In this document: positions 1 through 64,000 of the stretch, piece by piece
Layout: each line of letters starts with the position of its first letter
Position numbering within the stretch: position 1 is the stretch's first letter
Assembly: GCA_026414165.1 (NCBI GenBank)
Contig: JAOAJN010000002.1
Span: 97,830-161,829, forward strand
DNA: 64,000 bases
Origin: Candidatus Methanomethylicaceae archaeon
GTDB taxonomy: Archaea > Thermoproteota > Methanomethylicia > Methanomethylicales > Methanomethylicaceae
Reading direction: 5' to 3'
Notes under the pieces: generated by a model
The model's input: only the letters and a program-made list of their open reading frames with translations
Told to the model about the DNA's origin: nothing
The model's database searches: none
Position numbers and translations under genes: made by a program

Positions 1-1
1 T

Positions 2-814
2 TTGGAATCTGCGTATTTTATTGGTTCAACATCGCCTTCCGATGCACCTGCCCGCGTCGTGGCAGGTACTAGAAAACTAGTAGACATGGCCATTTCCAAA
101 GGCGCCAAACTGATCATTATTAACACATGCGGATGGATCTATGGGAGGCGGGCAAGGGAATTCAAAACTTCACTGATTGAATCGATCTGCCCCGAACATC
201 TGATTGCAATTCAAAGGGGCTCAGAAGCGGAGCCCCTAATCAAGGTTTGGGAGTCAAGGGAGGACACAAAAATTTTGAGGATATCGACATCGTCTGCCTC
301 AAGGGTAAGAAGTAGAGAGGAGCGAAGAGAGAAGCGAGAAACCGCGTATCAGAAATATTTCGAAAACAGTAAGGAAAGGATTTTTGACCTTGAAAAAGTC
401 ACTCTAATGCACTCTTACTACACATACGGAAAACCATTGCCGCGCCCATTGTTGGAGGAGTTGCAGAAAAAAATCAGCACAGAGCTGATCTATGGCGAAA
501 TAGGCGATGTTTTCTTATTTTTGGTTGGTAGGGAGGAACCAGATCCAGCCAAGATTGACAAACTCAAGGAACTCACCTCTATTGAAGAAATTGTTTTTGT
601 CAAGAAGGGGTTTGAAAAAGGAATTTTGGTTGGGCTTCTTAATCCGAAAGGCAGTTTTTCCGGACTTGGAGTCCTGTCCCACATAGATTATGAAGGAAGA
701 CGGATTGCAATCACAACGCCTGCTGATGGCGATATAGGCGTCATTCAGATAGGGCAGCTAAAACTAGATGAAAATTGGCGTGAGTTTTCCAAATTACCTC
801 CTTATCCAATTTAA
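2..814 (+). CDS. Polynucleotide 5'-hydroxyl-kinase Clp1/Grc3-like, C-terminal part (runs off window start)
   Basis: Open at the window edge; 'YFIGSTSPSDAPARVVAGTRKLVDMA...LIINTCGWIYG...' resembles archaeal Clp1/Grc3/NOL9 P-loop kinases. Confidence 0.7.
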   Translation: MESAYFIGSTSPSDAPARVVAGTRKLVDMAISKGAKLIIINTCGWIYGRRAREFKTSLIESICPEHLIAIQRGSEAEPLIKVWESREDTKILRISTSSASRVRSREERREKRETAYQKYFENSKERIFDLEKVTLMHSYYTYGKPLPRPLLEELQKKISTELIYGEIGDVFLFLVGREEPDPAKIDKLKELTSIEEIVFVKKGFEKGILVGLLNPKGSFSGLGVLSHIDYEGRRIAITTPADGDIGVIQIGQLKLDENWREFSKLPPYPI

Positions 815-902
815 TGAGCCGCCCTCCAAGCCGGATGAAATAGTCTTAGTCAATAATCAAAAATATATCGAGGCTCGAGATCAGCTAGTTTGGTGTGTTT
901 TT

Positions 903-1379
903 ATGGAAGAGGCGAAAAAAGTTAGCGACTCCGCATTAACCTCTGTTCGATGGATGTTTCCTTCGGATGCAAACCCTGCCGGGAACGTCTTTGGTGGAGC
1001 GATCGTCAGATATATAGACGAAATAGCAGCAGCGGTTGCCCAGCGCCATGCAAGATCCAATGTAGTTATCGCATCTATGGATAGAATGGATTTTCATAGA
1101 CCTGTTCGTGTGGGCGACCTTCTAATACTAAAGGCGTCAGTAAATTATGTCGGGAACTCGTCTATGGAGGTTGGCGTTCGTGTTGAGGCTGAAAACCCGC
1201 GTACAGGGGAGATTGTTCATGCAGCTTCTGCCTACTGCACAATGGTCGCGTTGGATGAAAATGGAAGACCAAAGCGTGTCCCAAGACTAATCCCTGATAC
1301 GGAAGAAGAGAAACGAAGGTTTTTGGAGGCGCAGAGGAGAAGGGAAGAGCGTCTAAAATTATTAGATTCTAAAACATAG
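903..1379 (+). CDS. Acyl-CoA thioesterase, hotdog fold
   Basis: 'MFPSDANPAGNVFGGAIVRYIDEIAAAVAQRHA...VIASMDRMDFHRPVRVGD' is typical of YciA/BACH hotdog thioesterases; internal ATG at 903 preferred over 768. Confidence 0.85.
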   Translation: MEEAKKVSDSALTSVRWMFPSDANPAGNVFGGAIVRYIDEIAAAVAQRHARSNVVIASMDRMDFHRPVRVGDLLILKASVNYVGNSSMEVGVRVEAENPRTGEIVHAASAYCTMVALDENGRPKRVPRLIPDTEEEKRRFLEAQRRREERLKLLDSKT

Positions 1380-1384
1380 TTCCT

Positions 1385-2869
1385 TCAATCAACTTTTTCT
1401 TTTGGGGTTTCCTTTTTCAAAACTTCAGCCTTCTTTTCAGATCTTGAATAATGTTCCTTTATAATTGATGGGATCTCTTTTCCGATGAAGGCTATTACTG
1501 GTAATAGTTCAAGCCTACCTGCCCACATTGCAACTATTAAGACGCTTTTTGAAAAGAGGTCCAATTGATTTACTGGATAGAAAGCAGGACCAACGTTGCT
1601 CAATGCAGAAACCACTAAAGAGAGAGCGCCAAACAAGTCGGGAATTGAAAAACTAAGCAAAACAAAAGACACAAAGACAAATAGAACATATGAAAACACG
1701 AGCGCCGATATCTTTATGATGTATTCGTCATCTAGGACCCGTCCACCTATCTTCACAGGTATTATTGCTGAAGGAGGGAGTACAAGTTTTTCTATTTCCC
1801 TCCTGACAATTCGAAACAAGACAACAAATCTCCATACCTTAATTCCGCCGGCTGTCGACCCTGCGCTCCCACCAATAAACATGAGAATGATGAGGATCGC
1901 CTTCGTTAGAGAAGGCCAATTATCTAAGTTGGCGCTAGTGTAACCTGTTGTGGTCAAGATCGAAATCACATTGAAGAATCCGTCGACAATACCATTGAAC
2001 ATGTCAATACCGTTAAGCAGTAAAAAAACGGATACGAGCAATCCTCCAAAAAGCAATACAAAGATCATAGTTTTAAACTCTGCATCTTCAACGATCTTTC
2101 TAACATCCAATTTTCCTAAATTGTAAAATAATACAAAACTGGTTGCGCCAAGTACCATGAAGAATGAAATCGTCAGTTTTATGTTTATGCCGAATTCTGC
2201 CATGCTGGTGTTTTTTGTTGAAAACCCACCAGTCGAGAGAGTAGTCATCGCATGGTTTATGGCATCAAAAGCATCAAGACCACACATGTATAGTATAAGC
2301 GCACAGACACCTGTCAAAAAACTGTAAATCAAGAGTATGTTCTTTACACTTGCTTTAACGCTGGGTGTAAACTTTTCCCTACCCTCAAGCACATAAAGTC
2401 GCCATGTACTTATGCCCCCTTTCAAAAGTATTGTGAAGAATAAGATTATTCCGACCCCGCCTATCCACTGCGTGAAGCTGCGCCAGAACAATATTGATTT
2501 AGGTATGATCTCCACATTGTTAATAAGGGACATACCTGTTGTTGTGAAGCCCGAAACTGACTCGAAAAAAGCGTCCAGCACTCCCATGCCTATCAAAAAA
2601 TAAGGAATCATGCCTATAAGCGAGACAAAGAGCCAGCCTGTGCAAGCAATAATGATGGTTGCCTTAATCGAAAAGTCCTCTGCCAAAGGATATTTGGAGT
2701 TTAAAAACATTCCCAAAATTATGGCAACTATGCCTGGTATAAGGAAAAAAGGTATAGTGCTGTATTCCGCATAGACAAGCGCTGGTAATAAAGGTATTAG
2801 AATCATAATTCCTGTCACGAGAAGAAGCCCAGCAAACCCCCCTATTACTTCGCGGGAGTTATAACTCAT
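1385..2869 (-). CDS. trkH: Trk potassium uptake system membrane protein TrkH
   Basis: Multi-TM; 'SGFTTTGMS', 'TTLSTGGFST', 'LTTTGYTSAN' selectivity-filter repeats. Confidence 0.9.
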   Translation of the reverse strand: MSYNSREVIGGFAGLLLVTGIMILIPLLPALVYAEYSTIPFFLIPGIVAIILGMFLNSKYPLAEDFSIKATIIIACTGWLFVSLIGMIPYFLIGMGVLDAFFESVSGFTTTGMSLINNVEIIPKSILFWRSFTQWIGGVGIILFFTILLKGGISTWRLYVLEGREKFTPSVKASVKNILLIYSFLTGVCALILYMCGLDAFDAINHAMTTLSTGGFSTKNTSMAEFGINIKLTISFFMVLGATSFVLFYNLGKLDVRKIVEDAEFKTMIFVLLFGGLLVSVFLLLNGIDMFNGIVDGFFNVISILTTTGYTSANLDNWPSLTKAILIILMFIGGSAGSTAGGIKVWRFVVLFRIVRREIEKLVLPPSAIIPVKIGGRVLDDEYIIKISALVFSYVLFVFVSFVLLSFSIPDLFGALSLVVSALSNVGPAFYPVNQLDLFSKSVLIVAMWAGRLELLPVIAFIGKEIPSIIKEHYSRSEKKAEVLKKETPKEKVD

Positions 2870-2978
2870 AATATATCACTTGGTTTGACCAATAGCAAAT
2901 TTTTTAACCCTGGGGTCTTTTACTTCAACCACTTGTATTTAAGTATAAAAGTCTCCGCCTAATGAAGGTAATATTGCT

Positions 2979-3647
2979 ATGAAGGCAATTATTGCAGGTG
3001 TTGGCAGAACCGGTAAAATCCTAATAAGGGAATTGAAGGAAAACGGCAATGATGTGGCAGTGATAGACATAGATGCGGACAAATGCAAAGAAGTCTCTCA
3101 TGAATTTGACATCCTAGTGTTTAAGGGAGATATAACTGACATAGATGATCTCAGTAAGATCAATATCAATGAATATGAGATCTTCATATCGGTGACGGGT
3201 AGCGACGAAAAAAACATACTGGGATGTTTATTGGCAAAGGATCTTGGAATACAGAAGGTTATTGCCAGAGTGAGTGACCCTCGGCTTTCTAAGATCGCAG
3301 GCAAACTGGGCATAAACCACACTATATGTCCGGAAGAGGCTGCTGCAGAGAAGATCCTACAAATAACCAAAGAAAGCGACACTCTTACGTCTGAAGAAAA
3401 AACACCTCAGGCGTTACATAGTCTTGGCGTCAGGAGGGTGCGAGTAAAAGTAGGTAAAAACGCTCCTGTGATTGGTATGCAAATAGGCGATCTACCTCTT
3501 AGGAACGAGTGGATGATAGTGCGCGTGAAGGATGAAAATGACCGATTCATACCCGTTGATGCCTCTCTGAAAATACAATCGGATTTTGTGCTGGATATGC
3601 TCGTCAAAGAGAGCGCCTTAGAAGCAGTCAAAGCACTATTTTCCTGA
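2979..3647 (+). CDS. trkA: Trk potassium uptake regulatory subunit TrkA
   Basis: N-terminal Rossmann 'AIIAGVGRTGKILIRELKENGNDVAVIDID' plus C-terminal TrkA-C; divergent from trkH. Confidence 0.9.
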   Translation: MKAIIAGVGRTGKILIRELKENGNDVAVIDIDADKCKEVSHEFDILVFKGDITDIDDLSKININEYEIFISVTGSDEKNILGCLLAKDLGIQKVIARVSDPRLSKIAGKLGINHTICPEEAAAEKILQITKESDTLTSEEKTPQALHSLGVRRVRVKVGKNAPVIGMQIGDLPLRNEWMIVRVKDENDRFIPVDASLKIQSDFVLDMLVKESALEAVKALFS

Positions 3648-3725
3648 AAATTATTAACGAATTAAGATAAATTAGTGAATGCTTCAATTTTTATATTTTA
3701 ATTTATATTAATTTAATTCTTTATG

Positions 3726-4403
3726 TTATTTCTTATATAGCTCTACCCACTTGGGGCAATCGTATTTCTTCTCAGGGCATACTTTTCTTGTTACGCAGAA
3801 CGGTCCTGCATTATCGAATATGTGAGGGGCAACCTGTTTGACTAATGACAACATCTCCTCGGCCAGCCTTCTTATCTCCCACTGGGCTGAGAGGCAGCAC
3901 CTCAGCTCAAAGAAATTCATAAGAGATCTGGCATTCATAGTGACCACGATCTTTGTTGGAGTGGCTTGTGGAAGAATATACCTTGCATCTTCAGCCGGAA
4001 CGCCCTTTTCAAGAAGGTTCTTATAACAACTTTTGCAGACTTCTAAAACCTCATGAAACTCTCTTCTCAGACCATCATCTCTGTTAATACTCTCTGGAAC
4101 GATGAACTCAATCTCATCTAGCTTTACGTACCTCTGACTCTGCTGAGAGTATGACGCGATCCTGTGCCGAACCAATTGATGACTGCAGGCCCTCGATATG
4201 CCCTCTATAGCAAAGGTGAAGCTTGCATGCTCCAAAACAGAGAGATGCCCGCTCTCTATCACCTTCCTTAGTAACCTTTGGATGTCTGCGTCGCCAAGAT
4301 CTCTTAGAGCCTTGGTTGCACTGAATTTTGAATAACACTGTCTGGCAGATGCAGCAACGACCCTCTCTGGATCAGGTGTAAAGGATAAAAGTGTTACCTT
4401 CAA
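3726..4403 (-). CDS. thyX: Flavin-dependent thymidylate synthase ThyX
   Basis: ThyX motif 'RHRIASYSQQSQRYV'; 'LPQATPTKIVVTMNARSLMNFFELR'. Confidence 0.95.
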   Translation of the reverse strand: MKVTLLSFTPDPERVVAASARQCYSKFSATKALRDLGDADIQRLLRKVIESGHLSVLEHASFTFAIEGISRACSHQLVRHRIASYSQQSQRYVKLDEIEFIVPESINRDDGLRREFHEVLEVCKSCYKNLLEKGVPAEDARYILPQATPTKIVVTMNARSLMNFFELRCCLSAQWEIRRLAEEMLSLVKQVAPHIFDNAGPFCVTRKVCPEKKYDCPKWVELYKK

Positions 4404-4505
4404 GCATCCTCGCCGAATAGCATCTATGCATCTTTGTTTTAAAAGTTAACCATTCATTACACACCATCACATAATTTCAATAGCGGTGTTAATATCACCC
4501 ACAGC

Positions 4506-5138
4506 TCATTTCGATTTTTTCCTCAACATAAACTTTATGTACGCTATAACGCCGTTCTTTTCTATATACTGAGTTGCCTCGATCCAATTGATCTTGTATA
4601 TAACCCACGTCATGAGTAGCATAAATGTGACTGAAACAGCTATAGTGAGTAACGGATCCCCATTCCCAATAAAGATCTTTGCATATTCAAATGAATATTT
4701 TGCAGTATATGCGACGATCATGCCTAAGGTCAATTTACCTAATAGTAGAGCCACAAAAAATCTTTTGAAGTTGTACTTGATTATCCCGAAAGGCATTACT
4801 ATTATGTCGTCTGGAAGAGGCAAAGAAGAAAATAAATAGACTGCAATAACTCCATATTTCCCCAGCAGGTTACCGAAACATTCTAGTTCCTTCTTCTTCT
4901 TTTCGTCTAGAACCGCCCTCCCGCCCCTTCCTATTGCATAGGACACACATTTTCCTAGGCTTGCGCCGATGCCCACCGTGATGCCCACAAAAAATGGTTC
5001 TAAAATATGAGAGAGTAAAAAAATCGGTATTAAATATGGGACCGGCAAGAAGGGCACAAGATTGCCGAGTATGGATATAGTGAAGGTTCCCAAATAACCG
5101 TATTCGAGCAGGGACTCGAGCAAAGTCAAATTCATCAT
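4506..5138 (-). CDS. VTT/DedA-like small membrane protein
   Basis: Multi-TM; 'FLPVPYLIPIFLLS', 'GASLGKCVSYAIGRGGR', 'SSLPLPDDIIVMPFGI'. Confidence 0.6.
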   Translation of the reverse strand: MMNLTLLESLLEYGYLGTFTISILGNLVPFLPVPYLIPIFLLSHILEPFFVGITVGIGASLGKCVSYAIGRGGRAVLDEKKKKELECFGNLLGKYGVIAVYLFSSLPLPDDIIVMPFGIIKYNFKRFFVALLLGKLTLGMIVAYTAKYSFEYAKIFIGNGDPLLTIAVSVTFMLLMTWVIYKINWIEATQYIEKNGVIAYIKFMLRKKSK

Positions 5139-5373
5139 CTTCCTCAGTGGATGGTGGTATACCCATTATCCTTGCCTCCCCTTAATATAATGAACTCTTC
5201 GGTTTTTGATCAAGGTTTTTAATTAATATTCGATTGATTTCACAAGCTGTATGATTAAAGGAGCTTTTTAAGTGTCAAATACTGGCTCAAATTCGAGTCC
5301 AGACCAAACAACCTAAATCCTTATACATAACGTATAACATCAACATAAATATCATTGGTAGGAAGGATCGATT

Positions 5374-6114
5374 TTGCATATGGTTCAAAGGCAATCTATT
5401 GAGGAAGAGGATCTATCTGAATGTGTAATTGTTGCCATAGACCTTTGGAAGATCTACCGCTTAGGCAAGGTAGAGTACCCTGCCCTACGGGGCATTAATA
5501 TGCGAATAAGGAGGGGCGAGTTCGTTGCAGTTGTTGGACCTTCTGGGAGTGGCAAGTCGACCCTACTAAACCTCTTTGGTGCTCTAGACAGGCCCACAAG
5601 GGGCAAGGTAATAATAGACGGCGTTGAGATCTCCGCATTGAGAAGCGACCAGTTGGCAGAACTTCGCAACAAAAAGTTGGGCTTCGTTTTTCAAACCTTC
5701 AACCTAATACCTTATATGAGCGCCGTGGACAATGTGGAAGTGCCCATGATAGCCTCGGGGCTCTCGCCTAAGGAGAGGCGTGCTAGAGCCATGGAATTAC
5801 TTGCTCTGGTGGGGCTAAATGGCTTTGAGAAGAACAGACCTAATGAGTTGAGTGGCGGTCAGCAGCAAAGAGTTGCCATAGCGAGGGCGCTTGCAAATGA
5901 CCCGCAGATAATCCTAGCGGACGAGCCGACAGGCAACCTAGACTCAAAGTCCGCTGCGGAGGTAATAGATGTGTTACATAATTTAAATAAGAAAGGTGTG
6001 ACAATTATAATGGTCACGCACAACCTCGGTCTCATAAAGCATTGTCATAGAGTCCTTTGGATGAAGGATGGACTGGTTGAAAAGGAGGTAAAACAAATTG
6101 TCGCAGAACTATGA
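5374..6114 (+). CDS. ABC transporter ATP-binding protein (MacB/LolD type)
   Basis: Walker A GPSGSGKST, signature LSGGQQQRVAIARAL, Walker B ILADEPTGNLDS. Confidence 0.95.
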   Translation: MHMVQRQSIEEEDLSECVIVAIDLWKIYRLGKVEYPALRGINMRIRRGEFVAVVGPSGSGKSTLLNLFGALDRPTRGKVIIDGVEISALRSDQLAELRNKKLGFVFQTFNLIPYMSAVDNVEVPMIASGLSPKERRARAMELLALVGLNGFEKNRPNELSGGQQQRVAIARALANDPQIILADEPTGNLDSKSAAEVIDVLHNLNKKGVTIIMVTHNLGLIKHCHRVLWMKDGLVEKEVKQIVAEL

Positions 6115-8110
6115 AAAAAGAAGCCTCAAGGTAACAATATTTATTTTATGTGCTTTTTTGGTAACTTTCCCTCTCTTTAGTGTTCAGATTGTTATTTCCG
6201 CCCCTCCTAACCTGAACGTGAGTATTGACAATGCGACTCTCACGGCGGGTACCAACAACCAAGTATACTTGACGATAAAGAACCTCGGCGATACTACTGC
6301 ATTGCAAATCTGGGTTAGCCTATCGCTTCCAGCTTCTGCCACTGGTGGTGCACTGATGATCCTTAACGGGAGCGATGGACGCTGGTACATTGATAGTCTT
6401 GCATCGGCAGAGTCGCAATCCATTCCTGTAACAATATACGTTAGCCCGAGCGCTGCAGGGAGCACATATCAACTTACCGTAACATTGAGTTACCAGTATT
6501 ACGGCTCCAGAACTGAGACGAGAACCATCGGCGTTTATGTCACCCCCTTAACGGTGCAGGGGGCAGTTCTATCCGCGTCTTTTTCTCCCTATACTCTGGA
6601 TTTTGGTAAGAACAACGAGGTCTTGTTAAAGATAAAAAATGTTGGTGATGCCGATGCCAAACTTATTTCTGTAACCCTAACAATGCCTGGTGCAACATCT
6701 GGCACATCTCCCCTGTCATTGATCGGAAGCGATGGAAGATGGAATTTCGAGTCTATAAGACCTGGTGAGGAAGTTGCAATACCTCTGACATTATATGCCT
6801 CGGCTTCCTCAGCTGGTCAGACATACCAGTTACCCATTTCATTATCCTATTCTGACTACATCCGAACAAAGTCTGAGACCCGGTACTTAACAATTGTCAT
6901 TCCGTTCAGCACCTCACCATCTGTAAATTTTGAAGTAAGTGTGGTGCCGCAGGATCTAAAGGCGGGGGAGACGAACAGGCTCAGCATTCAGTTGTACAAT
7001 AAGGGGGATAGCGATGCCTCCTACGTTCAAGTTGTCTTGAATATGCCGCCGTCCACCGCCTCAGGCTTACCAATGATCTTGCAAGGCTCTGATGGGCGCT
7101 GGCTTATAGATAAGATCGCGGCGGGTGCATCCGTCAATTTGGAGGCAGACGTCTATGTCAGTCCTTCGGCATCGGGAATCGCGTATCAAGCCTCGGTTGC
7201 CATGACCTACTACGATTCGTTGTCAAGGAGTAAGCAGGAGACTAGGTATCTCTCACTAAACGTTCCTGCAGTCTATTCTCCCTTGGCAGTAATCGACATT
7301 AGTATAAGTAAAAACGAGCTCAGGTCAGGAGATATAAACGAGCTGAATCTAACGGTTAAGAATTTAGGAGACGGAGCGGCCAGCTCCTTAGTAGTTTCAC
7401 TCACTATTCCAGGGGCACAGAGTGTTACTACATCTATGGCACTCTTGGGAAGTGACGGGAGTTGGTATATAGGCAACCTGCATCCAGGGGAGAGTGCCAT
7501 AATACCTCTGAAGATCTTTGTCTCACCATCTGCGTCGGGAACCCTAACAACTTTTACCGTGACAACCTCTTACACTGATGTAAATTTAAAGAGTAAGCAA
7601 CAGGTCAACTATTTGGGCATGGTGGTAAGGGGTGTGGTCGACTTGGTGGTTCTGGACTCCTCAACTTTTCCGTCTCAGATCACGCTCGGAAAGCCATTTT
7701 CAATAACAGTAAGCCTTATCAATCTTGGGACCACCACAGCACAGAGCGTCATGGTCACTCCCAGTGCCAGCCAAGGGCTTCAGCCATCAGGCTATGATAA
7801 GGTCTTTCTGGGAGATTTGGCAGTCAACGTTCCATCGTCCTTCACACTCACATACTCTGCCACGAATATTACAACAGGCAAATATGCATTAAATTTGGAG
7901 TACAGTTATAGGGACAATCTAGGTCAGAAACTTACGGGCATACTCAACGTTCCAGTAAACATAGTGGTTAGCACCACAAATGCAAGCTCAACTAACAGTT
8001 CTACTGGATCCACATCTGCGGTTATGCTTAATCCGATATACATTACAATTGTTTTAGTTCTCGTAGTAATAGCAGCAGTTTTCATCTATTTCAAGAAGCG
8101 CAGGTCTTGA
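6098..8110 (+). CDS. Secreted CARDB/COG1361-like repeat protein with C-terminal TM, between ABC ATPase and permease
   Basis: N-terminal signal, four approx. 125-aa repeats each with 'GSDGRW/GSDGSW', C-terminal TM 'YITIVLVLVVIAAVFIYFKKRRS'; overlaps both neighbours. Confidence 0.8.
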   Translation: MSQNYEKRSLKVTIFILCAFLVTFPLFSVQIVISAPPNLNVSIDNATLTAGTNNQVYLTIKNLGDTTALQIWVSLSLPASATGGALMILNGSDGRWYIDSLASAESQSIPVTIYVSPSAAGSTYQLTVTLSYQYYGSRTETRTIGVYVTPLTVQGAVLSASFSPYTLDFGKNNEVLLKIKNVGDADAKLISVTLTMPGATSGTSPLSLIGSDGRWNFESIRPGEEVAIPLTLYASASSAGQTYQLPISLSYSDYIRTKSETRYLTIVIPFSTSPSVNFEVSVVPQDLKAGETNRLSIQLYNKGDSDASYVQVVLNMPPSTASGLPMILQGSDGRWLIDKIAAGASVNLEADVYVSPSASGIAYQASVAMTYYDSLSRSKQETRYLSLNVPAVYSPLAVIDISISKNELRSGDINELNLTVKNLGDGAASSLVVSLTIPGAQSVTTSMALLGSDGSWYIGNLHPGESAIIPLKIFVSPSASGTLTTFTVTTSYTDVNLKSKQQVNYLGMVVRGVVDLVVLDSSTFPSQITLGKPFSITVSLINLGTTTAQSVMVTPSASQGLQPSGYDKVFLGDLAVNVPSSFTLTYSATNITTGKYALNLEYSYRDNLGQKLTGILNVPVNIVVSTTNASSTNSSTGSTSAVMLNPIYITIVLVLVVIAAVFIYFKKRRS

Positions 8111-9327
8111 AGATGCGAGCGACTGATATATTAAAGTGGGGAATCAGGGGAATACGAGAGCGGAAGCTTAGGGCAGCGCTTACCATACTCGGAATAATGG
8201 TGGGGACCGCTGCAGTAATTGCTCTGGTCTCGCAGACCGAAGGCATCCAATCTAGCATAGTCGACCAAATGAATAAACTCGGTCCGAGCACAATAAGCTT
8301 GAGACCTGCAACAGGAACCGTGATATTGACTGAGAAGGATGTGAATAGAATTCTGCAGATCCCAAATGTCGAGCTCGTTATACCCGTTGTGACCTCTACT
8401 GTAAGGCTCTATGGAACCCAATCCTCGAGAACCGTTCAGCTTGTTGGAATAGATCCATCACAATTCGGAATACTTGTCTCAGGATATGAAATGGAGGAAG
8501 GGCGTCTATATCAGCCCCTCAGCTATTCGGAGGTTGTGGTCGGGGCGAACGTTCATCAGCCGCAGGATTTGACCTCGCCCTTTGTGAACGTAGGACAAAC
8601 AGCAACAATAGAGTCGATAACAAGATCCACAAGAATGGTCGCAAGCGTAGTCGGGTCTCTAACACCATATGGTATGACTGCGCTTGTCTCTGTAGATGAC
8701 AGCATTTTCATGTCATTGAAGGGCGCTTCGAATTTTTTGGGCAGGACGAGCTACTCAGCCCTCTTCGTGAGGGCAACGGATCCGGAGGCTGTAGACGGCG
8801 TTGTTGGAAACATCAGGGCGATTTATGGGAACACTCTGAATATAATGACTGTGAAGCAGATAACTCAGATCGTTACATCGATAACAGGCATGTTGACTGT
8901 ACTCCTTGGATCGATTGCTGCGATCTCCCTCTTCGTGGCTGGTCTAGGCATAATGAACATAATGTTTGTTTCGGTAATTGAGAGGACCAGGGAGATAGGC
9001 GTCCTAAAGGCCCTAGGGTTCAAAGACCGGAACATACTTTCAATATTCCTATCGGAGGCGGGAGTTGTTGGATTGGTGGGCGGAATACTTGGTATAGCTG
9101 TGGGCTCAGCAATATCCTATCTAATGCCATTGCTAGTCTCTAGGGGTTTTGCATCGCAATCTGCTCAGTTTGGTGGTGCCAACTCCTTTTCATACCTTCC
9201 AGTGATAAGGCCTGAGATGGCACTTCTTGTTTTCTTCTTTGCCATCGCAGTTAGCCTACTTGCAGGCCTGTATCCAGCGAGAAGAGCATCGAAAATGGAT
9301 CCTGTTGTAGCGCTTAGACATGAGTGA
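8107..9327 (+). CDS. ABC transporter permease (MacB/FtsX)
   Basis: N-terminal 'GIRERKLRAALTILGIMVGTAAVIAL', C-terminal FtsX region 'ERTREIGVLKALGFKDRNIL', 'GLYPARRASKMDPVVALRHE'. Confidence 0.95.
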   Translation: MKMRATDILKWGIRGIRERKLRAALTILGIMVGTAAVIALVSQTEGIQSSIVDQMNKLGPSTISLRPATGTVILTEKDVNRILQIPNVELVIPVVTSTVRLYGTQSSRTVQLVGIDPSQFGILVSGYEMEEGRLYQPLSYSEVVVGANVHQPQDLTSPFVNVGQTATIESITRSTRMVASVVGSLTPYGMTALVSVDDSIFMSLKGASNFLGRTSYSALFVRATDPEAVDGVVGNIRAIYGNTLNIMTVKQITQIVTSITGMLTVLLGSIAAISLFVAGLGIMNIMFVSVIERTREIGVLKALGFKDRNILSIFLSEAGVVGLVGGILGIAVGSAISYLMPLLVSRGFASQSAQFGGANSFSYLPVIRPEMALLVFFFAIAVSLLAGLYPARRASKMDPVVALRHE

Positions 9328-9422
9328 TAATAGTATTGATCGTGATTATGATCATCCTTATAACAACTCTTAGTTATAGTCTTTTGCTGAACCGCAGTAC
9401 AAGGATTTTACGGTGGTGTTGA

Positions 9423-9887
9423 TTGAGGGAGTACCCTGAACGACCTTTAGTAGGCGTTGGTGTGATCCTGATCAGGGATCAGCAGATTTTGCTTGTTAAG
9501 AGAGGACATGAGCCGAACAAAGGGCTTTGGTCAATTCCTGGTGGACTAATAAAGCTAGGTGAGACTGCCGAAGAGGCGGCGATTAGGGAGGTTAAAGAGG
9601 AGACAGGACTTGAGGTATCATTAGGAGCGGTCGCAGGAATCTTCAACGTCATTATAAAAGAAGGAAACTCTAAGATCAAGTATCATTATGTGATAATAGA
9701 CTACTTCGGCGAGGTTACTGGCGGTACATTGAGACATGGAACTGATGTGACAGATGCTAGATGGTTTGAGATTAATGAACTAAACAATATAGAGACCTCG
9801 CCCACTGTAAAAAAAGTCGTAGAGCTATTTTATAGCTCTGCTTGTAATGTAAAAAACCATAAATTAAGTAGAATTATTGACATTTAA
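9423..9887 (+). CDS. NUDIX hydrolase
   Basis: Nudix box 'GGLIKLGETAEEAAIREVKEETGLEV'. Confidence 0.93.
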   Translation: MREYPERPLVGVGVILIRDQQILLVKRGHEPNKGLWSIPGGLIKLGETAEEAAIREVKEETGLEVSLGAVAGIFNVIIKEGNSKIKYHYVIIDYFGEVTGGTLRHGTDVTDARWFEINELNNIETSPTVKKVVELFYSSACNVKNHKLSRIIDI

Positions 9888-10003
9888 AATAATTTAAACC
9901 ACAAACTTCAAAAATTGTCTCACAGAATTGAGGCAGAGTAGTTGAAATAAAACCAATAGAAAATCAAAATTAAGCAAAAACAGAAAAAAATAAAAAAGGG
10001 GAT

Positions 10004-10933
10004 TTATTCGATGCCTAGCTGCTTGCAAGCAGCATCCACTTGTTCCTGTATATATCTGTAGTCGATTTCTCTTAGGTGTGCAAATCTGCCTTGAAGTTTC
10101 AAGTATTCGGATACGGGCTTTCTCTTAGGCGGCTTGTAGGACAGTTTAAACTGCCCGTCCTCTATCTCGTAAAGCGCCCACATTCCCGTATCTACCGCAA
10201 GTCGACCAACTCTCACTAGCAGCTCTGGCGAGAACTTCCAACCCTTGGGGCATGGCGTGTGTATTTGGACGTATGCAGGTCCTTTGACGGCTAGACCTTT
10301 CCTTATCTTAGTCATCAAGTCGAATGGGAACGAAGTGCTAGCTGTTGCAATGTATCGCACATTGGGGTGACCGGCCGCGATCATCTTCGGCAGGTCCTTC
10401 TTCACCCTGACGTTTCCAAGCCTCAGCATCTTGCCTGGAGGAGTGAATGTCGTCCATGCACCCCATGGGGTGAGGCTTGACGCTTGGATACCGGTGTTGG
10501 CATAGGATTCGTTGTCATAGGTCACTATCAGGTGGTCATGTCCAGAGAGCATTGCGCCAGAAATCGCTGCAAGACCGATGTCGGCAGCACCACCGTCACC
10601 TGCCAGACCAATTACGTGGATCTCTTCTTTCTTAATCTTGCCCTTGCGCATCATTGCTTTGTAGGCTGCGGCTGCCCCGCATACTGCAGAACCGATTCCT
10701 CCCAGCTGGGCATGCATCCATGGTATTGCCCACGGTGTTGTATTGTAGCTGCAGTTGGCAACGTACATGCATCCTGTTGCTGTTATACAGATTGCCCTTG
10801 GACCAGCAGCTTTGGCCAAAAATTTACATGCAAGAGCCGGACCGCATCCTTGACAGGTTCTGTGTCCTGCTACATAGTATTCCTCTTTCGGAGTGTCCTT
10901 GAGCGTCCTTATTTCTAATTTCTCCCAACTCAT
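10004..10933 (-). CDS. porB: Pyruvate:ferredoxin oxidoreductase, beta subunit
   Basis: 'GHRTCQGCGPALACKFLAKAAG', TPP motif 'GDGGAADIGLAA...YDNESYANTGIQ'. Confidence 0.93.
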   Translation of the reverse strand: MSWEKLEIRTLKDTPKEEYYVAGHRTCQGCGPALACKFLAKAAGPRAICITATGCMYVANCSYNTTPWAIPWMHAQLGGIGSAVCGAAAAYKAMMRKGKIKKEEIHVIGLAGDGGAADIGLAAISGAMLSGHDHLIVTYDNESYANTGIQASSLTPWGAWTTFTPPGKMLRLGNVRVKKDLPKMIAAGHPNVRYIATASTSFPFDLMTKIRKGLAVKGPAYVQIHTPCPKGWKFSPELLVRVGRLAVDTGMWALYEIEDGQFKLSYKPPKRKPVSEYLKLQGRFAHLREIDYRYIQEQVDAACKQLGIE

Positions 10934-10937
10934 ATTC

Positions 10938-12128
10938 TCACTCCCTTAATCCCACCCATTGTACCGTCTCTTTGACCACACCAGTCTCAGCAATCTCTTT
11001 CACTTGTTTGCAGATCGATCTCATGGCATTCACTGTGATCTCCCTACCTCCAAGACCTATCAGGTAGTTAACTACCTTTGGCCTCTCGGGCACATCATAT
11101 AGTGCGGAGCGAACTTCTTGGAAGATTATTCCGCCATAGTTTGCAGCCCCGAAGGAGAAGTCGTTGTCTAGCACGGCGACCACTTTGAACTTTCTTAGAG
11201 CATTTACTACATCTTCGGTTGCAAATGGTCTAAATCTCCTAAGTTTCACGTATCCAACATTTATTCCCTCTTTTTTAAGTTGCCAGATGGCTGCCTTTGC
11301 GGGCATTGCCATACCCCCCATCCCTATAAGGGCTACATCGGCGTCTTCTGTATTTATTTCCTCAACGAATGGCGGTCCTCCTCTTCCAAAGACTTTATAG
11401 AACTCCTCATGAACTTTTCTTGTCACTTCGATAGCATTTCGCATGCCTTGGTCCATTTGTCTTCTAATCTCAGCACCCCAATAGTAGTCAACATGTGGAG
11501 CTATTGAGAGAGGTTTGTCAGGGTGTAGCACATTTATCCTTGGTGGCGGTGTGGGCGGTAAGAACTCCCTTGCAACCTCTGTCTCAGGCAGATCCACTGG
11601 AAATCTAACATGGGTTATAAAGTTTCCGTCGCAGCATACAACATATGGTAGGAGAACGCTTGGATCTTCTGCAATCTTGTATCCCATAAGGGTCATATCA
11701 TAAGCTTCTTGCGGGTTTTCCGGCCAGCACATCATCCACCCTGTATCTCTCGTAATAAGTGCTTCAGTGTGTTCCACTCCAAAGTTTCCTGGATCGTCTA
11801 GGGCACGGTTTCCTACCATTGCCACCACAGGTGCCCTGTCAGCAGGCGTTACTACCAGCGCCTCATGTGCAAATGCCCAACCAATTCCTGCGCTACCTGT
11901 GAATACTCTCGCTCCGCAAGCTGCTGCATGCTTTGCTATCTCGAATTGTGTATGCTCTGAGTCGGCAACTATGTATTCTGCATCGAACTCTCCATCTGCG
12001 ATCATCTTTGCCAACGAGTTCATTACTCCAGTGTAGGGTCTAATCGGGTATGCTGATATCACATCTACATCTGCATGTTTTACTGCTGTTGCAATAGCTG
12101 TGGTTCCAGTTGTTATCATTTTCACCAT
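10938..12128 (-). CDS. porA: Pyruvate:ferredoxin oxidoreductase, alpha subunit
   Basis: 'AYPIRPYTGVMNSLAKMIADGEFDAEYIVADSEH'; clustered with porB/porD/porC. Confidence 0.93.
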   Translation of the reverse strand: MVKMITTGTTAIATAVKHADVDVISAYPIRPYTGVMNSLAKMIADGEFDAEYIVADSEHTQFEIAKHAAACGARVFTGSAGIGWAFAHEALVVTPADRAPVVAMVGNRALDDPGNFGVEHTEALITRDTGWMMCWPENPQEAYDMTLMGYKIAEDPSVLLPYVVCCDGNFITHVRFPVDLPETEVAREFLPPTPPPRINVLHPDKPLSIAPHVDYYWGAEIRRQMDQGMRNAIEVTRKVHEEFYKVFGRGGPPFVEEINTEDADVALIGMGGMAMPAKAAIWQLKKEGINVGYVKLRRFRPFATEDVVNALRKFKVVAVLDNDFSFGAANYGGIIFQEVRSALYDVPERPKVVNYLIGLGGREITVNAMRSICKQVKEIAETGVVKETVQWVGLRE

Positions 12129-12134
12129 TTTCTC

Positions 12135-12455
12135 TCACTCCTTAAAATCTAATTCGTTTTTCATTTCAATAGCTTTTGTTGGACAGACTTCAGCGCAGAC
12201 CCCACAGCCCTTGCAATAGTCTAAGATTACAGCAAAGAGTGTTTCTGGATCTGGACTTCTAGCGGGCTCTGGGCAGTATAGCCAGCATAGACCGTCCTTA
12301 TTACATTTATTAGGGTCGGTTACTGGTCTTAATGTTCTAAAGGTCGCAGTCTTATAGTGAGGGTTTGGACCGTTCACGGGAGGTGCAAAGACTACTATTC
12401 CTACAGGCATTTCCTTCCAACTTGGAAACTCTTCAAATTTCTTTGTCATTTTCAT
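12135..12455 (-). CDS. porD: Pyruvate:ferredoxin oxidoreductase, delta (ferredoxin) subunit
   Basis: Ferredoxin motif 'CKGCGVCAEVCPTKAIEM'; second cluster altered ('CNKDGLCWLYCPEPAR'). Confidence 0.9.
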   Translation of the reverse strand: MKMTKKFEEFPSWKEMPVGIVVFAPPVNGPNPHYKTATFRTLRPVTDPNKCNKDGLCWLYCPEPARSPDPETLFAVILDYCKGCGVCAEVCPTKAIEMKNELDFKE

Positions 12456-13156
12456 ACCTCCTTTGCTTTGGCGATCTTATATGCCTCCCTCAATACTTCA
12501 GCCTTCTTCATGCCCTCAGCAATGTACCTTTCTTTAACCGCTGCAACCATCGCACGATATGAAACTATGCCAGGCGCGACCTTTAACATGGCACCTAATA
12601 GAGGAACAATTATGATTTTGTCCATCCCGCTAGCGTCTATTGTAACCAATTTGTATTTCTTATTCGTTGGCTGAATGAAATTCAATAGTTCATCCGGACT
12701 TCTCTTACTGTTAACGATTATGGCGCCACCGTCCTTAAGCTTTTCATGGATTGGCTGTAGCCCTATGTGTGCCCAAGGCTCCCCTCCTTTTACAAGGGTA
12801 TCGTCTAAAACTAATACAGCGTTAACTTCTGCTGGTTCGTATAACATTGCCTCTGGGGCCAATTCATCGTAGCACATTTTGTAGTATGTCATATCACATA
12901 CAGGTGCCCCTAGTTGGCTAAGTTCCGCCTCAACATCATCTGCATCTGCCCAGAACTGTTGTTCTGAAGGTTTCGAGACTATTGCAAAGCCTTTAATTGG
13001 TATTCCAACTCTGTCGGGCGCATCGTCATACCTTTCGTATCCCAAAGAAGGGTTGCCATCTTTATCAGCTGCGTTGCAGATAATCTCAGCAGCAGCTCTT
13101 AGTAGAGCGGTCTGCGTAACCCCTCTTCCATCAAATTCTACTGCATATAATACCAT
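12452..13156 (-). CDS. porC: Pyruvate:ferredoxin oxidoreductase, gamma subunit
   Basis: 'EFDGRGVTQTALLRAAAEIICNA', 'GIPIKGFAIVS'; overlaps porD. Confidence 0.88.
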   Translation of the reverse strand: MVLYAVEFDGRGVTQTALLRAAAEIICNAADKDGNPSLGYERYDDAPDRVGIPIKGFAIVSKPSEQQFWADADDVEAELSQLGAPVCDMTYYKMCYDELAPEAMLYEPAEVNAVLVLDDTLVKGGEPWAHIGLQPIHEKLKDGGAIIVNSKRSPDELLNFIQPTNKKYKLVTIDASGMDKIIIVPLLGAMLKVAPGIVSYRAMVAAVKERYIAEGMKKAEVLREAYKIAKAKEV

Positions 13157-13167
13157 TTTTTATCACC

Positions 13168-13455
13168 TCATGGTGGCGGTTCATATTTTTCTTCGATTAC
13201 TTGCTTTGTCCAAGCAACTCTTGCAACAGCACCGTCATCAACCTCCAGCCTCTCTGCCACTGCCTTACCGATCAAAGCAGTTCCTACAGCAACACTTGAA
13301 TCTGCCTTTGCCTTTACAGTCCAAGCTCTTGAGGGTGTGTATAGCTCTACGAGTTCGCCAGCTTTTGCACCTATGTAGCTTAGGTCGGTCGGATTAAAAA
13401 CGCCCTCGTCGCCAGCAATGTTTACCACTTTTAAAGACACTTCTTTATCGGGCAT
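13168..13455 (-). CDS. Small protein of unknown function heading the por operon
   Basis: 95 aa beta-rich sequence 11 nt upstream of porC, same strand. Confidence 0.7.
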   Translation of the reverse strand: MPDKEVSLKVVNIAGDEGVFNPTDLSYIGAKAGELVELYTPSRAWTVKAKADSSVAVGTALIGKAVAERLEVDDGAVARVAWTKQVIEEKYEPPP

Positions 13456-13663
13456 TTGTAATACCCAAATTTTAATTACATTGTAGTATTAAAAATAGTT
13501 TCGCTGAATTTAACCTAGTTATTAACTAGATTTTAAGGGCTTATATAATCAACTTCTAGTATTAGCTCCTCAATTCAGCATTACCTTCTAAAAATAGATT
13601 TTATTAGAAAATATTAAGTATAAATCATCTACTAATTTAAAATGAAAAATTAAAAAGAAGGTT

Positions 13664-13762
13664 TTACTCTCCAGGAGGTGCTATGACTTCAGAGTGCTCT
13701 TTTTTTAGTCTCTTGTCGGTTCTTTCTTTTCTCTTGAATGATGGTAGAACAATTTCACTCAT
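13664..13762 (-). CDS. Candidate Pup/UBact-like small protein modifier, 32 aa (MSEIVLPSFKRKERTDKRLKKEHSEVIAPPGE)
   Basis: Translated directly; not in the supplied ORF track. ATG, TAA stop, SD AGGTGATG 4 nt upstream, 6 nt after the stop of a PafA/Dop homolog; highly charged; ends Gly-Glu. Confidence 0.75.
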   Translation of the reverse strand: MSEIVLPSFKRKERTDKRLKKEHSEVIAPPGE

Positions 13763-13766
13763 GCAA

Positions 13767-13774
13767 CATCACCT
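13767..13774 (-). promoter_or_regulatory. Shine-Dalgarno for the 32-aa ORF, overlapping the stop codon of the upstream PafA/Dop homolog
   Basis: Minus-strand AGGTGATG followed by TTGC then ATG. Confidence 0.7.
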
Positions 13775-15367
13775 CACCATTAGCTCAGAAATCTCCTTTA
13801 GGGTATTCGAATTTAAAAGCGCCTCTGCCTCTTCCTTTCCGTATCTCAGCGGTTCTGGTAGTTGAATTATTCCTCCCTTAAAGTAGATCTTCCACCAGTT
13901 CATTTTAATAATCTCTGAAGAGAACTTCTTCAAAATGCCGGTCCTCAAATATTCCCTAGTATCGCTCGGGGAGTTCGTTAAACCTTTCTTTACTAATTCC
14001 TTAAGTGAAGTATCCAATGAAAACACCGTAGCTAGGTAAGAGGCTGAGGAAGCTGGATCGAATAGAGAGTCTGCTTCTTCTGTCTTATCACCCACATAGA
14101 AACCAGTAGACTCGTCTAATAGACTGTATTGGTTACAAAGCGTTACTGCCTCTTCATCCTTTACACCATACTCCTCTATGAGTTGCATTTTTGCTATCCA
14201 GTCCAGCCCTTCACCAATATCCTCAAATCGCCCTTCTATTAATTTTTGAGTCAAAAACTCTATAATCTTCAACACCTTATGATCTTCAGCATCACCTGAA
14301 CTTTCTATTAATCGCTCAGCAGCGTCTATGTAATATGCAAATATATCTGAAAGTACCCGTGCCCTTCCCCCATTTTTCAAATCTAACGTCTGATCTACAT
14401 TTTCTGTTTCCGATGCAACTTTTCTTACGGATTCAATTGGGTCTTTTATAGAAGGAGGAGCGGTCAGAAGACCCTCTTCAGCAGCTTTCAAAACAAAGAC
14501 TTCGAGAGCGTCTCTAATGAATATCTGAAAGTCACTTCGTATAGCTTCAAAATTTATGTCGTGTAGCCTCCAATATTTTTCCGGATCGGCATGCGGCTCG
14601 TCACGTTGGTTCAGAAATCCTCTCTCAACTGTAGTGTCTATCGAAGAAGGCTGCTTTATGAATATCGACCTTGGTGAGACTACATATACAAGGCGATCTC
14701 CGCGAAGTCTTGAACTGGTCGGCGGGTCAAATATATATGTATCTCTTATTGGCAAAATACCGCCTCCGCTAATCACAGGTATCCTGCTTATGATGAATGG
14801 GATTAACATCTCTTCTACTGAATTCCATCGGTCAAAGTTGAATACATTTCTTTTTAAACAATAATTCCCGTGGGTACCCCAAGCTACAGATTCGTATCCG
14901 AGTGATCCTTTAAGAAGGCTAGTATTACTCTTATAGCAGTAAATATTTCCAAGCTTATCCCTTAAATATTTGATCCCCAAAAATGCTAACCTCTCTGCGA
15001 CTTTATCGTATATAACCGCGTCTATTGGGTTTCTAAAAACTGGGGTTGAGAGCTCTAGATGTTCTGCATCATCATAGATGCGCATTCCATTGAGCGCAAC
15101 TTCGTATGGACCTTGATAAAATAGCCAAGAATCTAAAAGGCCCCTTTCATAGGTCAAATTGCCTACTTCATCCTCCACGCTCCAGTTTACTTCTGTTACA
15201 AAGCCTAGGCTTTTAATTGAATTCATAGTTCTTCCTATGAGGTCTGAGAGCTGTATCCCAGGAAGTATTGGGGGGTATTTGTTTACACTGAATTCATATT
15301 CTATCCCTCTAGCCATCTCTCTCAAGATCTTCATAAAATTCACTCTGTATTTTTTTATCACCCTCAA
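13769..15367 (-). CDS. PafA/Dop family protein (Pup ligase/depupylase homolog), copy A
   Basis: 'ARGIEYEFS' (GIExEfg), 'LNGMRIYDDAEHLELSTPVFRNPIDAVIYDKVAER', 'YESVAWGTHGNYCLKR', 'FLNQRDEPHADPEKYWRLHDI', C-terminal 'GLDWIAKMQLIEEY' and 'NWWKIYFKG' match PafA/Dop landmarks in order. Start may be 15334. Confidence 0.88.
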   Translation of the reverse strand: MRVIKKYRVNFMKILREMARGIEYEFSVNKYPPILPGIQLSDLIGRTMNSIKSLGFVTEVNWSVEDEVGNLTYERGLLDSWLFYQGPYEVALNGMRIYDDAEHLELSTPVFRNPIDAVIYDKVAERLAFLGIKYLRDKLGNIYCYKSNTSLLKGSLGYESVAWGTHGNYCLKRNVFNFDRWNSVEEMLIPFIISRIPVISGGGILPIRDTYIFDPPTSSRLRGDRLVYVVSPRSIFIKQPSSIDTTVERGFLNQRDEPHADPEKYWRLHDINFEAIRSDFQIFIRDALEVFVLKAAEEGLLTAPPSIKDPIESVRKVASETENVDQTLDLKNGGRARVLSDIFAYYIDAAERLIESSGDAEDHKVLKIIEFLTQKLIEGRFEDIGEGLDWIAKMQLIEEYGVKDEEAVTLCNQYSLLDESTGFYVGDKTEEADSLFDPASSASYLATVFSLDTSLKELVKKGLTNSPSDTREYLRTGILKKFSSEIIKMNWWKIYFKGGIIQLPEPLRYGKEEAEALLNSNTLKEISELMVR

Positions 15368-15455
15368 ATATAAAACGGTTTTGTCATAAATAAGAGTGTA
15401 ATTCGTTATTCTTCCAATTGGTTAAAATGGAATAAAATACTATACTGTCAAAAGG

Positions 15456-16868
15456 TTACTTCGTAATTTTTGGTGCTCCTTTAATCATCTCTATAAAATC
15501 AGCAATCCGCTCTTCATCCCACCCATTTAAATCTAGCATTGGATGAACCATTCCATTTACTACAATATTCGCCCATCCAATGTCATCCAACCACTGACTT
15601 AGTTGTTTTGCAATTTTAACCCTTGCAAACCCTCTTGAACCTTTGGGAGGGAAGAGCACAGCCCTCGAGAGATCTTCATCACTAATTAGAGCAACTAGTG
15701 CTAATTCTTCTTGAATGCGCTCATAAGTAGCGTCGGTAACTGCGGTAAACTGGTTATTAGCAACTACTTTCTTTTCCTCCACAGAATCTTCACTTTCAAA
15801 GTATTTTTCAAAATTTTTCTCAATAATCTCTAGTTTTGTTATCCACTCAACTCTCTCTTTTAGAGATTGAAAATTCCCCTCTTCTAGCTTTTTCAAGGCA
15901 TACTTGAACTCTTGGATGGCATACTTGTCCCAATCATTAACCTCTTCTATCGAAAACAACTTTTCTATTCCTTCAAGATAGTATGACAAAAGATCAAAAA
16001 CAGTAACCTCTTTGTCTCCCTCCGTTTGTATTTCCCAATCACCCTCCGGTGATATTGCAATAAGCTTTGTAGCCTCAACAGGATCTTTAACCTTAGGCAC
16101 GTTTTTTATCAATCCTCGCTCAATGCCCCTAATGATGTAGGAGGTTATTGCCTGTCTCATGAAAGTAGTCCACTCAGATCTTGCACCCTCACCATTCGTA
16201 ATCTGTACCCTCCTAAATTTCGGATCCGTATGGGGTTCATCTACACCTCCTATTAATGGCCATGATCCAAAAACTTTATCAGCAAACACACTTTTTACAA
16301 ACATCTGTCTTGGAGAGATCATGAACTTTCCAAAATAATACCCTCCCACCCCTGTGAAGACTTGCCTAACAACTAAGTAAGGGATAAGTTCCTTGATGCC
16401 TTCTGAGAATCCTGCCCTGTCTACCAAATAAGACTCATGTAAGCCACGGGTTGTATATTCGTGTTCTGAACGAGTTGCACTAATCTTATAGCAATGAACT
16501 CTGAGGCCACTCTCTCTTTCGTATTCTTCGGAGGCAATTCTTGCATAAATCTCTGTCGCCTTTTCGTAGGTTAGAGTGGTAAACGGATCAGGACATTCGG
16601 GCGTGGTTATCTCGAGAACGTCATATACTCCAGGAGTGGCACTCATATCACCATATGCTCTTCCACCATTAATTAAAAATTGTGTAGACTCACAACCTCT
16701 TTTTATCAGAAATGGAGGGTCCCCTTTAGGAGGCATTTTGTATCTTCTGAGCGCCTCTAATAGTTCGTTAACATATGCCTTTCCATGAATGTATGGTATG
16801 CAATACTCCACTTCAACGCCCTGCCACATCTTCAAAAAAAACACCGGTATTGATTGTAGTTTAATCAA
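15456..16868 (-). CDS. PafA/Dop family protein (Pup ligase/depupylase homolog), copy B
   Basis: 'GVEVEYCIP', 'INGGRAYGDMS...YDVLEITTPECPDPFTTLTYEKATE', 'EYTTRGLHESYLVDRAGFSEGIKELIPYLVVRQVFTGVGGY', 'PLIGGVDEPHTDPKFRRVQI', 'RVEWITKLEIIEKNF'; paralog of copy A. Confidence 0.88.
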   Translation of the reverse strand: MIKLQSIPVFFLKMWQGVEVEYCIPYIHGKAYVNELLEALRRYKMPPKGDPPFLIKRGCESTQFLINGGRAYGDMSATPGVYDVLEITTPECPDPFTTLTYEKATEIYARIASEEYERESGLRVHCYKISATRSEHEYTTRGLHESYLVDRAGFSEGIKELIPYLVVRQVFTGVGGYYFGKFMISPRQMFVKSVFADKVFGSWPLIGGVDEPHTDPKFRRVQITNGEGARSEWTTFMRQAITSYIIRGIERGLIKNVPKVKDPVEATKLIAISPEGDWEIQTEGDKEVTVFDLLSYYLEGIEKLFSIEEVNDWDKYAIQEFKYALKKLEEGNFQSLKERVEWITKLEIIEKNFEKYFESEDSVEEKKVVANNQFTAVTDATYERIQEELALVALISDEDLSRAVLFPPKGSRGFARVKIAKQLSQWLDDIGWANIVVNGMVHPMLDLNGWDEERIADFIEMIKGAPKITK

Positions 16869-16910
16869 ATATATATATTATATCTTTAAAGAAATTATTG
16901 GGGGCTAACA

Positions 16911-17840
16911 ATGAAAGTTCTTATCACTGGCGGGGGCGGGTTCGTTGGAAGTAGATTAACAAAAGCTTGCCTGAATAGAGGCTATGAAGTTGTGGTGGTT
17001 GATAAGTCAAAGGGCGAGCTTGAAGGGTATATGCATCCAAATATGAAGTTCATAGAAACGAGCGTAGAAGATAAGAACCTTATAAAAATTGCTGCAGAAG
17101 GATGTAATGTGGCTTACTATTCTGCATGGTCTTTTGCTGAAAAACTTATGGAAGGATTTACTATAGATGTGATCGGCTTTATTAACTTTATGGAGGCTTG
17201 TTGCGATGCTGGCGTGAGGCATGTATTGTTTCCGAGCAGTTCTGTTATTTATGGCGAGCCAATAAAATATCCTATAACGGAAGATCATCCTCTTCTAGTA
17301 GAAAGGTCTAGGGCACCAGTGCATGCTATAACCAAACTTGCTGTTGAGAAAATTATGGAGATATATTATAGGGAAAGAGGGATACCCTTTACAATATTTA
17401 GGTTTTGGTGGGCGTTTAGTGATGAGCGCATACCTGGAGGCACACTAAGAAAAATAATTGACAGTGCGATTAAAGGAGAGTCGCTTAATGTGCCGAGGGC
17501 ATCCTCAGGCAGCGTATTATATGCCCAAGACTTGATTAGAGCTTTTGAAGTGGCCACACTCAATGAACGTGCGTTTGGAAAAACCTACAACATTCTTAGC
17601 TTCAATATAACTTGGAAGGAATTTCTAGAAACTATAGTCGAATTAGCAGGCTCAAAGTCTTCTGTTACGGAAGTTGACCCTTTGGAATGGAAGGGATCAG
17701 GATTTCTGACTGGTAAGTGGATTCTTGACGACTCAAAAATAAAGACAGATCTCGGTTTTGTCCCAGATGAGGCATCTGCTAAAAGGGCTTTTATAGAAGC
17801 CCTTAAAAAGACCATTGAGTCAAGGAGGACTGCTCTTTAG
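16911..17840 (+). CDS. NAD-dependent epimerase/dehydratase (extended SDR)
   Basis: 'ITGGGGFVGSRLTKACLNRGYEVVVVDKS' Rossmann; 'ITKLAVEKIMEIYYRERGIPFTIFRF'. Confidence 0.88.
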   Translation: MKVLITGGGGFVGSRLTKACLNRGYEVVVVDKSKGELEGYMHPNMKFIETSVEDKNLIKIAAEGCNVAYYSAWSFAEKLMEGFTIDVIGFINFMEACCDAGVRHVLFPSSSVIYGEPIKYPITEDHPLLVERSRAPVHAITKLAVEKIMEIYYRERGIPFTIFRFWWAFSDERIPGGTLRKIIDSAIKGESLNVPRASSGSVLYAQDLIRAFEVATLNERAFGKTYNILSFNITWKEFLETIVELAGSKSSVTEVDPLEWKGSGFLTGKWILDDSKIKTDLGFVPDEASAKRAFIEALKKTIESRRTAL

Positions 17841-18005
17841 TTTCTTTTCCTTTTTCTTTCGTTCCAGTGTCTCGAGCTCAACAATCTTCTCACAGTCTGA
17901 ACAAAGTTCCTTAGGCTCTTCAGCTATAACGTAAAACCTTCTTCCACATCTTACACATTGAGTATATATAAATTCACTTTCACCATAACGCTCCATGAAT
18001 AGCAC
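17820..18005 (-). CDS. Small zinc-ribbon protein
   Basis: 61 aa with 'CVRCGRRF...LCSDC'; convergent, 21-nt overlap with the epimerase. Confidence 0.65.
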   Translation of the reverse strand: MLFMERYGESEFIYTQCVRCGRRFYVIAEEPKELCSDCEKIVELETLERKKKEKKLKSSPP

Positions 18006-18069
18006 CTCGTTATCTTATATTTAAAACAAATTCTGACTTTTATTCTTTAAAAAAAAAGAAAAAATTGGA

Positions 18070-19527
18070 TTATCCAGTAGGTATGGCGCCCACCACAAAT
18101 GTGCAATAGAACAGAGACACCAAGTAGAATGCGGCGCCGCCTGCTATTACAATTGTTGAAAGCCAAGACATCCTGCAACGCTTCGGCAACATCTTATTAT
18201 TAACATATAGCAGCAGCAGGCAATAGCTACCCATAATGAGTGGTGATAGGAATGCTAGCAAGTCCAACATGAATGCGGGCCCTCTTGCCGCACCGCTTAC
18301 AGTGGTTATTATGCCAATTATAGTAACAGTTGCCACCCAGATGTAGTACCACTTCCTCATGCCTAGCTTCTGTGCTCCTTTGAATAGCTGGAAAGTCATA
18401 TCTGCCTGTCCTCTTGCGAAGGCATCAAATATGCCAAAGCTCATCTTCCAGCCAACTAAGAACATTACAATGAACCACAGTGGATAGAGAACGGGCGATA
18501 TGTATGTGAACGCGGAGGCAATGGCATCTATAGCTCTCAAAGTCGCCCCTGCCCTAATTGCTGATAAAGCAGCAGGACTCAGTTCCGCAGCCCTCATGCT
18601 TAATACGGTGAAGAAGAGTGTTGTAAAGTAAGTTATGAGTCCGAAGCTGATTAATGCATCATATATATTCAGTTTCCTCCAACGTTTCCATTTGTCCATC
18701 TCTTCGTCCAAGTTGACATCGAAGTAGAAGCCGCTATCTCGCCATTTATCCTCTTTTCCAAAGATTAGTCCAGTAATCTTGGGCATATATCCAGACATAC
18801 CTGCGCCCTCTTCTCTTGCCCAAAGTGTGTACCACATCTGCTGCATTCCTGAAGGACCCATAAATGCAAGCGCACCAACGAGTAGCGGCAGCCAGGTCTT
18901 CGTACTCATCATATCGGTCCAGTAACCGAATGCGACGGTTCCGTAAAGTGCTTGTCCCCAATGCTCAGGTTTTCCCACTAATACGGCAACGCCAAATGAT
19001 ACGGCAATCATCATTGAGATGGCAATTAACAACAGGAATTTGACTGTCTTATAGACTTGATAGGGGCTCAGAATCAATATCGCTGCTATAACACAAAGAC
19101 TTATAACTGCGATCATTACCCAGTCTACCTTTAATAGCATTCCAAGGGCGCCTGAGCCTGTAACGACATGTCCAGGCCATATATAAACTAATATGGCCAC
19201 AATATAGAAGTACCACATTACTATTGGATGGATTCTTTTTCCTGCAGTGAATATGCTCTCGCCAGAGAAATAGGTCCACCGAGCGATCTCCATAGTGACG
19301 AAGATCTGGATGACTAGACCAACTGTTGCTAGCCATCGTACTTCTGGACCAAAAACAATAACTAGCCTAGGCCACATGAAAGTCTCGCCCATTCCAACGC
19401 CAAGGGCTGCTAATATTAGACCAGGACCAAGTATTTTGCGTATGCTAACCGGACCGGGGTCGTTGAGAACTCGCAGCTCCAATGGGGGGCCTCTTCCTAC
19501 CCTAAGCTCCTTTATTTCCTGTCCCAT
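18070..19527 (-). CDS. Nramp-like divalent metal transporter homolog (divergent)
   Basis: 'KILGPGLILAALGVGMGETFMWPRLV' N-terminal TM1-like signature; approx. 11 TMs; long hydrophilic loop in the middle. Confidence 0.65.
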   Translation of the reverse strand: MGQEIKELRVGRGPPLELRVLNDPGPVSIRKILGPGLILAALGVGMGETFMWPRLVIVFGPEVRWLATVGLVIQIFVTMEIARWTYFSGESIFTAGKRIHPIVMWYFYIVAILVYIWPGHVVTGSGALGMLLKVDWVMIAVISLCVIAAILILSPYQVYKTVKFLLLIAISMMIAVSFGVAVLVGKPEHWGQALYGTVAFGYWTDMMSTKTWLPLLVGALAFMGPSGMQQMWYTLWAREEGAGMSGYMPKITGLIFGKEDKWRDSGFYFDVNLDEEMDKWKRWRKLNIYDALISFGLITYFTTLFFTVLSMRAAELSPAALSAIRAGATLRAIDAIASAFTYISPVLYPLWFIVMFLVGWKMSFGIFDAFARGQADMTFQLFKGAQKLGMRKWYYIWVATVTIIGIITTVSGAARGPAFMLDLLAFLSPLIMGSYCLLLLYVNNKMLPKRCRMSWLSTIVIAGGAAFYLVSLFYCTFVVGAIPTG

Positions 19528-19685
19528 AGGAACCCCTAATTTTTTTTGAGGTTTTGGTATTTATAAAGTTTTGTTTAATTTTTATAAGTAAAAGCAAATT
19601 ATAATTCTGTTTATTAGAGGATTATTAAAAAACTCTTCCTTCTTTTATAAATTAGTTTTATTACAAATTTATATGGAATCGTGAC

Positions 19686-20183
19686 TTAAATTTTTGTACA
19701 ATAGCAAACAATGCTTCTTAGCGGCCCTTCCAAGTAAGTAATGTCTTCATCTATAGCATCGATGGGAAGGTTCGTGAATGCACCAATCAGTCTATTAATT
19801 TTTTTACATAGAATCATATATCCAATATACTGCTGAGGTTTTGGAGGGTTTAAGAACTTCTTGTATGTAAATGTCACTCTTATAAATCGGAATTCATGTT
19901 CCCCCTCAACATGTCCAGTATTTTCCAATACTTTCATATCCCTTATTTTTTTGTCCTTTGTTTGTGAAAAGATCTCCTCAATGTACTCTTTAAGTGAAAA
20001 TTCATTTCCCTCTTTAACTGCCGCACTCTTTATGGAGTCGAGAGGTTGCCATTGAACTGCTATGTAAAGCTTCTTTGGGGATATTATTGCCATCTTGCCA
20101 GACTGATATGCTGATTTTTCTGTAACTCTCAAACGCCAATCCGAAGGTGTTGTTATTCCAATATCGAAGAGCTGAAATTTCAT
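19686..20183 (-). CDS. Hypothetical protein
   Basis: 165 aa ORF, no convincing family. Confidence 0.6.
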   Translation of the reverse strand: MKFQLFDIGITTPSDWRLRVTEKSAYQSGKMAIISPKKLYIAVQWQPLDSIKSAAVKEGNEFSLKEYIEEIFSQTKDKKIRDMKVLENTGHVEGEHEFRFIRVTFTYKKFLNPPKPQQYIGYMILCKKINRLIGAFTNLPIDAIDEDITYLEGPLRSIVCYCTKI

Positions 20184-20330
20184 AGCTTCTCACTAATTTA
20201 GCGTATTTCCTCTTCTTTTAATTTATCCTTTAGGAAAAATATAAGCAAATAATAAAACTTATTATAAAAAATACAACTGTTAAATATGCCTTGTCAAAAA
20301 AGGAATTTTTAGCAAAGGAGTGAAAATACT

Positions 20331-21635
20331 TTGCTGGAATTGTTGACATTAATTTTATTTTTAGTAGTCATTGGCCTTATGATATGGGGTCCAATCGAAC
20401 GTGCCATTATTGGCGGCGTTGGAGTTGTTTTAATGATCATTATAGGTATAATAACTCCATACGAGGCTTTCGAATTAGTGGACTGGAATATATTAGCAAT
20501 CTTGGTGGGGCTTTGGATAGTTAGCTCCTACCTCATAAATGCTAAGATGCCAGAGGCTTTGATTTCAGCTGTACTCAAACGAACCAAGTCTCTAAATGCA
20601 GTAATTTTTGCGCTCATATTCAGTGCCGGAATTGTGACGATGTTTGTGGACAATGTCCTAGTCGTATTGTTATTCTGCCCGATAATGTTGACCATATGTA
20701 AGACGCTTAAAGTTGATCCGCTCTTGCCGACTGTGATGACGGGTCTTGCAGCGAACTTCATGGGCGTTGGACTGATGCTTGGAGATATAACGCCTCAGAT
20801 GTTGCACACAATAGCAGGTATGGAGTTCATGGACTTCGTGGTATTCCATGGTAAACCAGGATCATTCTTTGTACTTATTACAACCTTCATAATTATGCTG
20901 TTCATATATTCTAAGAGGATTCTCAAGTTTGATTATAAGGGCGACTTCCGTTCAATGCTAACATCTATAGCTGAGATCTCCAGCGAGAATAGAAAACTAC
21001 TCAAAGTATCGCTGTTTTTCTTCATAATAATCATCGTCTTGATGGCGCTGAGAAAAGTTCTTGAAGTTCCACTTGGAGCGATAGCCTTCTCGGGAGCGCT
21101 GGTTATGGCTTGCGTAATAGAACTGCTTCACAGAACGGGCAAATTGAAGGAGGCACCTACCTTTGCAGAGGTTCTTGGAGGGCTTGAGTGGCGAGCGGTT
21201 CTTTATTACGCATTCCTATTCGTGCTTGTTGGTTGTATTGAAAAGGCAGGATACATAAGGGCGATTGCAGAAGGCCTTCAGCCATTTCTGTTAAACCTTC
21301 AGGTTGGTGTCCCTCTCCTTTACTGGGTTTCGGCGAGTGTTGCTTCGGTGGTGCAATTTGATGCTTACAACCTAACCATGTTCAGAACCTTGGCAGATCT
21401 TGGACTGACGACTGGACTGAATGTTTGGCCGTACTTCTGGTCTGTTGCGTGGGCTGCCACACTGGCAAGCAATGCCACCATAGTAAGCGCTCCGGCATTG
21501 TACGTGACTTGGACGCTTATTGAAAAAGAGGGCTATAAACTAACAACGAAGGCGTTCCACTCAATAACTGTAAAATTTGCACTAATCACGCTTGTGATTA
21601 ATTTCATAATAACATTCCTTTGGAGCCAGCTTTAG
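20331..21635 (+). CDS. ArsB/NhaD-type (ion transporter superfamily) permease
   Basis: 'FVDNVLVVLLFCPIMLTICK', 'LGGLEWRAVLYYAFLFVLVGCIEKAG', multi-TM. Confidence 0.8.
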   Translation: MLELLTLILFLVVIGLMIWGPIERAIIGGVGVVLMIIIGIITPYEAFELVDWNILAILVGLWIVSSYLINAKMPEALISAVLKRTKSLNAVIFALIFSAGIVTMFVDNVLVVLLFCPIMLTICKTLKVDPLLPTVMTGLAANFMGVGLMLGDITPQMLHTIAGMEFMDFVVFHGKPGSFFVLITTFIIMLFIYSKRILKFDYKGDFRSMLTSIAEISSENRKLLKVSLFFFIIIIVLMALRKVLEVPLGAIAFSGALVMACVIELLHRTGKLKEAPTFAEVLGGLEWRAVLYYAFLFVLVGCIEKAGYIRAIAEGLQPFLLNLQVGVPLLYWVSASVASVVQFDAYNLTMFRTLADLGLTTGLNVWPYFWSVAWAATLASNATIVSAPALYVTWTLIEKEGYKLTTKAFHSITVKFALITLVINFIITFLWSQL

Positions 21636-21643
21636 ACACTTTT

Positions 21644-23326
21644 TCAATTTTTTATTTTATATTTAAGGTCGCTTAGAACAGCGCCAGTCGAAGCAGAAGT
21701 AACACTCATGCTGTATCTGTAGAAGACGCCTCTATCATATTTTGGCTTTTTGCCTTTCCAACCGGATAATCTTCTTCTGATCTCCTCATTCTCGACAAGT
21801 AGGTCTAATCTTCTATTAAGAATATCTATCCTGATGATGTCTCCGTCCTGTACCACGGCAATGGGACCACCTTCGGCAGCCTCAGGAGAGATATGACCGA
21901 CCATCATGCCGTGGGTGGCTCCAGAGAACCTACCGTCCGTCAGAAGGGCAACTTCCTCACCAAGTCCCATACCAACAAGCATAGAGGTCAGGGAGAGCAT
22001 CTCCCTCATTCCGGGACCGCCTTTAGGACCTTCATATCTGATAACTACTGCTTGACCTGCCTTAATCTTTCCATTAGAGGCGGCAGCAATACCGTCCTCC
22101 TCACAATCAAAAACCCGCGCCTCACCTTCAAAATAAGTCTTCTTTAATCCTGCGGTTTTTATAACCGCTCCGTCTGGAGCGAGGTTGCCAAAAAGCACAG
22201 CAAGTGCTCCCGTGGATCTAATGGGTTTTTCAAACGGTCTAATAGTGTCACCTATTATCTCCGCCGTGATCAAATTCTCCCCAACTGTTTTGCCAGTCAC
22301 TGTCATAAGGTCTTTCTTAATGAGTCCCTTCTCAGATAGCCTCTTCATGACAGCAGGAATCCCTCCAGCCTTGTCTAAATCTTCCACGGCTGTTTTTCCT
22401 GCAGGCATCATATCCACTAGATGAGGCGTCTTCTTGCTGATCTCGTCAAATGTTTCCAATTTTAAAGGCACTTCTGCCTCATTTGCTATAGCCATCAAGT
22501 GTAGAACGGCGTTAGTGGATCCCCCTAGAGCAACATCCACCGTTATAGCGTTTTTAATGGACCATTCGTTCACAATATCCTTGGGTTTAATGTCATTCTT
22601 TACAAGTTCCATGATCTGCATACCCGTCTTTTTAGCAAGCCTAACCCTTCTGGCATCCACAGCCGGTATGGTACCGCTACCCGGCAAGGATAACCCCATA
22701 GCCTCAATCATGCATGCCATAGTATTGGCTGTGTAAAGACCTGCACAAGAGCCTACACCAGGGCAAGCATACTCTTCGATCTCTTTTAGTTCATTTTCCG
22801 TGATCTTGCCGCTAAGGTAAGCACCCACACTCTCGAATGCCGAGTCTAGGCTCATCCTCTTACCGCGCCAAACTCCACATAACATAGGTCCACCTGTTAT
22901 GAAGATAGACGGAATATTTACCCTAAGTGCACCCATAACCATGCCTGGCTCTATTTTGTCACAGCTGCAGACAAACACCATACCATCAAATGCATGGGCT
23001 TTTGCAACCACTTCTATGGAATCTGCGATGATCTCCCTGCTGATTAATGGGCTCCTCATACCCTCGTGACCCATCGCTATGCCATCACATATGCCGATAG
23101 TATTAAATTCTAAGGGGGTGCCTCCCGCCATTCTAACCCCTGCCTTCACAGCCTCTGCGAGCCTGTTCAAGTGTATGTGTCCAGGAATAAGCTCATTCCA
23201 TGAGTTCGCTATACCTATTATAGGTCTATTAAGCTCATCATCTATCAAACCTAGCGCCTTTAAAAGGGCCCTATGAGGCGCTCTTTGCACGCCTCTTTTC
23301 ACTGTGTCTGAGATCATAAACCTCAC
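21644..23326 (-). CDS. ilvD: Dihydroxy-acid dehydratase
   Basis: 'VCSCDKIEPGMVMGALRVNIPSIFITGGPM', 'CPGVGSCAGLYTANTMACMIEAMGLSLPGSGTIPA', 'TDGRFSGATHGMMVGHISPEAAEGG'. Confidence 0.96.
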   Translation of the reverse strand: MRFMISDTVKRGVQRAPHRALLKALGLIDDELNRPIIGIANSWNELIPGHIHLNRLAEAVKAGVRMAGGTPLEFNTIGICDGIAMGHEGMRSPLISREIIADSIEVVAKAHAFDGMVFVCSCDKIEPGMVMGALRVNIPSIFITGGPMLCGVWRGKRMSLDSAFESVGAYLSGKITENELKEIEEYACPGVGSCAGLYTANTMACMIEAMGLSLPGSGTIPAVDARRVRLAKKTGMQIMELVKNDIKPKDIVNEWSIKNAITVDVALGGSTNAVLHLMAIANEAEVPLKLETFDEISKKTPHLVDMMPAGKTAVEDLDKAGGIPAVMKRLSEKGLIKKDLMTVTGKTVGENLITAEIIGDTIRPFEKPIRSTGALAVLFGNLAPDGAVIKTAGLKKTYFEGEARVFDCEEDGIAAASNGKIKAGQAVVIRYEGPKGGPGMREMLSLTSMLVGMGLGEEVALLTDGRFSGATHGMMVGHISPEAAEGGPIAVVQDGDIIRIDILNRRLDLLVENEEIRRRLSGWKGKKPKYDRGVFYRYSMSVTSASTGAVLSDLKYKIKN

Positions 23327-23391
23327 TTTCAGGACATATTAACTAGGAAATACAAAAAAATATCTACTGTATAGAAGCTAAAGGTAAGATT

Positions 23392-24222
23392 ATGGAATTT
23401 ATGCTTTTCCTGCTCATATTGCTTTTCGGGATCTTTGCAGGGGCGCTAGGCGCCACTTTGGGTTTGGGAGGAGGCATTCTCATGCTTCTATTTTTCACGC
23501 TGGCGTTAAACATCCCAATACATAGGGCAGTTGCCCTAAGCCTCCTAGCAGTCATAGCAAGCTCGAGCATGGCAGGAAGCGTGTATGTGCGCGATAAGAT
23601 GACTAATATAAGATTAGCCATGGTTTTAGAAACTTGCACAGTGCCAGGAGCCGTACTAGGCGCTTTTTTAGCCCTTACTATGCCTGGTCGTTATATCGAG
23701 GCAATTTTGGCAGCAGTTCTAATTTATGCTGCCATCATAAGCTTCAGACAGGCGAAATCTGAAAAAATCATTTTGTGTGAAGACCGGCTAGGAATTGGAG
23801 GGGAGTATTACGATGAGGCAAAGAAGACAACGGTGCGATATTCTGCAGATCGTCTGAAGACTGGTCTTTTTGCTAGTTTTTTGGCGGGAATTGTCTCAGG
23901 GGTCGTGGGCATTGGAGGCGGTATAATCAAGGTTCCAATAATGAATTTCATTATGAAGATTCCGATAAAAGCTTCTGCTGCCACGAGTAACTTTATGGTC
24001 GGTGTGACTGCCGCCGCGAGTGCAGTGGTCTACTTTAGCAAAGGTGTTTTAGATCTCCAGATGTCTGTACCGAATGTATTGGGAATAATGGTAGGCGCGT
24101 ATATAGGGACGAGACTTCTCGCACAGACACAATCACCATACCTTCGAATTTTACTCGGATTAGTCCTTCTCTTCTTTAGCTTTGTAATGTTTCTAAAGGC
24201 CGGGGGGGCATTGGTTTGGTGA
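23392..24222 (+). CDS. TauE/SafE family sulfite/sulfonate exporter-like permease
   Basis: 'GALGATLGLGGGILMLLFF' and 'GIVSGVVGIGGGIIKVPIMN' repeats. Confidence 0.9.
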   Translation: MEFMLFLLILLFGIFAGALGATLGLGGGILMLLFFTLALNIPIHRAVALSLLAVIASSSMAGSVYVRDKMTNIRLAMVLETCTVPGAVLGAFLALTMPGRYIEAILAAVLIYAAIISFRQAKSEKIILCEDRLGIGGEYYDEAKKTTVRYSADRLKTGLFASFLAGIVSGVVGIGGGIIKVPIMNFIMKIPIKASAATSNFMVGVTAAASAVVYFSKGVLDLQMSVPNVLGIMVGAYIGTRLLAQTQSPYLRILLGLVLLFFSFVMFLKAGGALVW

Positions 24223-24467
24223 GCGCAGAAACGACAATATCGTGGGTTTTGAGGATCGGGGTATTACTATCCGCTATTACATTGATAGCAGGAGTCTCAT
24301 TAGGAGAACCTATTTTATGGTTGGGTGCGTTAATATTGATTCTGACGCCTTTCCTCAGGGTTTTTTTCGCAGCCCTTTATTTCTTATTACACAAAGATAT
24401 GAGGTTTTTTGTGATAACCTTATATGTGATTTTGATTCTCGTGATTGGAAGTTTACTCAAGTTCTAA
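24216..24467 (+). CDS. DUF1634-like membrane protein, TauE partner
   Basis: Three TMs, overlaps TauE gene; 'VLRIGVLLSAITLIAGV...LTPFLRVFFAALYFL'. Confidence 0.75.
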   Translation: MVSAETTISWVLRIGVLLSAITLIAGVSLGEPILWLGALILILTPFLRVFFAALYFLLHKDMRFFVITLYVILILVIGSLLKF

Positions 24468-24603
24468 ACCTTAATATAACGATAAAATATAGTCACATAT
24501 CTTTAAACTATCACAAATAACCATTTTCTAAATGTGATGTAAATTTTTTTAATCACATCTAATGCAATAGATTTTAATATGGTGGCATAATAAATAATTT
24601 GCG

Positions 24604-25713
24604 GTGAGGATATTGGTAAGGACTACCCTAAGCGTGATTAAAGCAGATGTTGGATCCCTTGCCGGGCACAATGTCGTACACCCTGACCAGATAGCATGTG
24701 CTGAGAAAATTCTAGCAGAAGCTAAGGAGACTGGTTTGATTTGCGATTATAGGGTAACTCACTGTGGTGACGACCTCGAACTTATTATGACGCATAGGAA
24801 GGGCGAAGAAAACCCGGAGGTCTGTAGACTTGCCTGGGAAACTTTCAAGAAAGCATCAGATGTTGCTAAGAAACTGGGCCTTTATGCTGCGGGACAGGAT
24901 CTTCTAAGCGACGCGTTTTCAGGGAACCTCAAGGGGCTAGGTCCTGGATATACTGAGATAGAGTTTGAAGAAAGAGCCAGCGAACCCATTGTCATATTTA
25001 TGGCAGATAAGACGGAGCCTGGAGCTTTCAACCTCCCACTTTATAGAATATTTGCAGATCCCTTTTCATCCGCAGGACTAGTAATAGATCCAAAGATGCA
25101 TGAGGGTTTCACGTTCCAAGTTCTTGATGTTTTAGAGGGATACACATACGAGATGAATACTCCGGAAGAGTCATACGACTTATTGGCTTTGATAGGGACC
25201 ACTGGCAGGTATATTCTTAAGAGGGTTTGGAGAAAGAGCGACAGACTCGTAGCCGCATCAGTAAGTATCACAAAACTCTCACTAATAGCCGGAAGATATG
25301 TCGGAAAGGACGACCCAGTAGCCATCGTTAGGGCACAACACGGTCTTCCAGCAGTTGGTGAAATCCTAGAGCCTTTCAGCTTCCCGCACCTTGTGGCAGG
25401 CTGGATGAGGGGCTCCCACTATGGACCTATGATGCCGGTCGCCCAGAGAAATGCAAGGTGCACTAGGTTCGACGGTCCTCCAAGGTTCGTGGCGCTTGGT
25501 TTCCAGATCAAGGACTCGAAACTCGTTGGGCCAGCAGATCTCTTCGACGATCCAGCATTTGATTTAACAAGAATGAAGGCACAAGAGATCGCAGATTACA
25601 TGAGAAGGCATGGACCGTTTATGCCAGAACGTCTAGGACCCGAGGAGATGGAGTACACAACATTGCCCCAAGTGTTGCAGAAACTAAAGGGCAGGGCAAA
25701 GAAAGAGGAGTGA
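24604..25713 (+). CDS. Bifunctional fructose-1,6-bisphosphate aldolase/phosphatase (type V FBPase)
   Basis: 'TTLSVIKADVGSLAGHNVVHPDQ', 'RGSHYGPMMPVAQRNARCTRFDGPPRFVALGFQI'. Confidence 0.96.
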   Translation: MRILVRTTLSVIKADVGSLAGHNVVHPDQIACAEKILAEAKETGLICDYRVTHCGDDLELIMTHRKGEENPEVCRLAWETFKKASDVAKKLGLYAAGQDLLSDAFSGNLKGLGPGYTEIEFEERASEPIVIFMADKTEPGAFNLPLYRIFADPFSSAGLVIDPKMHEGFTFQVLDVLEGYTYEMNTPEESYDLLALIGTTGRYILKRVWRKSDRLVAASVSITKLSLIAGRYVGKDDPVAIVRAQHGLPAVGEILEPFSFPHLVAGWMRGSHYGPMMPVAQRNARCTRFDGPPRFVALGFQIKDSKLVGPADLFDDPAFDLTRMKAQEIADYMRRHGPFMPERLGPEEMEYTTLPQVLQKLKGRAKKEE

Positions 25714-25773
25714 AAAGATCCGAAAACAATTATAATTATTATATATCTTTATTTAATTCTTGGAGATGATTCC

Positions 25774-26052
25774 TTGAGGGTTAAAGTCTCTTACCTCTCG
25801 CTGCTCAGAGACGTTACGCATGTCAGCGAAGAGTTTATAGACTTGCCATCAGGGTCCACCGTTAAAGACCTAGTTGCCATCCTGATGAAAAAGTACGGTG
25901 AGGGGCTAAAGTCATTCCTGGAACCTGAAACAGAGATGGGGCAAGGAATTTTAGTCACATTGAATGGAGAACTCTTATCTTCCAACGAGATGGACAAGAT
26001 TATTCCAGAAGGATCCGAAGTACTAATCGGAATTCCGCCATTTGGAGGCTAA
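25774..26052 (+). CDS. MoaD/ThiS-like beta-grasp protein with C-terminal Gly-Gly
   Basis: 92 aa; 'PSGSTVKDLVAILMKKYGEG...ILVTLNGELL...IPEGSEVLIGIPPFGG' ends GG. Confidence 0.85.
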   Translation: MRVKVSYLSLLRDVTHVSEEFIDLPSGSTVKDLVAILMKKYGEGLKSFLEPETEMGQGILVTLNGELLSSNEMDKIIPEGSEVLIGIPPFGG

Positions 26053-26069
26053 TCCTTGAGGGTGAAATT

Positions 26070-27674
26070 TTGGGCATATATAAGACTGAAGTTCTTGTAA
26101 TAGGAGGGGGTCTGGCAGGACTAACAGCTGCGATCTCCTCAGCCTCTAACCTCTCAGAAACAATGATTGTTACCAAGACGCTTGTTGGCGGGGCGAATAC
26201 AACATCGGTAGCAGCTGGAATAATATCGGGAGTGATGGGCTTTAAAGATCCAGAGGATAGCAGGGATCTGCATTATAAGGATACTATTGTAGGCGGACAT
26301 GGAATAAACGACGAAGTCCTTGTAAGAGTAATGGTGAATGATGTCTCCAAGTATCTTTACAGGCTCATGGAATTGGGATTGGAGCTAGATGGGGAAGATG
26401 AGCCAAAGAGGCGACTAATACCTGGCCACTCAAAACCAAGGTCCTACCTCATCAAAGGAAAATGCCACAAGCTTCAAAGTCTTCTGAGGAATGTTTGCGA
26501 AGGTCTTGGTGTAAGGTTTATGGAGAGGACACTCATAACCTCCTTGGTGAAGGATGAAGAGAGGGTTGTGGGCGCGGTTGGCATCAAAACAGATAATATG
26601 GAGGTTGTTGGGATAAAAGCCAACTCGGTCGTATTAGCGACTGGAGGGTCAGGAGAACTTTATCCGCATACGCTAATGCCTTCTGGGTCGTCAGGCTATG
26701 GAGTCAGTTTGGGTTTCAGGGCGGGAGCAGAACTTGTGGACATGGAGTTTGTTCAATTCTACCCCACCATGGTTGCTGAGGAGGGTCTCCCGAAGCTATT
26801 TGTTGACTACGCACCGCTACTGAAATATGGTGCGGATATTATAGACGGCGATGGTAGGTCAATATTTAAGAAGCATGGAATAGTAGAACCTCACAAGTTA
26901 ACTAGAGATCAATTCTCGATAATTATGGCAAAGGAAATGTCCAGCGGCGGCGCAGTATTTTTGGACTGCACCTCAATTAAAGATGAAGATCTTGCTAGTA
27001 ACCTGACGCTATCTTCAGCAATTGGAGATCTAGAGTCGAAGAATGTGCCAGTCAGGTCGAGGAGAGTTAAGGTTGCACCTTATGCGCACTTCTTTATGGG
27101 AGGGCTCAGAACCGACGCGAACGGCGCTACAAACATACAAGGCCTATTTGCAGCCGGAGAGGCCATGGGCGGGGTACATGGAGCAAACAGAATAGGAGGT
27201 AACGCCCTAGCGGCGTGTTTGGTATTTGGTTTCAGGGCGGGAATGTTAGCCTCTCTACACAGTAGCACTGTAATCGAAGTGAACGATAAGGTGTTGAACG
27301 ACTCTGCCTCAAAGATCATTGAGGATATTAATTCAGATGGTGGCGAAGAGGCAAGTCGCGTAAGAAGCATCGTGCAAAGAAATATGTGGGAGGGTGTTGG
27401 CATACTTAGAGATAAAAATGGACTCGAGAGAGCATTGAGCACATTAAATAGTCTGAGAGAGCTCAAGATTTCATCGAAAAGTCCAACCGAGAAACTGTTG
27501 ATTCCCATGATGCTCGACAACGCAGAAGTTATAGCCTTATCTGCTATGATAAGGGAAGAGAGCAGAGGCGCGCATTATAGGACTGATTTTCCTGAGACCA
27601 GAGATGAGTGGTGTAAGAGGATAGTGCTTAAACTCCAAGAGGGCGAGTGCAAAGTAAGCTTTCTTATACCATAA
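26070..27674 (+). CDS. FAD-dependent fumarate reductase/succinate dehydrogenase flavoprotein-like protein
   Basis: 'VIGGGLAGLTAAISSA', 'VVLATGGSGELYPHT', 'GLFAAGEAMGGVHGANRIGGNALAACLVFGFRAG'. Confidence 0.88.
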   Translation: MGIYKTEVLVIGGGLAGLTAAISSASNLSETMIVTKTLVGGANTTSVAAGIISGVMGFKDPEDSRDLHYKDTIVGGHGINDEVLVRVMVNDVSKYLYRLMELGLELDGEDEPKRRLIPGHSKPRSYLIKGKCHKLQSLLRNVCEGLGVRFMERTLITSLVKDEERVVGAVGIKTDNMEVVGIKANSVVLATGGSGELYPHTLMPSGSSGYGVSLGFRAGAELVDMEFVQFYPTMVAEEGLPKLFVDYAPLLKYGADIIDGDGRSIFKKHGIVEPHKLTRDQFSIIMAKEMSSGGAVFLDCTSIKDEDLASNLTLSSAIGDLESKNVPVRSRRVKVAPYAHFFMGGLRTDANGATNIQGLFAAGEAMGGVHGANRIGGNALAACLVFGFRAGMLASLHSSTVIEVNDKVLNDSASKIIEDINSDGGEEASRVRSIVQRNMWEGVGILRDKNGLERALSTLNSLRELKISSKSPTEKLLIPMMLDNAEVIALSAMIREESRGAHYRTDFPETRDEWCKRIVLKLQEGECKVSFLIP

Positions 27675-27787
27675 TACCATTATGGAATAACGGACTTGTG
27701 TTATAATATGCCAACATAGTAAAAGAGAAACAAGAAATTATCAAAAATTCGAATTCCTTAAATACCTAAACGTAATTTTCAACCCCC

Positions 27788-29833
27788 ATGGAGGTAATTC
27801 TGTTGGACGCACTTTTGATCTTTCCACTAATATCCGGAATAATAGCATTGGTCTATGCCGCATATCTTGCCATGAGCGTTCTAAAGGAAGACGAGGGAAC
27901 TGAAAAAATGAAAAGCATTGCCAAGGCGATAAGGGAGGGCGCCAAGGCATACCTTAATAGACAGTACAAGACCGTCTTCATATTTGCGGCAGTCATAACC
28001 GTGGTACTTGCTATCGCAATAAACTGGCAGTCGGCCCTTGGGTTTATTGTCGGGGCGGCACTTTCGGCTTTGGCAGGCTACATCGGAATGAACATGACTG
28101 TTCAGGGGAACGTCAGAACGGCCAATAAGGCAAGGGAAGGTCTTGCAGCTGCACTCTCGCTCGCCTTTAAAGGAGGCGCAGTAACAGGGTTCTCAATCGT
28201 CGGTTTGGCGATCATGGGGCTCTCCATTTTCTATATAATATTCGGGGAGCCGTCATTGATGGTCGGATTTGGTTTTGGTGCTTGCCTCATAAGCCTCTTC
28301 GCCCGTGTTGGTGGTGGAATCTATACAAAGGCGGCCGACGTAGGCGCAGACCTTGTGGGAAAAGTCGAGGCGGGAATACCTGAAGATGACCCGAGGAACC
28401 CCGCGGTCATAGCGGACAACGTTGGGGATGCAGTCGGCGACTGCGCAGGTATGGGTGCAGACCTATTCGAAACATACGTCGTCACAGCGCTGGCTGCGAT
28501 GTTGCTCGGGTCTTCGCCATCTGTGAGGGCAGTCTTCGGCGTTAATGGGATTCTTTTACCGCTTGTGATAGGCGGACTGGCGATCTTTGCAACCATTATT
28601 GGAACATTCTTTGTGAGGTTGGGGAAGAGTAAGGCGATAATGAATGCAATGTACAAGGGTGTAATAGTGACAACAGTGATCTCTGCGATCGCATTTTATG
28701 TAGCAAACTTCTACCTCACAAAAGGGAACTTAGGCATATTTATTGCATCAATCGTTGGGTTACTGGTGATGGCTGCGATGGTGGCGCTGACTGAGTATTT
28801 CACTGCTTACAGGTACAAGCCCGTTCTAACAATTGCAGAGGCTGCTAAGACTGGTGCTGGCACCAACGTCATAGCAGGGCTTGCTGTCGGATTGAGGAGC
28901 TCATTTCCACCCACCATTGTTATCGTTGTTGGAATTCTGGTGGCTTACTTCGTATCAGGCGGTGCTACATCTCCAGAGATGGGAGTGTATGGCATTTCCA
29001 TAGCAGCCGCGGCTATGCTATCCGCCACAGGAATAATAGTCTCGGTGGATTCCTACGGACCGATCACTGACAATGCAGGAGGTATCGCTGAGATGGCGGG
29101 CATGCCTGACGACGTGAGGGCAGTCACAGATCCACTTGATGCTGTAGGCAACACCACAAAGGCCGTGACCAAGGGCTACGCCATAGGTTCAGCGGCACTA
29201 GCGGCGTTATCGCTCTTCGCAGCTTATAGGGACGAGATAGTTGTGAGGGGGCTTCCATTCACGCTGACCATAGATGATCCTATAGTCCTTGTAGGACTCC
29301 TGCTCGGCGCAGCCGTGCCTTTCCTGTTCACATCCTACCTCATGATGGCGGTGGGAAGAGCGGCTTTCCACGTTGTTGAAGAAGTCAGAAGACAGTTTAG
29401 GGAAATCAAGGGCATACTTGAGGGAACGACAAAGCCGGAGTATGGTAGGGCGGTGGACATCGTAACAAGGGCAGCGCTTAAAGAGATGGCAATACCCGCG
29501 ATCATCGCTGTGGGTTCGCCTCTTGTTGTAGGATTCCTACTCGGCTACAGGGCGCTGGGCGGCATGCTCATGGGCGTTATACTCTCTGGACTCATGCTTG
29601 CGATCCTTATGACGACGGGAGGAGCTGCATGGGATAATGCTAAGAAGTACATCGAGCTCGGCAACTTCGGAGGTAAGAGGAGCCCGGCTCATGCAGCGGC
29701 AGTGGTCGGGGATACCGTCGGAGATGCTTTTAAGGACACCGCAGGGCCCGCAATAAACCCGCTGATAAAGGTCATGAACACCATCGCCATATTGTTCTTG
29801 GTGCTAATACTTAAGTACGCATTACTACTCTAA
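27788..29833 (+). CDS. hppA: Membrane-bound H+-translocating pyrophosphatase (K+-independent type signature)
   Basis: '[47 protein letters not shown]'; '[18 protein letters not shown]' Lys signature. Confidence 0.95.
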
Positions 29834-29853
29834 CTTTTTATTTGGTGTCGACC

Positions 29854-30015
29854 TTGGTTGAAAGGACTTTTCTCGTGAGGGTCAAAGAGGACACATATAT
29901 GAAGTTGCTCGAACTTCAAAAGCAGCTGAGGTTTCAAGACAACCAAGACCGCAGGAGAAAGACTATGGATTACGTTATCAGGCATTTGTTAAAGCATTAT
30001 GAAGAGAAGGACTAG
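29854..30015 (+). CDS. Small, possibly ribbon-helix-helix-like protein (53 aa, TTG start)
   Basis: Own translation: MVERTFLVRVKEDTYMKLLELQKQLRFQDNQDRRRKTMDYVIRHLLKHYEEKD; beta-strand plus two-helix pattern; not in supplied track. Confidence 0.5.
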   Translation: MVERTFLVRVKEDTYMKLLELQKQLRFQDNQDRRRKTMDYVIRHLLKHYEEKD

Positions 30016-30143
30016 TTTGGACAGCTGAAATTTTTTATTGATTATTTATTGATTGTTTATTTATTATTTTGACTATAATTTAATTAAAATTTACGAGGAT
30101 CTCAAATTTGATCGACTTCCTACTTGAAATCATTTAAATTTTT

Positions 30144-31124
30144 GTGTCAGGAAACATGAGTTTTGCCTCGGATACCCTAGGGACCTTCATCCTATCGTCG
30201 GTTTGCATGACTCTCGTCATCGGCACAAAGAATATTACACATAATGACGTATCAACTTTTCTGTTGAGACTTATGGTAGACGAGCATGTTATGGAGGCTC
30301 TGGGTCGGGCAAGGGTCGTCGTGAGGGACGGCAAGGTCGTTGAAGTGGGCGAGCCCATGATAAGGTCATGCCCTTTAGCTGAGAGGTTTGAAGAGCCTGT
30401 CCGGGATTTCACAAAGGAATCAATAAGAAAAAACATTGAGAATAGGATAAGGAAAGTTGGGATGTTCACAAAGGAAAGGGTCGTAGTCTCGGACAAGGAC
30501 TTTGTTCCATTCGGCGCTTCTGAGATGATAAGCTCCGGTATAAGGCAAAAAATCCTCGATGGGGCGGTCATTGTGTGTGAGGGGGCGGGCACTGTCGTGA
30601 CTAACAACCCTCTGTTGGTACAAGGAATTGGCGGACGCATGTCGGGGCTTATCAAGACCGCCCCGATCCCAGAAATCATAGAGTCCATAGAACGTAATGG
30701 CGGTGTAGTGTTTGATAAAAAAGCAGCAACCATAGATCAGGTCGGTGGAGTGGCGCTGGCTCATAGATTGGGGCTCTCAAGGGTTGCAGTCACAATAACT
30801 AATCCCAAGGAGGGTGAGGATATCAGGGCTAGCTTTCCTGAGGCGACAATCTTTGGCGTACACCTCACCGGAATTTCAAAGGAAAACGCTGAGCGGCTGG
30901 TCAGGGTTTGCGATCTACTGACGGGTTGTGCATCAAAGTGGGTTAGAGAGATCGCGGGAGAGAAGGCTCTGCTCCAAGTTGGCTCGTCCATACCAGTCTT
31001 CGTGATGACTGATAAAGGGAAAGAACTCGTGCTCAATAAAATCAAGGGCATTAATGCTCAGATGCTCATAAAACTTCAGAGACTTCCCTATCAGGGAGAG
31101 CGGCACCCGGAGCCTTTAATATGA
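30144..31124 (+). CDS. Methanogenesis marker protein 8-like (DUF2099)
   Basis: 'DEHVMEALGRARVVVRDGKVVEVGEPMIRSCPLAERF' and 'CEGAGTVVTNNPLLVQGIGGRMSGLIKT' resemble archaeal DUF2099; true start probably downstream of 30144. Confidence 0.75.
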   Translation: MSGNMSFASDTLGTFILSSVCMTLVIGTKNITHNDVSTFLLRLMVDEHVMEALGRARVVVRDGKVVEVGEPMIRSCPLAERFEEPVRDFTKESIRKNIENRIRKVGMFTKERVVVSDKDFVPFGASEMISSGIRQKILDGAVIVCEGAGTVVTNNPLLVQGIGGRMSGLIKTAPIPEIIESIERNGGVVFDKKAATIDQVGGVALAHRLGLSRVAVTITNPKEGEDIRASFPEATIFGVHLTGISKENAERLVRVCDLLTGCASKWVREIAGEKALLQVGSSIPVFVMTDKGKELVLNKIKGINAQMLIKLQRLPYQGERHPEPLI

Positions 31125-31939
31125 CTTAGTCTTATGACGAACTCGCAGTAAGGATCACCTTTATTCACACATTTTGTCTCTATACCACGGCAAGGACCAT
31201 TAAATAAAACGCTGATAAGACCGACCAAAAATCCTCTGAGAAAGCTGTTCTGGTAACCTTCGATTTCTTTGGTAGCCATCTCTTCAAAGTTGTCCCGCAC
31301 TCTTATGACTATCCTGTTTCCCTTATCATCACACTCGACAAGTTCAAAGAGGCCCCAGCCAAAGCTCTGAAGTCTTGCAAAGGCCATCTTCATTCTCTCA
31401 ACGTTGCTCAATGAGCCTTTCAGTTTAATAAGGGCAAGCCCCTTTCCCTCGCCAGCGTCGTTGCCCATGAACCAGAGGAGCGTCATCCCACCTGCCCCAA
31501 ACCTCTTTATTAGTCCTTGAAATAGCGTCTTCCAAGTTTGAATGCTTAAAGCAGCAACTGGGGAATACTCTTCAGAAAAGTTGAATATCAGGGGAAATCC
31601 TTTTACGTTATAGATAAAGCCAGGTATATCCGTTTCGATGCACTCAATTGAGACCAATCTCTGACCAAAAACGCTCCTTATTTCTTCTAAGATCTCTTCC
31701 TTCTGACCCTCCTTTCCACTGAGATCTACTATGACAAAATCATAAGCTAAATAGTCCTTTTGGTGGGACGTAATATTCAGTAGGAGAATTCCCCTCCTGT
31801 TGAAAATTTTAACGAGTTCTGCAGTTGGGCCAAACTCTGGAAGCTCTATTTTAGAAACTATGTACAGTCCACAATAACTTCTTCCAGGCGCATAATAATG
31901 ATCAGAGAGGTGGACAGGCACTTGCAATAAAGGCACCAC
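31091..31939 (-). CDS. V4R-domain regulatory/sensor protein
   Basis: C-terminal 'FLRGFLVGLISVLFNGPCRGIETKCVNKGDPYCEFVIR' typical of V4R domains. Confidence 0.7.
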   Translation of the reverse strand: MVPLLQVPVHLSDHYYAPGRSYCGLYIVSKIELPEFGPTAELVKIFNRRGILLLNITSHQKDYLAYDFVIVDLSGKEGQKEEILEEIRSVFGQRLVSIECIETDIPGFIYNVKGFPLIFNFSEEYSPVAALSIQTWKTLFQGLIKRFGAGGMTLLWFMGNDAGEGKGLALIKLKGSLSNVERMKMAFARLQSFGWGLFELVECDDKGNRIVIRVRDNFEEMATKEIEGYQNSFLRGFLVGLISVLFNGPCRGIETKCVNKGDPYCEFVIRLSHIKGSGCRSP

Positions 31940-32025
31940 ATTTATGCATTGTTTCTTATTCTATTTAAGAAATTTTATTTTTGAGAAGATAACAAACGTG
32001 AGTGTAGATGATTCTTTGTTATTAT

Positions 32026-32811
32026 TTACTGTTCCTTTAAAGTCCAACCTTCTTGAGTTTTGATCACTAGTCCTTTTCTTCTCAGATCTCTGAGTGCCGA
32101 GGTTACTACATTTCTCCTTAGACCCAAATGACTCATTATCTCGATGTAAGTAGATGTTACCCCCCTCTGTTTTAAAAAGTTAAGAATTAGGCTCTTTGTG
32201 TATGCTGCCCTGGAAGATTTTGAAAAGTCTTCTCTCATAGGATAAACGCATCCGGGCAACCCAAAGACGGCCGTTCCGTCCTCTAGCCTGCATATTGAAA
32301 TAATGTTACCTCTAGAGCGGAGCGATCTTAGCTGGGCGTAAGCGGTCCTCTCACCAAACCTCAACCTCAGCCTTGAGGTTATTTCTTTGAGGGTCAAGCA
32401 CTCTTTACTCAAAATATCTAAGATCTCGCCCCTGCATTCCCTTGCCAACTTTCGATTTCTCATATTCATTAGGAGAGAGCGGGTTGAATTGTTGACCTCG
32501 ACCAGATCTCCACCGCTCAGTGCAGTCCTCAAATTCTGATCGTCCCCCTTCATGACTAGGTATATGCCAAAGTTGAGAGCCAAGTTTATAGAGTCTTGAT
32601 CGATAGTCCCTCGTGTGGCTATCATAATTGACCTTGCATCCCTTGTTTTACGAATGTCCAAAAGTTTCACAAGTTTCTCATAGAATTTGGTCTTCTTTTT
32701 TAGAAACTCTACTGCTATCGGCGGCGGTCCAGGAGAGTAGTAATCCAGCAGCCAGTTCTTGCTTCCTGACACTACCACATTTTTTTCTCCAGGAATTTCA
32801 GGACTATCCAT
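32026..32811 (-). CDS. Hypothetical protein with C-terminal winged-helix-like segments
   Basis: 'LTLKEITSRLRLRFGERTAYAQLRSLRSRGNII' and 'TSTYIEIMSHLGLRRNVVTSALRDLRRKGLVIKT'. Confidence 0.6.
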   Translation of the reverse strand: MDSPEIPGEKNVVVSGSKNWLLDYYSPGPPPIAVEFLKKKTKFYEKLVKLLDIRKTRDARSIMIATRGTIDQDSINLALNFGIYLVMKGDDQNLRTALSGGDLVEVNNSTRSLLMNMRNRKLARECRGEILDILSKECLTLKEITSRLRLRFGERTAYAQLRSLRSRGNIISICRLEDGTAVFGLPGCVYPMREDFSKSSRAAYTKSLILNFLKQRGVTSTYIEIMSHLGLRRNVVTSALRDLRRKGLVIKTQEGWTLKEQ

Positions 32812-33148
32812 AAGTATCGCTGTTCAATATAGTTTTTGCATTATTTAGAGTTTATGGTTTTTTATTTTAAAGCTTAAGATAACAGGCTCCATGAGTTTTA
32901 AGAAATACTTCTAGCTTCCTTATTTCAATGTAAATTTGTAAACTAGTAAACATAATTGAACAAACGCTTAGAAGAATAGGTCAAAAAGGCAAATATATTG
33001 CTATTGATTTACCTTTTAGGGCTTTGCATTTATTAAAGATAAACGTTTACTTTTATTATTTATTTTATCATTTAGTTTATACATAATTTTACTTTTCGAC
33101 GTTTGTACACTGTATAATGCACTATTAGTAAAACTCGATGTTGGCGCA

Positions 33149-33192
33149 CCATCAACGGATTTCCCAATCTATTTCCGATTGGGAAATGATGG
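33149..33192. repeat. Imperfect inverted repeat / hairpin
   Basis: CCATC-aacgg-ATTTCCCAATC-tatttcc-GATTGGGAAAT-GATGG; 11-bp perfect inner stem plus 5-bp outer stem. Confidence 0.85.
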
Positions 33193-33633
33193 AGAGTCAG
33201 TGCGAAAGCTCTTCGAACTTTCCCTAACAAGGGCGGCCGCCTACAGCAACGACTCTAATTGTGGTAAAAATTGCATTATAGAATTGTCTGCAGATATCTA
33301 GAGAGTATCCCCGTAAACTGATGATCAAGTTCCTAAAGGACCTGTATAGGATTGATCTAAAAATCACCAGGGCTCTTATGTAGCATGATTTTGATAAATG
33401 ATATTGTAAATAATTTTTTTAGAAAATATAAATCATTATATAAAATTTAAAATACAAAAAATTAAGAATTTTTAATTTTATTGTGAAAATTAATTTTTAC
33501 TTGAAAATTCTTATATGTAACGTAAATTGAAGATTGACGAGAAGGGCAGGCGTTTTATCTGTCTAACCATTTAATATGATGCATCATATGACCTTTCAGA
33601 AGTATTGAATTAATGTGTTGAGGAGGAGAGCCT

Positions 33634-34200
33634 TTGAGAAGTTACGATGTTGATTTTAAGACTCTCATCGGAAAAAAGACGCTAATAAAGGGAGATGTTG
33701 GGACGGGTAAAACGCGGCTAACTGAGAATATTCTCCAGACCGCTGTAAAGTTTCTACCCCCTGGGCACATCACAGTCATAGACCTTGCACCCCAAAGGAT
33801 GATTGTGGGCGATCTCAGGGTGGGCGGATCGATCTCTGTTCCCAACGAGGTAAAGTACTTGAGACCATCAAAGGTATGGGCACCAAGGCTTGAGGGTAAG
33901 ACTAAAGAAGAAGTGACGGCGTTAGCAAGGGCAAATGCCAGATCCATTGAGGCAATCTTTGATTTTTTCACCAGGTCCCCTTCGCCTGTCCTTTTTATTA
34001 ACGATCTTACATTGTATCTTCATGCTGGATCTTTGGAGAGGTTGTTGGAAACCATTAAATTGGCGGACACATTTGTAGGAAACGCCTACGAGGGGCGCAA
34101 ACTTCAAGAGGATAAAGGGAGCGGCATCTCAGAACGTGAGAGACTTCTCTTAAAAAAACTGGAAGGATTTATGGATGTAATAATAGACATGAACCAGTGA
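33634..34200 (+). CDS. P-loop NTPase of unknown function
   Basis: Walker A 'GDVGTGKT', Walker B-like 'PVLFINDLTLYL'. Confidence 0.8.
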   Translation: MRSYDVDFKTLIGKKTLIKGDVGTGKTRLTENILQTAVKFLPPGHITVIDLAPQRMIVGDLRVGGSISVPNEVKYLRPSKVWAPRLEGKTKEEVTALARANARSIEAIFDFFTRSPSPVLFINDLTLYLHAGSLERLLETIKLADTFVGNAYEGRKLQEDKGSGISERERLLLKKLEGFMDVIIDMNQ

Positions 34201-34301
34201 AACACCCAGTAATTGGATTTTCAAAGCGACTTTTTCCATATCGGCTTTTATATATCCAATAGCTTGATAGGTTTATTGAAATATATTTTCCATAGAGTAT
34301 T

Positions 34302-34898
34302 ATGGTGAGCAGGTGTTACAAGGTGTCAGAGCAAAAACAAAGGCTAAAGCTCAAAGATGTGCCATCTTGGAGCGATGTAGAAAAGATGCTCACTACGATG
34401 ATCAGAAAATACAAGTCCGGTGGGACCTCCCTGAGAGATCTGTGCCTGATTGGATTGTTAGCCACAACTGGAATACGCACTTCTGAGCTCCTAGCGCTAA
34501 TGCCAGCGGATTTCAACTTTGAGGACGGCTTGATAACGATAAAGCAGCTCAAGAAGAAGGGCGAGTTCGTCAGGCAGACTGTGATAAGCCCAGATTTGAG
34601 ACCATACTTAAAGGAGTATGTCTCAATTTTTTCACCTGACAAGCCCATATTTTCCCTTACCAGAAGGCAAGTGCTCAACATCACCCACAAGTATACGGAA
34701 GAGATCTTGGGGAGGCGATATCGCAACCATGCCTTCCGTCATGCCTATGCGATCAGGATACTCGAAAAGACTAGGGACGTGGAGCTCTGCAGACGACTCA
34801 TTGGTCACTCAAGAATAGAGACTGTCAAAATTTATCTGGATTTTGCGATCGGCGATAGAATCAAAGAGGTACTTGATGCAATAAAGATTGGGCGATAA
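34302..34898 (+). CDS. Tyrosine recombinase, catalytic domain only
   Basis: 'ATTGIRTSELLAL', 'HAFRHAYAIRI', 'CRRLIGHSRIETVKIYLDF' (R, HxxR, H, Y); lacks a usual-length core-binding domain. Confidence 0.85.
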   Translation: MVSRCYKVSEQKQRLKLKDVPSWSDVEKMLTTMIRKYKSGGTSLRDLCLIGLLATTGIRTSELLALMPADFNFEDGLITIKQLKKKGEFVRQTVISPDLRPYLKEYVSIFSPDKPIFSLTRRQVLNITHKYTEEILGRRYRNHAFRHAYAIRILEKTRDVELCRRLIGHSRIETVKIYLDFAIGDRIKEVLDAIKIGR

Positions 34899-34988
34899 GC
34901 TTTCATAGAAGATAACTTGAATAAGTCTAAAATCTAAACAGAAATACAGAAAATTAAAATTAGATAAAAAAATAAAAAGGATTTTTTA

Positions 34989-36284
34989 TCATACCCTTTT
35001 AAGTACGAAGATTATTGCAACTGCAATGGCTGCGACTATGACCACAACAATTATGTAAATCAGATAGTTGGAAGGAAGGGCTATTGAAAACATAAAAGCC
35101 TTGCTCGCAACGTTTCCTGCAACATCCTTCACTGAAACCACGACTATGTGCGATCCCTCGGAGAGGGTGCCTGAGTATGAAACAGAAGTCGCGTTGACTA
35201 TAGGCGACACAGAAATTCCATCGATCGTCATTGATACTGAGGAGGTGTTCAGGGCAATGTTGTCTGAGATCAATACTGTGAAGTTAACTTCCTTGCTTTG
35301 AAAAACTGTATTGTTGCCCAAGATATTCCCGGATATGGTCGGTGGGGTTGCATCGATTGTGAAGGTCCAGTTCTTTGTTGCCATATTGCCTGAAGTATCC
35401 ATTAGAGACAGCTTTGCAAAGTAGATACCATCGGTCAAGTTCACAGAGGCAGCCATACTGGTCGATGTTATGGAACTCATAGTCACCGTGCTCTCGTTCA
35501 ATTTTAAGTTGACGGAGTAAAGATCAACGGCTTTATTGTCAGAATAGGTTGCGTTTAATGTGATCAAGCGTACATTCAAGACTGCACCGTTTGGCGGGTA
35601 AAACGAAGATATCACGGGAGGTAAGAGATCAGGAGGCGTAACTGTAAAGTTCCAGGTCTTGGATGCCTTATTGCCAGCAAGGTCCTTAACTTCGAAGTAG
35701 ACTGTGTGAGGGCCTTCGCTTAGACTCGTGACAGGAATATAGTCCGTTCTTGTGGAGGTTATGGTTGCGGCTGCCGTCACATCCAAACCATCCACCATCA
35801 TCTTGACTGTTGAAAAATCTATGGCTACATCATCGGAATATAAAACCGAGATTATTGGATTCAATATGCTTACCGTGGAGCCCTCTGCAGGCGAGGTCGA
35901 AGTGATCGTGGGTGGCGTTATATCGGTTATTGTTGATAATGTAAATGTCGTATTCTTGATCTGACCTACCGAATAAACCCTCGCCGTGTAAGTGCCATAT
36001 ATCCAAGAGCCTGTCGGAATTTTTAGGGGGATCCTGAAGCTCATTGAGAAATAGCCGTTGGCTGCAGACGTCTTGTAATCTATGTCGACCATAGTTCCGT
36101 AGGGGTTGTAAATTTGAATCGTAATGTCTGAATTCGGCTCCGTCGTTCCGCTGACATATATTACATCGCCAGGGTAATACACCTGCTTATCGGTACTGAC
36201 GGTTAGGGGGGATGCCGACATCGTATTAATTAGGGGTAGGACAATAATTAGAGCCAATAATAAACAGAGCTTTCTCGAAAACAA
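34989..36284 (-). CDS. Secreted/anchored Ig-like repeat surface protein
   Basis: Signal peptide; repeats 'DLAGNKASKTWNFTV', 'DTSGNMATKNWTFTI', 'DVAGNVASKAFMFSI'; C-terminal TM 'YLIYIIVVVIVAAIAVAIIFVLKRV'. Confidence 0.8.
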   Translation of the reverse strand: MFSRKLCLLLALIIVLPLINTMSASPLTVSTDKQVYYPGDVIYVSGTTEPNSDITIQIYNPYGTMVDIDYKTSAANGYFSMSFRIPLKIPTGSWIYGTYTARVYSVGQIKNTTFTLSTITDITPPTITSTSPAEGSTVSILNPIISVLYSDDVAIDFSTVKMMVDGLDVTAAATITSTRTDYIPVTSLSEGPHTVYFEVKDLAGNKASKTWNFTVTPPDLLPPVISSFYPPNGAVLNVRLITLNATYSDNKAVDLYSVNLKLNESTVTMSSITSTSMAASVNLTDGIYFAKLSLMDTSGNMATKNWTFTIDATPPTISGNILGNNTVFQSKEVNFTVLISDNIALNTSSVSMTIDGISVSPIVNATSVSYSGTLSEGSHIVVVSVKDVAGNVASKAFMFSIALPSNYLIYIIVVVIVAAIAVAIIFVLKRV

Positions 36285-36392
36285 ATTTTTTCGCCGTACT
36301 CAAGGAATTAATCGAGTTTATAAAAGCCTTCCGCATAGCTCCTCCGTTCTAATTTTTAGAATATTTTCATACTATATTCCAATAAAATGTTA

Positions 36393-37787
36393 TCACTTAC
36401 CCATAGTCGGCATTATCAATCCAAGATTGTTCTTTATGACAGGCCATATCCACTTTAGCCGCTTTTTAGCCAGTTGTTTGTAAATGAATGACAGGCTTAA
36501 GTAAAACCTTCTATATGCGAGTCCTACCAAGTACGAAATTTCTTCCACAGTAAGTTCTTTGGTCCTCATGACGGGGTTTATTGTGGTGTAGTGGGACCAA
36601 TCGTTAGTCCTCAGGAGACCCTCCCTCTTTGCGATTTCATAAACCTCTGTGCCAGGATAGGGAGTCATAGCCGTAAATTGCGCAAAGTCTATCCCAGACT
36701 CCTTCGCAAACTTTATGGTCTTCATGACATCCTCTTTTGTCTCTCCTGGAACTCCTATTATGAAAGAGCCTACGACTTCCATTCCAACCTCTTTAGCCAA
36801 CCTTATGGCTGATTTTGCTTGCTCCAGTGTTATCCCCTTCCGCAGAATGCTGAGCACTCTCTCGGAGCCAGATTCAATCCCATAATATATGAGTGCGCAG
36901 CCCGCTTTTTTCATACTCTCTAAAAGTTCTCTTGATATAAGGTCCACTCTAGAGCCACATGTCCACCATATCTTAAGGCCACGCCTTATAATCTCCTCCG
37001 TTATTTCCATGGCTCTTTTCTTATCCACCGTAAAGTTATCATCAATAATTTCGAAAGTCTTGATCTTGTATTTGTTTATGAGCTCTTCTATTTCGTCGAC
37101 CACATTCTTTGGACTTCGGGCTCTAAACCTTTTCCCATAAAACTGCGAGGAAGAGCAGAATATACATCGGAATGGGCATCCGCGGCTTGTTAAGATGTTG
37201 CCAAGCCTATGTCGCTCCCCCAAGACAGTATATCTATCCAAAGGAAGCAAGTCTCTGGCAGGAAAGGGAATGTCGTCCAAATTTTCTATGAGTCTTCGTG
37301 GTCGCGTTCTTACTAATTTGGCGTCTTTTCGATAAACAATTCCGTCGACTTCTGACAATGGCTTTTTTGCCTCGAAGGCATTTAGTAGATCCACTACTGT
37401 GGCCTCGCCCTCCCCAATCACGCCTATATCCAAAGATGTGCATTCACCCATCGTCTCCTCGGGCAAAAAAGTGATGTGACATCCACCCATTATTGTGATT
37501 GAGTCTGGGCAAACGTTTTTCGCAATAGTCACAGATTTCATGGCATCATAGATTGTTGGGGTGGTTGATGTGACTCCTATCACATCAGGATGCTCCCTTT
37601 GTAATATTTCCCCCAGTTTATGATGTGATATGTCAAGGGCAACGGAATCTATTATGCTCACATCATAGCCCTCTTTTTTTATGGCTGCAGCAATATATGC
37701 AAGACCCAAGGGGGGCGCTTTTAGCCCTAGCGTGGCGACGGTCTCGAGGGATGCGGTTGTCGGAGGATTCACTAAGACTACCTTCAA
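36393..37787 (-). CDS. B12-binding-domain radical SAM protein
   Basis: N-terminal cobalamin-binding-like region, 'TSRGCPFRCIFCSSSQFYGKRFR' CxxxCxxC motif. Confidence 0.9.
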   Translation of the reverse strand: MKVVLVNPPTTASLETVATLGLKAPPLGLAYIAAAIKKEGYDVSIIDSVALDISHHKLGEILQREHPDVIGVTSTTPTIYDAMKSVTIAKNVCPDSITIMGGCHITFLPEETMGECTSLDIGVIGEGEATVVDLLNAFEAKKPLSEVDGIVYRKDAKLVRTRPRRLIENLDDIPFPARDLLPLDRYTVLGERHRLGNILTSRGCPFRCIFCSSSQFYGKRFRARSPKNVVDEIEELINKYKIKTFEIIDDNFTVDKKRAMEITEEIIRRGLKIWWTCGSRVDLISRELLESMKKAGCALIYYGIESGSERVLSILRKGITLEQAKSAIRLAKEVGMEVVGSFIIGVPGETKEDVMKTIKFAKESGIDFAQFTAMTPYPGTEVYEIAKREGLLRTNDWSHYTTINPVMRTKELTVEEISYLVGLAYRRFYLSLSFIYKQLAKKRLKWIWPVIKNNLGLIMPTMGK

Positions 37788-37911
37788 CCTCCACCCCCCA
37801 ATAATATTATCATATGGAGCGTATTAATCCTTATGTAAAATGGAGTTATGGTCAAAAAAGATTGACCAAAACCGATTAAAGGAGACCTTATGATAGATAT
37901 GCCGAAGGGAT

Positions 37912-39201
37912 ATGTCTACTTACAAACTTTTAAAGTCAGAAATAGTCAAGTTGCAGAATGAAAGGCTAAGGTGGCTAGTAAAATATGTATATGAGAGGTC
38001 GCCATTCTACAGGCGGCGTTTTATTGATAACGGAATCGATCCGGACAACATAAGGACGAAGGATGATCTTAAGAAGATACCATTTACCACGAAAACAGAT
38101 CTAAGGGACAACTATCCACTCGGTCTCGTTTCTTCAGATCTATCGAAGATAGTGAGGTTTCACGCCTCTTCTGGGACTACTGGAAATCCGACAGTTGTTG
38201 CATATACCAGGCAGGACGTGGAAAGCTGGGCAGAACTCAACGCAAGGTGTTTGGAGATTGCAGGAGTCACTTCAAAGGACGTTGTTCAGGTTGCGTATGG
38301 ATACGGGCTTTTCACAGGAGGGCTTGGGCTACACTACGGTGCAGAGAGGCTAGGTACAAAGGTAATTCCGGCGAGCACAGGCAACACTAAAAGGCAGCTT
38401 AAGCTGATGAAAGATCTTGGCACTACAGTTATATGCTGCACCCCATCATATGGATTATTCTTGGCGGAGAGTGCCAGAGACGAGGGGCTGGATCCCAAGA
38501 GAGATTTAAAGATCAGAGTAGGAGTCTTCGGTGCTGAGCCGTGGTCCGAGAACACGCGCAAACGACTTGAGGAGCAGTTCGTGGAATCAGCCCACGACAT
38601 CTATGGCATGTCAGAGCTCAACGGCCCTGGCGTGGCAATGGAGTGCAAGATGAAAGAGGGGCTACATGTATGGGAAGATCACTACATTGTGGAGATAATC
38701 GATCCCAACACCGGAGAGGTGCTGGAGCCAGGCGAAAAAGGCGAAATGGTCGTGACTACCATAATGAAGGAAGGGATGCCGTTGCTGCGGTATAGGACAA
38801 GGGATATAACGATCTTGGATGATACCCCGTGCGATTGTGGTCTCAATCATGCGAGAATAAGGAGGATATTAGGAAGGACTGACGATATGTTGAAGATAAG
38901 AGGTATCTGCGTCTTCCCAAGCCAAGTTGAGGAGATCCTTATGAAAACCGAGGGCGTCTCACCGCATTATCAGCTTGTAGTGGATAGGGAGGGCGTAATG
39001 GACAGGCTAATGGTAAGGGTGGAAGTCTCAGAGGACTTTAAAACAGACAGGTTGACGGATCTTGTGAAACTTCAGCAAAAATTGGAGGAAGAGCTTAAAG
39101 ATACATTGAGCATACATGCAGTAGTGGAGCTTGTGGAACCAAAGAAACTACCCAGGAGCGAGGGAAAGGCACAAAGGATAATCGATATGAGAAAGTTATA
39201 A
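37912..39201 (+). CDS. Phenylacetate-CoA ligase family (AMP-forming)
   Basis: 'FHASSGTTGNPTVVAYTRQDV', 'YGMSELNGPGVAMEC', 'GRTDDMLKIRGICVFPSQVEEIL'. Confidence 0.92.
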   Translation: MSTYKLLKSEIVKLQNERLRWLVKYVYERSPFYRRRFIDNGIDPDNIRTKDDLKKIPFTTKTDLRDNYPLGLVSSDLSKIVRFHASSGTTGNPTVVAYTRQDVESWAELNARCLEIAGVTSKDVVQVAYGYGLFTGGLGLHYGAERLGTKVIPASTGNTKRQLKLMKDLGTTVICCTPSYGLFLAESARDEGLDPKRDLKIRVGVFGAEPWSENTRKRLEEQFVESAHDIYGMSELNGPGVAMECKMKEGLHVWEDHYIVEIIDPNTGEVLEPGEKGEMVVTTIMKEGMPLLRYRTRDITILDDTPCDCGLNHARIRRILGRTDDMLKIRGICVFPSQVEEILMKTEGVSPHYQLVVDREGVMDRLMVRVEVSEDFKTDRLTDLVKLQQKLEEELKDTLSIHAVVELVEPKKLPRSEGKAQRIIDMRKL

Positions 39202-39228
39202 TGGGTAAAGAAATAGGAGGCGTCTTTT

Positions 39229-39621
39229 ATGATAAAACAGCTGAGTGTCTTCTTGGAAAACCGTCCTGGCAGACTTGCAAATCTACTCGACATCCTTGAA
39301 AGGCACAAAATTAAGGTGCTGGCGATGGGAATAGCGGAGGCGGGCAACTACGGTATAGTGAGGTTAATTGTCGATAAGGAGGGCGAGGCACTTGATGTTT
39401 TGAGGGGATGCAACATGGCTGTGAATGAGACTAATGTGATAATCATCAATCTGAACGATCTCACATCCACCGTAAAAATCTTAGGAAATGCCAACATTAA
39501 CATTGATTATGCGTATACTATGGACTGTCAGAGAGTGGTTTTGAAAGTTAACAATGAGGTGGAGGCAGTAAAGGCACTCTCTGCCTCGGGAATAAAGGTG
39601 TTGAGCGCCAGACCTGATTAG
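39229..39621 (+). CDS. Tandem ACT-domain protein
   Basis: 'QLSVFLENRPGRLANLLDILERHKIKVLAMGIAE' plus second ACT-like half; follows PaaK-like gene. Confidence 0.85.
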   Translation: MIKQLSVFLENRPGRLANLLDILERHKIKVLAMGIAEAGNYGIVRLIVDKEGEALDVLRGCNMAVNETNVIIINLNDLTSTVKILGNANINIDYAYTMDCQRVVLKVNNEVEAVKALSASGIKVLSARPD

Positions 39622-39631
39622 CATTAATTTT

Positions 39632-39961
39632 TCAACCGTATTTGAAAACTATACACTGAGCAGGCATCCTTGAGAGCAAATTTTTGGAGACCATCCCCGC
39701 CTCGGTCCATGTGCAGAAGGCTACTCCACAGGGCACAAGGCAATTAGGATCAATTCGTGATTCAGAGGCCTTTATGTAAATCGGGTTATTTAGAATCTCC
39801 CTGGCGATCTCCCTGATGGCTAACTTATTGATCAGGCTTGCATAGTCCCGAATTTTTTTGCATGTTGATTCCAATTCCACCTCAATAATAGAGCCATTAA
39901 GAGATGCTGTGATTTTTACGTCATGATCACATATGCTGTTGATGACGAATGTTGTGGTCAC
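39632..39961 (-). CDS. Conserved archaeal hypothetical protein with Cys motifs
   Basis: 109 aa; 'DPNCLVPCGVAFCTWTEAGM'. Confidence 0.6.
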   Translation of the reverse strand: MTTTFVINSICDHDVKITASLNGSIIEVELESTCKKIRDYASLINKLAIREIAREILNNPIYIKASESRIDPNCLVPCGVAFCTWTEAGMVSKNLLSRMPAQCIVFKYG

Positions 39962-40166
39962 TCATCATACCTCAAGTCTCATTGAAAGCACAACATAATA
40001 ACTTTTTTTATTGATCATGTTATCTTCTTCAAGTCAAATTTTAATGATGATGATTATGGAATTATTGTAATGCTATGGTCTTTCTTTAACCTGACATTCA
40101 ATAATCTTACCATAAAGCAAGCCTTTTAAGTCCAGCCATCATTTAGAGAGTACCAAGGTGCTTCAT

Positions 40167-40310
40167 ATGGCTAAATGTCCGAAATGTGGAGCAGAAGTTG
40201 CAAACCCGTCAAAGACTTGGACGCTCGCTCCGAAGGGAAGAAAACCAGTCACTGTCGGTCTTTTCAAATGTCCAAGCTGCGGTGCGTTCTTTAGGGCTTC
40301 CGTGAAGTAA
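40167..40310 (+). CDS. Cren7-like chromatin protein embedded in a zinc ribbon (47 aa)
   Basis: Own translation: [47 protein letters not shown]; '[17 protein letters not shown]' resembles the Cren7 core; two CPxCG knuckles; not in supplied track. Confidence 0.85.
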
Positions 40311-40393
40311 ACATACTTTTTTTTCCTTTTTTTATTGATTTTATTGATTTTAATATAAATTAATTTTTAATCAGTTTAGTTTTTATATTTTGT

Positions 40394-41545
40394 TCATTCA
40401 AAGAACTTTACTATTCGCCTAATGCCCTCCTTCAGATCCTCATCAGGTATTGCATAACAGAGCCTGAAATGTCCTCTACTATCGCCAAAGTATTCGCCAG
40501 GCAGCACCGCAACACCTGCCTTTTCTAGGAGCTCCTTGGCAAAAAACTCAGTATTCGAGAATCTTTGTGTTTTTATGAGCGGATAGACATAAAACCCACC
40601 TTCCGGTACTGGGCAGTCTAGACCCTTCGCACTCTTTAATCCGTCCACCACTAGCCGCCTCTTCGCAGCGCATGTCCGGATAACCATTTCAATGTGATCC
40701 ATGTACCCTTCTAGAGCTGAGAGGCAGCCATACTGTGCAAAGGTGGTTGGGGCACTCACAGTGTGCTCCTGCACGGTGTGAAGTCTCTTCAAAAGCGCAC
40801 TTGGTCCCGCCGCAAATCCAACCCTCCAGCCTGTCATGCCAAATATCTTTGAGAAACCGTCCGTGACTATGGTTCGATCCCTCAGTCCGCTTAGCGATGC
40901 AGGAGAGATGAAGCGCCTACCGTCATACACATATGCCCAGTCGATTTCATCAGAGAGAATATAAAGGTCATAATCTTCCGCTAGATCCCTCAAGAGTTTA
41001 ATGTCAGCCTCGTCAAGCAGTCCGCCTGTGGGGTTATTGGGCGTGTTTACGACGATGCCCCTAGGTCTAGCTTTCATCAGGTCCTTGAGTTCCTCCTCGT
41101 TTAAGTGATAGGGGTCCTTCGCCCATGTCTCGAGGACTTTCAACCCCAACATCATTGGAACTGCTTTAAAGCTTGTCCAGTATGGCTTTACCAGAACTAC
41201 GGCATCGCCAGGCTTGAAGAGTCCAAGGAAGAATGCGAAATTGGCAAATTTCCCTCCTGTGGTTACCAAAATCTCTTCCGGCGAATACTCCAAACCCCTC
41301 GTCTCTTTGAGGTACTCTGTTATGGCTTGTCTTAGTTCTGGCACACCCCAGCTGGATGAATACCTGTGCTTGCCTTTCAACAGTGCATCCATTGTGCCCT
41401 TCACAGCATTCCATGGCGGGGCGAACATCGGCTCGGCAACATCGAATCTGACCACGCGGGTGCCTTTTTCCTTCTCGATCTTCTCAACCATTTCAAGTAG
41501 AGATACGGGGGAAGGAGGAATGGCTTCAAAGATATCACGAGACAT
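40394..41545 (-). CDS. Class I/II pyridoxal-phosphate aminotransferase
   Basis: 'NTPNNPTGGLLDEADI', 'TDGFSKIFGMTGWRVGFAAGP' (PLP Lys). Confidence 0.93.
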   Translation of the reverse strand: MSRDIFEAIPPSPVSLLEMVEKIEKEKGTRVVRFDVAEPMFAPPWNAVKGTMDALLKGKHRYSSSWGVPELRQAITEYLKETRGLEYSPEEILVTTGGKFANFAFFLGLFKPGDAVVLVKPYWTSFKAVPMMLGLKVLETWAKDPYHLNEEELKDLMKARPRGIVVNTPNNPTGGLLDEADIKLLRDLAEDYDLYILSDEIDWAYVYDGRRFISPASLSGLRDRTIVTDGFSKIFGMTGWRVGFAAGPSALLKRLHTVQEHTVSAPTTFAQYGCLSALEGYMDHIEMVIRTCAAKRRLVVDGLKSAKGLDCPVPEGGFYVYPLIKTQRFSNTEFFAKELLEKAGVAVLPGEYFGDSRGHFRLCYAIPDEDLKEGIRRIVKFFE

Positions 41546-41711
41546 AAAGATCCGTCAAGATCTTATTGGTCTATTTATTTAAGATTAAGGTAGGAGATGT
41601 CGCCATGAGAGCAATAAATTGCAGGGGGTGGTCGCAATCTCGCGATCAAGCCAAAAGGCTAAAAGACTTTGAATTACATACGACAAAATCAAAAGCTAAA
41701 GCGGTGCTATT

Positions 41712-42311
41712 ATGACTGACGCTCTAGGAATATACCTACAAGGATTCATTACCCTCCTTGTGATCTTTGACCCTATCGGAAACATCCCTCTGTTTCAAAC
41801 CTTTACTGCAACTTTGGACAGCTCGAAGAAGAAGAAAATTATTAACAGGTCAGTAATCATAGCCATGGCGATACTTGCATTCTTTGCCCTTGGCGGCTTT
41901 ATAGTTTTCGAGATATTCAACATATCAATTAATGACTTTAGAATAGCAGGCGGGATTCTGCTCTTCATACTCTCAATAGAGGGGCTTCTAGGGAGAGAGG
42001 AGGCCAGATGGATAAGTAGTGAAGATATCGCGGTAGTTCCTTTGGCCACGCCACTCATGGCTGGACCAGGAGCGATATATACTGTGATATATCTGATGCA
42101 GGGACCTTACGGACCCAGTGTCACATTCTTTGCGATAGTCAGCAACATCACAATCCAGTGGGCTTTGCTATTCTACTCAGAACGCGTTCTAAGGGCTATA
42201 GGCAAGACAGGCTCGACCATCATATCAAGGATAATGGCATTCATACTCTCGGCGATAGCGATAGGAATGATAAGGGAGGGCATTACTGCAATACTGGCAG
42301 GTTTATCTTAG
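41712..42311 (+). CDS. MarC family membrane protein
   Basis: 'LLVIFDPIGNIPLFQTFTA', 'PLATPLMAGPGAIYTVI'. Confidence 0.92.
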   Translation: MTDALGIYLQGFITLLVIFDPIGNIPLFQTFTATLDSSKKKKIINRSVIIAMAILAFFALGGFIVFEIFNISINDFRIAGGILLFILSIEGLLGREEARWISSEDIAVVPLATPLMAGPGAIYTVIYLMQGPYGPSVTFFAIVSNITIQWALLFYSERVLRAIGKTGSTIISRIMAFILSAIAIGMIREGITAILAGLS

Positions 42312-42374
42312 AAACACTTTTTAGAAAAAAGTTTTCATTCGTTAAATGTTAAAGATGTAACTTCTGGTGATCTC

Positions 42375-43394
42375 ATGGATATACAATTGATTCTACTCAC
42401 CACTGGGCTTATTCTTGCATTCATTATGGCAATGAACCTCGGCGGAAACGACGCAGCGAACCCAACGAGCGCCGTTATTGGAGCAGGCGCGTTATCGCTG
42501 AAACGCGCTCTTCTATTGTTTGCGATATTCACAACACTTGGGGCAACATTGCAAGGGCATATGGTTATGAAGACTATAGGTAGAGGGATCTTGCCAAGCA
42601 TAGATGTCTTTGGCGCCTTTGCAATAATACTTGCTGCCAACATATGGATATTTATTGCCACTATGAGAGGCATGGCAATCTCGACCACACACTCTATTAT
42701 AAGTGCGGTTATAGGCTATGGGCTCATCAAATATACACTATCGGGAATGAATGTCGGCGTAATGGGGACCATAGCCATGAGCTGGCTCACTTCTCCCCTT
42801 TGCAGTTTAGCCCTGGCTTTTGGGCTTTACAGGTTACTTTCAGTTTTAATTAAAAGATATGAAAACAAACCAGATCTTTTGGGCAAGCTTTTCAGGGCTT
42901 TTCTGATTGGTTCGCTATGTTTCTCTGCATACTCCTTTGGAGCAAATGATGTGGCAAACGCGACTGGGGTTTACGTCACTGTTGCAATGAGCCTGGGTCA
43001 AATGCCAGACTCTATAGCCATGCTTATGTTGGCACTATACAGTTCGGCAGGTATTGTCATTGGAGGAGTCGTTTTTGGACCTAGAGTAATAAAGACCTTA
43101 GCATTCAGAGTTACTAAGCTAGATTTGAACACTGGCTTGTCGGCAAGTCTAGCAAACGCCTTGGTCGTTTATCTTTTCACCACGGTGCCTTACATTTTCT
43201 TTGGCTTTGGTCTTCCCATATCTACATCATATGCAGCTGTCGGAGCGATTTTAGGGGCTGGAGCCGCAAGGAGTGCCAGCTCCGTGAGTAGAGGGGTTAC
43301 TGCTAGATTGGTATTTTACTGGATGGCGACAATACCAGTCAACATAATGCTCTCCATGGTAATTTATTACATACTATCTTACGTAATAGCATAA
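42375..43394 (+). CDS. Inorganic phosphate transporter (PiT family)
   Basis: 'NLGGNDAANPTSAVIGAGALS', 'SFGANDVANATGVYV'. Confidence 0.92.
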   Translation: MDIQLILLTTGLILAFIMAMNLGGNDAANPTSAVIGAGALSLKRALLLFAIFTTLGATLQGHMVMKTIGRGILPSIDVFGAFAIILAANIWIFIATMRGMAISTTHSIISAVIGYGLIKYTLSGMNVGVMGTIAMSWLTSPLCSLALAFGLYRLLSVLIKRYENKPDLLGKLFRAFLIGSLCFSAYSFGANDVANATGVYVTVAMSLGQMPDSIAMLMLALYSSAGIVIGGVVFGPRVIKTLAFRVTKLDLNTGLSASLANALVVYLFTTVPYIFFGFGLPISTSYAAVGAILGAGAARSASSVSRGVTARLVFYWMATIPVNIMLSMVIYYILSYVIA

Positions 43395-43416
43395 TTTTTA
43401 GAGGGGTTTAGGTATT

Positions 43417-44175
43417 TCATTGCTTCCCTCTAAGTATGGCCATGGCTCTCAAAACATCTGCCGTGTCCTCCATCCTATCGGAGGCAGTCTCTATATTTTC
43501 AATCGACTCCTTCAGCATTAACCAGTTGCTCACATATTTGGAGGAGTCGCCCCACTTCAGGACTTGGGCCAAGAGATCCACACGCATATCGTCAATAGAC
43601 TCTTCAAGGCGCTCTGTCTTCTCTGCCATAACCCTGACGCTACCTTTTTTTGCAGAGAGGGCATCTATGGTCTCTTTGAGGGCGTTCTTCTCCTCGACCA
43701 AAGCATTTACTATAGAGACCAACCCGCTCTTGATGTGTGCGGGCACTTCTTGTGGTGAAGTATAAAGAAGTTTTCTGGTGGCGGATTTTATGTGTGCTGC
43801 AATATCATCGGAAACGGTGATGAGTTTTATTATCTCGTCTTGGTCCATCGGGTGGATCGCACTCTTCATAAGGTTTTCTATAATCCCCTCTTTTATTCTA
43901 TCAGCTTCTCTCTCCAAGTCAGAAATCTCGTTCGCCAGATATCTACTCTCTTCGATGTTGTTTTGCGAATATTTCTCTATAAAAATCTTGAACTTTTCAA
44001 CTATGGCAAATATCATCGTGAGGTGCTTCTCACATGATCCTATTATCTCTCTCTCGGTCTGCCTGGCAAGCCAGACGGCTACATGACCCGTGCCAAACAT
44101 TTTTGGACGACCTTCTGATATTTTCCGAACAGGATATATAAGTATTTTATTCACTGCATTATCTCGTAATTCCAT
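43417..44175 (-). CDS. PhoU-like DUF47 (TIGR00153-type) protein
   Basis: 'ISDLEREADRIKEGIIENLMKSAIHPMDQDEIIKLITVSDDIAAHIKS'; converges on PiT gene. Confidence 0.85.
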   Translation of the reverse strand: MELRDNAVNKILIYPVRKISEGRPKMFGTGHVAVWLARQTEREIIGSCEKHLTMIFAIVEKFKIFIEKYSQNNIEESRYLANEISDLEREADRIKEGIIENLMKSAIHPMDQDEIIKLITVSDDIAAHIKSATRKLLYTSPQEVPAHIKSGLVSIVNALVEEKNALKETIDALSAKKGSVRVMAEKTERLEESIDDMRVDLLAQVLKWGDSSKYVSNWLMLKESIENIETASDRMEDTADVLRAMAILRGKQ

Positions 44176-44315
44176 AATTCATATTTTTATTTCATTAATC
44201 AAAAATATTGGATAAGTGTTGGAGGATATACTGTCACCATTTATTCTAACAATTCCGCTCACGGCGTCAAACCTTTTTATATTTAATGAGATAAAAAGTA
44301 TCCGATGAAGGTCAT

Positions 44316-44930
44316 ATGAGCTTTTTAAAGAAGTGGGAGGAGAGAGGGGGGTTTTCCAAAGTAAAAGGGCCCCTCAAGCCGAAGATCGAAGAGGCGATCA
44401 AGATCATCAATCTCCAAATGCAAAGACTTGATCTGAAGGGCGCAAAGATAAGAGAGTATGACAGAACGTTGTTTGAGAAAGTGGTCTACTATTACAGAAG
44501 TAGAGATCTCACAAGGGCAAAGATGTACGCAAATGAACTAACCGAGGTAAGGAAACTTGCTAAACTGATAGTCACCTCCAGACTGACCCTCGAACAGATA
44601 GTTATGAGGCTTGGTACGGTAAAGGAGTATGGTGACGTTGCTGCCAGTGTGGCGCCCGCGCTCTTCGCAGTAAAGAGAATCTATGGAGGGGTGACCCAGT
44701 TGATCCCCGAGGCCGATCAATCTTTCCAAAAACTTGGAGACGTTCTCGACGGTCTTATGGTTGAGGCTTCCCAGTACTCAAACCAGATGCTTAGTCCAGC
44801 ATATATAGCCGAGGAGGGTCAGAACATACTACAGAGTGCCGCAAAGATTGCTGAGAACGACCTGGCAAAGACCTTACCAAAAATCCCTGGTATAGAGGAT
44901 ATTAAAGAGAAAGAGGGGCTCCATACCTGA
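44316..44930 (+). CDS. cdvB: CdvB/ESCRT-III-like (Snf7 family) cell division protein
   Basis: 'LKPKIEEAIKIINLQMQRLDLKGAKIREYDRTLFEKVVYYYRSRDLTRAKMYANELTEVRKLAKLI'. Confidence 0.88.
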   Translation: MSFLKKWEERGGFSKVKGPLKPKIEEAIKIINLQMQRLDLKGAKIREYDRTLFEKVVYYYRSRDLTRAKMYANELTEVRKLAKLIVTSRLTLEQIVMRLGTVKEYGDVAASVAPALFAVKRIYGGVTQLIPEADQSFQKLGDVLDGLMVEASQYSNQMLSPAYIAEEGQNILQSAAKIAENDLAKTLPKIPGIEDIKEKEGLHT

Positions 44931-45007
44931 ATTATTTTGTTAACATTAGAATTGCATTGAAAGCTTGTCTATCTATTTATTACTAAGCATCATTCATTAT
45001 TTCTGCC

Positions 45008-46282
45008 TCATTCTCCAAAAGGATTACCTGTCTTCAGAATGTTCTCCTTTATCATTCTATGTTTATCCGCGAGATAGCCTTTTTCGACAAGTCTTGACTT
45101 CAGACATTCAATCATCTTGGGCACATCGATCTCTAACGGACAGACTTCTTTGCACCTCCCGCACTTCATGCAAGCATCTATAGCAGCCGCAACCTTGTCC
45201 TCTCCAGCAGTAAAGGCGCTCCAGATTATGCCTATTCCGCCGAAATAGTTATGACCAAAAGATCCTCCAAGAACTCTGTAAGCAGGACACTCGTACATGC
45301 AACCACCGCACCTCAGACAGTAAAGTGCCTCCTTCATGAGGGGGTCTCTCAGCATACGGCTCCGCCCGTTATCCAAGAAGATGACGTGGAGCTCCTTGGG
45401 ACCGTGCGCGCCATAGACCAGAGTCTTCTCTATGTCAGCAGTCCTGCTCGGGCTCGTTATCATTGAGACATAAGCAGACATCAGTATACCTGTGGCGTAT
45501 GGAGGGAGGACTTGGACTACTTTGAATGCATCTTCAAGTGTCGGAACTAACTTCTCTATACCTGTAATGCAGATGTGAACGGGCGGTGCGTTGCTAACGA
45601 ACCTAGCATTTCCCTCGTTCTCTATTATAAAGAGTGTTCCCGTATTAGCCGCGACGACATTGGCGCCTGTGATTCCAATATCGGCTTTGCAGAACTTGTC
45701 CCTCAAATATTCCCTGGCGACTCCAACGAGTTCTGGGATGTCTGGCTTGACCTCTCTACCCAGCAGTTTGGAAAAAGTCTTGGCGACCTCCTCCTTTGGC
45801 ACATGGACCGAGGGGTTGATAATGTGTGTCGGCTTCTCCCCTCTTATCTGTATTATAAACTCGCCGAGATCGGTCTCGAAGATCTTGTTTCCATTTCTCT
45901 CTAATGCCCCGTTCAGATGTATCTCCTCTGTGACCAAGGACTTTGATTTTACAACAATCTTGTTGCTGCCTACTAGCTCGAGGAATATTTTCCTAGCTTC
46001 ATTGGCGTCTCTTGCAAAGTACGCATTCCCGTGTGACTCTGTGATGCGCTCTGAGGCAATTTTCCTCAACTCATCCATTTGCTCTACTGCATATTCCTTG
46101 ATCTTCCTTACCTCTTTCCGAATCTTCTCGAGGTGAGGCAAGCATGAGAGGGCATAATCCCTTGCAGCCGTGTAAGAGGAGACCGCCCTAGAGAGCCCGC
46201 GCCTCCTGTTCTCATCGTGAAGCCATTTTATGAACTCGTCCCTTTTTGATGAAAACCAGTCATCAGACATTTTATCCACCAC
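45008..46282 (-). CDS. LutB-like LUD-domain iron-sulfur protein
   Basis: LUD region 'GITGANVVAANTGTLFIIENEGNAR'; 'CLRCGGCMYECPAYRVLGG', 'CMKCGRCKEVCPLEI'. Confidence 0.9.
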   Translation of the reverse strand: MVDKMSDDWFSSKRDEFIKWLHDENRRRGLSRAVSSYTAARDYALSCLPHLEKIRKEVRKIKEYAVEQMDELRKIASERITESHGNAYFARDANEARKIFLELVGSNKIVVKSKSLVTEEIHLNGALERNGNKIFETDLGEFIIQIRGEKPTHIINPSVHVPKEEVAKTFSKLLGREVKPDIPELVGVAREYLRDKFCKADIGITGANVVAANTGTLFIIENEGNARFVSNAPPVHICITGIEKLVPTLEDAFKVVQVLPPYATGILMSAYVSMITSPSRTADIEKTLVYGAHGPKELHVIFLDNGRSRMLRDPLMKEALYCLRCGGCMYECPAYRVLGGSFGHNYFGGIGIIWSAFTAGEDKVAAAIDACMKCGRCKEVCPLEIDVPKMIECLKSRLVEKGYLADKHRMIKENILKTGNPFGE

Positions 46283-46991
46283 ACGCCCTGAGGATTAGTT
46301 CTGGGAGATCGACGATTTCGATCTTAATCTTCCTGTTATTGCCTTCAACAAAGTTGTACTTGCAGAAGGGGCATGCCGTCACTAAGATATCTGTGCCCTC
46401 CGGCAACTCTCCAAGTGTGGACTTTGAGATCTCCAGAGAGATCTCAGGAAACGCGGATCGTACGCCGCCGCCAGAGCCACAACAGAGGGCTTTGTTTCGA
46501 TTGTACTTGAACTCTAAGAGGTCTACTTTAGGTATCATTTTTATAAGTGCCCTAGGCTCCTCGTAGACTCCCATGTGTCTGCCGAGGTGACATGGGTCGT
46601 GGTAGACCACTTTGGCCTCAATAGGTCGGAGATGACCTCTGAGCTCGCCTTGCATGTCGAAGAGGAACTGGGAGATGTGGCGGACTTTGAACGGGACACT
46701 TCTGAAGGCGTTTGTGTAATCCTGGGACATCGTCCTGAAGCACCCCGGGCAACCGGTCACTACATCCTTTATGTTCAGCGATGAGATCTTCTCAAGGGTA
46801 TTTTTGGAGACAGAGAGGGCATCGGCGGTCTGTCCGGTCCTGTAAAGGACAGAGCCGCAGCAGCCTTCTTTCTCGCCAAGGGTCGTGTAATCAACATTAA
46901 GCAGGGTTAGCAGGCGCTCAATAGAGTCTGCAATAGTCTTTGTCCTGAACCTGGACATGCATCCCTTCCAATAGAGAACCTTTTGGGGCAT
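46272..46991 (-). CDS. LutA/GlpC-like Cys-rich (CCG domain) oxidoreductase subunit
   Basis: 'EGCCGSVLYRTG...TGCPGCFRTM', 'YHDPCHLGRHMGVYEEPR', 'CCGSGGGVR'; overlaps LutB-like gene. Confidence 0.9.
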   Translation of the reverse strand: MPQKVLYWKGCMSRFRTKTIADSIERLLTLLNVDYTTLGEKEGCCGSVLYRTGQTADALSVSKNTLEKISSLNIKDVVTGCPGCFRTMSQDYTNAFRSVPFKVRHISQFLFDMQGELRGHLRPIEAKVVYHDPCHLGRHMGVYEEPRALIKMIPKVDLLEFKYNRNKALCCGSGGGVRSAFPEISLEISKSTLGELPEGTDILVTACPFCKYNFVEGNNRKIKIEIVDLPELILRACGG

Positions 46992-47093
46992 GATGATCAG
47001 ACCTTATAATCTTCAAGCGACCTCTATTAAAACATAGTGCAGGCAGTATTTCCAGACTTTTTCTAGTTTACAGTGCCAATGGTAAATGCCAAC

Positions 47094-48242
47094 TTAAAAT
47101 CTGAAAAAGTTCTTCTTTTGCTTGACTTCCTGATCGAATTCTTTTGCGAGTTCCTCCAACAACTGCCTCTGTCTAGGAGAGAGGCTTGTTGGTACATCAA
47201 TATTGACCCTAATCATGAGGTTTCCCCTACCGTATCCGTCCAGCTTAGGCATACCCTTTCCCTTTATCCGCAGGATCTCTCCAGGCTGTGTACCCGGTCT
47301 TATGTTTACCACCACGTCACCATCAAGGGTCGGAACCGTCACTTCAGTTCCTAGCGCCGCCTGGGGAAAACCTATCTTTAGATCGTAGTACAGATCGGTA
47401 CCTTTCCTCTTGAAGTACTTATGTGGTCTTATGGATATGTTGACGTATAGATCACCAGGCGGACCGCCACTGGGGGAGGCCTCACCCTCTCCCTTGAGCC
47501 TGAGCTGATGACCTTCATCCACACCAGCTGGAACCTTGACGGTTATGATCCTGCGCCTCTTAATTATTCCGGAGCCACGGCACTCCCTGCAGGGGGTCTC
47601 CACAACAGTCCCAGAGCCTCCGCAGGTGTTGCATGGTGTGACAGTCACAAATCTCGCGAAGCCAGTAGTCCTCACATTCTGGATCTGACCTGTGCCTCCA
47701 CACCTGTTGCAGGTCTTGAGCGAGGTCCCGGGAGCTGCCCCGGATCCGCCGCAAACATCGCACCGCTCCATCCTTGGAACCTCGATATCCTTCTCGGTGC
47801 CCCTAAAAGCCTCCTCTAAGGAGATTTCAAGGTCATAGGCAAGGTCTCTTCCTCGGACTACCTGCCTTGCGTAGGCGCGCCTGCCGAAGTCGCCTCCAAA
47901 GAACATGTTTAAGAGATCGCCAATGTCAAAGCCGAATCCCATCTCCCTGAATATGGACTCGAAGTCAGCACCCCGAAATATGTCCTCCTGGGTGTAGTAT
48001 TGACCGAAGTCAGCCCTGCCCAAAAGGTCGTATTGGCGCCTCTTCTCATCGTCAGAGAGGACTGCGTATGCCTCTGAGATCTCCTTGAATTTTTCTTCTG
48101 CATCTGGGGACTTGTTCCTGTCGGGGTGGTATTGCATGGCCAGCTTTCGGTATGCGTCCTTGATCTGCTCCTTTGTGGCATTCCTTGGGACGCCCAAGAT
48201 CTCGTAGTAGTCCTTCTTGCTTGCCATGCAAACCACCAACAA
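47094..48242 (-). CDS. dnaJ: Chaperone DnaJ
   Basis: J domain with HPD, four CxxCxGxG repeats. Start likely 48227 ([15 protein letters not shown]). Confidence 0.96.
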
Positions 48243-48319
48243 AAAAAGTTACGGGATAGAGTATATCAACCAAGATTATATTTATTATTCATATTCTATT
48301 TATCTTCGCCCTTCCCCTC

Positions 48320-50197
48320 TCATTTTACTTTGTAATCGGTGTCGACGACCTTTTCTCCTCCGGGGGTTTTATCGGGACCTCCTTGGGCAGCACCTTGTTG
48401 GGTCGTGCCTTGCTGGGCCGCCCTCTGAGCTGCTTGCTGCTGGTACACAGTGGCGCCTATCTCTTGCAATGTCCGCGAGAGCTCGTCCATCTTCGCCTTT
48501 ATCTTATCGATCTCTTTTGTGGGCATAACTTCCTTTAGGGCAGCAACTGTCTTGTCGATCCTGTCTTTCTGCTCCTGTGATAGTCTGTCTCCAAGATCCC
48601 TCTTTGTCCTCTCGGCTGTGTAGATCATAGTATCAGCCATATTGAGGGTTTCCGCGAGCTCCTTCTTCTTTCTGTCTTGCTCAGCGAACTGCTCTGCCTC
48701 CTTGATTAGGCGTTCCTTCTCCTCCTTGGATAGTTTTGTGGAAGCAGTAATCGTGATTTTTGCCTCCTTGCCAGTGCCAAGGTCCTTGGCAGATACGTGC
48801 AGGATGCCGTTGGCATCAATATCGAAGGTGACTTCTATCTGCGGCACACCACGCGGTGCAGGAGGGATGCCCTCAAGGTTGAACATTCCCAAGGAGACGT
48901 TGTCTGCAGCCATAGGTCGCTCGCCCTGGAGTATGTGGATCGTCACCGCGGTCTGCATGTCGGTCGCTGTTGTGAATATCTGGCTCCTTCTGCAGGGTAT
49001 AGTCGTATTCCTTTCAATGATCTTTGTGAAGATCCCACCGAGGGTCTCGACGCCTAAAGAGAGCGGTGTGACGTCCAAAAGTAGAATGTCTCGAACCTCT
49101 CCAGTCAGCACGGCTCCTTGGATGGCAGCGCCGATTGCCACAGCTTCCATCGGATCGACACCCCGCTCTACGGGCTTACCCATGAACTTCTCTATCATCC
49201 TCTGGACGAGGGGCATTCTAGTAGTTCCACCGATCAGTATAATTTTATCGATTTGATCCGGTGTGAGCTTCGCGTCCTGGAGGGCCCGCATTATGGTCCT
49301 CTCGGTGCGCCTTACAATAGGCTCAGCGAGTTCCTCTAGCTTCGCCCTGGTTAGGGTCATATGTAGGTGCTTTGGACCCGAAGCGTCGGCGTATATGAAT
49401 GGTAAGTCTATGTCAGTGGTCATCAGTGTAGAGAGCTCGATCTTGGCCCTCTCACAAGCCTCCTTGAGCCTCGCCATGGCAGTCTTGTCTGTTCTAAGGT
49501 CGATGCCTGTCTCCTTCCTGAACTCCTCAATCACGTATTCCATTACCGCCTTGTCTATGTCTGCCCCGCCAGTCTCAGTGTCTCCGCTGGTGGAGAGAAC
49601 CTGAAAGACACCCTTCCCGAAGTCCATGACTGTAACGTCGTGTGTGCCGCCGCCAAAGCTGAAGACCAGGATCTTCATCTCCTTGTCGAGTTTGTCGATT
49701 CCGTATGCAAGACATGCTGCCGTGGGCTCGTTTATGATCCTAAGAACCTCAAAACCAGCTATCTCACCCGCGTCCTTCGTCGCCTGGCGTTGGTTGTCGT
49801 TGAAGTGTGCCGGAACTGTTATCACTGCCTTCTTTATAGGAGTTCCAAGGTAGGTCTCTGCATCCTTCTTTATCTTTTGGAGTATGAAGGCGGAGATCTG
49901 CTGCGGCGTATACTCCTTTCCGAAGATCTTTACCTTGTAGTCAGTGCCCATCTTCCTCTTGATCTCAAAGACTGTCCCTTCGGGGTTCGCCGTAGCCTGG
50001 CGCTTTGCTGGCTCTCCAACGAGTAGTGTGCCGTCCTTGGTAAATGCTACAACCGAAGGAAACATCTTGCCGGCGACGGTTGGACCCTCTGCGCTGGGTA
50101 TCACTATAGCTTTGCCGCCCTCAAAGATGGCGGCTGCGGAATTCGTAGTCCCTAGATCAATACCTAATACTTTTTCTCCGGGTTGGATTTTACTCAT
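48320..50197 (-). CDS. dnaK: Chaperone DnaK (Hsp70)
   Basis: '[13 protein letters not shown]', '[14 protein letters not shown]', '[13 protein letters not shown]', C-terminal Gln/Ala-rich tail. Confidence 0.97.
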
Positions 50198-50840
50198 TTG
50201 AGTCGACCTCCTTTTCTATCTCTTTCTCTTTTTCTTTCTCTTTTGAGCCTGACTCTGATTTCTTTGATATTTTTACCACGCTGGGTCTGATTACCCTTCC
50301 ATTCATCATATAACCCTTCCTTACCTCCTCCACAACCAAACCGTCAGAATCTCCATCAACCACACATGCCACTTCGTGAATAGAGGGGTCGAAGGGCTTT
50401 CCCAAACACTCGATCTGAGAGACCCCCTCCCCAGCCAGAACCTTCTTAAGTTTTTTGAGGGTCATCTCCACGCCGTTTATGAGCGACTCTACAGAGCCCA
50501 ATGACCTGGCATTTTTTATTGCCATCTCTAATTCGTCCACAACATCCAAAAGACCAAGAACGACCCTCTCGCTGGACTGGCGCCTGATCTCCTCTATATG
50601 TCGATCTATACGTTTTCTGAAATTTTCGAAATCAGCCTGCATGTACTTCAGGCGATTTAAGTAGTCCTCAGAGCGCTTTTTCTCTTGCTCAAGCGCCGCC
50701 TTAAGAGCTTCAATTTTCTTGTTTTCGTCTTTTTCTTTTGCTCTTTCGCGCTCAACCATAGATTTAGCCTCATTTTCTTTTGCGGTCTTTTGATCAACGG
50801 GTTCCTGCATTGGCGCGTTCTCCAAGAACCACCACCCCAA
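50190..50840 (-). CDS. grpE: Nucleotide exchange factor GrpE
   Basis: '[20 protein letters not shown]', '[14 protein letters not shown]', '[24 protein letters not shown]'. Confidence 0.92.
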
Positions 50841-50972
50841 ACAGAGGTTAAGATTTCGGATTTAATATATTGCACACAAATATATATCTTATTGTCATTA
50901 TAGCCATTACGGTTATCGGCATTAATTCCATGATTGGTGTATTCAAATGATCTTTTTCAGGCAGTTAAGACT

Positions 50973-51353
50973 TCATTCACTGCGCCTGAACTTCTCACTG
51001 AGAGACATTCGCTTTCCATCTTTTAGATAGGTTATGGTCGTCTCGAGCCTGACGCGAAGCCCAAGGTCACAGAAAAGCGTGTAGAGGTCTTCGCCTGAGA
51101 TGGTCTCGTTGAGTTTTCCGCTCCTGTAGAGTTTCGCCAAGTATCGGACAACCTCTCTCGTTGCCTCTGGGTACTGTGACAGGGCAGCATCCAAAACCTC
51201 AGGCCCCCTGTCTGTGAGCTTTGACCTCACAAGTGTAAGGTCGTCCACCTCGGGCTTTGCCTGGGGCTTCTGCTGCAGGGTGGCGTACTTACGCTGAAGT
51301 TCAAGCATCTTCTTGAACTTTATTGCCGCTAGTTCCTTGTCTTCCTCTGACAT
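50973..51353 (-). CDS. Hypothetical protein, weakly PDCD5-like
   Basis: 126 aa, charged helical N-term then compact helical domain; family call is only tentative. Confidence 0.5.
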   Translation of the reverse strand: MSEEDKELAAIKFKKMLELQRKYATLQQKPQAKPEVDDLTLVRSKLTDRGPEVLDAALSQYPEATREVVRYLAKLYRSGKLNETISGEDLYTLFCDLGLRVRLETTITYLKDGKRMSLSEKFRRSE

Positions 51354-51519
51354 GGCAGTGCCCTCAAAAAAATAACAAGAGGAGGGAAATAAGGATAGTG
51401 ATTCTTAGGTAAAAATATAGCAAAAATAATGAAATTTTGAGGGGTGCTGAGGTTTTGGAGATAGGATCGCAAAGTGTACAATTGGGAGCCGAGATCATTA
51501 TAGTCTCGTCTGTTGGGCA

Positions 51520-52197
51520 TTACCAGACGATTATGTAGCTCACGATTTTGTCGTCATAACTGGGAATTACATAACCGTTTTGTGCCGCGTAGGACTCTCC
51601 GATCTTTAGCGTGACTATGTCGTCGTATTGTGGCTCAATAAATATGAGGCCGCGGTTTGTTTTATTGAAGCAGATCACGGCGTGGGCGCTGTCCTTGAAC
51701 TTTATGTATACGAAGCCGCACTTGTATCCCGCTGAGAATGCATTGTTCTTGACGTCGGCTGCGAAGTTGATTCAAGTGTAAGACGGGGTATACGGATTAC
51801 GGTCAGTCTTGTCGTTGGCCAAGAATGAGAGCGCTTCAAGGAAAGTCGGGTCTCTCAGCAGGTATCCTGTGCCAGCGCCGTCTATAACGCCTTTCTGGTA
51901 GCCATCGTTATAGCCTACCTCACAACCAAGCTGGTAGCCAGTCAGGTTTCATTTGGCATATCCGTGCAAGTAACCCAAGCTGTAGCCGCTCTCGTTACCA
52001 AGCCCGTAGCCCAAAGAGTTTCCTTTCATAAATCCAGACTCGAAGCCACTTGAGTTTCCCAGAAGATACCCATCTGAGAACCCGAGGTCGTACCCCTTTT
52101 TTATGCCGCCATTATGACCGTAGATGTATTCTACATAGCCCATAGCAACTAAACCCAAAAATATTATCACTACTGATTCGACTTCTCCCCACTTCAT
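51520..52197 (-). pseudogene. Signal/TM-anchored Gly-zipper repeat protein; reading frame interrupted by two in-frame TGA codons (recoded gene or recent pseudogene)
   Basis: Own translation across TGA at 51949-51951 and 51772-51774: 226 codons from MKWGEVESVV to ...KIVSYIIVW then TAA; conserved-looking sequence continues in the same frame on both sides of each TGA. Confidence 0.75.
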
Positions 52198-52409
52198 AAA
52201 TAACACACAAGAAAATCTACTCGCCAATAGCATAATAGATTTGCCATTTTTGTGGTATGCGGAGTCGTGCCAATAAGCAAAAAATTAGCGGGGGGAGGCA
52301 AATAAATCATAAGTGATCGGCTGGATTTAGAATTTTCCGGAATTTTATCAAAGGGTACTTTATGAGTCTAGATCAGGATCTGAATTAAATTAGAAATAGA
52401 ATACATTAA

Positions 52410-53147
52410 TTGGGAGGTTTCGCAATGCTATATGACCTGGCGCTGGTGCTGGGAGGCGGAAAGTTCGGGAGTATTGCCCTTAAGGCGATGATGGACAAAT
52501 CAAGGCGCGTTATAGTTGTGGATAAGGATCCAAATTGCCATGCTAGCAGGGCTCTACGAATGGTTTGTAGCGACCCTTCCAAGTGCGGGGTTAGTGCAAG
52601 GCTGGTTGTGGACGACGCAGTAGCCTATACAATAAATATTATAATGGGCGGAAACGTTCCCGATATCATTGTTCCCGCGATTCCAGGGAATTCCATGGCT
52701 ATGCTATTCTCGAGATGGCTCTCCAAACTAGGCTTTTTAGTCGAGCCTGACTTTGAGATGCTGAAGAGTGCGTCTGTTGAAATTCCAAAGAAGATCATAC
52801 TCATTAATAACAAAAATGCCGCAACATTGGTCCTCTCATATGCCAAGGATTTCATTTGTAGTCCGTGGTGCGAGGAGCCGGAAGTCTGCCCAGTGACCAA
52901 CGAAAGGATTTTAGATCCTGTGCATTCCATTCTGGCAAAGATGAGTTTTTGCTCCTACAACAAGGTCTTTAGAAGTAAGCTGGTCGACAAAGGCGTCGGA
53001 GTTTTGGACGGAAAGGAGGTTTACAGCGAACTTTTCGGACTGCCAAAGGACCTGGAAAAATATGCGCTTTGTGTGGGAACCGCTTGCAATTGCCATGGAA
53101 TAATAACCTTCTTAAGGGTCTCCAAAAAGTCAAAGGTTGAAATCTAA
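52410..53147 (+). CDS. Hypothetical protein with N-terminal Rossmann-like region and multiple Cys
   Basis: 'LVLGGGKFGSIALKAMMDKSRRVIVVDKDPN'; start likely 52425. Confidence 0.65.
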   Translation: MGGFAMLYDLALVLGGGKFGSIALKAMMDKSRRVIVVDKDPNCHASRALRMVCSDPSKCGVSARLVVDDAVAYTINIIMGGNVPDIIVPAIPGNSMAMLFSRWLSKLGFLVEPDFEMLKSASVEIPKKIILINNKNAATLVLSYAKDFICSPWCEEPEVCPVTNERILDPVHSILAKMSFCSYNKVFRSKLVDKGVGVLDGKEVYSELFGLPKDLEKYALCVGTACNCHGIITFLRVSKKSKVEI

Positions 53148-53265
53148 AAAATCCTATGAGATAACAGCATATTCAAAACAATCACCATATTAAAAGAATT
53201 TTATAGTAAGGAGGACGATGATGATAATATAGCGAATACGTATAATCCAATATTTAATCAAAAGA

Positions 53266-53718
53266 GTGGGGATGCATATGATTTTGATGTTTGACGGGCT
53301 ATGCGAGCCGTATAATCCGGGAGGTATTGCAACCTATGGTTTCGTAGTTTATCAGGATAGTGTAAAATTGTATGAGGAGGGGGGAGTTGTGGGCGCCGGA
53401 ATATTAGGCGACGATGTCTCGAATAACGTAGCCGAATACACCGCTCTGATCAAGGGCATGGAGCACATCATAAAGATGGGCTATAGAGGCCCTTTAATTG
53501 TGAGGGGGGATAGCCGGCTCGTGATAAGGCAGATGCGCGGGGAATACGCTGTTAGGGCGAGGCGCTTAATAAAACTCTACGAAAGGGCAAAAGAGTTGGT
53601 CCAAAGTTTCGAAAGTGTTGTTTTTGAGTGGGTGCCTAGGGAGGAAAATGCCGATGCAGATAGGTTGTGTAGGTACACATATGATAAGTTTGTGAGCAAG
53701 ATGAGGGAGCAGAGGTAG
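53266..53718 (+). CDS. RNase HI-like (RVT_3 type)
   Basis: 'MFDGLCEPYNPGGIATYGFVVYQD', 'NNVAEYTALIKGMEHII', 'VRGDSRLVIRQMRGEY'. Confidence 0.9.
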   Translation: MGMHMILMFDGLCEPYNPGGIATYGFVVYQDSVKLYEEGGVVGAGILGDDVSNNVAEYTALIKGMEHIIKMGYRGPLIVRGDSRLVIRQMRGEYAVRARRLIKLYERAKELVQSFESVVFEWVPREENADADRLCRYTYDKFVSKMREQR

Positions 53719-53931
53719 AAAATGAGGTATAAAAATATAGACATAATGAAAAATACGGCTTGAGATGGAGCAATATATGTGATGTGCTTAAGAGTAGAAA
53801 GGAATGGCATGGGGGGCTCAGGGAAGAGCTGTCACTATACATTGATACGGGTCGAACCTTATACAATTAAAATAAAATTCTTTTTCCCAAAATGGTCACA
53901 AGCGCGAGTTTTTCGAAGTTCCGTTAAAATC

Positions 53932-54606
53932 CTAAGTTTTCTTTAGCACAATTCTTATGTAAGCTCCCTCTTTTTGGACCGTATAAGTCTTGAATAGACT
54001 TCTCTCAAGAGCCCTTCCAATTTTACCTGAGATATACTCATCTGTTTTATACCCTACGTGCATGTATGACCAGATTCTCTCGACGATCCAAAGCGGCAAG
54101 GGGAGGTCCTCCATCATGTCCAATCTCTGAATAGTTTCTTCAATCTCGATTCTTGTCGCATCTTTGCGTCCATCGTATATCCATGCCTCCTTTCCATATT
54201 TTAAAATCCTATATATCTCATTAAATGCCTTGAGAGGATCTTTTAAATGGTGCATTACTCCTGTGCTGACGACCAAGTCCACGGAACAATTCTCAAAGCC
54301 AGTATTGTAGGCGCTTCCAACTTTGAAGTTAACCCTGTTGGCTAGGCCTTCTTTCTCTGCATTCCTTTTTGCTATCCTCACCGCGTCCTCAGAGATGTCG
54401 ATTCCATAAACCCTAACATTGATCGCCTGCTTTGCTATTTCAATTGGCAATCGCCCAGGACCTGTGCCTATGTCGAGAATTGTGCCTGATATTTGTTTAT
54501 CATTAATTTCTTTTGCTATCTGTTTAAACCATTTAACGAAAACTCGATTGACATATCTGTCATAAAGCCTGCTAAAAGGCCATGGTATTTCCTCAGGCAT
54601 ACTCAT
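53932..54606 (-). CDS. Class I SAM-dependent methyltransferase
   Basis: 'ILDIGTGPGRLPIEIAKQ', 'VDLVVSTGVMHHLKDPLKAFNEIYRILK'. Confidence 0.92.
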   Translation of the reverse strand: MSMPEEIPWPFSRLYDRYVNRVFVKWFKQIAKEINDKQISGTILDIGTGPGRLPIEIAKQAINVRVYGIDISEDAVRIAKRNAEKEGLANRVNFKVGSAYNTGFENCSVDLVVSTGVMHHLKDPLKAFNEIYRILKYGKEAWIYDGRKDATRIEIEETIQRLDMMEDLPLPLWIVERIWSYMHVGYKTDEYISGKIGRALERSLFKTYTVQKEGAYIRIVLKKT

Positions 54607-55007
54607 TCCAAAATATCTTTGTACTAAAATGACTTATTGATTTTCATTTTTAATTATTCTTAATACTATTTCTGAGCCTTAAAGTGCGTGAAAACTATTC
54701 TATTCGCATCACAATCACAATTCTTTAACCTCAACTTATCTAAAATTAAATTGACTGGATCAGAGTTAGAGGTCGGAGGTTTGGCAAGGGCAGGATGCGT
54801 GATCTGGAGTCGGTTTGAGGTCGTGGTGGGCAATTGAAAAATCGGCGTGAAGCTTCATTGGTCTGCTAAATTTGGTTGGTCTCAGCTACTCTTATAAATG
54901 ATGCTGATGAAAGCCCCTATTAGCCTATCCTTTTATTTTAGTTCATCGGTAATGCGTTCTACTTTTAGAATGTGTTGTTCAAATCCATAGCATAAAATAA
55001 TCTGGAG

Positions 55008-56825
55008 TTGAGGGTAATTCAGGTAAGTGGTATGAGCACATCAGAGCGCCGCAAGAAGTCTATAATTTTATCCATGTCCTTGATATTCCTAATATTTGCA
55101 GTTTCAGTTTATGCCGCAAATCAACCCTCAAAAACTAGCCTGAGGCGCTTCTCAGGGATGGAAGAGCTGGAATTTTTTCTCAGGGAAAGGGTCCTCGGCT
55201 CAAACATTCTCGTAAAGAATTTCCTAACTTTGGACGTTGAAACCATGGAGGGCGGTGTCAAAAGATCCAATAGTGACGTTTATTCTTCCTTTTCTTATTC
55301 TTCTTCTGATCCTAACTCATACTCCACCACGAACATCCAAGTGGCAGGGGTTGATGAGGCGGACATCGTTAAGAGCGACGGAAGGCACATCTACATATCG
55401 TCTGGAGATACCGTATACATTGTGAGGGCCTATCCGCCCGAAGGTAGCAAGGTTTTATCAAAGATCAAGATCGACGGTGCTTACCAGCCCCAGATCTACA
55501 TCCGCGGGGACAGGCTTGTGGTCATCGGAAGCGCACAGGCAGTAATTTTTGCCAAGGTTTATCCACCACCCGCTCCCACATCGTTTGTTAAGATATGCGA
55601 CATCTCAGACAGGAGTTCGCCAGTACTCGTTAGGGAGTTGAAGATAAATGGGAGCGTTAGCGGATCCAGGATGATAGGCGAGTACGTCTACATTGTGTCT
55701 AACAAATGGCCCTATACCTACGACTATGAAATAAAGGAGATGAGGGTCGAACTCCCCTCATACACCTGCGATAGCTTGTCGAAAGAGGTCCTGCCAGAAG
55801 AGATCTACTATATAGACTCCGAGGAAGGGCAGTATTCATTCATCACGGTGATCTCAATCAACGTGGCGGATGAGAGTGTTCCGCCATCCGACGAGACTTT
55901 CTTAGCCGGAGCCTCTTCCTGCATGTACGTGTCGAGAGATAACATGTACCTAGTAGCGCATCGGTACCGACCCATAGTGATAACATACAACCTGAAGTCG
56001 ATCACCGAGTGGAGAGAGGAGACGATTGTCTACAGGTTGAGTCTGAAAAATGGGAAGATCACGGTTGATGGAAGCGGATCGGTGCCCGGTCATGTCCTCA
56101 ACCAGTACAGCATGGACGAGTATGGTGGCTACTTCAGGATCGCAACCACAAAATGGACGTCTCTGGGCTCGGAGAACGGCATTTATGTCATGAACATGAA
56201 GATGCAGACCGTTGGTTCGGTTGAGAATATTGCGCCCGGAGAGAGAATATACGCGGCAAGGTTTATGGGAGACTGGTGCTACTTGGTGACCTTCAGGCAG
56301 GTCGACCCATTCTTTGTCATCGATCTGAGCGACCCCAATTCACCAACAGTGCTGGGCTACCTGAAGATACCAGGTTACTCCAGCTACCTCCATCCATTTG
56401 ACGAAGACCATATTATAGGTATTGGAAAGGAGGGGAATAATGTTAAACTCTCGCTTTTCGATGTGAGCAACGTCAAGGCGCCGAAGGAAGTGGCGAAGTT
56501 CGGCATGGAATTCCTTTATTCCGACTCCGAGGTGCTCTACGATCCGAAAGCTTTCCTATTCTGCCCTGGGAAGCAACTGCTCTCGATCCCCATTAGTTGG
56601 TCCGAAGGCAAATCGGTACTCAGGTACTTCAGAGGGGCGTGTGTCTTCAACCTCACTGTAGATGGAGGATTTGTTCTTAGGGGGATAATACTGCATCAGA
56701 ACGACCAGGAGGGCGTAAGGAGAATCCTCTACGTAGACGACGTCCTGTACACCTTCTCAAGGAGTCAAGTCTGCATGAGCAACCTTACAACCCTTGACTT
56801 GATCAAGAGCGTAGATCTCAGATAA
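55008..56825 (+). CDS. Secreted beta-propeller domain protein (COG4880-like)
   Basis: Signal TM then 'NIQVAGVDEADIVKSDGRHIYISSGDTVYIVRAYPPEGSKVLSKI', typical of archaeal secreted beta-propeller proteins. Confidence 0.85.
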   Translation: MRVIQVSGMSTSERRKKSIILSMSLIFLIFAVSVYAANQPSKTSLRRFSGMEELEFFLRERVLGSNILVKNFLTLDVETMEGGVKRSNSDVYSSFSYSSSDPNSYSTTNIQVAGVDEADIVKSDGRHIYISSGDTVYIVRAYPPEGSKVLSKIKIDGAYQPQIYIRGDRLVVIGSAQAVIFAKVYPPPAPTSFVKICDISDRSSPVLVRELKINGSVSGSRMIGEYVYIVSNKWPYTYDYEIKEMRVELPSYTCDSLSKEVLPEEIYYIDSEEGQYSFITVISINVADESVPPSDETFLAGASSCMYVSRDNMYLVAHRYRPIVITYNLKSITEWREETIVYRLSLKNGKITVDGSGSVPGHVLNQYSMDEYGGYFRIATTKWTSLGSENGIYVMNMKMQTVGSVENIAPGERIYAARFMGDWCYLVTFRQVDPFFVIDLSDPNSPTVLGYLKIPGYSSYLHPFDEDHIIGIGKEGNNVKLSLFDVSNVKAPKEVAKFGMEFLYSDSEVLYDPKAFLFCPGKQLLSIPISWSEGKSVLRYFRGACVFNLTVDGGFVLRGIILHQNDQEGVRRILYVDDVLYTFSRSQVCMSNLTTLDLIKSVDLR

Positions 56826-57015
56826 TTTTCAGAGCGGTAAAATAAAAAACAGAAAATCTAGAAAATAAAACCAATTAGTTTACACTAAACTATCGAAATT
56901 CTGAAATTTTTCTCAATTTTGGCTTTTTCATATAATATTTCGATTGTTTGTATTTTAATTATTGGTACGAGAGAGAAGATATAGTTGCTAATCTACAAAT
57001 AATAACGGTGAGAGG

Positions 57016-57768
57016 TTGGAGGTAAAGGTTGGCACTTGCGGATGGAGTGTGAGGGGCGGAAGATCTGCATATTACAAGACCTTCTGCTGCATAGAACTAC
57101 AGGACACCTTCTACAGGCTGCCGAAGGTCGAGACCGCGCAGAGGCAGAGGGATGAGGCACCCAACGGGTTCGAGTTCGTGGTCAAGGCATGGCAGGCTTT
57201 GACACACCCATTCACAAGTCCAACTTGGAGGAGGGCGGGGGGGCTGCCCAAGTGGGGCAAGGTTGAGAACTTTGGGTTTCTGAGACCGACCGAGGAGAAC
57301 TTTAGGGCTTGGGCGGAGACACTCAAGGTCTGTGAGGTGCTCAGGGTCAGGTTCGTGGTCGTACAGACGCCGCCAGCCTTCAAACCATCTCCGGAGACCA
57401 TCGAAGGGATGCGGGTGTTTTTCAACTCGGTGGAAAGGCGAGGGATTGGGATAGGGTGGGAGCCTAGAGGCGAGTGGAATCAGAGACCTGATGATGTAAG
57501 GGCTCTCTGTAGGGAGCTATCTTTGATCCACGTGGTCGATCCCTTCAGGAGGATGCCTTTTCTGGAGAGTGATATCTTGTACTTCAGGCTCCACGGGATA
57601 GGCGGCGGAGAGACAAACTACAGCTATACATACACCGACGAGGATCTTAGGAGGTTGTTACAAATTCTAAAGGAGATAAAGGGGGCGGAGAGGGTTTACA
57701 TAATGTTCAACAATCTAAACATGGCTCAGGATGCCCAAAGGTTCCTAAAGATCTTGGGCGGTGGCTAG
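57016..57768 (+). CDS. DUF72 family protein
   Basis: 'KVGTCGWSVRGGRSAYYKTFCCIELQDTFYRLPK', 'EFVVKAWQALTHP', 'YFRLHG', 'YIMFNNLNMAQDAQRF'. Confidence 0.9.
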   Translation: MEVKVGTCGWSVRGGRSAYYKTFCCIELQDTFYRLPKVETAQRQRDEAPNGFEFVVKAWQALTHPFTSPTWRRAGGLPKWGKVENFGFLRPTEENFRAWAETLKVCEVLRVRFVVVQTPPAFKPSPETIEGMRVFFNSVERRGIGIGWEPRGEWNQRPDDVRALCRELSLIHVVDPFRRMPFLESDILYFRLHGIGGGETNYSYTYTDEDLRRLLQILKEIKGAERVYIMFNNLNMAQDAQRFLKILGGG

Positions 57769-57805
57769 CAAGTTATTTATAGAGTTGCAAAAAAATCATG
57801 TTGCT

Positions 57806-58357
57806 ATGAGACCGGCTCTAATTGTAATAGATATGCTGAACGACTTTGTTCATGGGGCTTTAGCCAGCCCTGCGGCTAAAGAGATCGTCCCCAACATCAA
57901 AAAGCTCATAAACAAAGCCAAGAGCCTAAAGATCCCCGTTGTATATGTGTGCGACGCCCACTACCAAGGTATCGATTGGGAGCTGAAGGTTTGGGGCCCA
58001 CATGCCTTGGCAGGGACAAAGGGTGCAGAGATCATTGAGGAGCTGAGACCGGAGCCAGGAGATTTTTTGGTAAGAAAGAGGAGGTACAGCGGCTTCTTCC
58101 AGACCGATCTGGGGATCCTGCTTAGGGAGCTGGGCGCTGACACACTCATACTCACGGGCATAGACACCTCCATATGTGTGAGTCATACAGCCGCAGACGC
58201 ATTCTATAGAGGATATAAACTCGTAGTGCCAAGAGACGCCGTTGCTACTTTCGACCCTAAGGACAACGACTGGGCAGTGAACTACATAAAAAAACTCTAC
58301 GGGGCAGAGATCATTACGACGGAGGAGTTGATCACGAAGCTGGACCGAGGCGATTGA
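57806..58357 (+). CDS. Isochorismatase/nicotinamidase family cysteine hydrolase
   Basis: 'ALIVIDMLNDFVHGAL', 'LTGIDTSICVSHTAADAFYRGY'; internal ATG at 57806 preferred. Confidence 0.9.
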   Translation: MRPALIVIDMLNDFVHGALASPAAKEIVPNIKKLINKAKSLKIPVVYVCDAHYQGIDWELKVWGPHALAGTKGAEIIEELRPEPGDFLVRKRRYSGFFQTDLGILLRELGADTLILTGIDTSICVSHTAADAFYRGYKLVVPRDAVATFDPKDNDWAVNYIKKLYGAEIITTEELITKLDRGD

Positions 58358-58504
58358 CAAGATCGTTAGCCAGGCGAATTCGAGCTTTATAAAAAAGATT
58401 GTTTGTTCATTTTGTTCAAACAAGTTGTTATTAATAAGACTCCCGAAAGGAGAACTTGCGGATTCCTCCTTTTTCCACAACTTTCCTTTTTGCGGATCCG
58501 CAAC

Positions 58505-58532
58505 CCAGACGGGGCTTAAATGCCTCGTCTGG
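58505..58532. repeat. Perfect hairpin (11-bp stem, 6-nt loop)
   Basis: CCAGACGGGGC-ttaaat-GCCTCGTCTGG (one G-U). Confidence 0.85.
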
Positions 58533-58551
58533 AATAATAACAAAGCTAACT

Positions 58552-58576
58552 ACCCCCTCTCCCTATGGGAGGGGGT
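58552..58576. repeat. GC-rich hairpin
   Basis: ACCCCCTCTC-cctat-GGGAGGGGGT (one G-U). Confidence 0.8.
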
Positions 58577-58645
58577 CTCAAGACGGGGGCTCGCGTTTGA
58601 AAGATTCAAAATATTAAAATAAATGCGCATTTAATATCAACCGCA

Positions 58646-59560
58646 ATGGTGAGGATGATGAAGTTTGCAACATGCGAGTGTGAAAATAAGACGTTCCCAT
58701 GTTTAATCAAAGGAGACTATGCCATAAAATTAACCTCATTTCTATGCCTGAGATCTTTAAACCTACATAATGCAAAGGACCTCTTGCCTTTCATAGAGCG
58801 GATCGATGGTAAGGGACTGGCCCTACTAAAAGAGGAGGCAGACTCTATATCGAATACCACGCTCAAGGCTATGGCCGAGAGTGGTGAGGCCGTTAGGCTT
58901 GACAAAACAAAATTGAGGGCACCAATACTCAGACCGCCCTCGGTCTTTTGCCTTGGCTTCAACTATAGGTCTCATGCCCCAGAGCTTAACAGACCCATAC
59001 CTGAGGTCCCGATAGTCTTCCTAAAAACCTCAAACTCTGTAATAGGACCGGATGAAGAAATTATACTACCAAAGGTCTCCAACAGGGTCGATTATGAGGT
59101 GGAGCTGACGATTGTGATTGGCAAGGGCGGGAGGTACATCAAAAAGGCCGAGGCTTATGATAGGATCTTTGGTTACACTATACTGAACGACATTACAGCG
59201 AGAGATATACAAGCGAAGGACTTCTCCCTCTCAAGACCTTGGCTAAGGTCCAAGAGCTTCGACACGTTTGCCCCCATAGGACCCGTCATAGTTACCCACG
59301 ATGAAATAGGCGACCCGATGAGATTAGACTTAGAACTCAGGGTCAACGGTGAGATCAAGCAGAAATCTAATACTAAGGAAATGATATTCGATGTGCCTAC
59401 CATCGTGGAATATATCTCCGCTTTCACGACACTCGAGCCAGGTGCGATCATAGCTACCGGAACGCCAGAAAAGATCGGTCAGCTCAAAGACGGGGACGTT
59501 GTTGAGGCGTACATCGAAAAGATCGGAATTTTGAGAAATAAGGCAGTTCAGGAAAGGTAA
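58646..59560 (+). CDS. Fumarylacetoacetate hydrolase family protein
   Basis: 'FCLGFNYRSHAPE', 'VDYEVELTIVIGKGGRYI', 'NDITARDIQAKD', 'GTPEKIG'. Confidence 0.93.
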   Translation: MVRMMKFATCECENKTFPCLIKGDYAIKLTSFLCLRSLNLHNAKDLLPFIERIDGKGLALLKEEADSISNTTLKAMAESGEAVRLDKTKLRAPILRPPSVFCLGFNYRSHAPELNRPIPEVPIVFLKTSNSVIGPDEEIILPKVSNRVDYEVELTIVIGKGGRYIKKAEAYDRIFGYTILNDITARDIQAKDFSLSRPWLRSKSFDTFAPIGPVIVTHDEIGDPMRLDLELRVNGEIKQKSNTKEMIFDVPTIVEYISAFTTLEPGAIIATGTPEKIGQLKDGDVVEAYIEKIGILRNKAVQER

Positions 59561-59563
59561 CAT

Positions 59564-60256
59564 ATGTTGAGGGCAAGAAGTATAACGATTGTGGCGCTTC
59601 TGGCAGCAATTTACGCGGTAGTGGGGTTACTTCCCGGGTTCCCCGTGATAGGGGTGCCAGGGTCTGACATCAGACTGACTAGGTCGCTGGAGATGGGCTA
59701 CGGGGTAGCATTGGGACCTGCGCTTGGACCGCTTGCAGCATTCGTGGGTGCGGTGGTGGGTAGGACGCTCACGGGAGGGGGCACAGCCATTCTGTTTACG
59801 CCGCTGGCGCTGGTCTCATCGTTCATGGCAGCTACTATAGCAAAGAAGAGCCTTTTCGGGCTAAGGGGCTGGCTCATCTCATCATTTGTTATGGGAGGGA
59901 TACTAATTGTATGGTATGCCACGCCAGTCGGGCAGTCCATCCCAATATATGCAATACCGCACTTGCTCGGTTTAGGGCTAATATTGGCACTGAGAGAGAG
60001 GATCGCAGATCTCCTAAACTCCGAGAACAAAGGAAGGCTCTTCTTAGGAATGTTAATTGTGAGCTATCCTTCGACTATGGCTGGGCAGATGTTAGGCAAC
60101 TTAATCTTTTTGGCCTTGTTTAGCCCGACCCCGGGTTTCTTCATGGCAGTACTCCCGGTCACACTCGTAGAGAGGAGCGTGATAACAATCCTAGGAGCCG
60201 TTGTGGGCGTGCCCATAATATTGGCAATAAGGACTTATCTCTCAAGGGCTCAATAA
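59564..60256 (+). CDS. ECF-transporter S-component-like membrane protein
   Basis: Six-TM-like; 'ALLAAIYAVVGLLPG...GPALGPLAAFVGAVVGRTL'. Confidence 0.55.
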   Translation: MLRARSITIVALLAAIYAVVGLLPGFPVIGVPGSDIRLTRSLEMGYGVALGPALGPLAAFVGAVVGRTLTGGGTAILFTPLALVSSFMAATIAKKSLFGLRGWLISSFVMGGILIVWYATPVGQSIPIYAIPHLLGLGLILALRERIADLLNSENKGRLFLGMLIVSYPSTMAGQMLGNLIFLALFSPTPGFFMAVLPVTLVERSVITILGAVVGVPIILAIRTYLSRAQ

Positions 60257-60358
60257 ACCACTTCTTCAACGGTATTCCAAAACCATTAAAGACTTTTTAA
60301 ATTTTTTAATGGGAAAATTTTAAATATTATTTATTTTCTATTCGACTTTCATTAAAAG

Positions 60359-61744
60359 GTGTGGCATATGAGCCAAGAAAACGAACCAACAAATAAAACT
60401 GAAGGGACTTTTCAACAAGCCTCTCTAGCAAAGAAGTTGGGCTTTTGGTACTTGTGGGCAATTGCCGTTGGCGCTGTTGTAGGCGACGGGATCTTCATGC
60501 TGATGGGCAGCGCCTTCTCAGAAGCAGGACCCTCTTCAATATTGGCATTTTTGATCGCGGGAATTTTGCAGGCTTTCTTGATGATCTCGTTCGGCGAGCT
60601 GGCAGTGGGCATGCCGAGCGCCGGAGGACCACAGCTCTGGGGTGAAAGGCTACTGGGGAAGGAGTGGGGCGTCATATCAAACCTATCTTTCGCAATAGGC
60701 TGGATTATAGCAGGCGGTTCGACGGGACTTGCGATTGGAGCCTACACCCAACAGCTCCTTGGACTAAACGGTGTAGAATGGCAGATAATCTTCGCGCTCG
60801 TCTGGAACCTTATATTTGCACTTGCCAACATAGCAGGGGTCATAGTCTCCGCGACATTCCAGTTCATACTCACGGCATCACTGGTCATAATAATGATCAT
60901 CTTCGGCGTTGCGGGCGTCACCTTAACCGATCCCAACAACTTCACACCGTTCATGCCCAACGGTATGATTGGCATGATCTTCGCGATCCCAATGGGTGCT
61001 TATGCCTACATGGGCGCCTCCACAGTGGTGTACGCGGGCGAGGAGACTAAAAGTGCAATAAACTTGCCAAAGGTACTTGTGTGGTCCTCTGTAACTTTCA
61101 TCGCGGTCTATACCCTTAGCCAGATCGTGGTTGTAGGTAGCATACCCTATTCTTTGGTCCCAGAGATGGCAGAGAATATGATCTCGCCATACACACTTGC
61201 GGCGGAGCATCTGTTCGGCGGTGTTGCGGCAACAATAATGAACCTCGCTGCTTGGCTGGCTGCCGCCACATGTCTGCTCATGGGCACGATGTATGCGCCC
61301 CCAAGGAGCCTCTACGCACTTGCGAGGGCAGGCTACAGGATACCGAGGTCATTATCTTCGATTAGTAAGACAACAAGGGCTCCAGTGATGGGCACTGTCA
61401 TAACCTTGATAATTTCGGAGTTGTTGGTCCTTCTAGGCTGGTTTGACCCGAACTTCGTATACGTGACGCTGGCGCTCCAACTTGTCTTCGCTTGGTGCAT
61501 CTCTTGGCTGATATCTCTGGCTGCGGTATTCGTCTACAGGAAGAAGTACGCCGCGGAGGTGCAGCAACTGAAGTGGAGGATCCCACTGTACCCAATAACA
61601 CCCATAATAGGGCTCATCGGCATAATTGTAGTCATAGTCTTCACATTCATGTACTCCATCATAGATCTCATCGCGGGTATAGCATGGGTGGCATTACTTT
61701 ACATCGCAACGAAGTACTACATCTGCAAAGAACGAACTTTTTAA
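60359..61744 (+). CDS. APC family amino acid permease
   Basis: 'LGFWYLWAIAVGAVVGDGIFMLMG', 12-TM pattern. Confidence 0.92.
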   Translation: MWHMSQENEPTNKTEGTFQQASLAKKLGFWYLWAIAVGAVVGDGIFMLMGSAFSEAGPSSILAFLIAGILQAFLMISFGELAVGMPSAGGPQLWGERLLGKEWGVISNLSFAIGWIIAGGSTGLAIGAYTQQLLGLNGVEWQIIFALVWNLIFALANIAGVIVSATFQFILTASLVIIMIIFGVAGVTLTDPNNFTPFMPNGMIGMIFAIPMGAYAYMGASTVVYAGEETKSAINLPKVLVWSSVTFIAVYTLSQIVVVGSIPYSLVPEMAENMISPYTLAAEHLFGGVAATIMNLAAWLAAATCLLMGTMYAPPRSLYALARAGYRIPRSLSSISKTTRAPVMGTVITLIISELLVLLGWFDPNFVYVTLALQLVFAWCISWLISLAAVFVYRKKYAAEVQQLKWRIPLYPITPIIGLIGIIVVIVFTFMYSIIDLIAGIAWVALLYIATKYYICKERTF

Positions 61745-61782
61745 ATTCTTTTTAACGAAAATGCTGGTGGTGTTCGCAGAAA

Positions 61783-63117
61783 TTGTCGAAAAGTGACGGC
61801 ATTTTGAAGATGATGAGCGATTGTGGAGTAAAGATCGTGCGATTCATTTATGTTGGAACTGATGCGGTAATTAGGGCAAAGTCCGCCCACATAGACCACC
61901 TTAAAGACATGCTGGAGAACGGGATTGGATTAACTAAGGCTATGCAGTCCTTCTCGACGCTCGATCACCTAGTGCCAGAGCCTGCATTCGGACCTCAGGC
62001 GGACGATGTATTTCTAATACCCGACATTGAGACTCTTGTGCCACTGCCCTACGCTCCGGGGAGTGCTAGGGCGTACTGTGACTTGGTGAGGCGGGACGGT
62101 AAGCCCTGGGAGCTCTGCACCAGATCCATTCTCAAGAGGGTCGTTGGAAAGATCAGGGATGAACTAGGTCTTGTTCCACAGATAGCCTGCGAGTCTGAGT
62201 TCTACATACTGAAATCAGTCGAGGGGAGGTATGAGCCGTTTGACAGTAGCAGGTGCTTCAGCACACAAGGCTACGATGCCGGTAATGAGTTGATACAAGA
62301 GTGGGTTAAAGTTTTGAAGGCAATGGGCGTCGACGTGGTGAGGGTGATAAAGGAGTATGGTCCTGGTCAGTACGAGGTCAACCTCAGACACGCCGAACCA
62401 CTGAAGGCTGCGGAGAACTTCCTGACGCTGAAGGATGTCGTGAAGGGGACCGCTTTGCTCAGAGGGCTCCAAGCCACCTTCATGGCAAAGCCTTTCTCGG
62501 AGCTTGCGGGCAGCGGGCTGCACCTGCACATGAGCATGATTGACAGTTCTGGCGCAAATGTGTTCTATGACATGAACGATCCACATGGGCTTAGCGAGAT
62601 CGGGTACCTTTTTGCTGGTGGGATAAAGCAACACATCAAGGCGCTTACGGCCATAGGGTGCCCAACGGTTAACAGCTACAAGAGGTTCAGGCTCGGGTCT
62701 TGGGCTCCGACTCATGCAACTTTCGGTTACAACAACAGATCCTGCGCGCTGAGAGTCCCGACCATAAGGTCCGGTATGGAGAGCAGAGGCATGAGGGTAG
62801 AGTTCCGTGTGCCAGACGCCGCCTGCAACCCATATCTAATGATAGCGGCGACTTTGTTGGCGGGCTTGGACGGCATAAAAAAAGGGATAGACCCTGGCGA
62901 GCCAGTGGAGGTCGACGCCTACACCCTAAAGGAAGCGGAGCCCCTGCCCAACAACCTGAAGGAGGCGCTAGATGCGCTTACCAAAGATAGAGTCATCGTG
63001 GAGGGCTTGGGGGCTACGCTGATCGGGGAATTCGTGAAGATGAAGATGGCTGAGTGGGACGAGTACCACTCGATAGTCACTGATTGGGAGAGGAGGATCT
63101 ACATACCGATCTTTTAG
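61783..63117 (+). CDS. Glutamine synthetase-family ligase (possibly not a true ammonia-using GS)
   Basis: 'GPGQYEVNLRHAEPLKAAENF', 'GSGLHLHMSM', 'RVEFRVPDAACNPYLMIAATLLAG'; canonical FDGSS region replaced by 'LTKAMQSFSTLD'. Confidence 0.85.
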   Translation: MSKSDGILKMMSDCGVKIVRFIYVGTDAVIRAKSAHIDHLKDMLENGIGLTKAMQSFSTLDHLVPEPAFGPQADDVFLIPDIETLVPLPYAPGSARAYCDLVRRDGKPWELCTRSILKRVVGKIRDELGLVPQIACESEFYILKSVEGRYEPFDSSRCFSTQGYDAGNELIQEWVKVLKAMGVDVVRVIKEYGPGQYEVNLRHAEPLKAAENFLTLKDVVKGTALLRGLQATFMAKPFSELAGSGLHLHMSMIDSSGANVFYDMNDPHGLSEIGYLFAGGIKQHIKALTAIGCPTVNSYKRFRLGSWAPTHATFGYNNRSCALRVPTIRSGMESRGMRVEFRVPDAACNPYLMIAATLLAGLDGIKKGIDPGEPVEVDAYTLKEAEPLPNNLKEALDALTKDRVIVEGLGATLIGEFVKMKMAEWDEYHSIVTDWERRIYIPIF

Positions 63118-63133
63118 GGTGTTGGACTGACCT

Positions 63134-63943
63134 ATGTATGAGCCTTGGTATCTCGAAGGGATCTCTGATCTTCCGATCACTTTTTTGGGCGATGCCAAGA
63201 CCGTCGATTTAGAGTACCTAAAGGAAGGGGAGCAGAAGGAGAACCTTTGCGGACCATTTGCAGCAGCATACATATTAAGGGCACTAGGTTTCAGACAACA
63301 TGGTGGAAATTTTGTAGATCAGGAATATGTGGCTTACCTCGCAAGTACACGCGTTAATATGGGCGAGGGCAGATTGTACAAATACCCCCTTGCCGAAACC
63401 ACTTCTCCAGCCGAACTTGGGACCAGCGCGGCGGGCATGAAGCATGCCATAGAGACAATCTCTGAGGGGAGGCTCGTAGCTTTACCCGTGAAAACCACCG
63501 ACAGATCCTTGGGACCACTTCTGGACAGAGAGAGGCTCGAGGTGCTGATTAGAGTCTTCGCAAATATTGGAGATGTTCAGCTCATATTCAACCTTAACAC
63601 TAAGCACCTATTGGAGGGACCAGATCTTAACAGAAGGCTGTTAGCCCTTGAGGGGGATATTAACTTGTCAAGACTTGGGCTGAGGAGGAGGGACGGCGTA
63701 GGGCATTTTGTATCCTGCGCCGGCTTCGTTCGAGCCAAAAAGATGTTTTTCATAATCAGGGAGAGCTATAAAAAATTCGGGGTGCAGTTACAGCCATTTG
63801 AGGCGATACTGGAAGGGTTGAATAGGTACGATGGGAGAGAGGGCGGGATACTGGCAATATTGCCCAAGGGGCACGAAGAGGCGCTTGTAGAGGAGTTGCA
63901 GGGCTTTGAATTGAGTTTGTGGGACAACGGAAGTCCTTTTTAA
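63134..63943 (+). CDS. Putative papain-like cysteine hydrolase (DUF6885-like)
   Basis: 'KENLCGPFAAAYILRALGF' (Cys) and 'GVGHFVSCAGF' (His); 17 nt after GS-family gene. Confidence 0.6.
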   Translation: MYEPWYLEGISDLPITFLGDAKTVDLEYLKEGEQKENLCGPFAAAYILRALGFRQHGGNFVDQEYVAYLASTRVNMGEGRLYKYPLAETTSPAELGTSAAGMKHAIETISEGRLVALPVKTTDRSLGPLLDRERLEVLIRVFANIGDVQLIFNLNTKHLLEGPDLNRRLLALEGDINLSRLGLRRRDGVGHFVSCAGFVRAKKMFFIIRESYKKFGVQLQPFEAILEGLNRYDGREGGILAILPKGHEEALVEELQGFELSLWDNGSPF

Positions 63944-64000
63944 TGATAGCATTTCATAATTTTTATTTTAATTAATTTATAAGGTCTCCACCGAAGCAAA

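Follow-up and report, generated by a model that had tools for sequence, protein, structure and literature searches.

A locus in the window (the whole 64,000-nucleotide stretch analysed, from a Candidatus Methanomethylicaceae genome) encodes two paralogous enzymes of the Pup ligase family and, directly behind the second, a 32-residue peptide that ends in Gly-Glu. We read it as a pupylation-like peptide-tagging system in which the peptide would act as a Pup-like reversible tag, and we put the probability of this reading at a little under 60%. The family membership of the enzymes, the conservation and coding status of the genes, their synteny, and the existence of a bacterial counterpart were observed directly. 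If the reading is true, an archaeal tag of 31–32 residues with its own enzyme pair would be, to our knowledge, the smallest such modifier, and Pup-type tagging would have arisen or spread beyond the proteasome setting. In a literature search, all descriptions of pupylation concerned bacteria, and those of protein tagging in archaea involved only ubiquitin-fold modifiers. The search returned no archaeal PafA/Dop–peptide system, but its coverage of subscription papers and preprints was incomplete, so this absence is not proof.

Results

All three genes lie on the minus strand. As full-length open reading frames, they occupy positions 15456–16868 (gene 1, 470 aa), 13769–15367 (gene 2, 532 aa), and 13664–13762 (32 aa), with 6 nt between gene 2 and the smallest frame, just as an earlier, sequence-only reading of this DNA had placed them. 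Comparison with relatives gave shorter likely starts, a TTG for gene 1 (15456–16835, 459 aa) and an ATG for gene 2 (13769–15334, 521 aa). The two larger proteins had been taken for PafA/Dop paralogs, and a Pfam search agreed: gene 1 and gene 2 matched PF03136 (Pup_ligase) at 174.5 and 180.1 bits (E 5.1e-51 and 1e-52), against a cut-off of 25 bits, and neither had a credible competing family. Among solved structures, Dop ranked best and PafA second. The NCBIfam models for Dop and PafA, whose cut-offs are 492 and 551 bits, gave only 112–167 bits. Some of the motifs that had been described as shared by the two proteins proved to belong to one of them. The motif given as RDEPHADPEKYRRLH in fact reads RDEPHADPEKYWRLH and occurs in gene 2 only, gene 1 carrying VDEPHTDPKFRRVQ, while GTHxNY is present in gene 2 (WGTHGNY) but reads RGLHESY in gene 1. 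AlphaFold models built for the two enzymes from 7–8 sequences were of low quality, with mean pLDDT of 52 and 55. The gene 1 model did rank PafA and Dop first in Foldseek, but the alignment was loose (rmsd about 23), and we give it no weight.

The relationship of the pair to the known enzymes was assessed in a tree that combined the archaeal and Tectomicrobia pairs with three Dop sequences and two PafA sequences from Actinobacteria. Three groups were recovered: gene 1, gene 2, and PafA together with Dop. Trees constrained to either pairing (gene 1 with PafA plus gene 2 with Dop, or gene 1 with Dop plus gene 2 with PafA) were worse by 47.5 log units, and the AU test gave p about 1e-6. By this phylogeny, which has few reference sequences and long branches, the enzyme pair is a third lineage that appears not to be orthologous to PafA and Dop.

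The active sites of the two enzymes differ (residue numbering follows Dop, and residue roles are from PMC8599861). All copies of gene 2 keep N87, R90, Y92, D94, H97, E99, H155, R205, T217, T218, R227, E229, H231, and H241, a nearly complete Dop site from which only H95 (replaced by Ala) and E156 (variable) deviate. Gene 1 retains ExE, R90, Y92, D94, and H155, and is without H97 and T217/T218. Two further residues are conserved in PafA and Dop alike: the phosphate-holding H241 is absent from all archaeal copies of gene 1, and R227 is missing from five of the seven, being present only in two genomes of genus g6. In the bacterial gene 1, the entire DEPH motif is gone. Gene 2 also carries a Dop-loop-like insert. 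Its ExE-to-NGxR stretch is 67 residues long, and a Trp follows the second ExE Glu at a distance of 37 residues, as it does in Nonomuraea Dop and as does Trp47, the key residue of the Dop-loop (PMC8599861). In gene 1, which has no Dop-loop, the stretch is 45 residues long, nearer to PafA (38–39), and lacks Trp in the archaeal copies. On these structure-based features gene 2 resembles Dop and gene 1 resembles PafA, so the default assignment would make gene 1 the ligase and gene 2 the deconjugase. Hecht et al. (PMC7947786) reported a partial alignment between the Dop-loop and the planctomycete paralogues that served as root for the Dop/PafA tree; the gene 2 insert may therefore be ancestral and is not alone proof of Dop identity. 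Given its altered site residues, gene 1 could be a ligase with a changed site or a partner subunit, possibly a non-catalytic partner of gene 2. The sequence-only reading had paired a ligase with a deconjugase. These roles are unproven: the phosphate-holding His, and in most copies the Arg as well, is gone from gene 1, and the pair are not PafA and Dop orthologues in the tree.

The candidate modifier is the 32-aa peptide MSEIVLPSFKRKERTDKRLKKEHSEVIAPPGE (13664–13762, minus strand). A frame of 31–32 codons stands directly behind gene 2 in all eight enzyme-bearing genomes, and ahead of every start is a purine-rich, Shine-Dalgarno-like GGTGA. Eighteen of 32 residues are invariant, including K20, K21, E22, and H23 and the run A28, P29, P30, G31, and E32, which gives an invariant -APPGE C-terminus (archaeal end LKKEHSEVIAPPGE). 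Pairwise pN does not exceed 0.114, with pS reaching saturation between genera. A chance open reading frame is ruled out by the pN/pS pattern, the presence in eight of eight genomes, and the 18 invariant residues; judged by these comparisons, the 32-codon frame is a real gene under purifying selection. Pup is recognised by a C-terminal G[EQ], and GE ends all eight archaeal peptides as well as the bacterial one described below. The tiny Gly-Glu-terminated neighbour noted earlier is thus a constant feature of these genomes, and the proposed synteny search found the three-gene order conserved in relatives, with the small frame beside the pair.

Searches and profile comparison gave the peptide no homology to Pup. 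There was no match in Pfam or NCBIfam and no Pup chain among the PDB search results, and hhalign against two Pups returned a probability of 0.1%, in a comparison to which short sequences lend little power. Over the last 27 residues the peptide is basic (+3), whereas the corresponding stretch of two actinobacterial Pups is acidic, at -7 and -4. These 27 residues are the enzyme-bound part of Pup (PMC8599861), and the length of the archaeal peptide approximates them. At 31–32 aa it is half as long as known Pups and falls short of the 50–90 residues of Pup (Iyer 2008, PMC2588565), a range into which the 53-aa bacterial peptide fits. None of the nine peptides (eight archaeal and one bacterial) contains cysteine.

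In a survey of 400 Thermoproteota genomes, PF03136 was found in eight, all within three genera of one family, and 14 searched genomes from the other genera of that family were without it. The carriers are hot-spring archaea, and the named relatives are MAGs of Candidatus Methanomethylicota (Verstraetearchaeota). In one genome (G003) the contig starts within gene 2, which is therefore only partly seen. The narrow spread of the module may reflect horizontal acquisition. Contamination was rejected as an explanation, since MAGs from three genera share the gene order, among them named Methanomethylicota records that come from several projects. Searches of viral contigs found nothing related to gene 1, gene 2, or the peptide. 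A record of 159 kb that bears the label “Bacteriophage sp.” (MT835496.1) carries actinobacterial Dop, Pup, and PafA genes; it was rejected as a phage carrier of relatives, is probably a fragment of an actinobacterial chromosome, and served only as a reference sequence. An 11.85-Mb Nonomuraea record in a plasmid collection (NZ_LT559118.1) is evidently a chromosome.

Outside the archaea, one Tectomicrobia MAG (G061) has homologues of gene 1 and gene 2 side by side (35% and 38% identity), both also above the PF03136 cut-off. No small GE-ending frame lies beside them on their contig. The archaeal peptide profile gave a single match in this genome, weak alone (E 0.36) and on another contig, to the C-terminus of a 53-aa frame ending LRKEHAAIVSPSGE followed by a stop (an SPSGE end). 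In the nine-peptide alignment, K21, E22, H23, P29, G31, and E32 are invariant, and a loose version of the C-terminal pattern had no matches in 17 Mb of simulated sequence. The 53-aa frame (contig C37, L074 218–379, minus strand) lies downstream of a luciferase-like (LLM) oxidoreductase gene and two AA_synth genes. At its tail, that LLM gene shares 86% DNA identity with the LLM gene that immediately precedes bacterial gene 1. We take the 53-aa peptide, although encoded on a different contig from the enzymes, as a probable homologue of the archaeal one. With the same pair and a similar-ended peptide in Tectomicrobia, the link between peptide and enzymes would span two domains.

In the archaea and the bacterium alike, the surrounding genes are metabolic ones. 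Next to the archaeal peptide gene, a 95-aa double-psi beta-barrel-like (DPBB) protein (13168–13455, minus strand) is encoded in all eight genomes; elsewhere only weak matches inside large frames were seen, and it was not found in the Tectomicrobia genome. Its C-terminal tail is of the type EEKYEPPP, with E89 and Y91–P95 invariant, and the protein has weak similarity to molybdopterin-binding, FmdD-like, and, in one copy, Cdc48-N domains. Beyond this associated gene lies a four-subunit 2-oxoacid:ferredoxin oxidoreductase of the oxalate-oxidoreductase type, also on the minus strand: gamma (12452–13156), delta, the ferredoxin subunit (12135–12455), alpha (10938–12128), and beta, the thiamine-diphosphate subunit (10004–10933). 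The closest solved structure to the alpha subunit is oxalate oxidoreductase (1e-104), which is also its best NCBIfam match, yet under the cut-off; it has YPIRP where three related archaea have YPITP. The gamma subunit co-occurs in eight of eight genomes at 70–100% identity, and in genome G009 it is fused to delta (L054 7003–8070). As the eight genomes are related and syntenic, the co-occurrence of neighbours is not independent evidence of function. About 200 nt with T-rich runs lie between the oxidoreductase genes and the peptide gene, and the complex is probably outside the tagging machinery. The flank at 16911–23326 holds an epimerase, an Nramp-type transporter, a 165-aa frame, a multi-pass transporter-like protein, and a dihydroxyacid-dehydratase-like gene, in an order largely kept across genera g1, g6, and g7. 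The bacterial neighbours are flavin/F420 LLM oxidoreductases, AA_synth proteins, an amidohydrolase, and ABC transporters; an oxalate-oxidoreductase-type alpha subunit is present in that genome too (45% identity, YPIRP).

Genes for the 20S proteasome and for AAA ATPases were present in all archaeal genomes tested, the proteasome genes lying away from the tagging locus. No ATPase exceeded the Mpa/ARC (TIGR03689) cut-off in any genome tested. In the Tectomicrobia genome no 20S proteasome was seen; the sole match to a proteasome fold, a weaker one spanning 201 aa, is read as HslV. Proteasomal degradation of tagged proteins in the archaea is possible; no link to the enzyme/peptide locus was found. 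The sequence-only reading had spoken of a complete module, and a modifier gene with an enzyme pair is indeed there, but with neither an Mpa/ARC ATPase nor proteasome linkage found, “complete” is too strong.

Discussion

Enzymes of this family catalyse ATP-dependent activation of a C-terminal Glu followed by amide formation, and from this chemistry we infer the reaction, the acceptor, and the direction in which each enzyme would work. The 31–32-residue peptide would be bound by gene 2 and possibly also by gene 1, and the gamma-carboxylate of its C-terminal Glu would be phosphorylated with ATP. The acyl-phosphate would then react with an amine to give an amide. A protein lysine is the likeliest acceptor, because in the literature consulted the PF03136 systems that include a G[EQ] partner all tag proteins (PMC2588565). 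Cleavage of the amide bond would fall to the other enzyme, or to the same one in reverse. In favour of this reading are the family membership of both enzymes, the selected and invariantly ended peptide behind gene 2, its Tectomicrobia counterpart, and the Dop-like site and insert of gene 2. Against it stand the missing Pup match and basic charge of the peptide, the residues lost from gene 1, the metabolic surroundings, and the separate contigs of peptide and enzymes in the bacterium.

The main rival to a protein tag is a peptide-carrier pathway, which we consider unlikely. One enzyme would load the C-terminal Glu of the peptide with a small amine, the other would release it, and in between the bound molecule would be processed by the oxidoreductases encoded nearby, in the manner of LysW or of amine gamma-glutamylation pathways. 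The metabolic surroundings in both domains (the oxalate-oxidoreductase-type complex in the archaea; LLM, AA_synth, amidohydrolase, and ABC genes in the bacterium) speak for such a role, as do the YPIRP-bearing alpha subunit of the bacterial genome and the lack of a visible 20S proteasome there. However, the neighbours differ wholly between the two domains, so that no shared pathway is evident, and the T-rich gap sets the archaeal oxidoreductase apart from the peptide. Protein tagging is, moreover, the only setting in which PF03136 enzymes are known to have a G[EQ] peptide linked to them (PMC2588565). A broader version, in which an encoded peptide would be a covalent small-molecule carrier with PafA/Dop-type loading and unloading in archaea and bacteria, and hence a third use of pupylation chemistry beyond protein tagging, seems to us slightly less probable still.

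The peptide might also not be a substrate at all. In that case the pair would take a small molecule as its substrate or form a heterodimeric ligase, and the peptide would be a regulator or an independent small protein. Degenerate active-site motifs in gene 1 are what a subunit would be expected to show, and heterodimers have been proposed for paired PafA paralogues (Iyer 2008, PMC2588565). The invariant GE terminus and the position directly behind gene 2 argue against this, as do the same-ended peptide in the other pair-bearing genome and the absence of even a loose form of this C-terminus from the simulated sequence, and we consider the idea improbable. Least probable of all is a canonical Pup–proteasome pathway acquired from Actinobacteria or Nitrospirota, with gene 1 as PafA, gene 2 as Dop, the peptide as Pup, and the archaeal 20S proteasome degrading whatever is tagged. 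The archaeal genomes do encode proteasomes and AAA ATPases, but orthology was rejected, the NCBIfam Dop and PafA scores were far under their cut-offs, profile comparison gave the peptide no Pup homology, no ATPase passed for Mpa/ARC, and the proteasome genes lie elsewhere.

A protein-tagging system, our preferred reading, has several points of comparison among small proteins with related ends. The UBact systems of Gram-negative bacteria combine small Gly-Glu/Gln-ended proteins with PafA/Dop-like enzymes. The amino-carrier proteins LysW and ArgW are small and end in Gly-Glu, the Glu being the attachment point; LysW binds zinc, and its loading is carried out by ATP-grasp enzymes. The archaeal peptide shares the small size and the Gly-Glu end with LysW and ArgW; unlike LysW, it is without zinc-binding cysteines, and its linked enzymes have the GS fold rather than ATP-grasp. 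PafA-like/Pup loci of planctomycetes and Plesiocystis contain PF03136 enzymes and a G[EQ] small protein without proteasome linkage, and their ligases carry a four-helix membrane insertion (PMC2588565). By description, the archaeal locus has the same combination of PF03136 enzymes and a G[EQ] small protein apart from proteasome genes, whereas the membrane insertion was not seen in the alignment of the archaeal enzymes. From the Pup/PafA/Dop systems of Actinobacteria and Nitrospirota it differs in its separate enzyme lineage, in a gene 1 without the conserved phosphate-site residues, in a basic peptide of 31–32 aa instead of a Pup of 50–90, and in the lack of any detected Mpa/ARC or proteasome linkage. 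What it has in common with them is two PF03136 paralogues beside a small Gly-Glu-ended protein, and a Dop-loop-like insert with the same-spaced Trp that is present in one enzyme and absent from the other.

Follow-up and report, generated by a model that had tools for sequence, protein, structure and literature searches.

Do archaea tag proteins with a Pup-type system? The pupylation described in the literature that we found is bacterial (Actinobacteria, Nitrospirae and scattered others), with no archaeal case. We addressed this question at a locus in a 64,000-nucleotide stretch of DNA from a Candidatus Methanomethylicaceae archaeon (hereafter the window), in which two neighboring genes, paralogs A and B, encode proteins of the family that contains the Pup ligase PafA and the Pup-removing enzyme Dop. 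The original prediction, which centered on B, took it for a strongly diverged copy of A and proposed that the two are functionally distinct enzymes. It did not mention the small gene that follows A, which turned out to argue most strongly for a conjugation system. The features of the locus are as follows.

15456..16835, minus strand: paralog B, a diverged Pup_ligase-family protein of 459 aa from TTG 16835, or 457 aa from ATG 16829; proposed tag ligase
13769..15334, minus strand: paralog A, a Dop-like Pup_ligase-family protein of 521 aa; proposed tag-removing enzyme
13664..13762, minus strand: Pup-like tag candidate of 32 aa, MSEIVLPSFKRKERTDKRLKKEHSEVIAPPGE, put forward for its conservation and its co-distribution with A and B
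13769..13775, minus strand: Shine-Dalgarno sequence GAGGTGA of the tag gene, which includes the TGA stop of A
15366..15375, minus strand: TATA-like element TTTTATATTT, 31 nt upstream of the ATG of A, named for its resemblance to the consensus only

On the minus strand the genes run in the order B, A, tag. The reading frame of B as listed, 15456-16868 (minus strand, 470 aa), has an over-extended start: its relatives begin TTG-AAA-ATT-TGG, corresponding here to TTG 16835, which is probably the true start and would give 459 aa. For A the conserved start is ATG 15334, and a longer TTG start at 15367 sits within the TATA-like element. The 88-nt gap between the genes that was reported originally had been counted from this upstream TTG; from the conserved ATG it is 121 nt, and among relatives it ranges from 46 to 288 nt. 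The gap had also been read as a hint that B may have a promoter of its own. It lies downstream of B, however, and the TATA-like element would serve A. T-rich, TTTATA-type elements occur ~20–50 nt upstream of the ATG of A in all seven genomes compared, and the one in the window is a possible promoter for A itself. In one genome (G027), a 367-aa ORF (L020 11507-12610, plus strand) adjoins A at the place expected for B, which lies on a separate contig.

Both proteins belong to the family as predicted, matching the Pfam model PF03136 (Pup_ligase, cut-off 25 bits) with E-values of 5.1e-51 for B (174.5 bits) and 1e-52 for A (180.1 bits), and both also match Dop and PafA chains of the PDB by sequence. 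The motifs on which the assignment of B had been based (GVEVEYCIP, LEITTPEC, TTRGLHESYLVDR and GGVDEPHTDPKFRRVQI) are all present in the ORF at 15456-16868. BLASTP aligned A and B at 25% identity over about 427 columns with an E-value of 5e-32, so the low-identity alignment noted earlier reflects real paralogy rather than chance. Mean column identity is 80–82% inside the A set and inside the B set (the latter being proteins from seven genomes) and 25% between them, in keeping with the proposal of an old duplication of which both copies were kept and diverged. A scored 166.6 bits against the NCBIfam model for Dop (TIGR03688) versus 111.6 bits for PafA (TIGR03686), and B scored nearly level, 131.9 bits for Dop versus 118.2 for PafA; all these scores fall far under the PafA/Dop equivalog cut-offs (492.3 and 551.3). 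Scanning for relatives with B alone returned none, and scanning with an alignment of A returned six. AlphaFold models of A and B built from shallow alignments had pLDDT values of 38 and 37 and were discarded. A scan of viral contigs for bridging sequences found none. One sequence labelled 'Bacteriophage sp.' (MT835496.1; L058, 37874-51079) carries a frame that joins ARC and Dop, together with Pup and PafA, all ordered as in Actinobacteria, and is probably a mislabelled actinobacterial fragment.

A 32-residue peptide encoded after paralog A

The tag ORF begins 6 nt past the stop of A in the window, and its position after A is constant among relatives, with either a gap of a few nucleotides or, in two genomes, a 4-nt overlap of the two genes. 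It was found in 8/8 genomes that have A or B and in 0/14 other genomes of the family. The encoded peptide is 31–32 residues long across relatives, ends in Gly-Glu and carries a net charge of +2. We found no Pfam or NCBIfam match to it up to an E-value of 10, and no match to a Pup with hhalign.

Such a short frame, with no match to a family model, could in principle arise by chance, with the substrate of A and B encoded elsewhere. We consider this barely credible, as the frame recurs at the same place in all eight genomes, each time with a purine-rich, GGTGA-type Shine-Dalgarno sequence upstream of the ATG. Mean column identity is 86% over the whole length, the C-terminal APPGE before the stop is invariant, and an indel is one codon long and in frame. 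Across all pairs compared, pN was 0.08 and pS 0.76 (pN/pS about 0.1); the tag is under strong purifying selection at the protein level.

Pups have been recognized as small proteins of 50–90 residues that end in G[EQ] and are encoded adjoining a PafA gene (Pup rule and reported lengths, PMC2588565). The peptide is small, has the G[EQ] end and neighbors a PafA-family gene, but at 31–32 aa it lies below the 50–90 residue range. Of Pup bound to Dop, roughly the last 27 residues are ordered (PMC8599861), so a 32-residue tag, which is close in length to the PafA/Dop-binding portion of Pup, would leave little or no N-terminal tail for threading into Mpa, and any recruitment to the proteasome must therefore differ from that in bacteria.

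Taking together family membership, an ATP/Mg and catalytic Asp set that is intact in A and mostly so in B, and a conserved tag gene that directly follows A and is co-distributed with the enzymes, we infer that the peptide is very probably a substrate of A and/or B and that the targets to which it would be joined are likely proteins. The locus as a whole would then be a compact, diverged Pup-type protein-conjugation system in an archaeon, a reading that we favor as reasonably probable. Mechanistically, a GS-fold enzyme would bind ATP and Mg and phosphorylate the gamma-carboxylate of the C-terminal Glu of the tag, which would then be joined to a lysine of the target; the sister enzyme would hydrolyze the isopeptide bond between tag and target. 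Because the tag is encoded with a terminal Glu, no deamidation step would be necessary. Against this reading stand the shortness of the tag and its lack of similarity to Pup, the loss from B of a Thr-Thr-Arg motif and a Mg-ligand His, a tree in which A does not group with Dop nor B with PafA, and the lack of ARC/Mpa in the window's genome.

The closest parallel is the actinobacterial Pup-proteasome system (Pup, PafA, Dop, ARC/Mpa and the 20S proteasome), which likewise has two Pup_ligase-family paralogs adjoining a small protein that ends in Gly-Glu/Gln, the catalytic Asp and Mg-ligand set, and a 20S-type proteasome in the cell. Actinobacterial Pup, in contrast, has ~64 residues and is acidic, and here the host is an archaeon, no ARC/Mpa was found in the window's genome, the proteasome genes are unlinked, B is without the Thr-Thr-Arg of PafA and Dop, and the split between A and B is not the split between PafA and Dop. 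SAMP/Urm1 and ubiquitin-like systems, which are also archaeal protein tagging with possible links to the proteasome, use beta-grasp tags and E1-type enzymes. The tag here is instead a 32-residue peptide, and the enzymes belong to the GS-fold family (for the SAMP/Urm1 fold, see PMC4569737). UBact and other non-actinobacterial Pup-like systems (Nitrospirae, Verrucomicrobia and others) resemble the locus in having diverged, G[EQ]-ending tags beside PafA-family genes, but their tags are 50–90 residues long and bacterial (PMC2588565); UBact was likened by description only. The ligases of Rhodopirellula and Plesiocystis carry TM inserts (PMC2588565). If our reading is correct, archaea (Methanomethylicota) would have a second, non-ubiquitin tagging chemistry, and the peptide would indicate how small a tag of the Pup type can get.

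Active sites of the two paralogs and division of labor

We compared active sites using the numbering of Acidothermus Dop (PMC8599861) for Dop positions. In its own numbering, A retains E12, E14, Y87, D89, E94, H155, R222, T234, T235, R238 and H258; in Dop numbering, it retains the Glu pair of the GhExE motif, Y92, D94, E99, H155 and R205, and also T217, T218, R221, R227 and H241. All catalytic residues that we checked in A are intact, including the catalytic Asp and six Mg ligands. B (numbered from ATG 16829) retains E6, E8, Y59, D61, E73, H131 and R174, that is, in Dop numbering, the Glu pair, Y92, D94, E99, H155 and R205. It thus keeps GVEVE (as GhExE), the catalytic Asp (D61) and 5/6 Mg ligands. 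The sixth, a His (Dop H241), is Gln (Q209) in 7/7 B proteins. In addition, the Thr-Thr-Arg common to PafA and Dop is replaced in B by [VI]-F-W (T217 to V/I, T218 to F and R221 to W, in Dop numbering). Dop R221 corresponds to PafA R201, an Arg that contacts the Pup tail; every one of the seven B proteins has Trp there.

The two proteins also differ in their loops. The spacing between GhExE and the catalytic Asp is 75 in A and 53 in B, compared to 84 in Dop (in two of the three Dop references where it was measurable) and 46–47 in PafA, pointing to a Dop-loop-like insert that is present in A and missing from B. At the Dop-loop, A has ~30 residues more than PafA, with the matching Trp; in B the Dop-loop is absent and the alpha-loop is neither of the Dop nor of the PafA type. 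We then classified the diagnostic Dop/PafA positions of PMC7947786 ourselves, counting conservative replacements as like: in A, eight are Dop-like and one or two PafA-like; in B, two are Dop-like and two to four PafA-like; the remainder in each are neither. T217 of the alpha-loop was dropped as a mark of Dop because it is present in PafA too. The PafA-like features of B are the spacing of 53, a Phe at PafA position 54 and an extra residue after the catalytic Asp. As a PafA, B would fit in lacking the Dop-loop, but not in its alpha-loop type or at Arg201. As a Dop, A would fit in its insert and its eight Dop-like positions, yet the tree separates it from Dop.

Differences between A and B in Dop-loop, alpha-loop and metal ligands make two activities likely, which upholds the proposal of two distinct enzymes; the likeness to PafA and Dop is not supported as one of simple orthology (AU test, below). 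We lean slightly toward B as the ligase and A as the deconjugase: B has no Dop-loop and an altered tail-binding pocket, and A has a Dop-like loop and active site. Assignment of the opposite roles, with A as the ligase, or an A-B heterodimer in which B is regulatory or degenerate, appears less likely, and would overlap with the Pup-type reading. Such schemes would account for A being catalytically complete while B is without one metal ligand and Thr-Thr-Arg, PafA heterodimers have been proposed (PMC2588565), and the single-copy homologs of Planctomycetes indicate that a Dop-like loop need not mean a depupylase (PMC7947786). On the other hand, B is close to A in its degree of conservation and still has GhExE, its catalytic Asp and most Mg ligands, making a dead subunit unlikely, and Gln in place of the lost His is a listed variant in the family, [QH]x4D (PMC2588565).

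Distribution and history of the A/B pair

PF03136 occurs in 8/40 genomes of the class and in 8/398 genomes drawn from the phylum. All carriers fall in three genera of a single family, and those with names are Candidatus Methanomethylicota (Verstraetearchaeota) MAGs, e.g. WYZ-LMO10 and WYZ-LMO11. In a tree of the proteasome alpha subunit, the three carrier genera make up one side of a branch (support 84/84 for protein, 100/100 for DNA), a pattern for which a single gain, or a single retention, suffices. As the carriers are one clade, the presence of the tag in eight genomes and its absence from 14 count as one event, not eight.

The split between A and B predates the three genera. In an unrooted tree with actinobacterial references, A joins B with support of 100/99, and the arrangement that pairs Dop with A and PafA with B was rejected (AU p 0.0002–0.0003, with thin sampling). 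In 25 simulations under this rejected arrangement, the preference for A with B reached at most 0.8 lnL units, compared to 40.6 observed, indicating that plain long-branch attraction is insufficient to produce it. The tree could still be misled by tag-driven convergence, an unsuitable model or the absence of Nitrospirae and Planctomycetes sequences.

That A and B group together, apart from the actinobacterial PafA and Dop sequences, is also what recent, lineage-specific duplicates sharing one activity would show. We regard that history as very improbable: A and B are only 25% identical, their stems are long (1.6–2.0 changes per column) and their active-site differences are fixed in every genome compared. 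These same observations contradict the outcome, recent duplicates with identical active sites, that had been named as refuting two distinct enzymes.

The single-copy PafA/Dop-like homologs of Planctomycetes, which we compared by description only, are likewise diverged from both PafA and Dop, and differ in being single where the archaeal locus has two genes. They align in part with the Dop-loop (PMC7947786), so the Dop-like features of A may be ancestral and, given also the uncertainty of the tree, function is not readable from it. The A/B pair may have diverged separately from PafA and Dop, which would make it a natural test of what determines ligase versus hydrolase activity. The system is real, conserved and compact, with the layout of a Pup conjugation system, and differs from the standard PafA/Dop pair as well as from a standard Pup.

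Proteasome, unfoldases and neighboring genes

All eight tag-bearing genomes contain 20S-type proteasome-family genes, which lie outside the window and are unlinked to the locus. In the window's genome, which is 86% complete, no ARC/Mpa reached the cut-off; the best match (243.6 bits versus 504.75) was a 725-aa frame with two AAA domains, of the Cdc48 type. PAN was over the cut-off in G011, G012 and G030 and present in pieces in G029. The window's genus, represented by four genomes (G000, G026, G027 and G028; each 80–92% complete), gave no match to PAN, an apparent genus-level loss; PAN is present in the other tag-bearing genera and in most of the family. We rejected a lone 397-aa AAA ATPase as a PAN (181.8 bits to TIGR01242). 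This ATPase, which follows a gene that is ESCRT-III-like by eye, is probably Vps4/CdvC. The ATPases left in the window's genus look Cdc48-type and Vps4/CdvC-type.

A fuller picture, which we offer tentatively and rate as less probable than the Pup-type reading itself, is a minimal archaeal form of Pup-type tagging, with enzymes that split independently of PafA and Dop and a short tag, working with no ARC/Mpa and, in one genus, with no PAN either. Tagging would then be reversible and either non-degradative or followed by Cdc48-type delivery; a non-degradative role or delivery of tagged proteins by Cdc48 is only a guess. The lack of ARC/Mpa, and of PAN in one genus, makes it testable whether Pup-type tags need a dedicated unfoldase.

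The missing unfoldases also bear on a different use of the peptide, as a carrier. In the LysW amino-group carrier, attachment occurs at the terminal Glu, and LysW-type systems employ ATP-grasp ligases. Similarly, B and/or A might attach a small amine or amino acid to the Glu of the tag, with A releasing the product. We consider this unlikely, since the enzymes here are of the PafA/Dop family rather than ATP-grasp ligases, and no metabolite-synthesis gene lies inside the B-A-tag cluster. A carrier would nonetheless suit the conservation of the peptide throughout its length, the altered tail pocket of B, the want of ARC/Mpa in the window's genome and of PAN in its genus, and the production of small-molecule amides by the family's relatives GS and GCS (PMC2588565).

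Downstream of the tag, ~200 nt beyond it and across an interval that begins T-rich in 8/8 genomes, lie oxalate oxidoreductase (OOR)-like genes (10004-13156, minus strand). The alpha and beta subunits scored 404 and 443 bits to OOR models, below the cut-offs of 500 and 590; the alpha subunit contains YPIRP, a motif that has been ascribed to OOR alone (PMC5020499), and strong matches to a gamma/delta-like subunit are confined to the eight tag-bearing genomes. Between the tag and these genes, a 95-aa protein (13168-13455, minus strand), also found only in those eight genomes, has a weak likeness to a molybdopterin-dinucleotide-binding domain (E 0.0006, under the cut-off). On the far side of B, a 485-aa probable membrane protein (18070-19527, minus strand) has no Pfam match, is NRAMP-like by eye and has matches limited to the same three genera. 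Since the OOR-like genes, the 95-aa gene and the membrane protein all mark these three genera, we distrust the co-occurrence of the OOR-like genes with the tag as a sign of a functional link.
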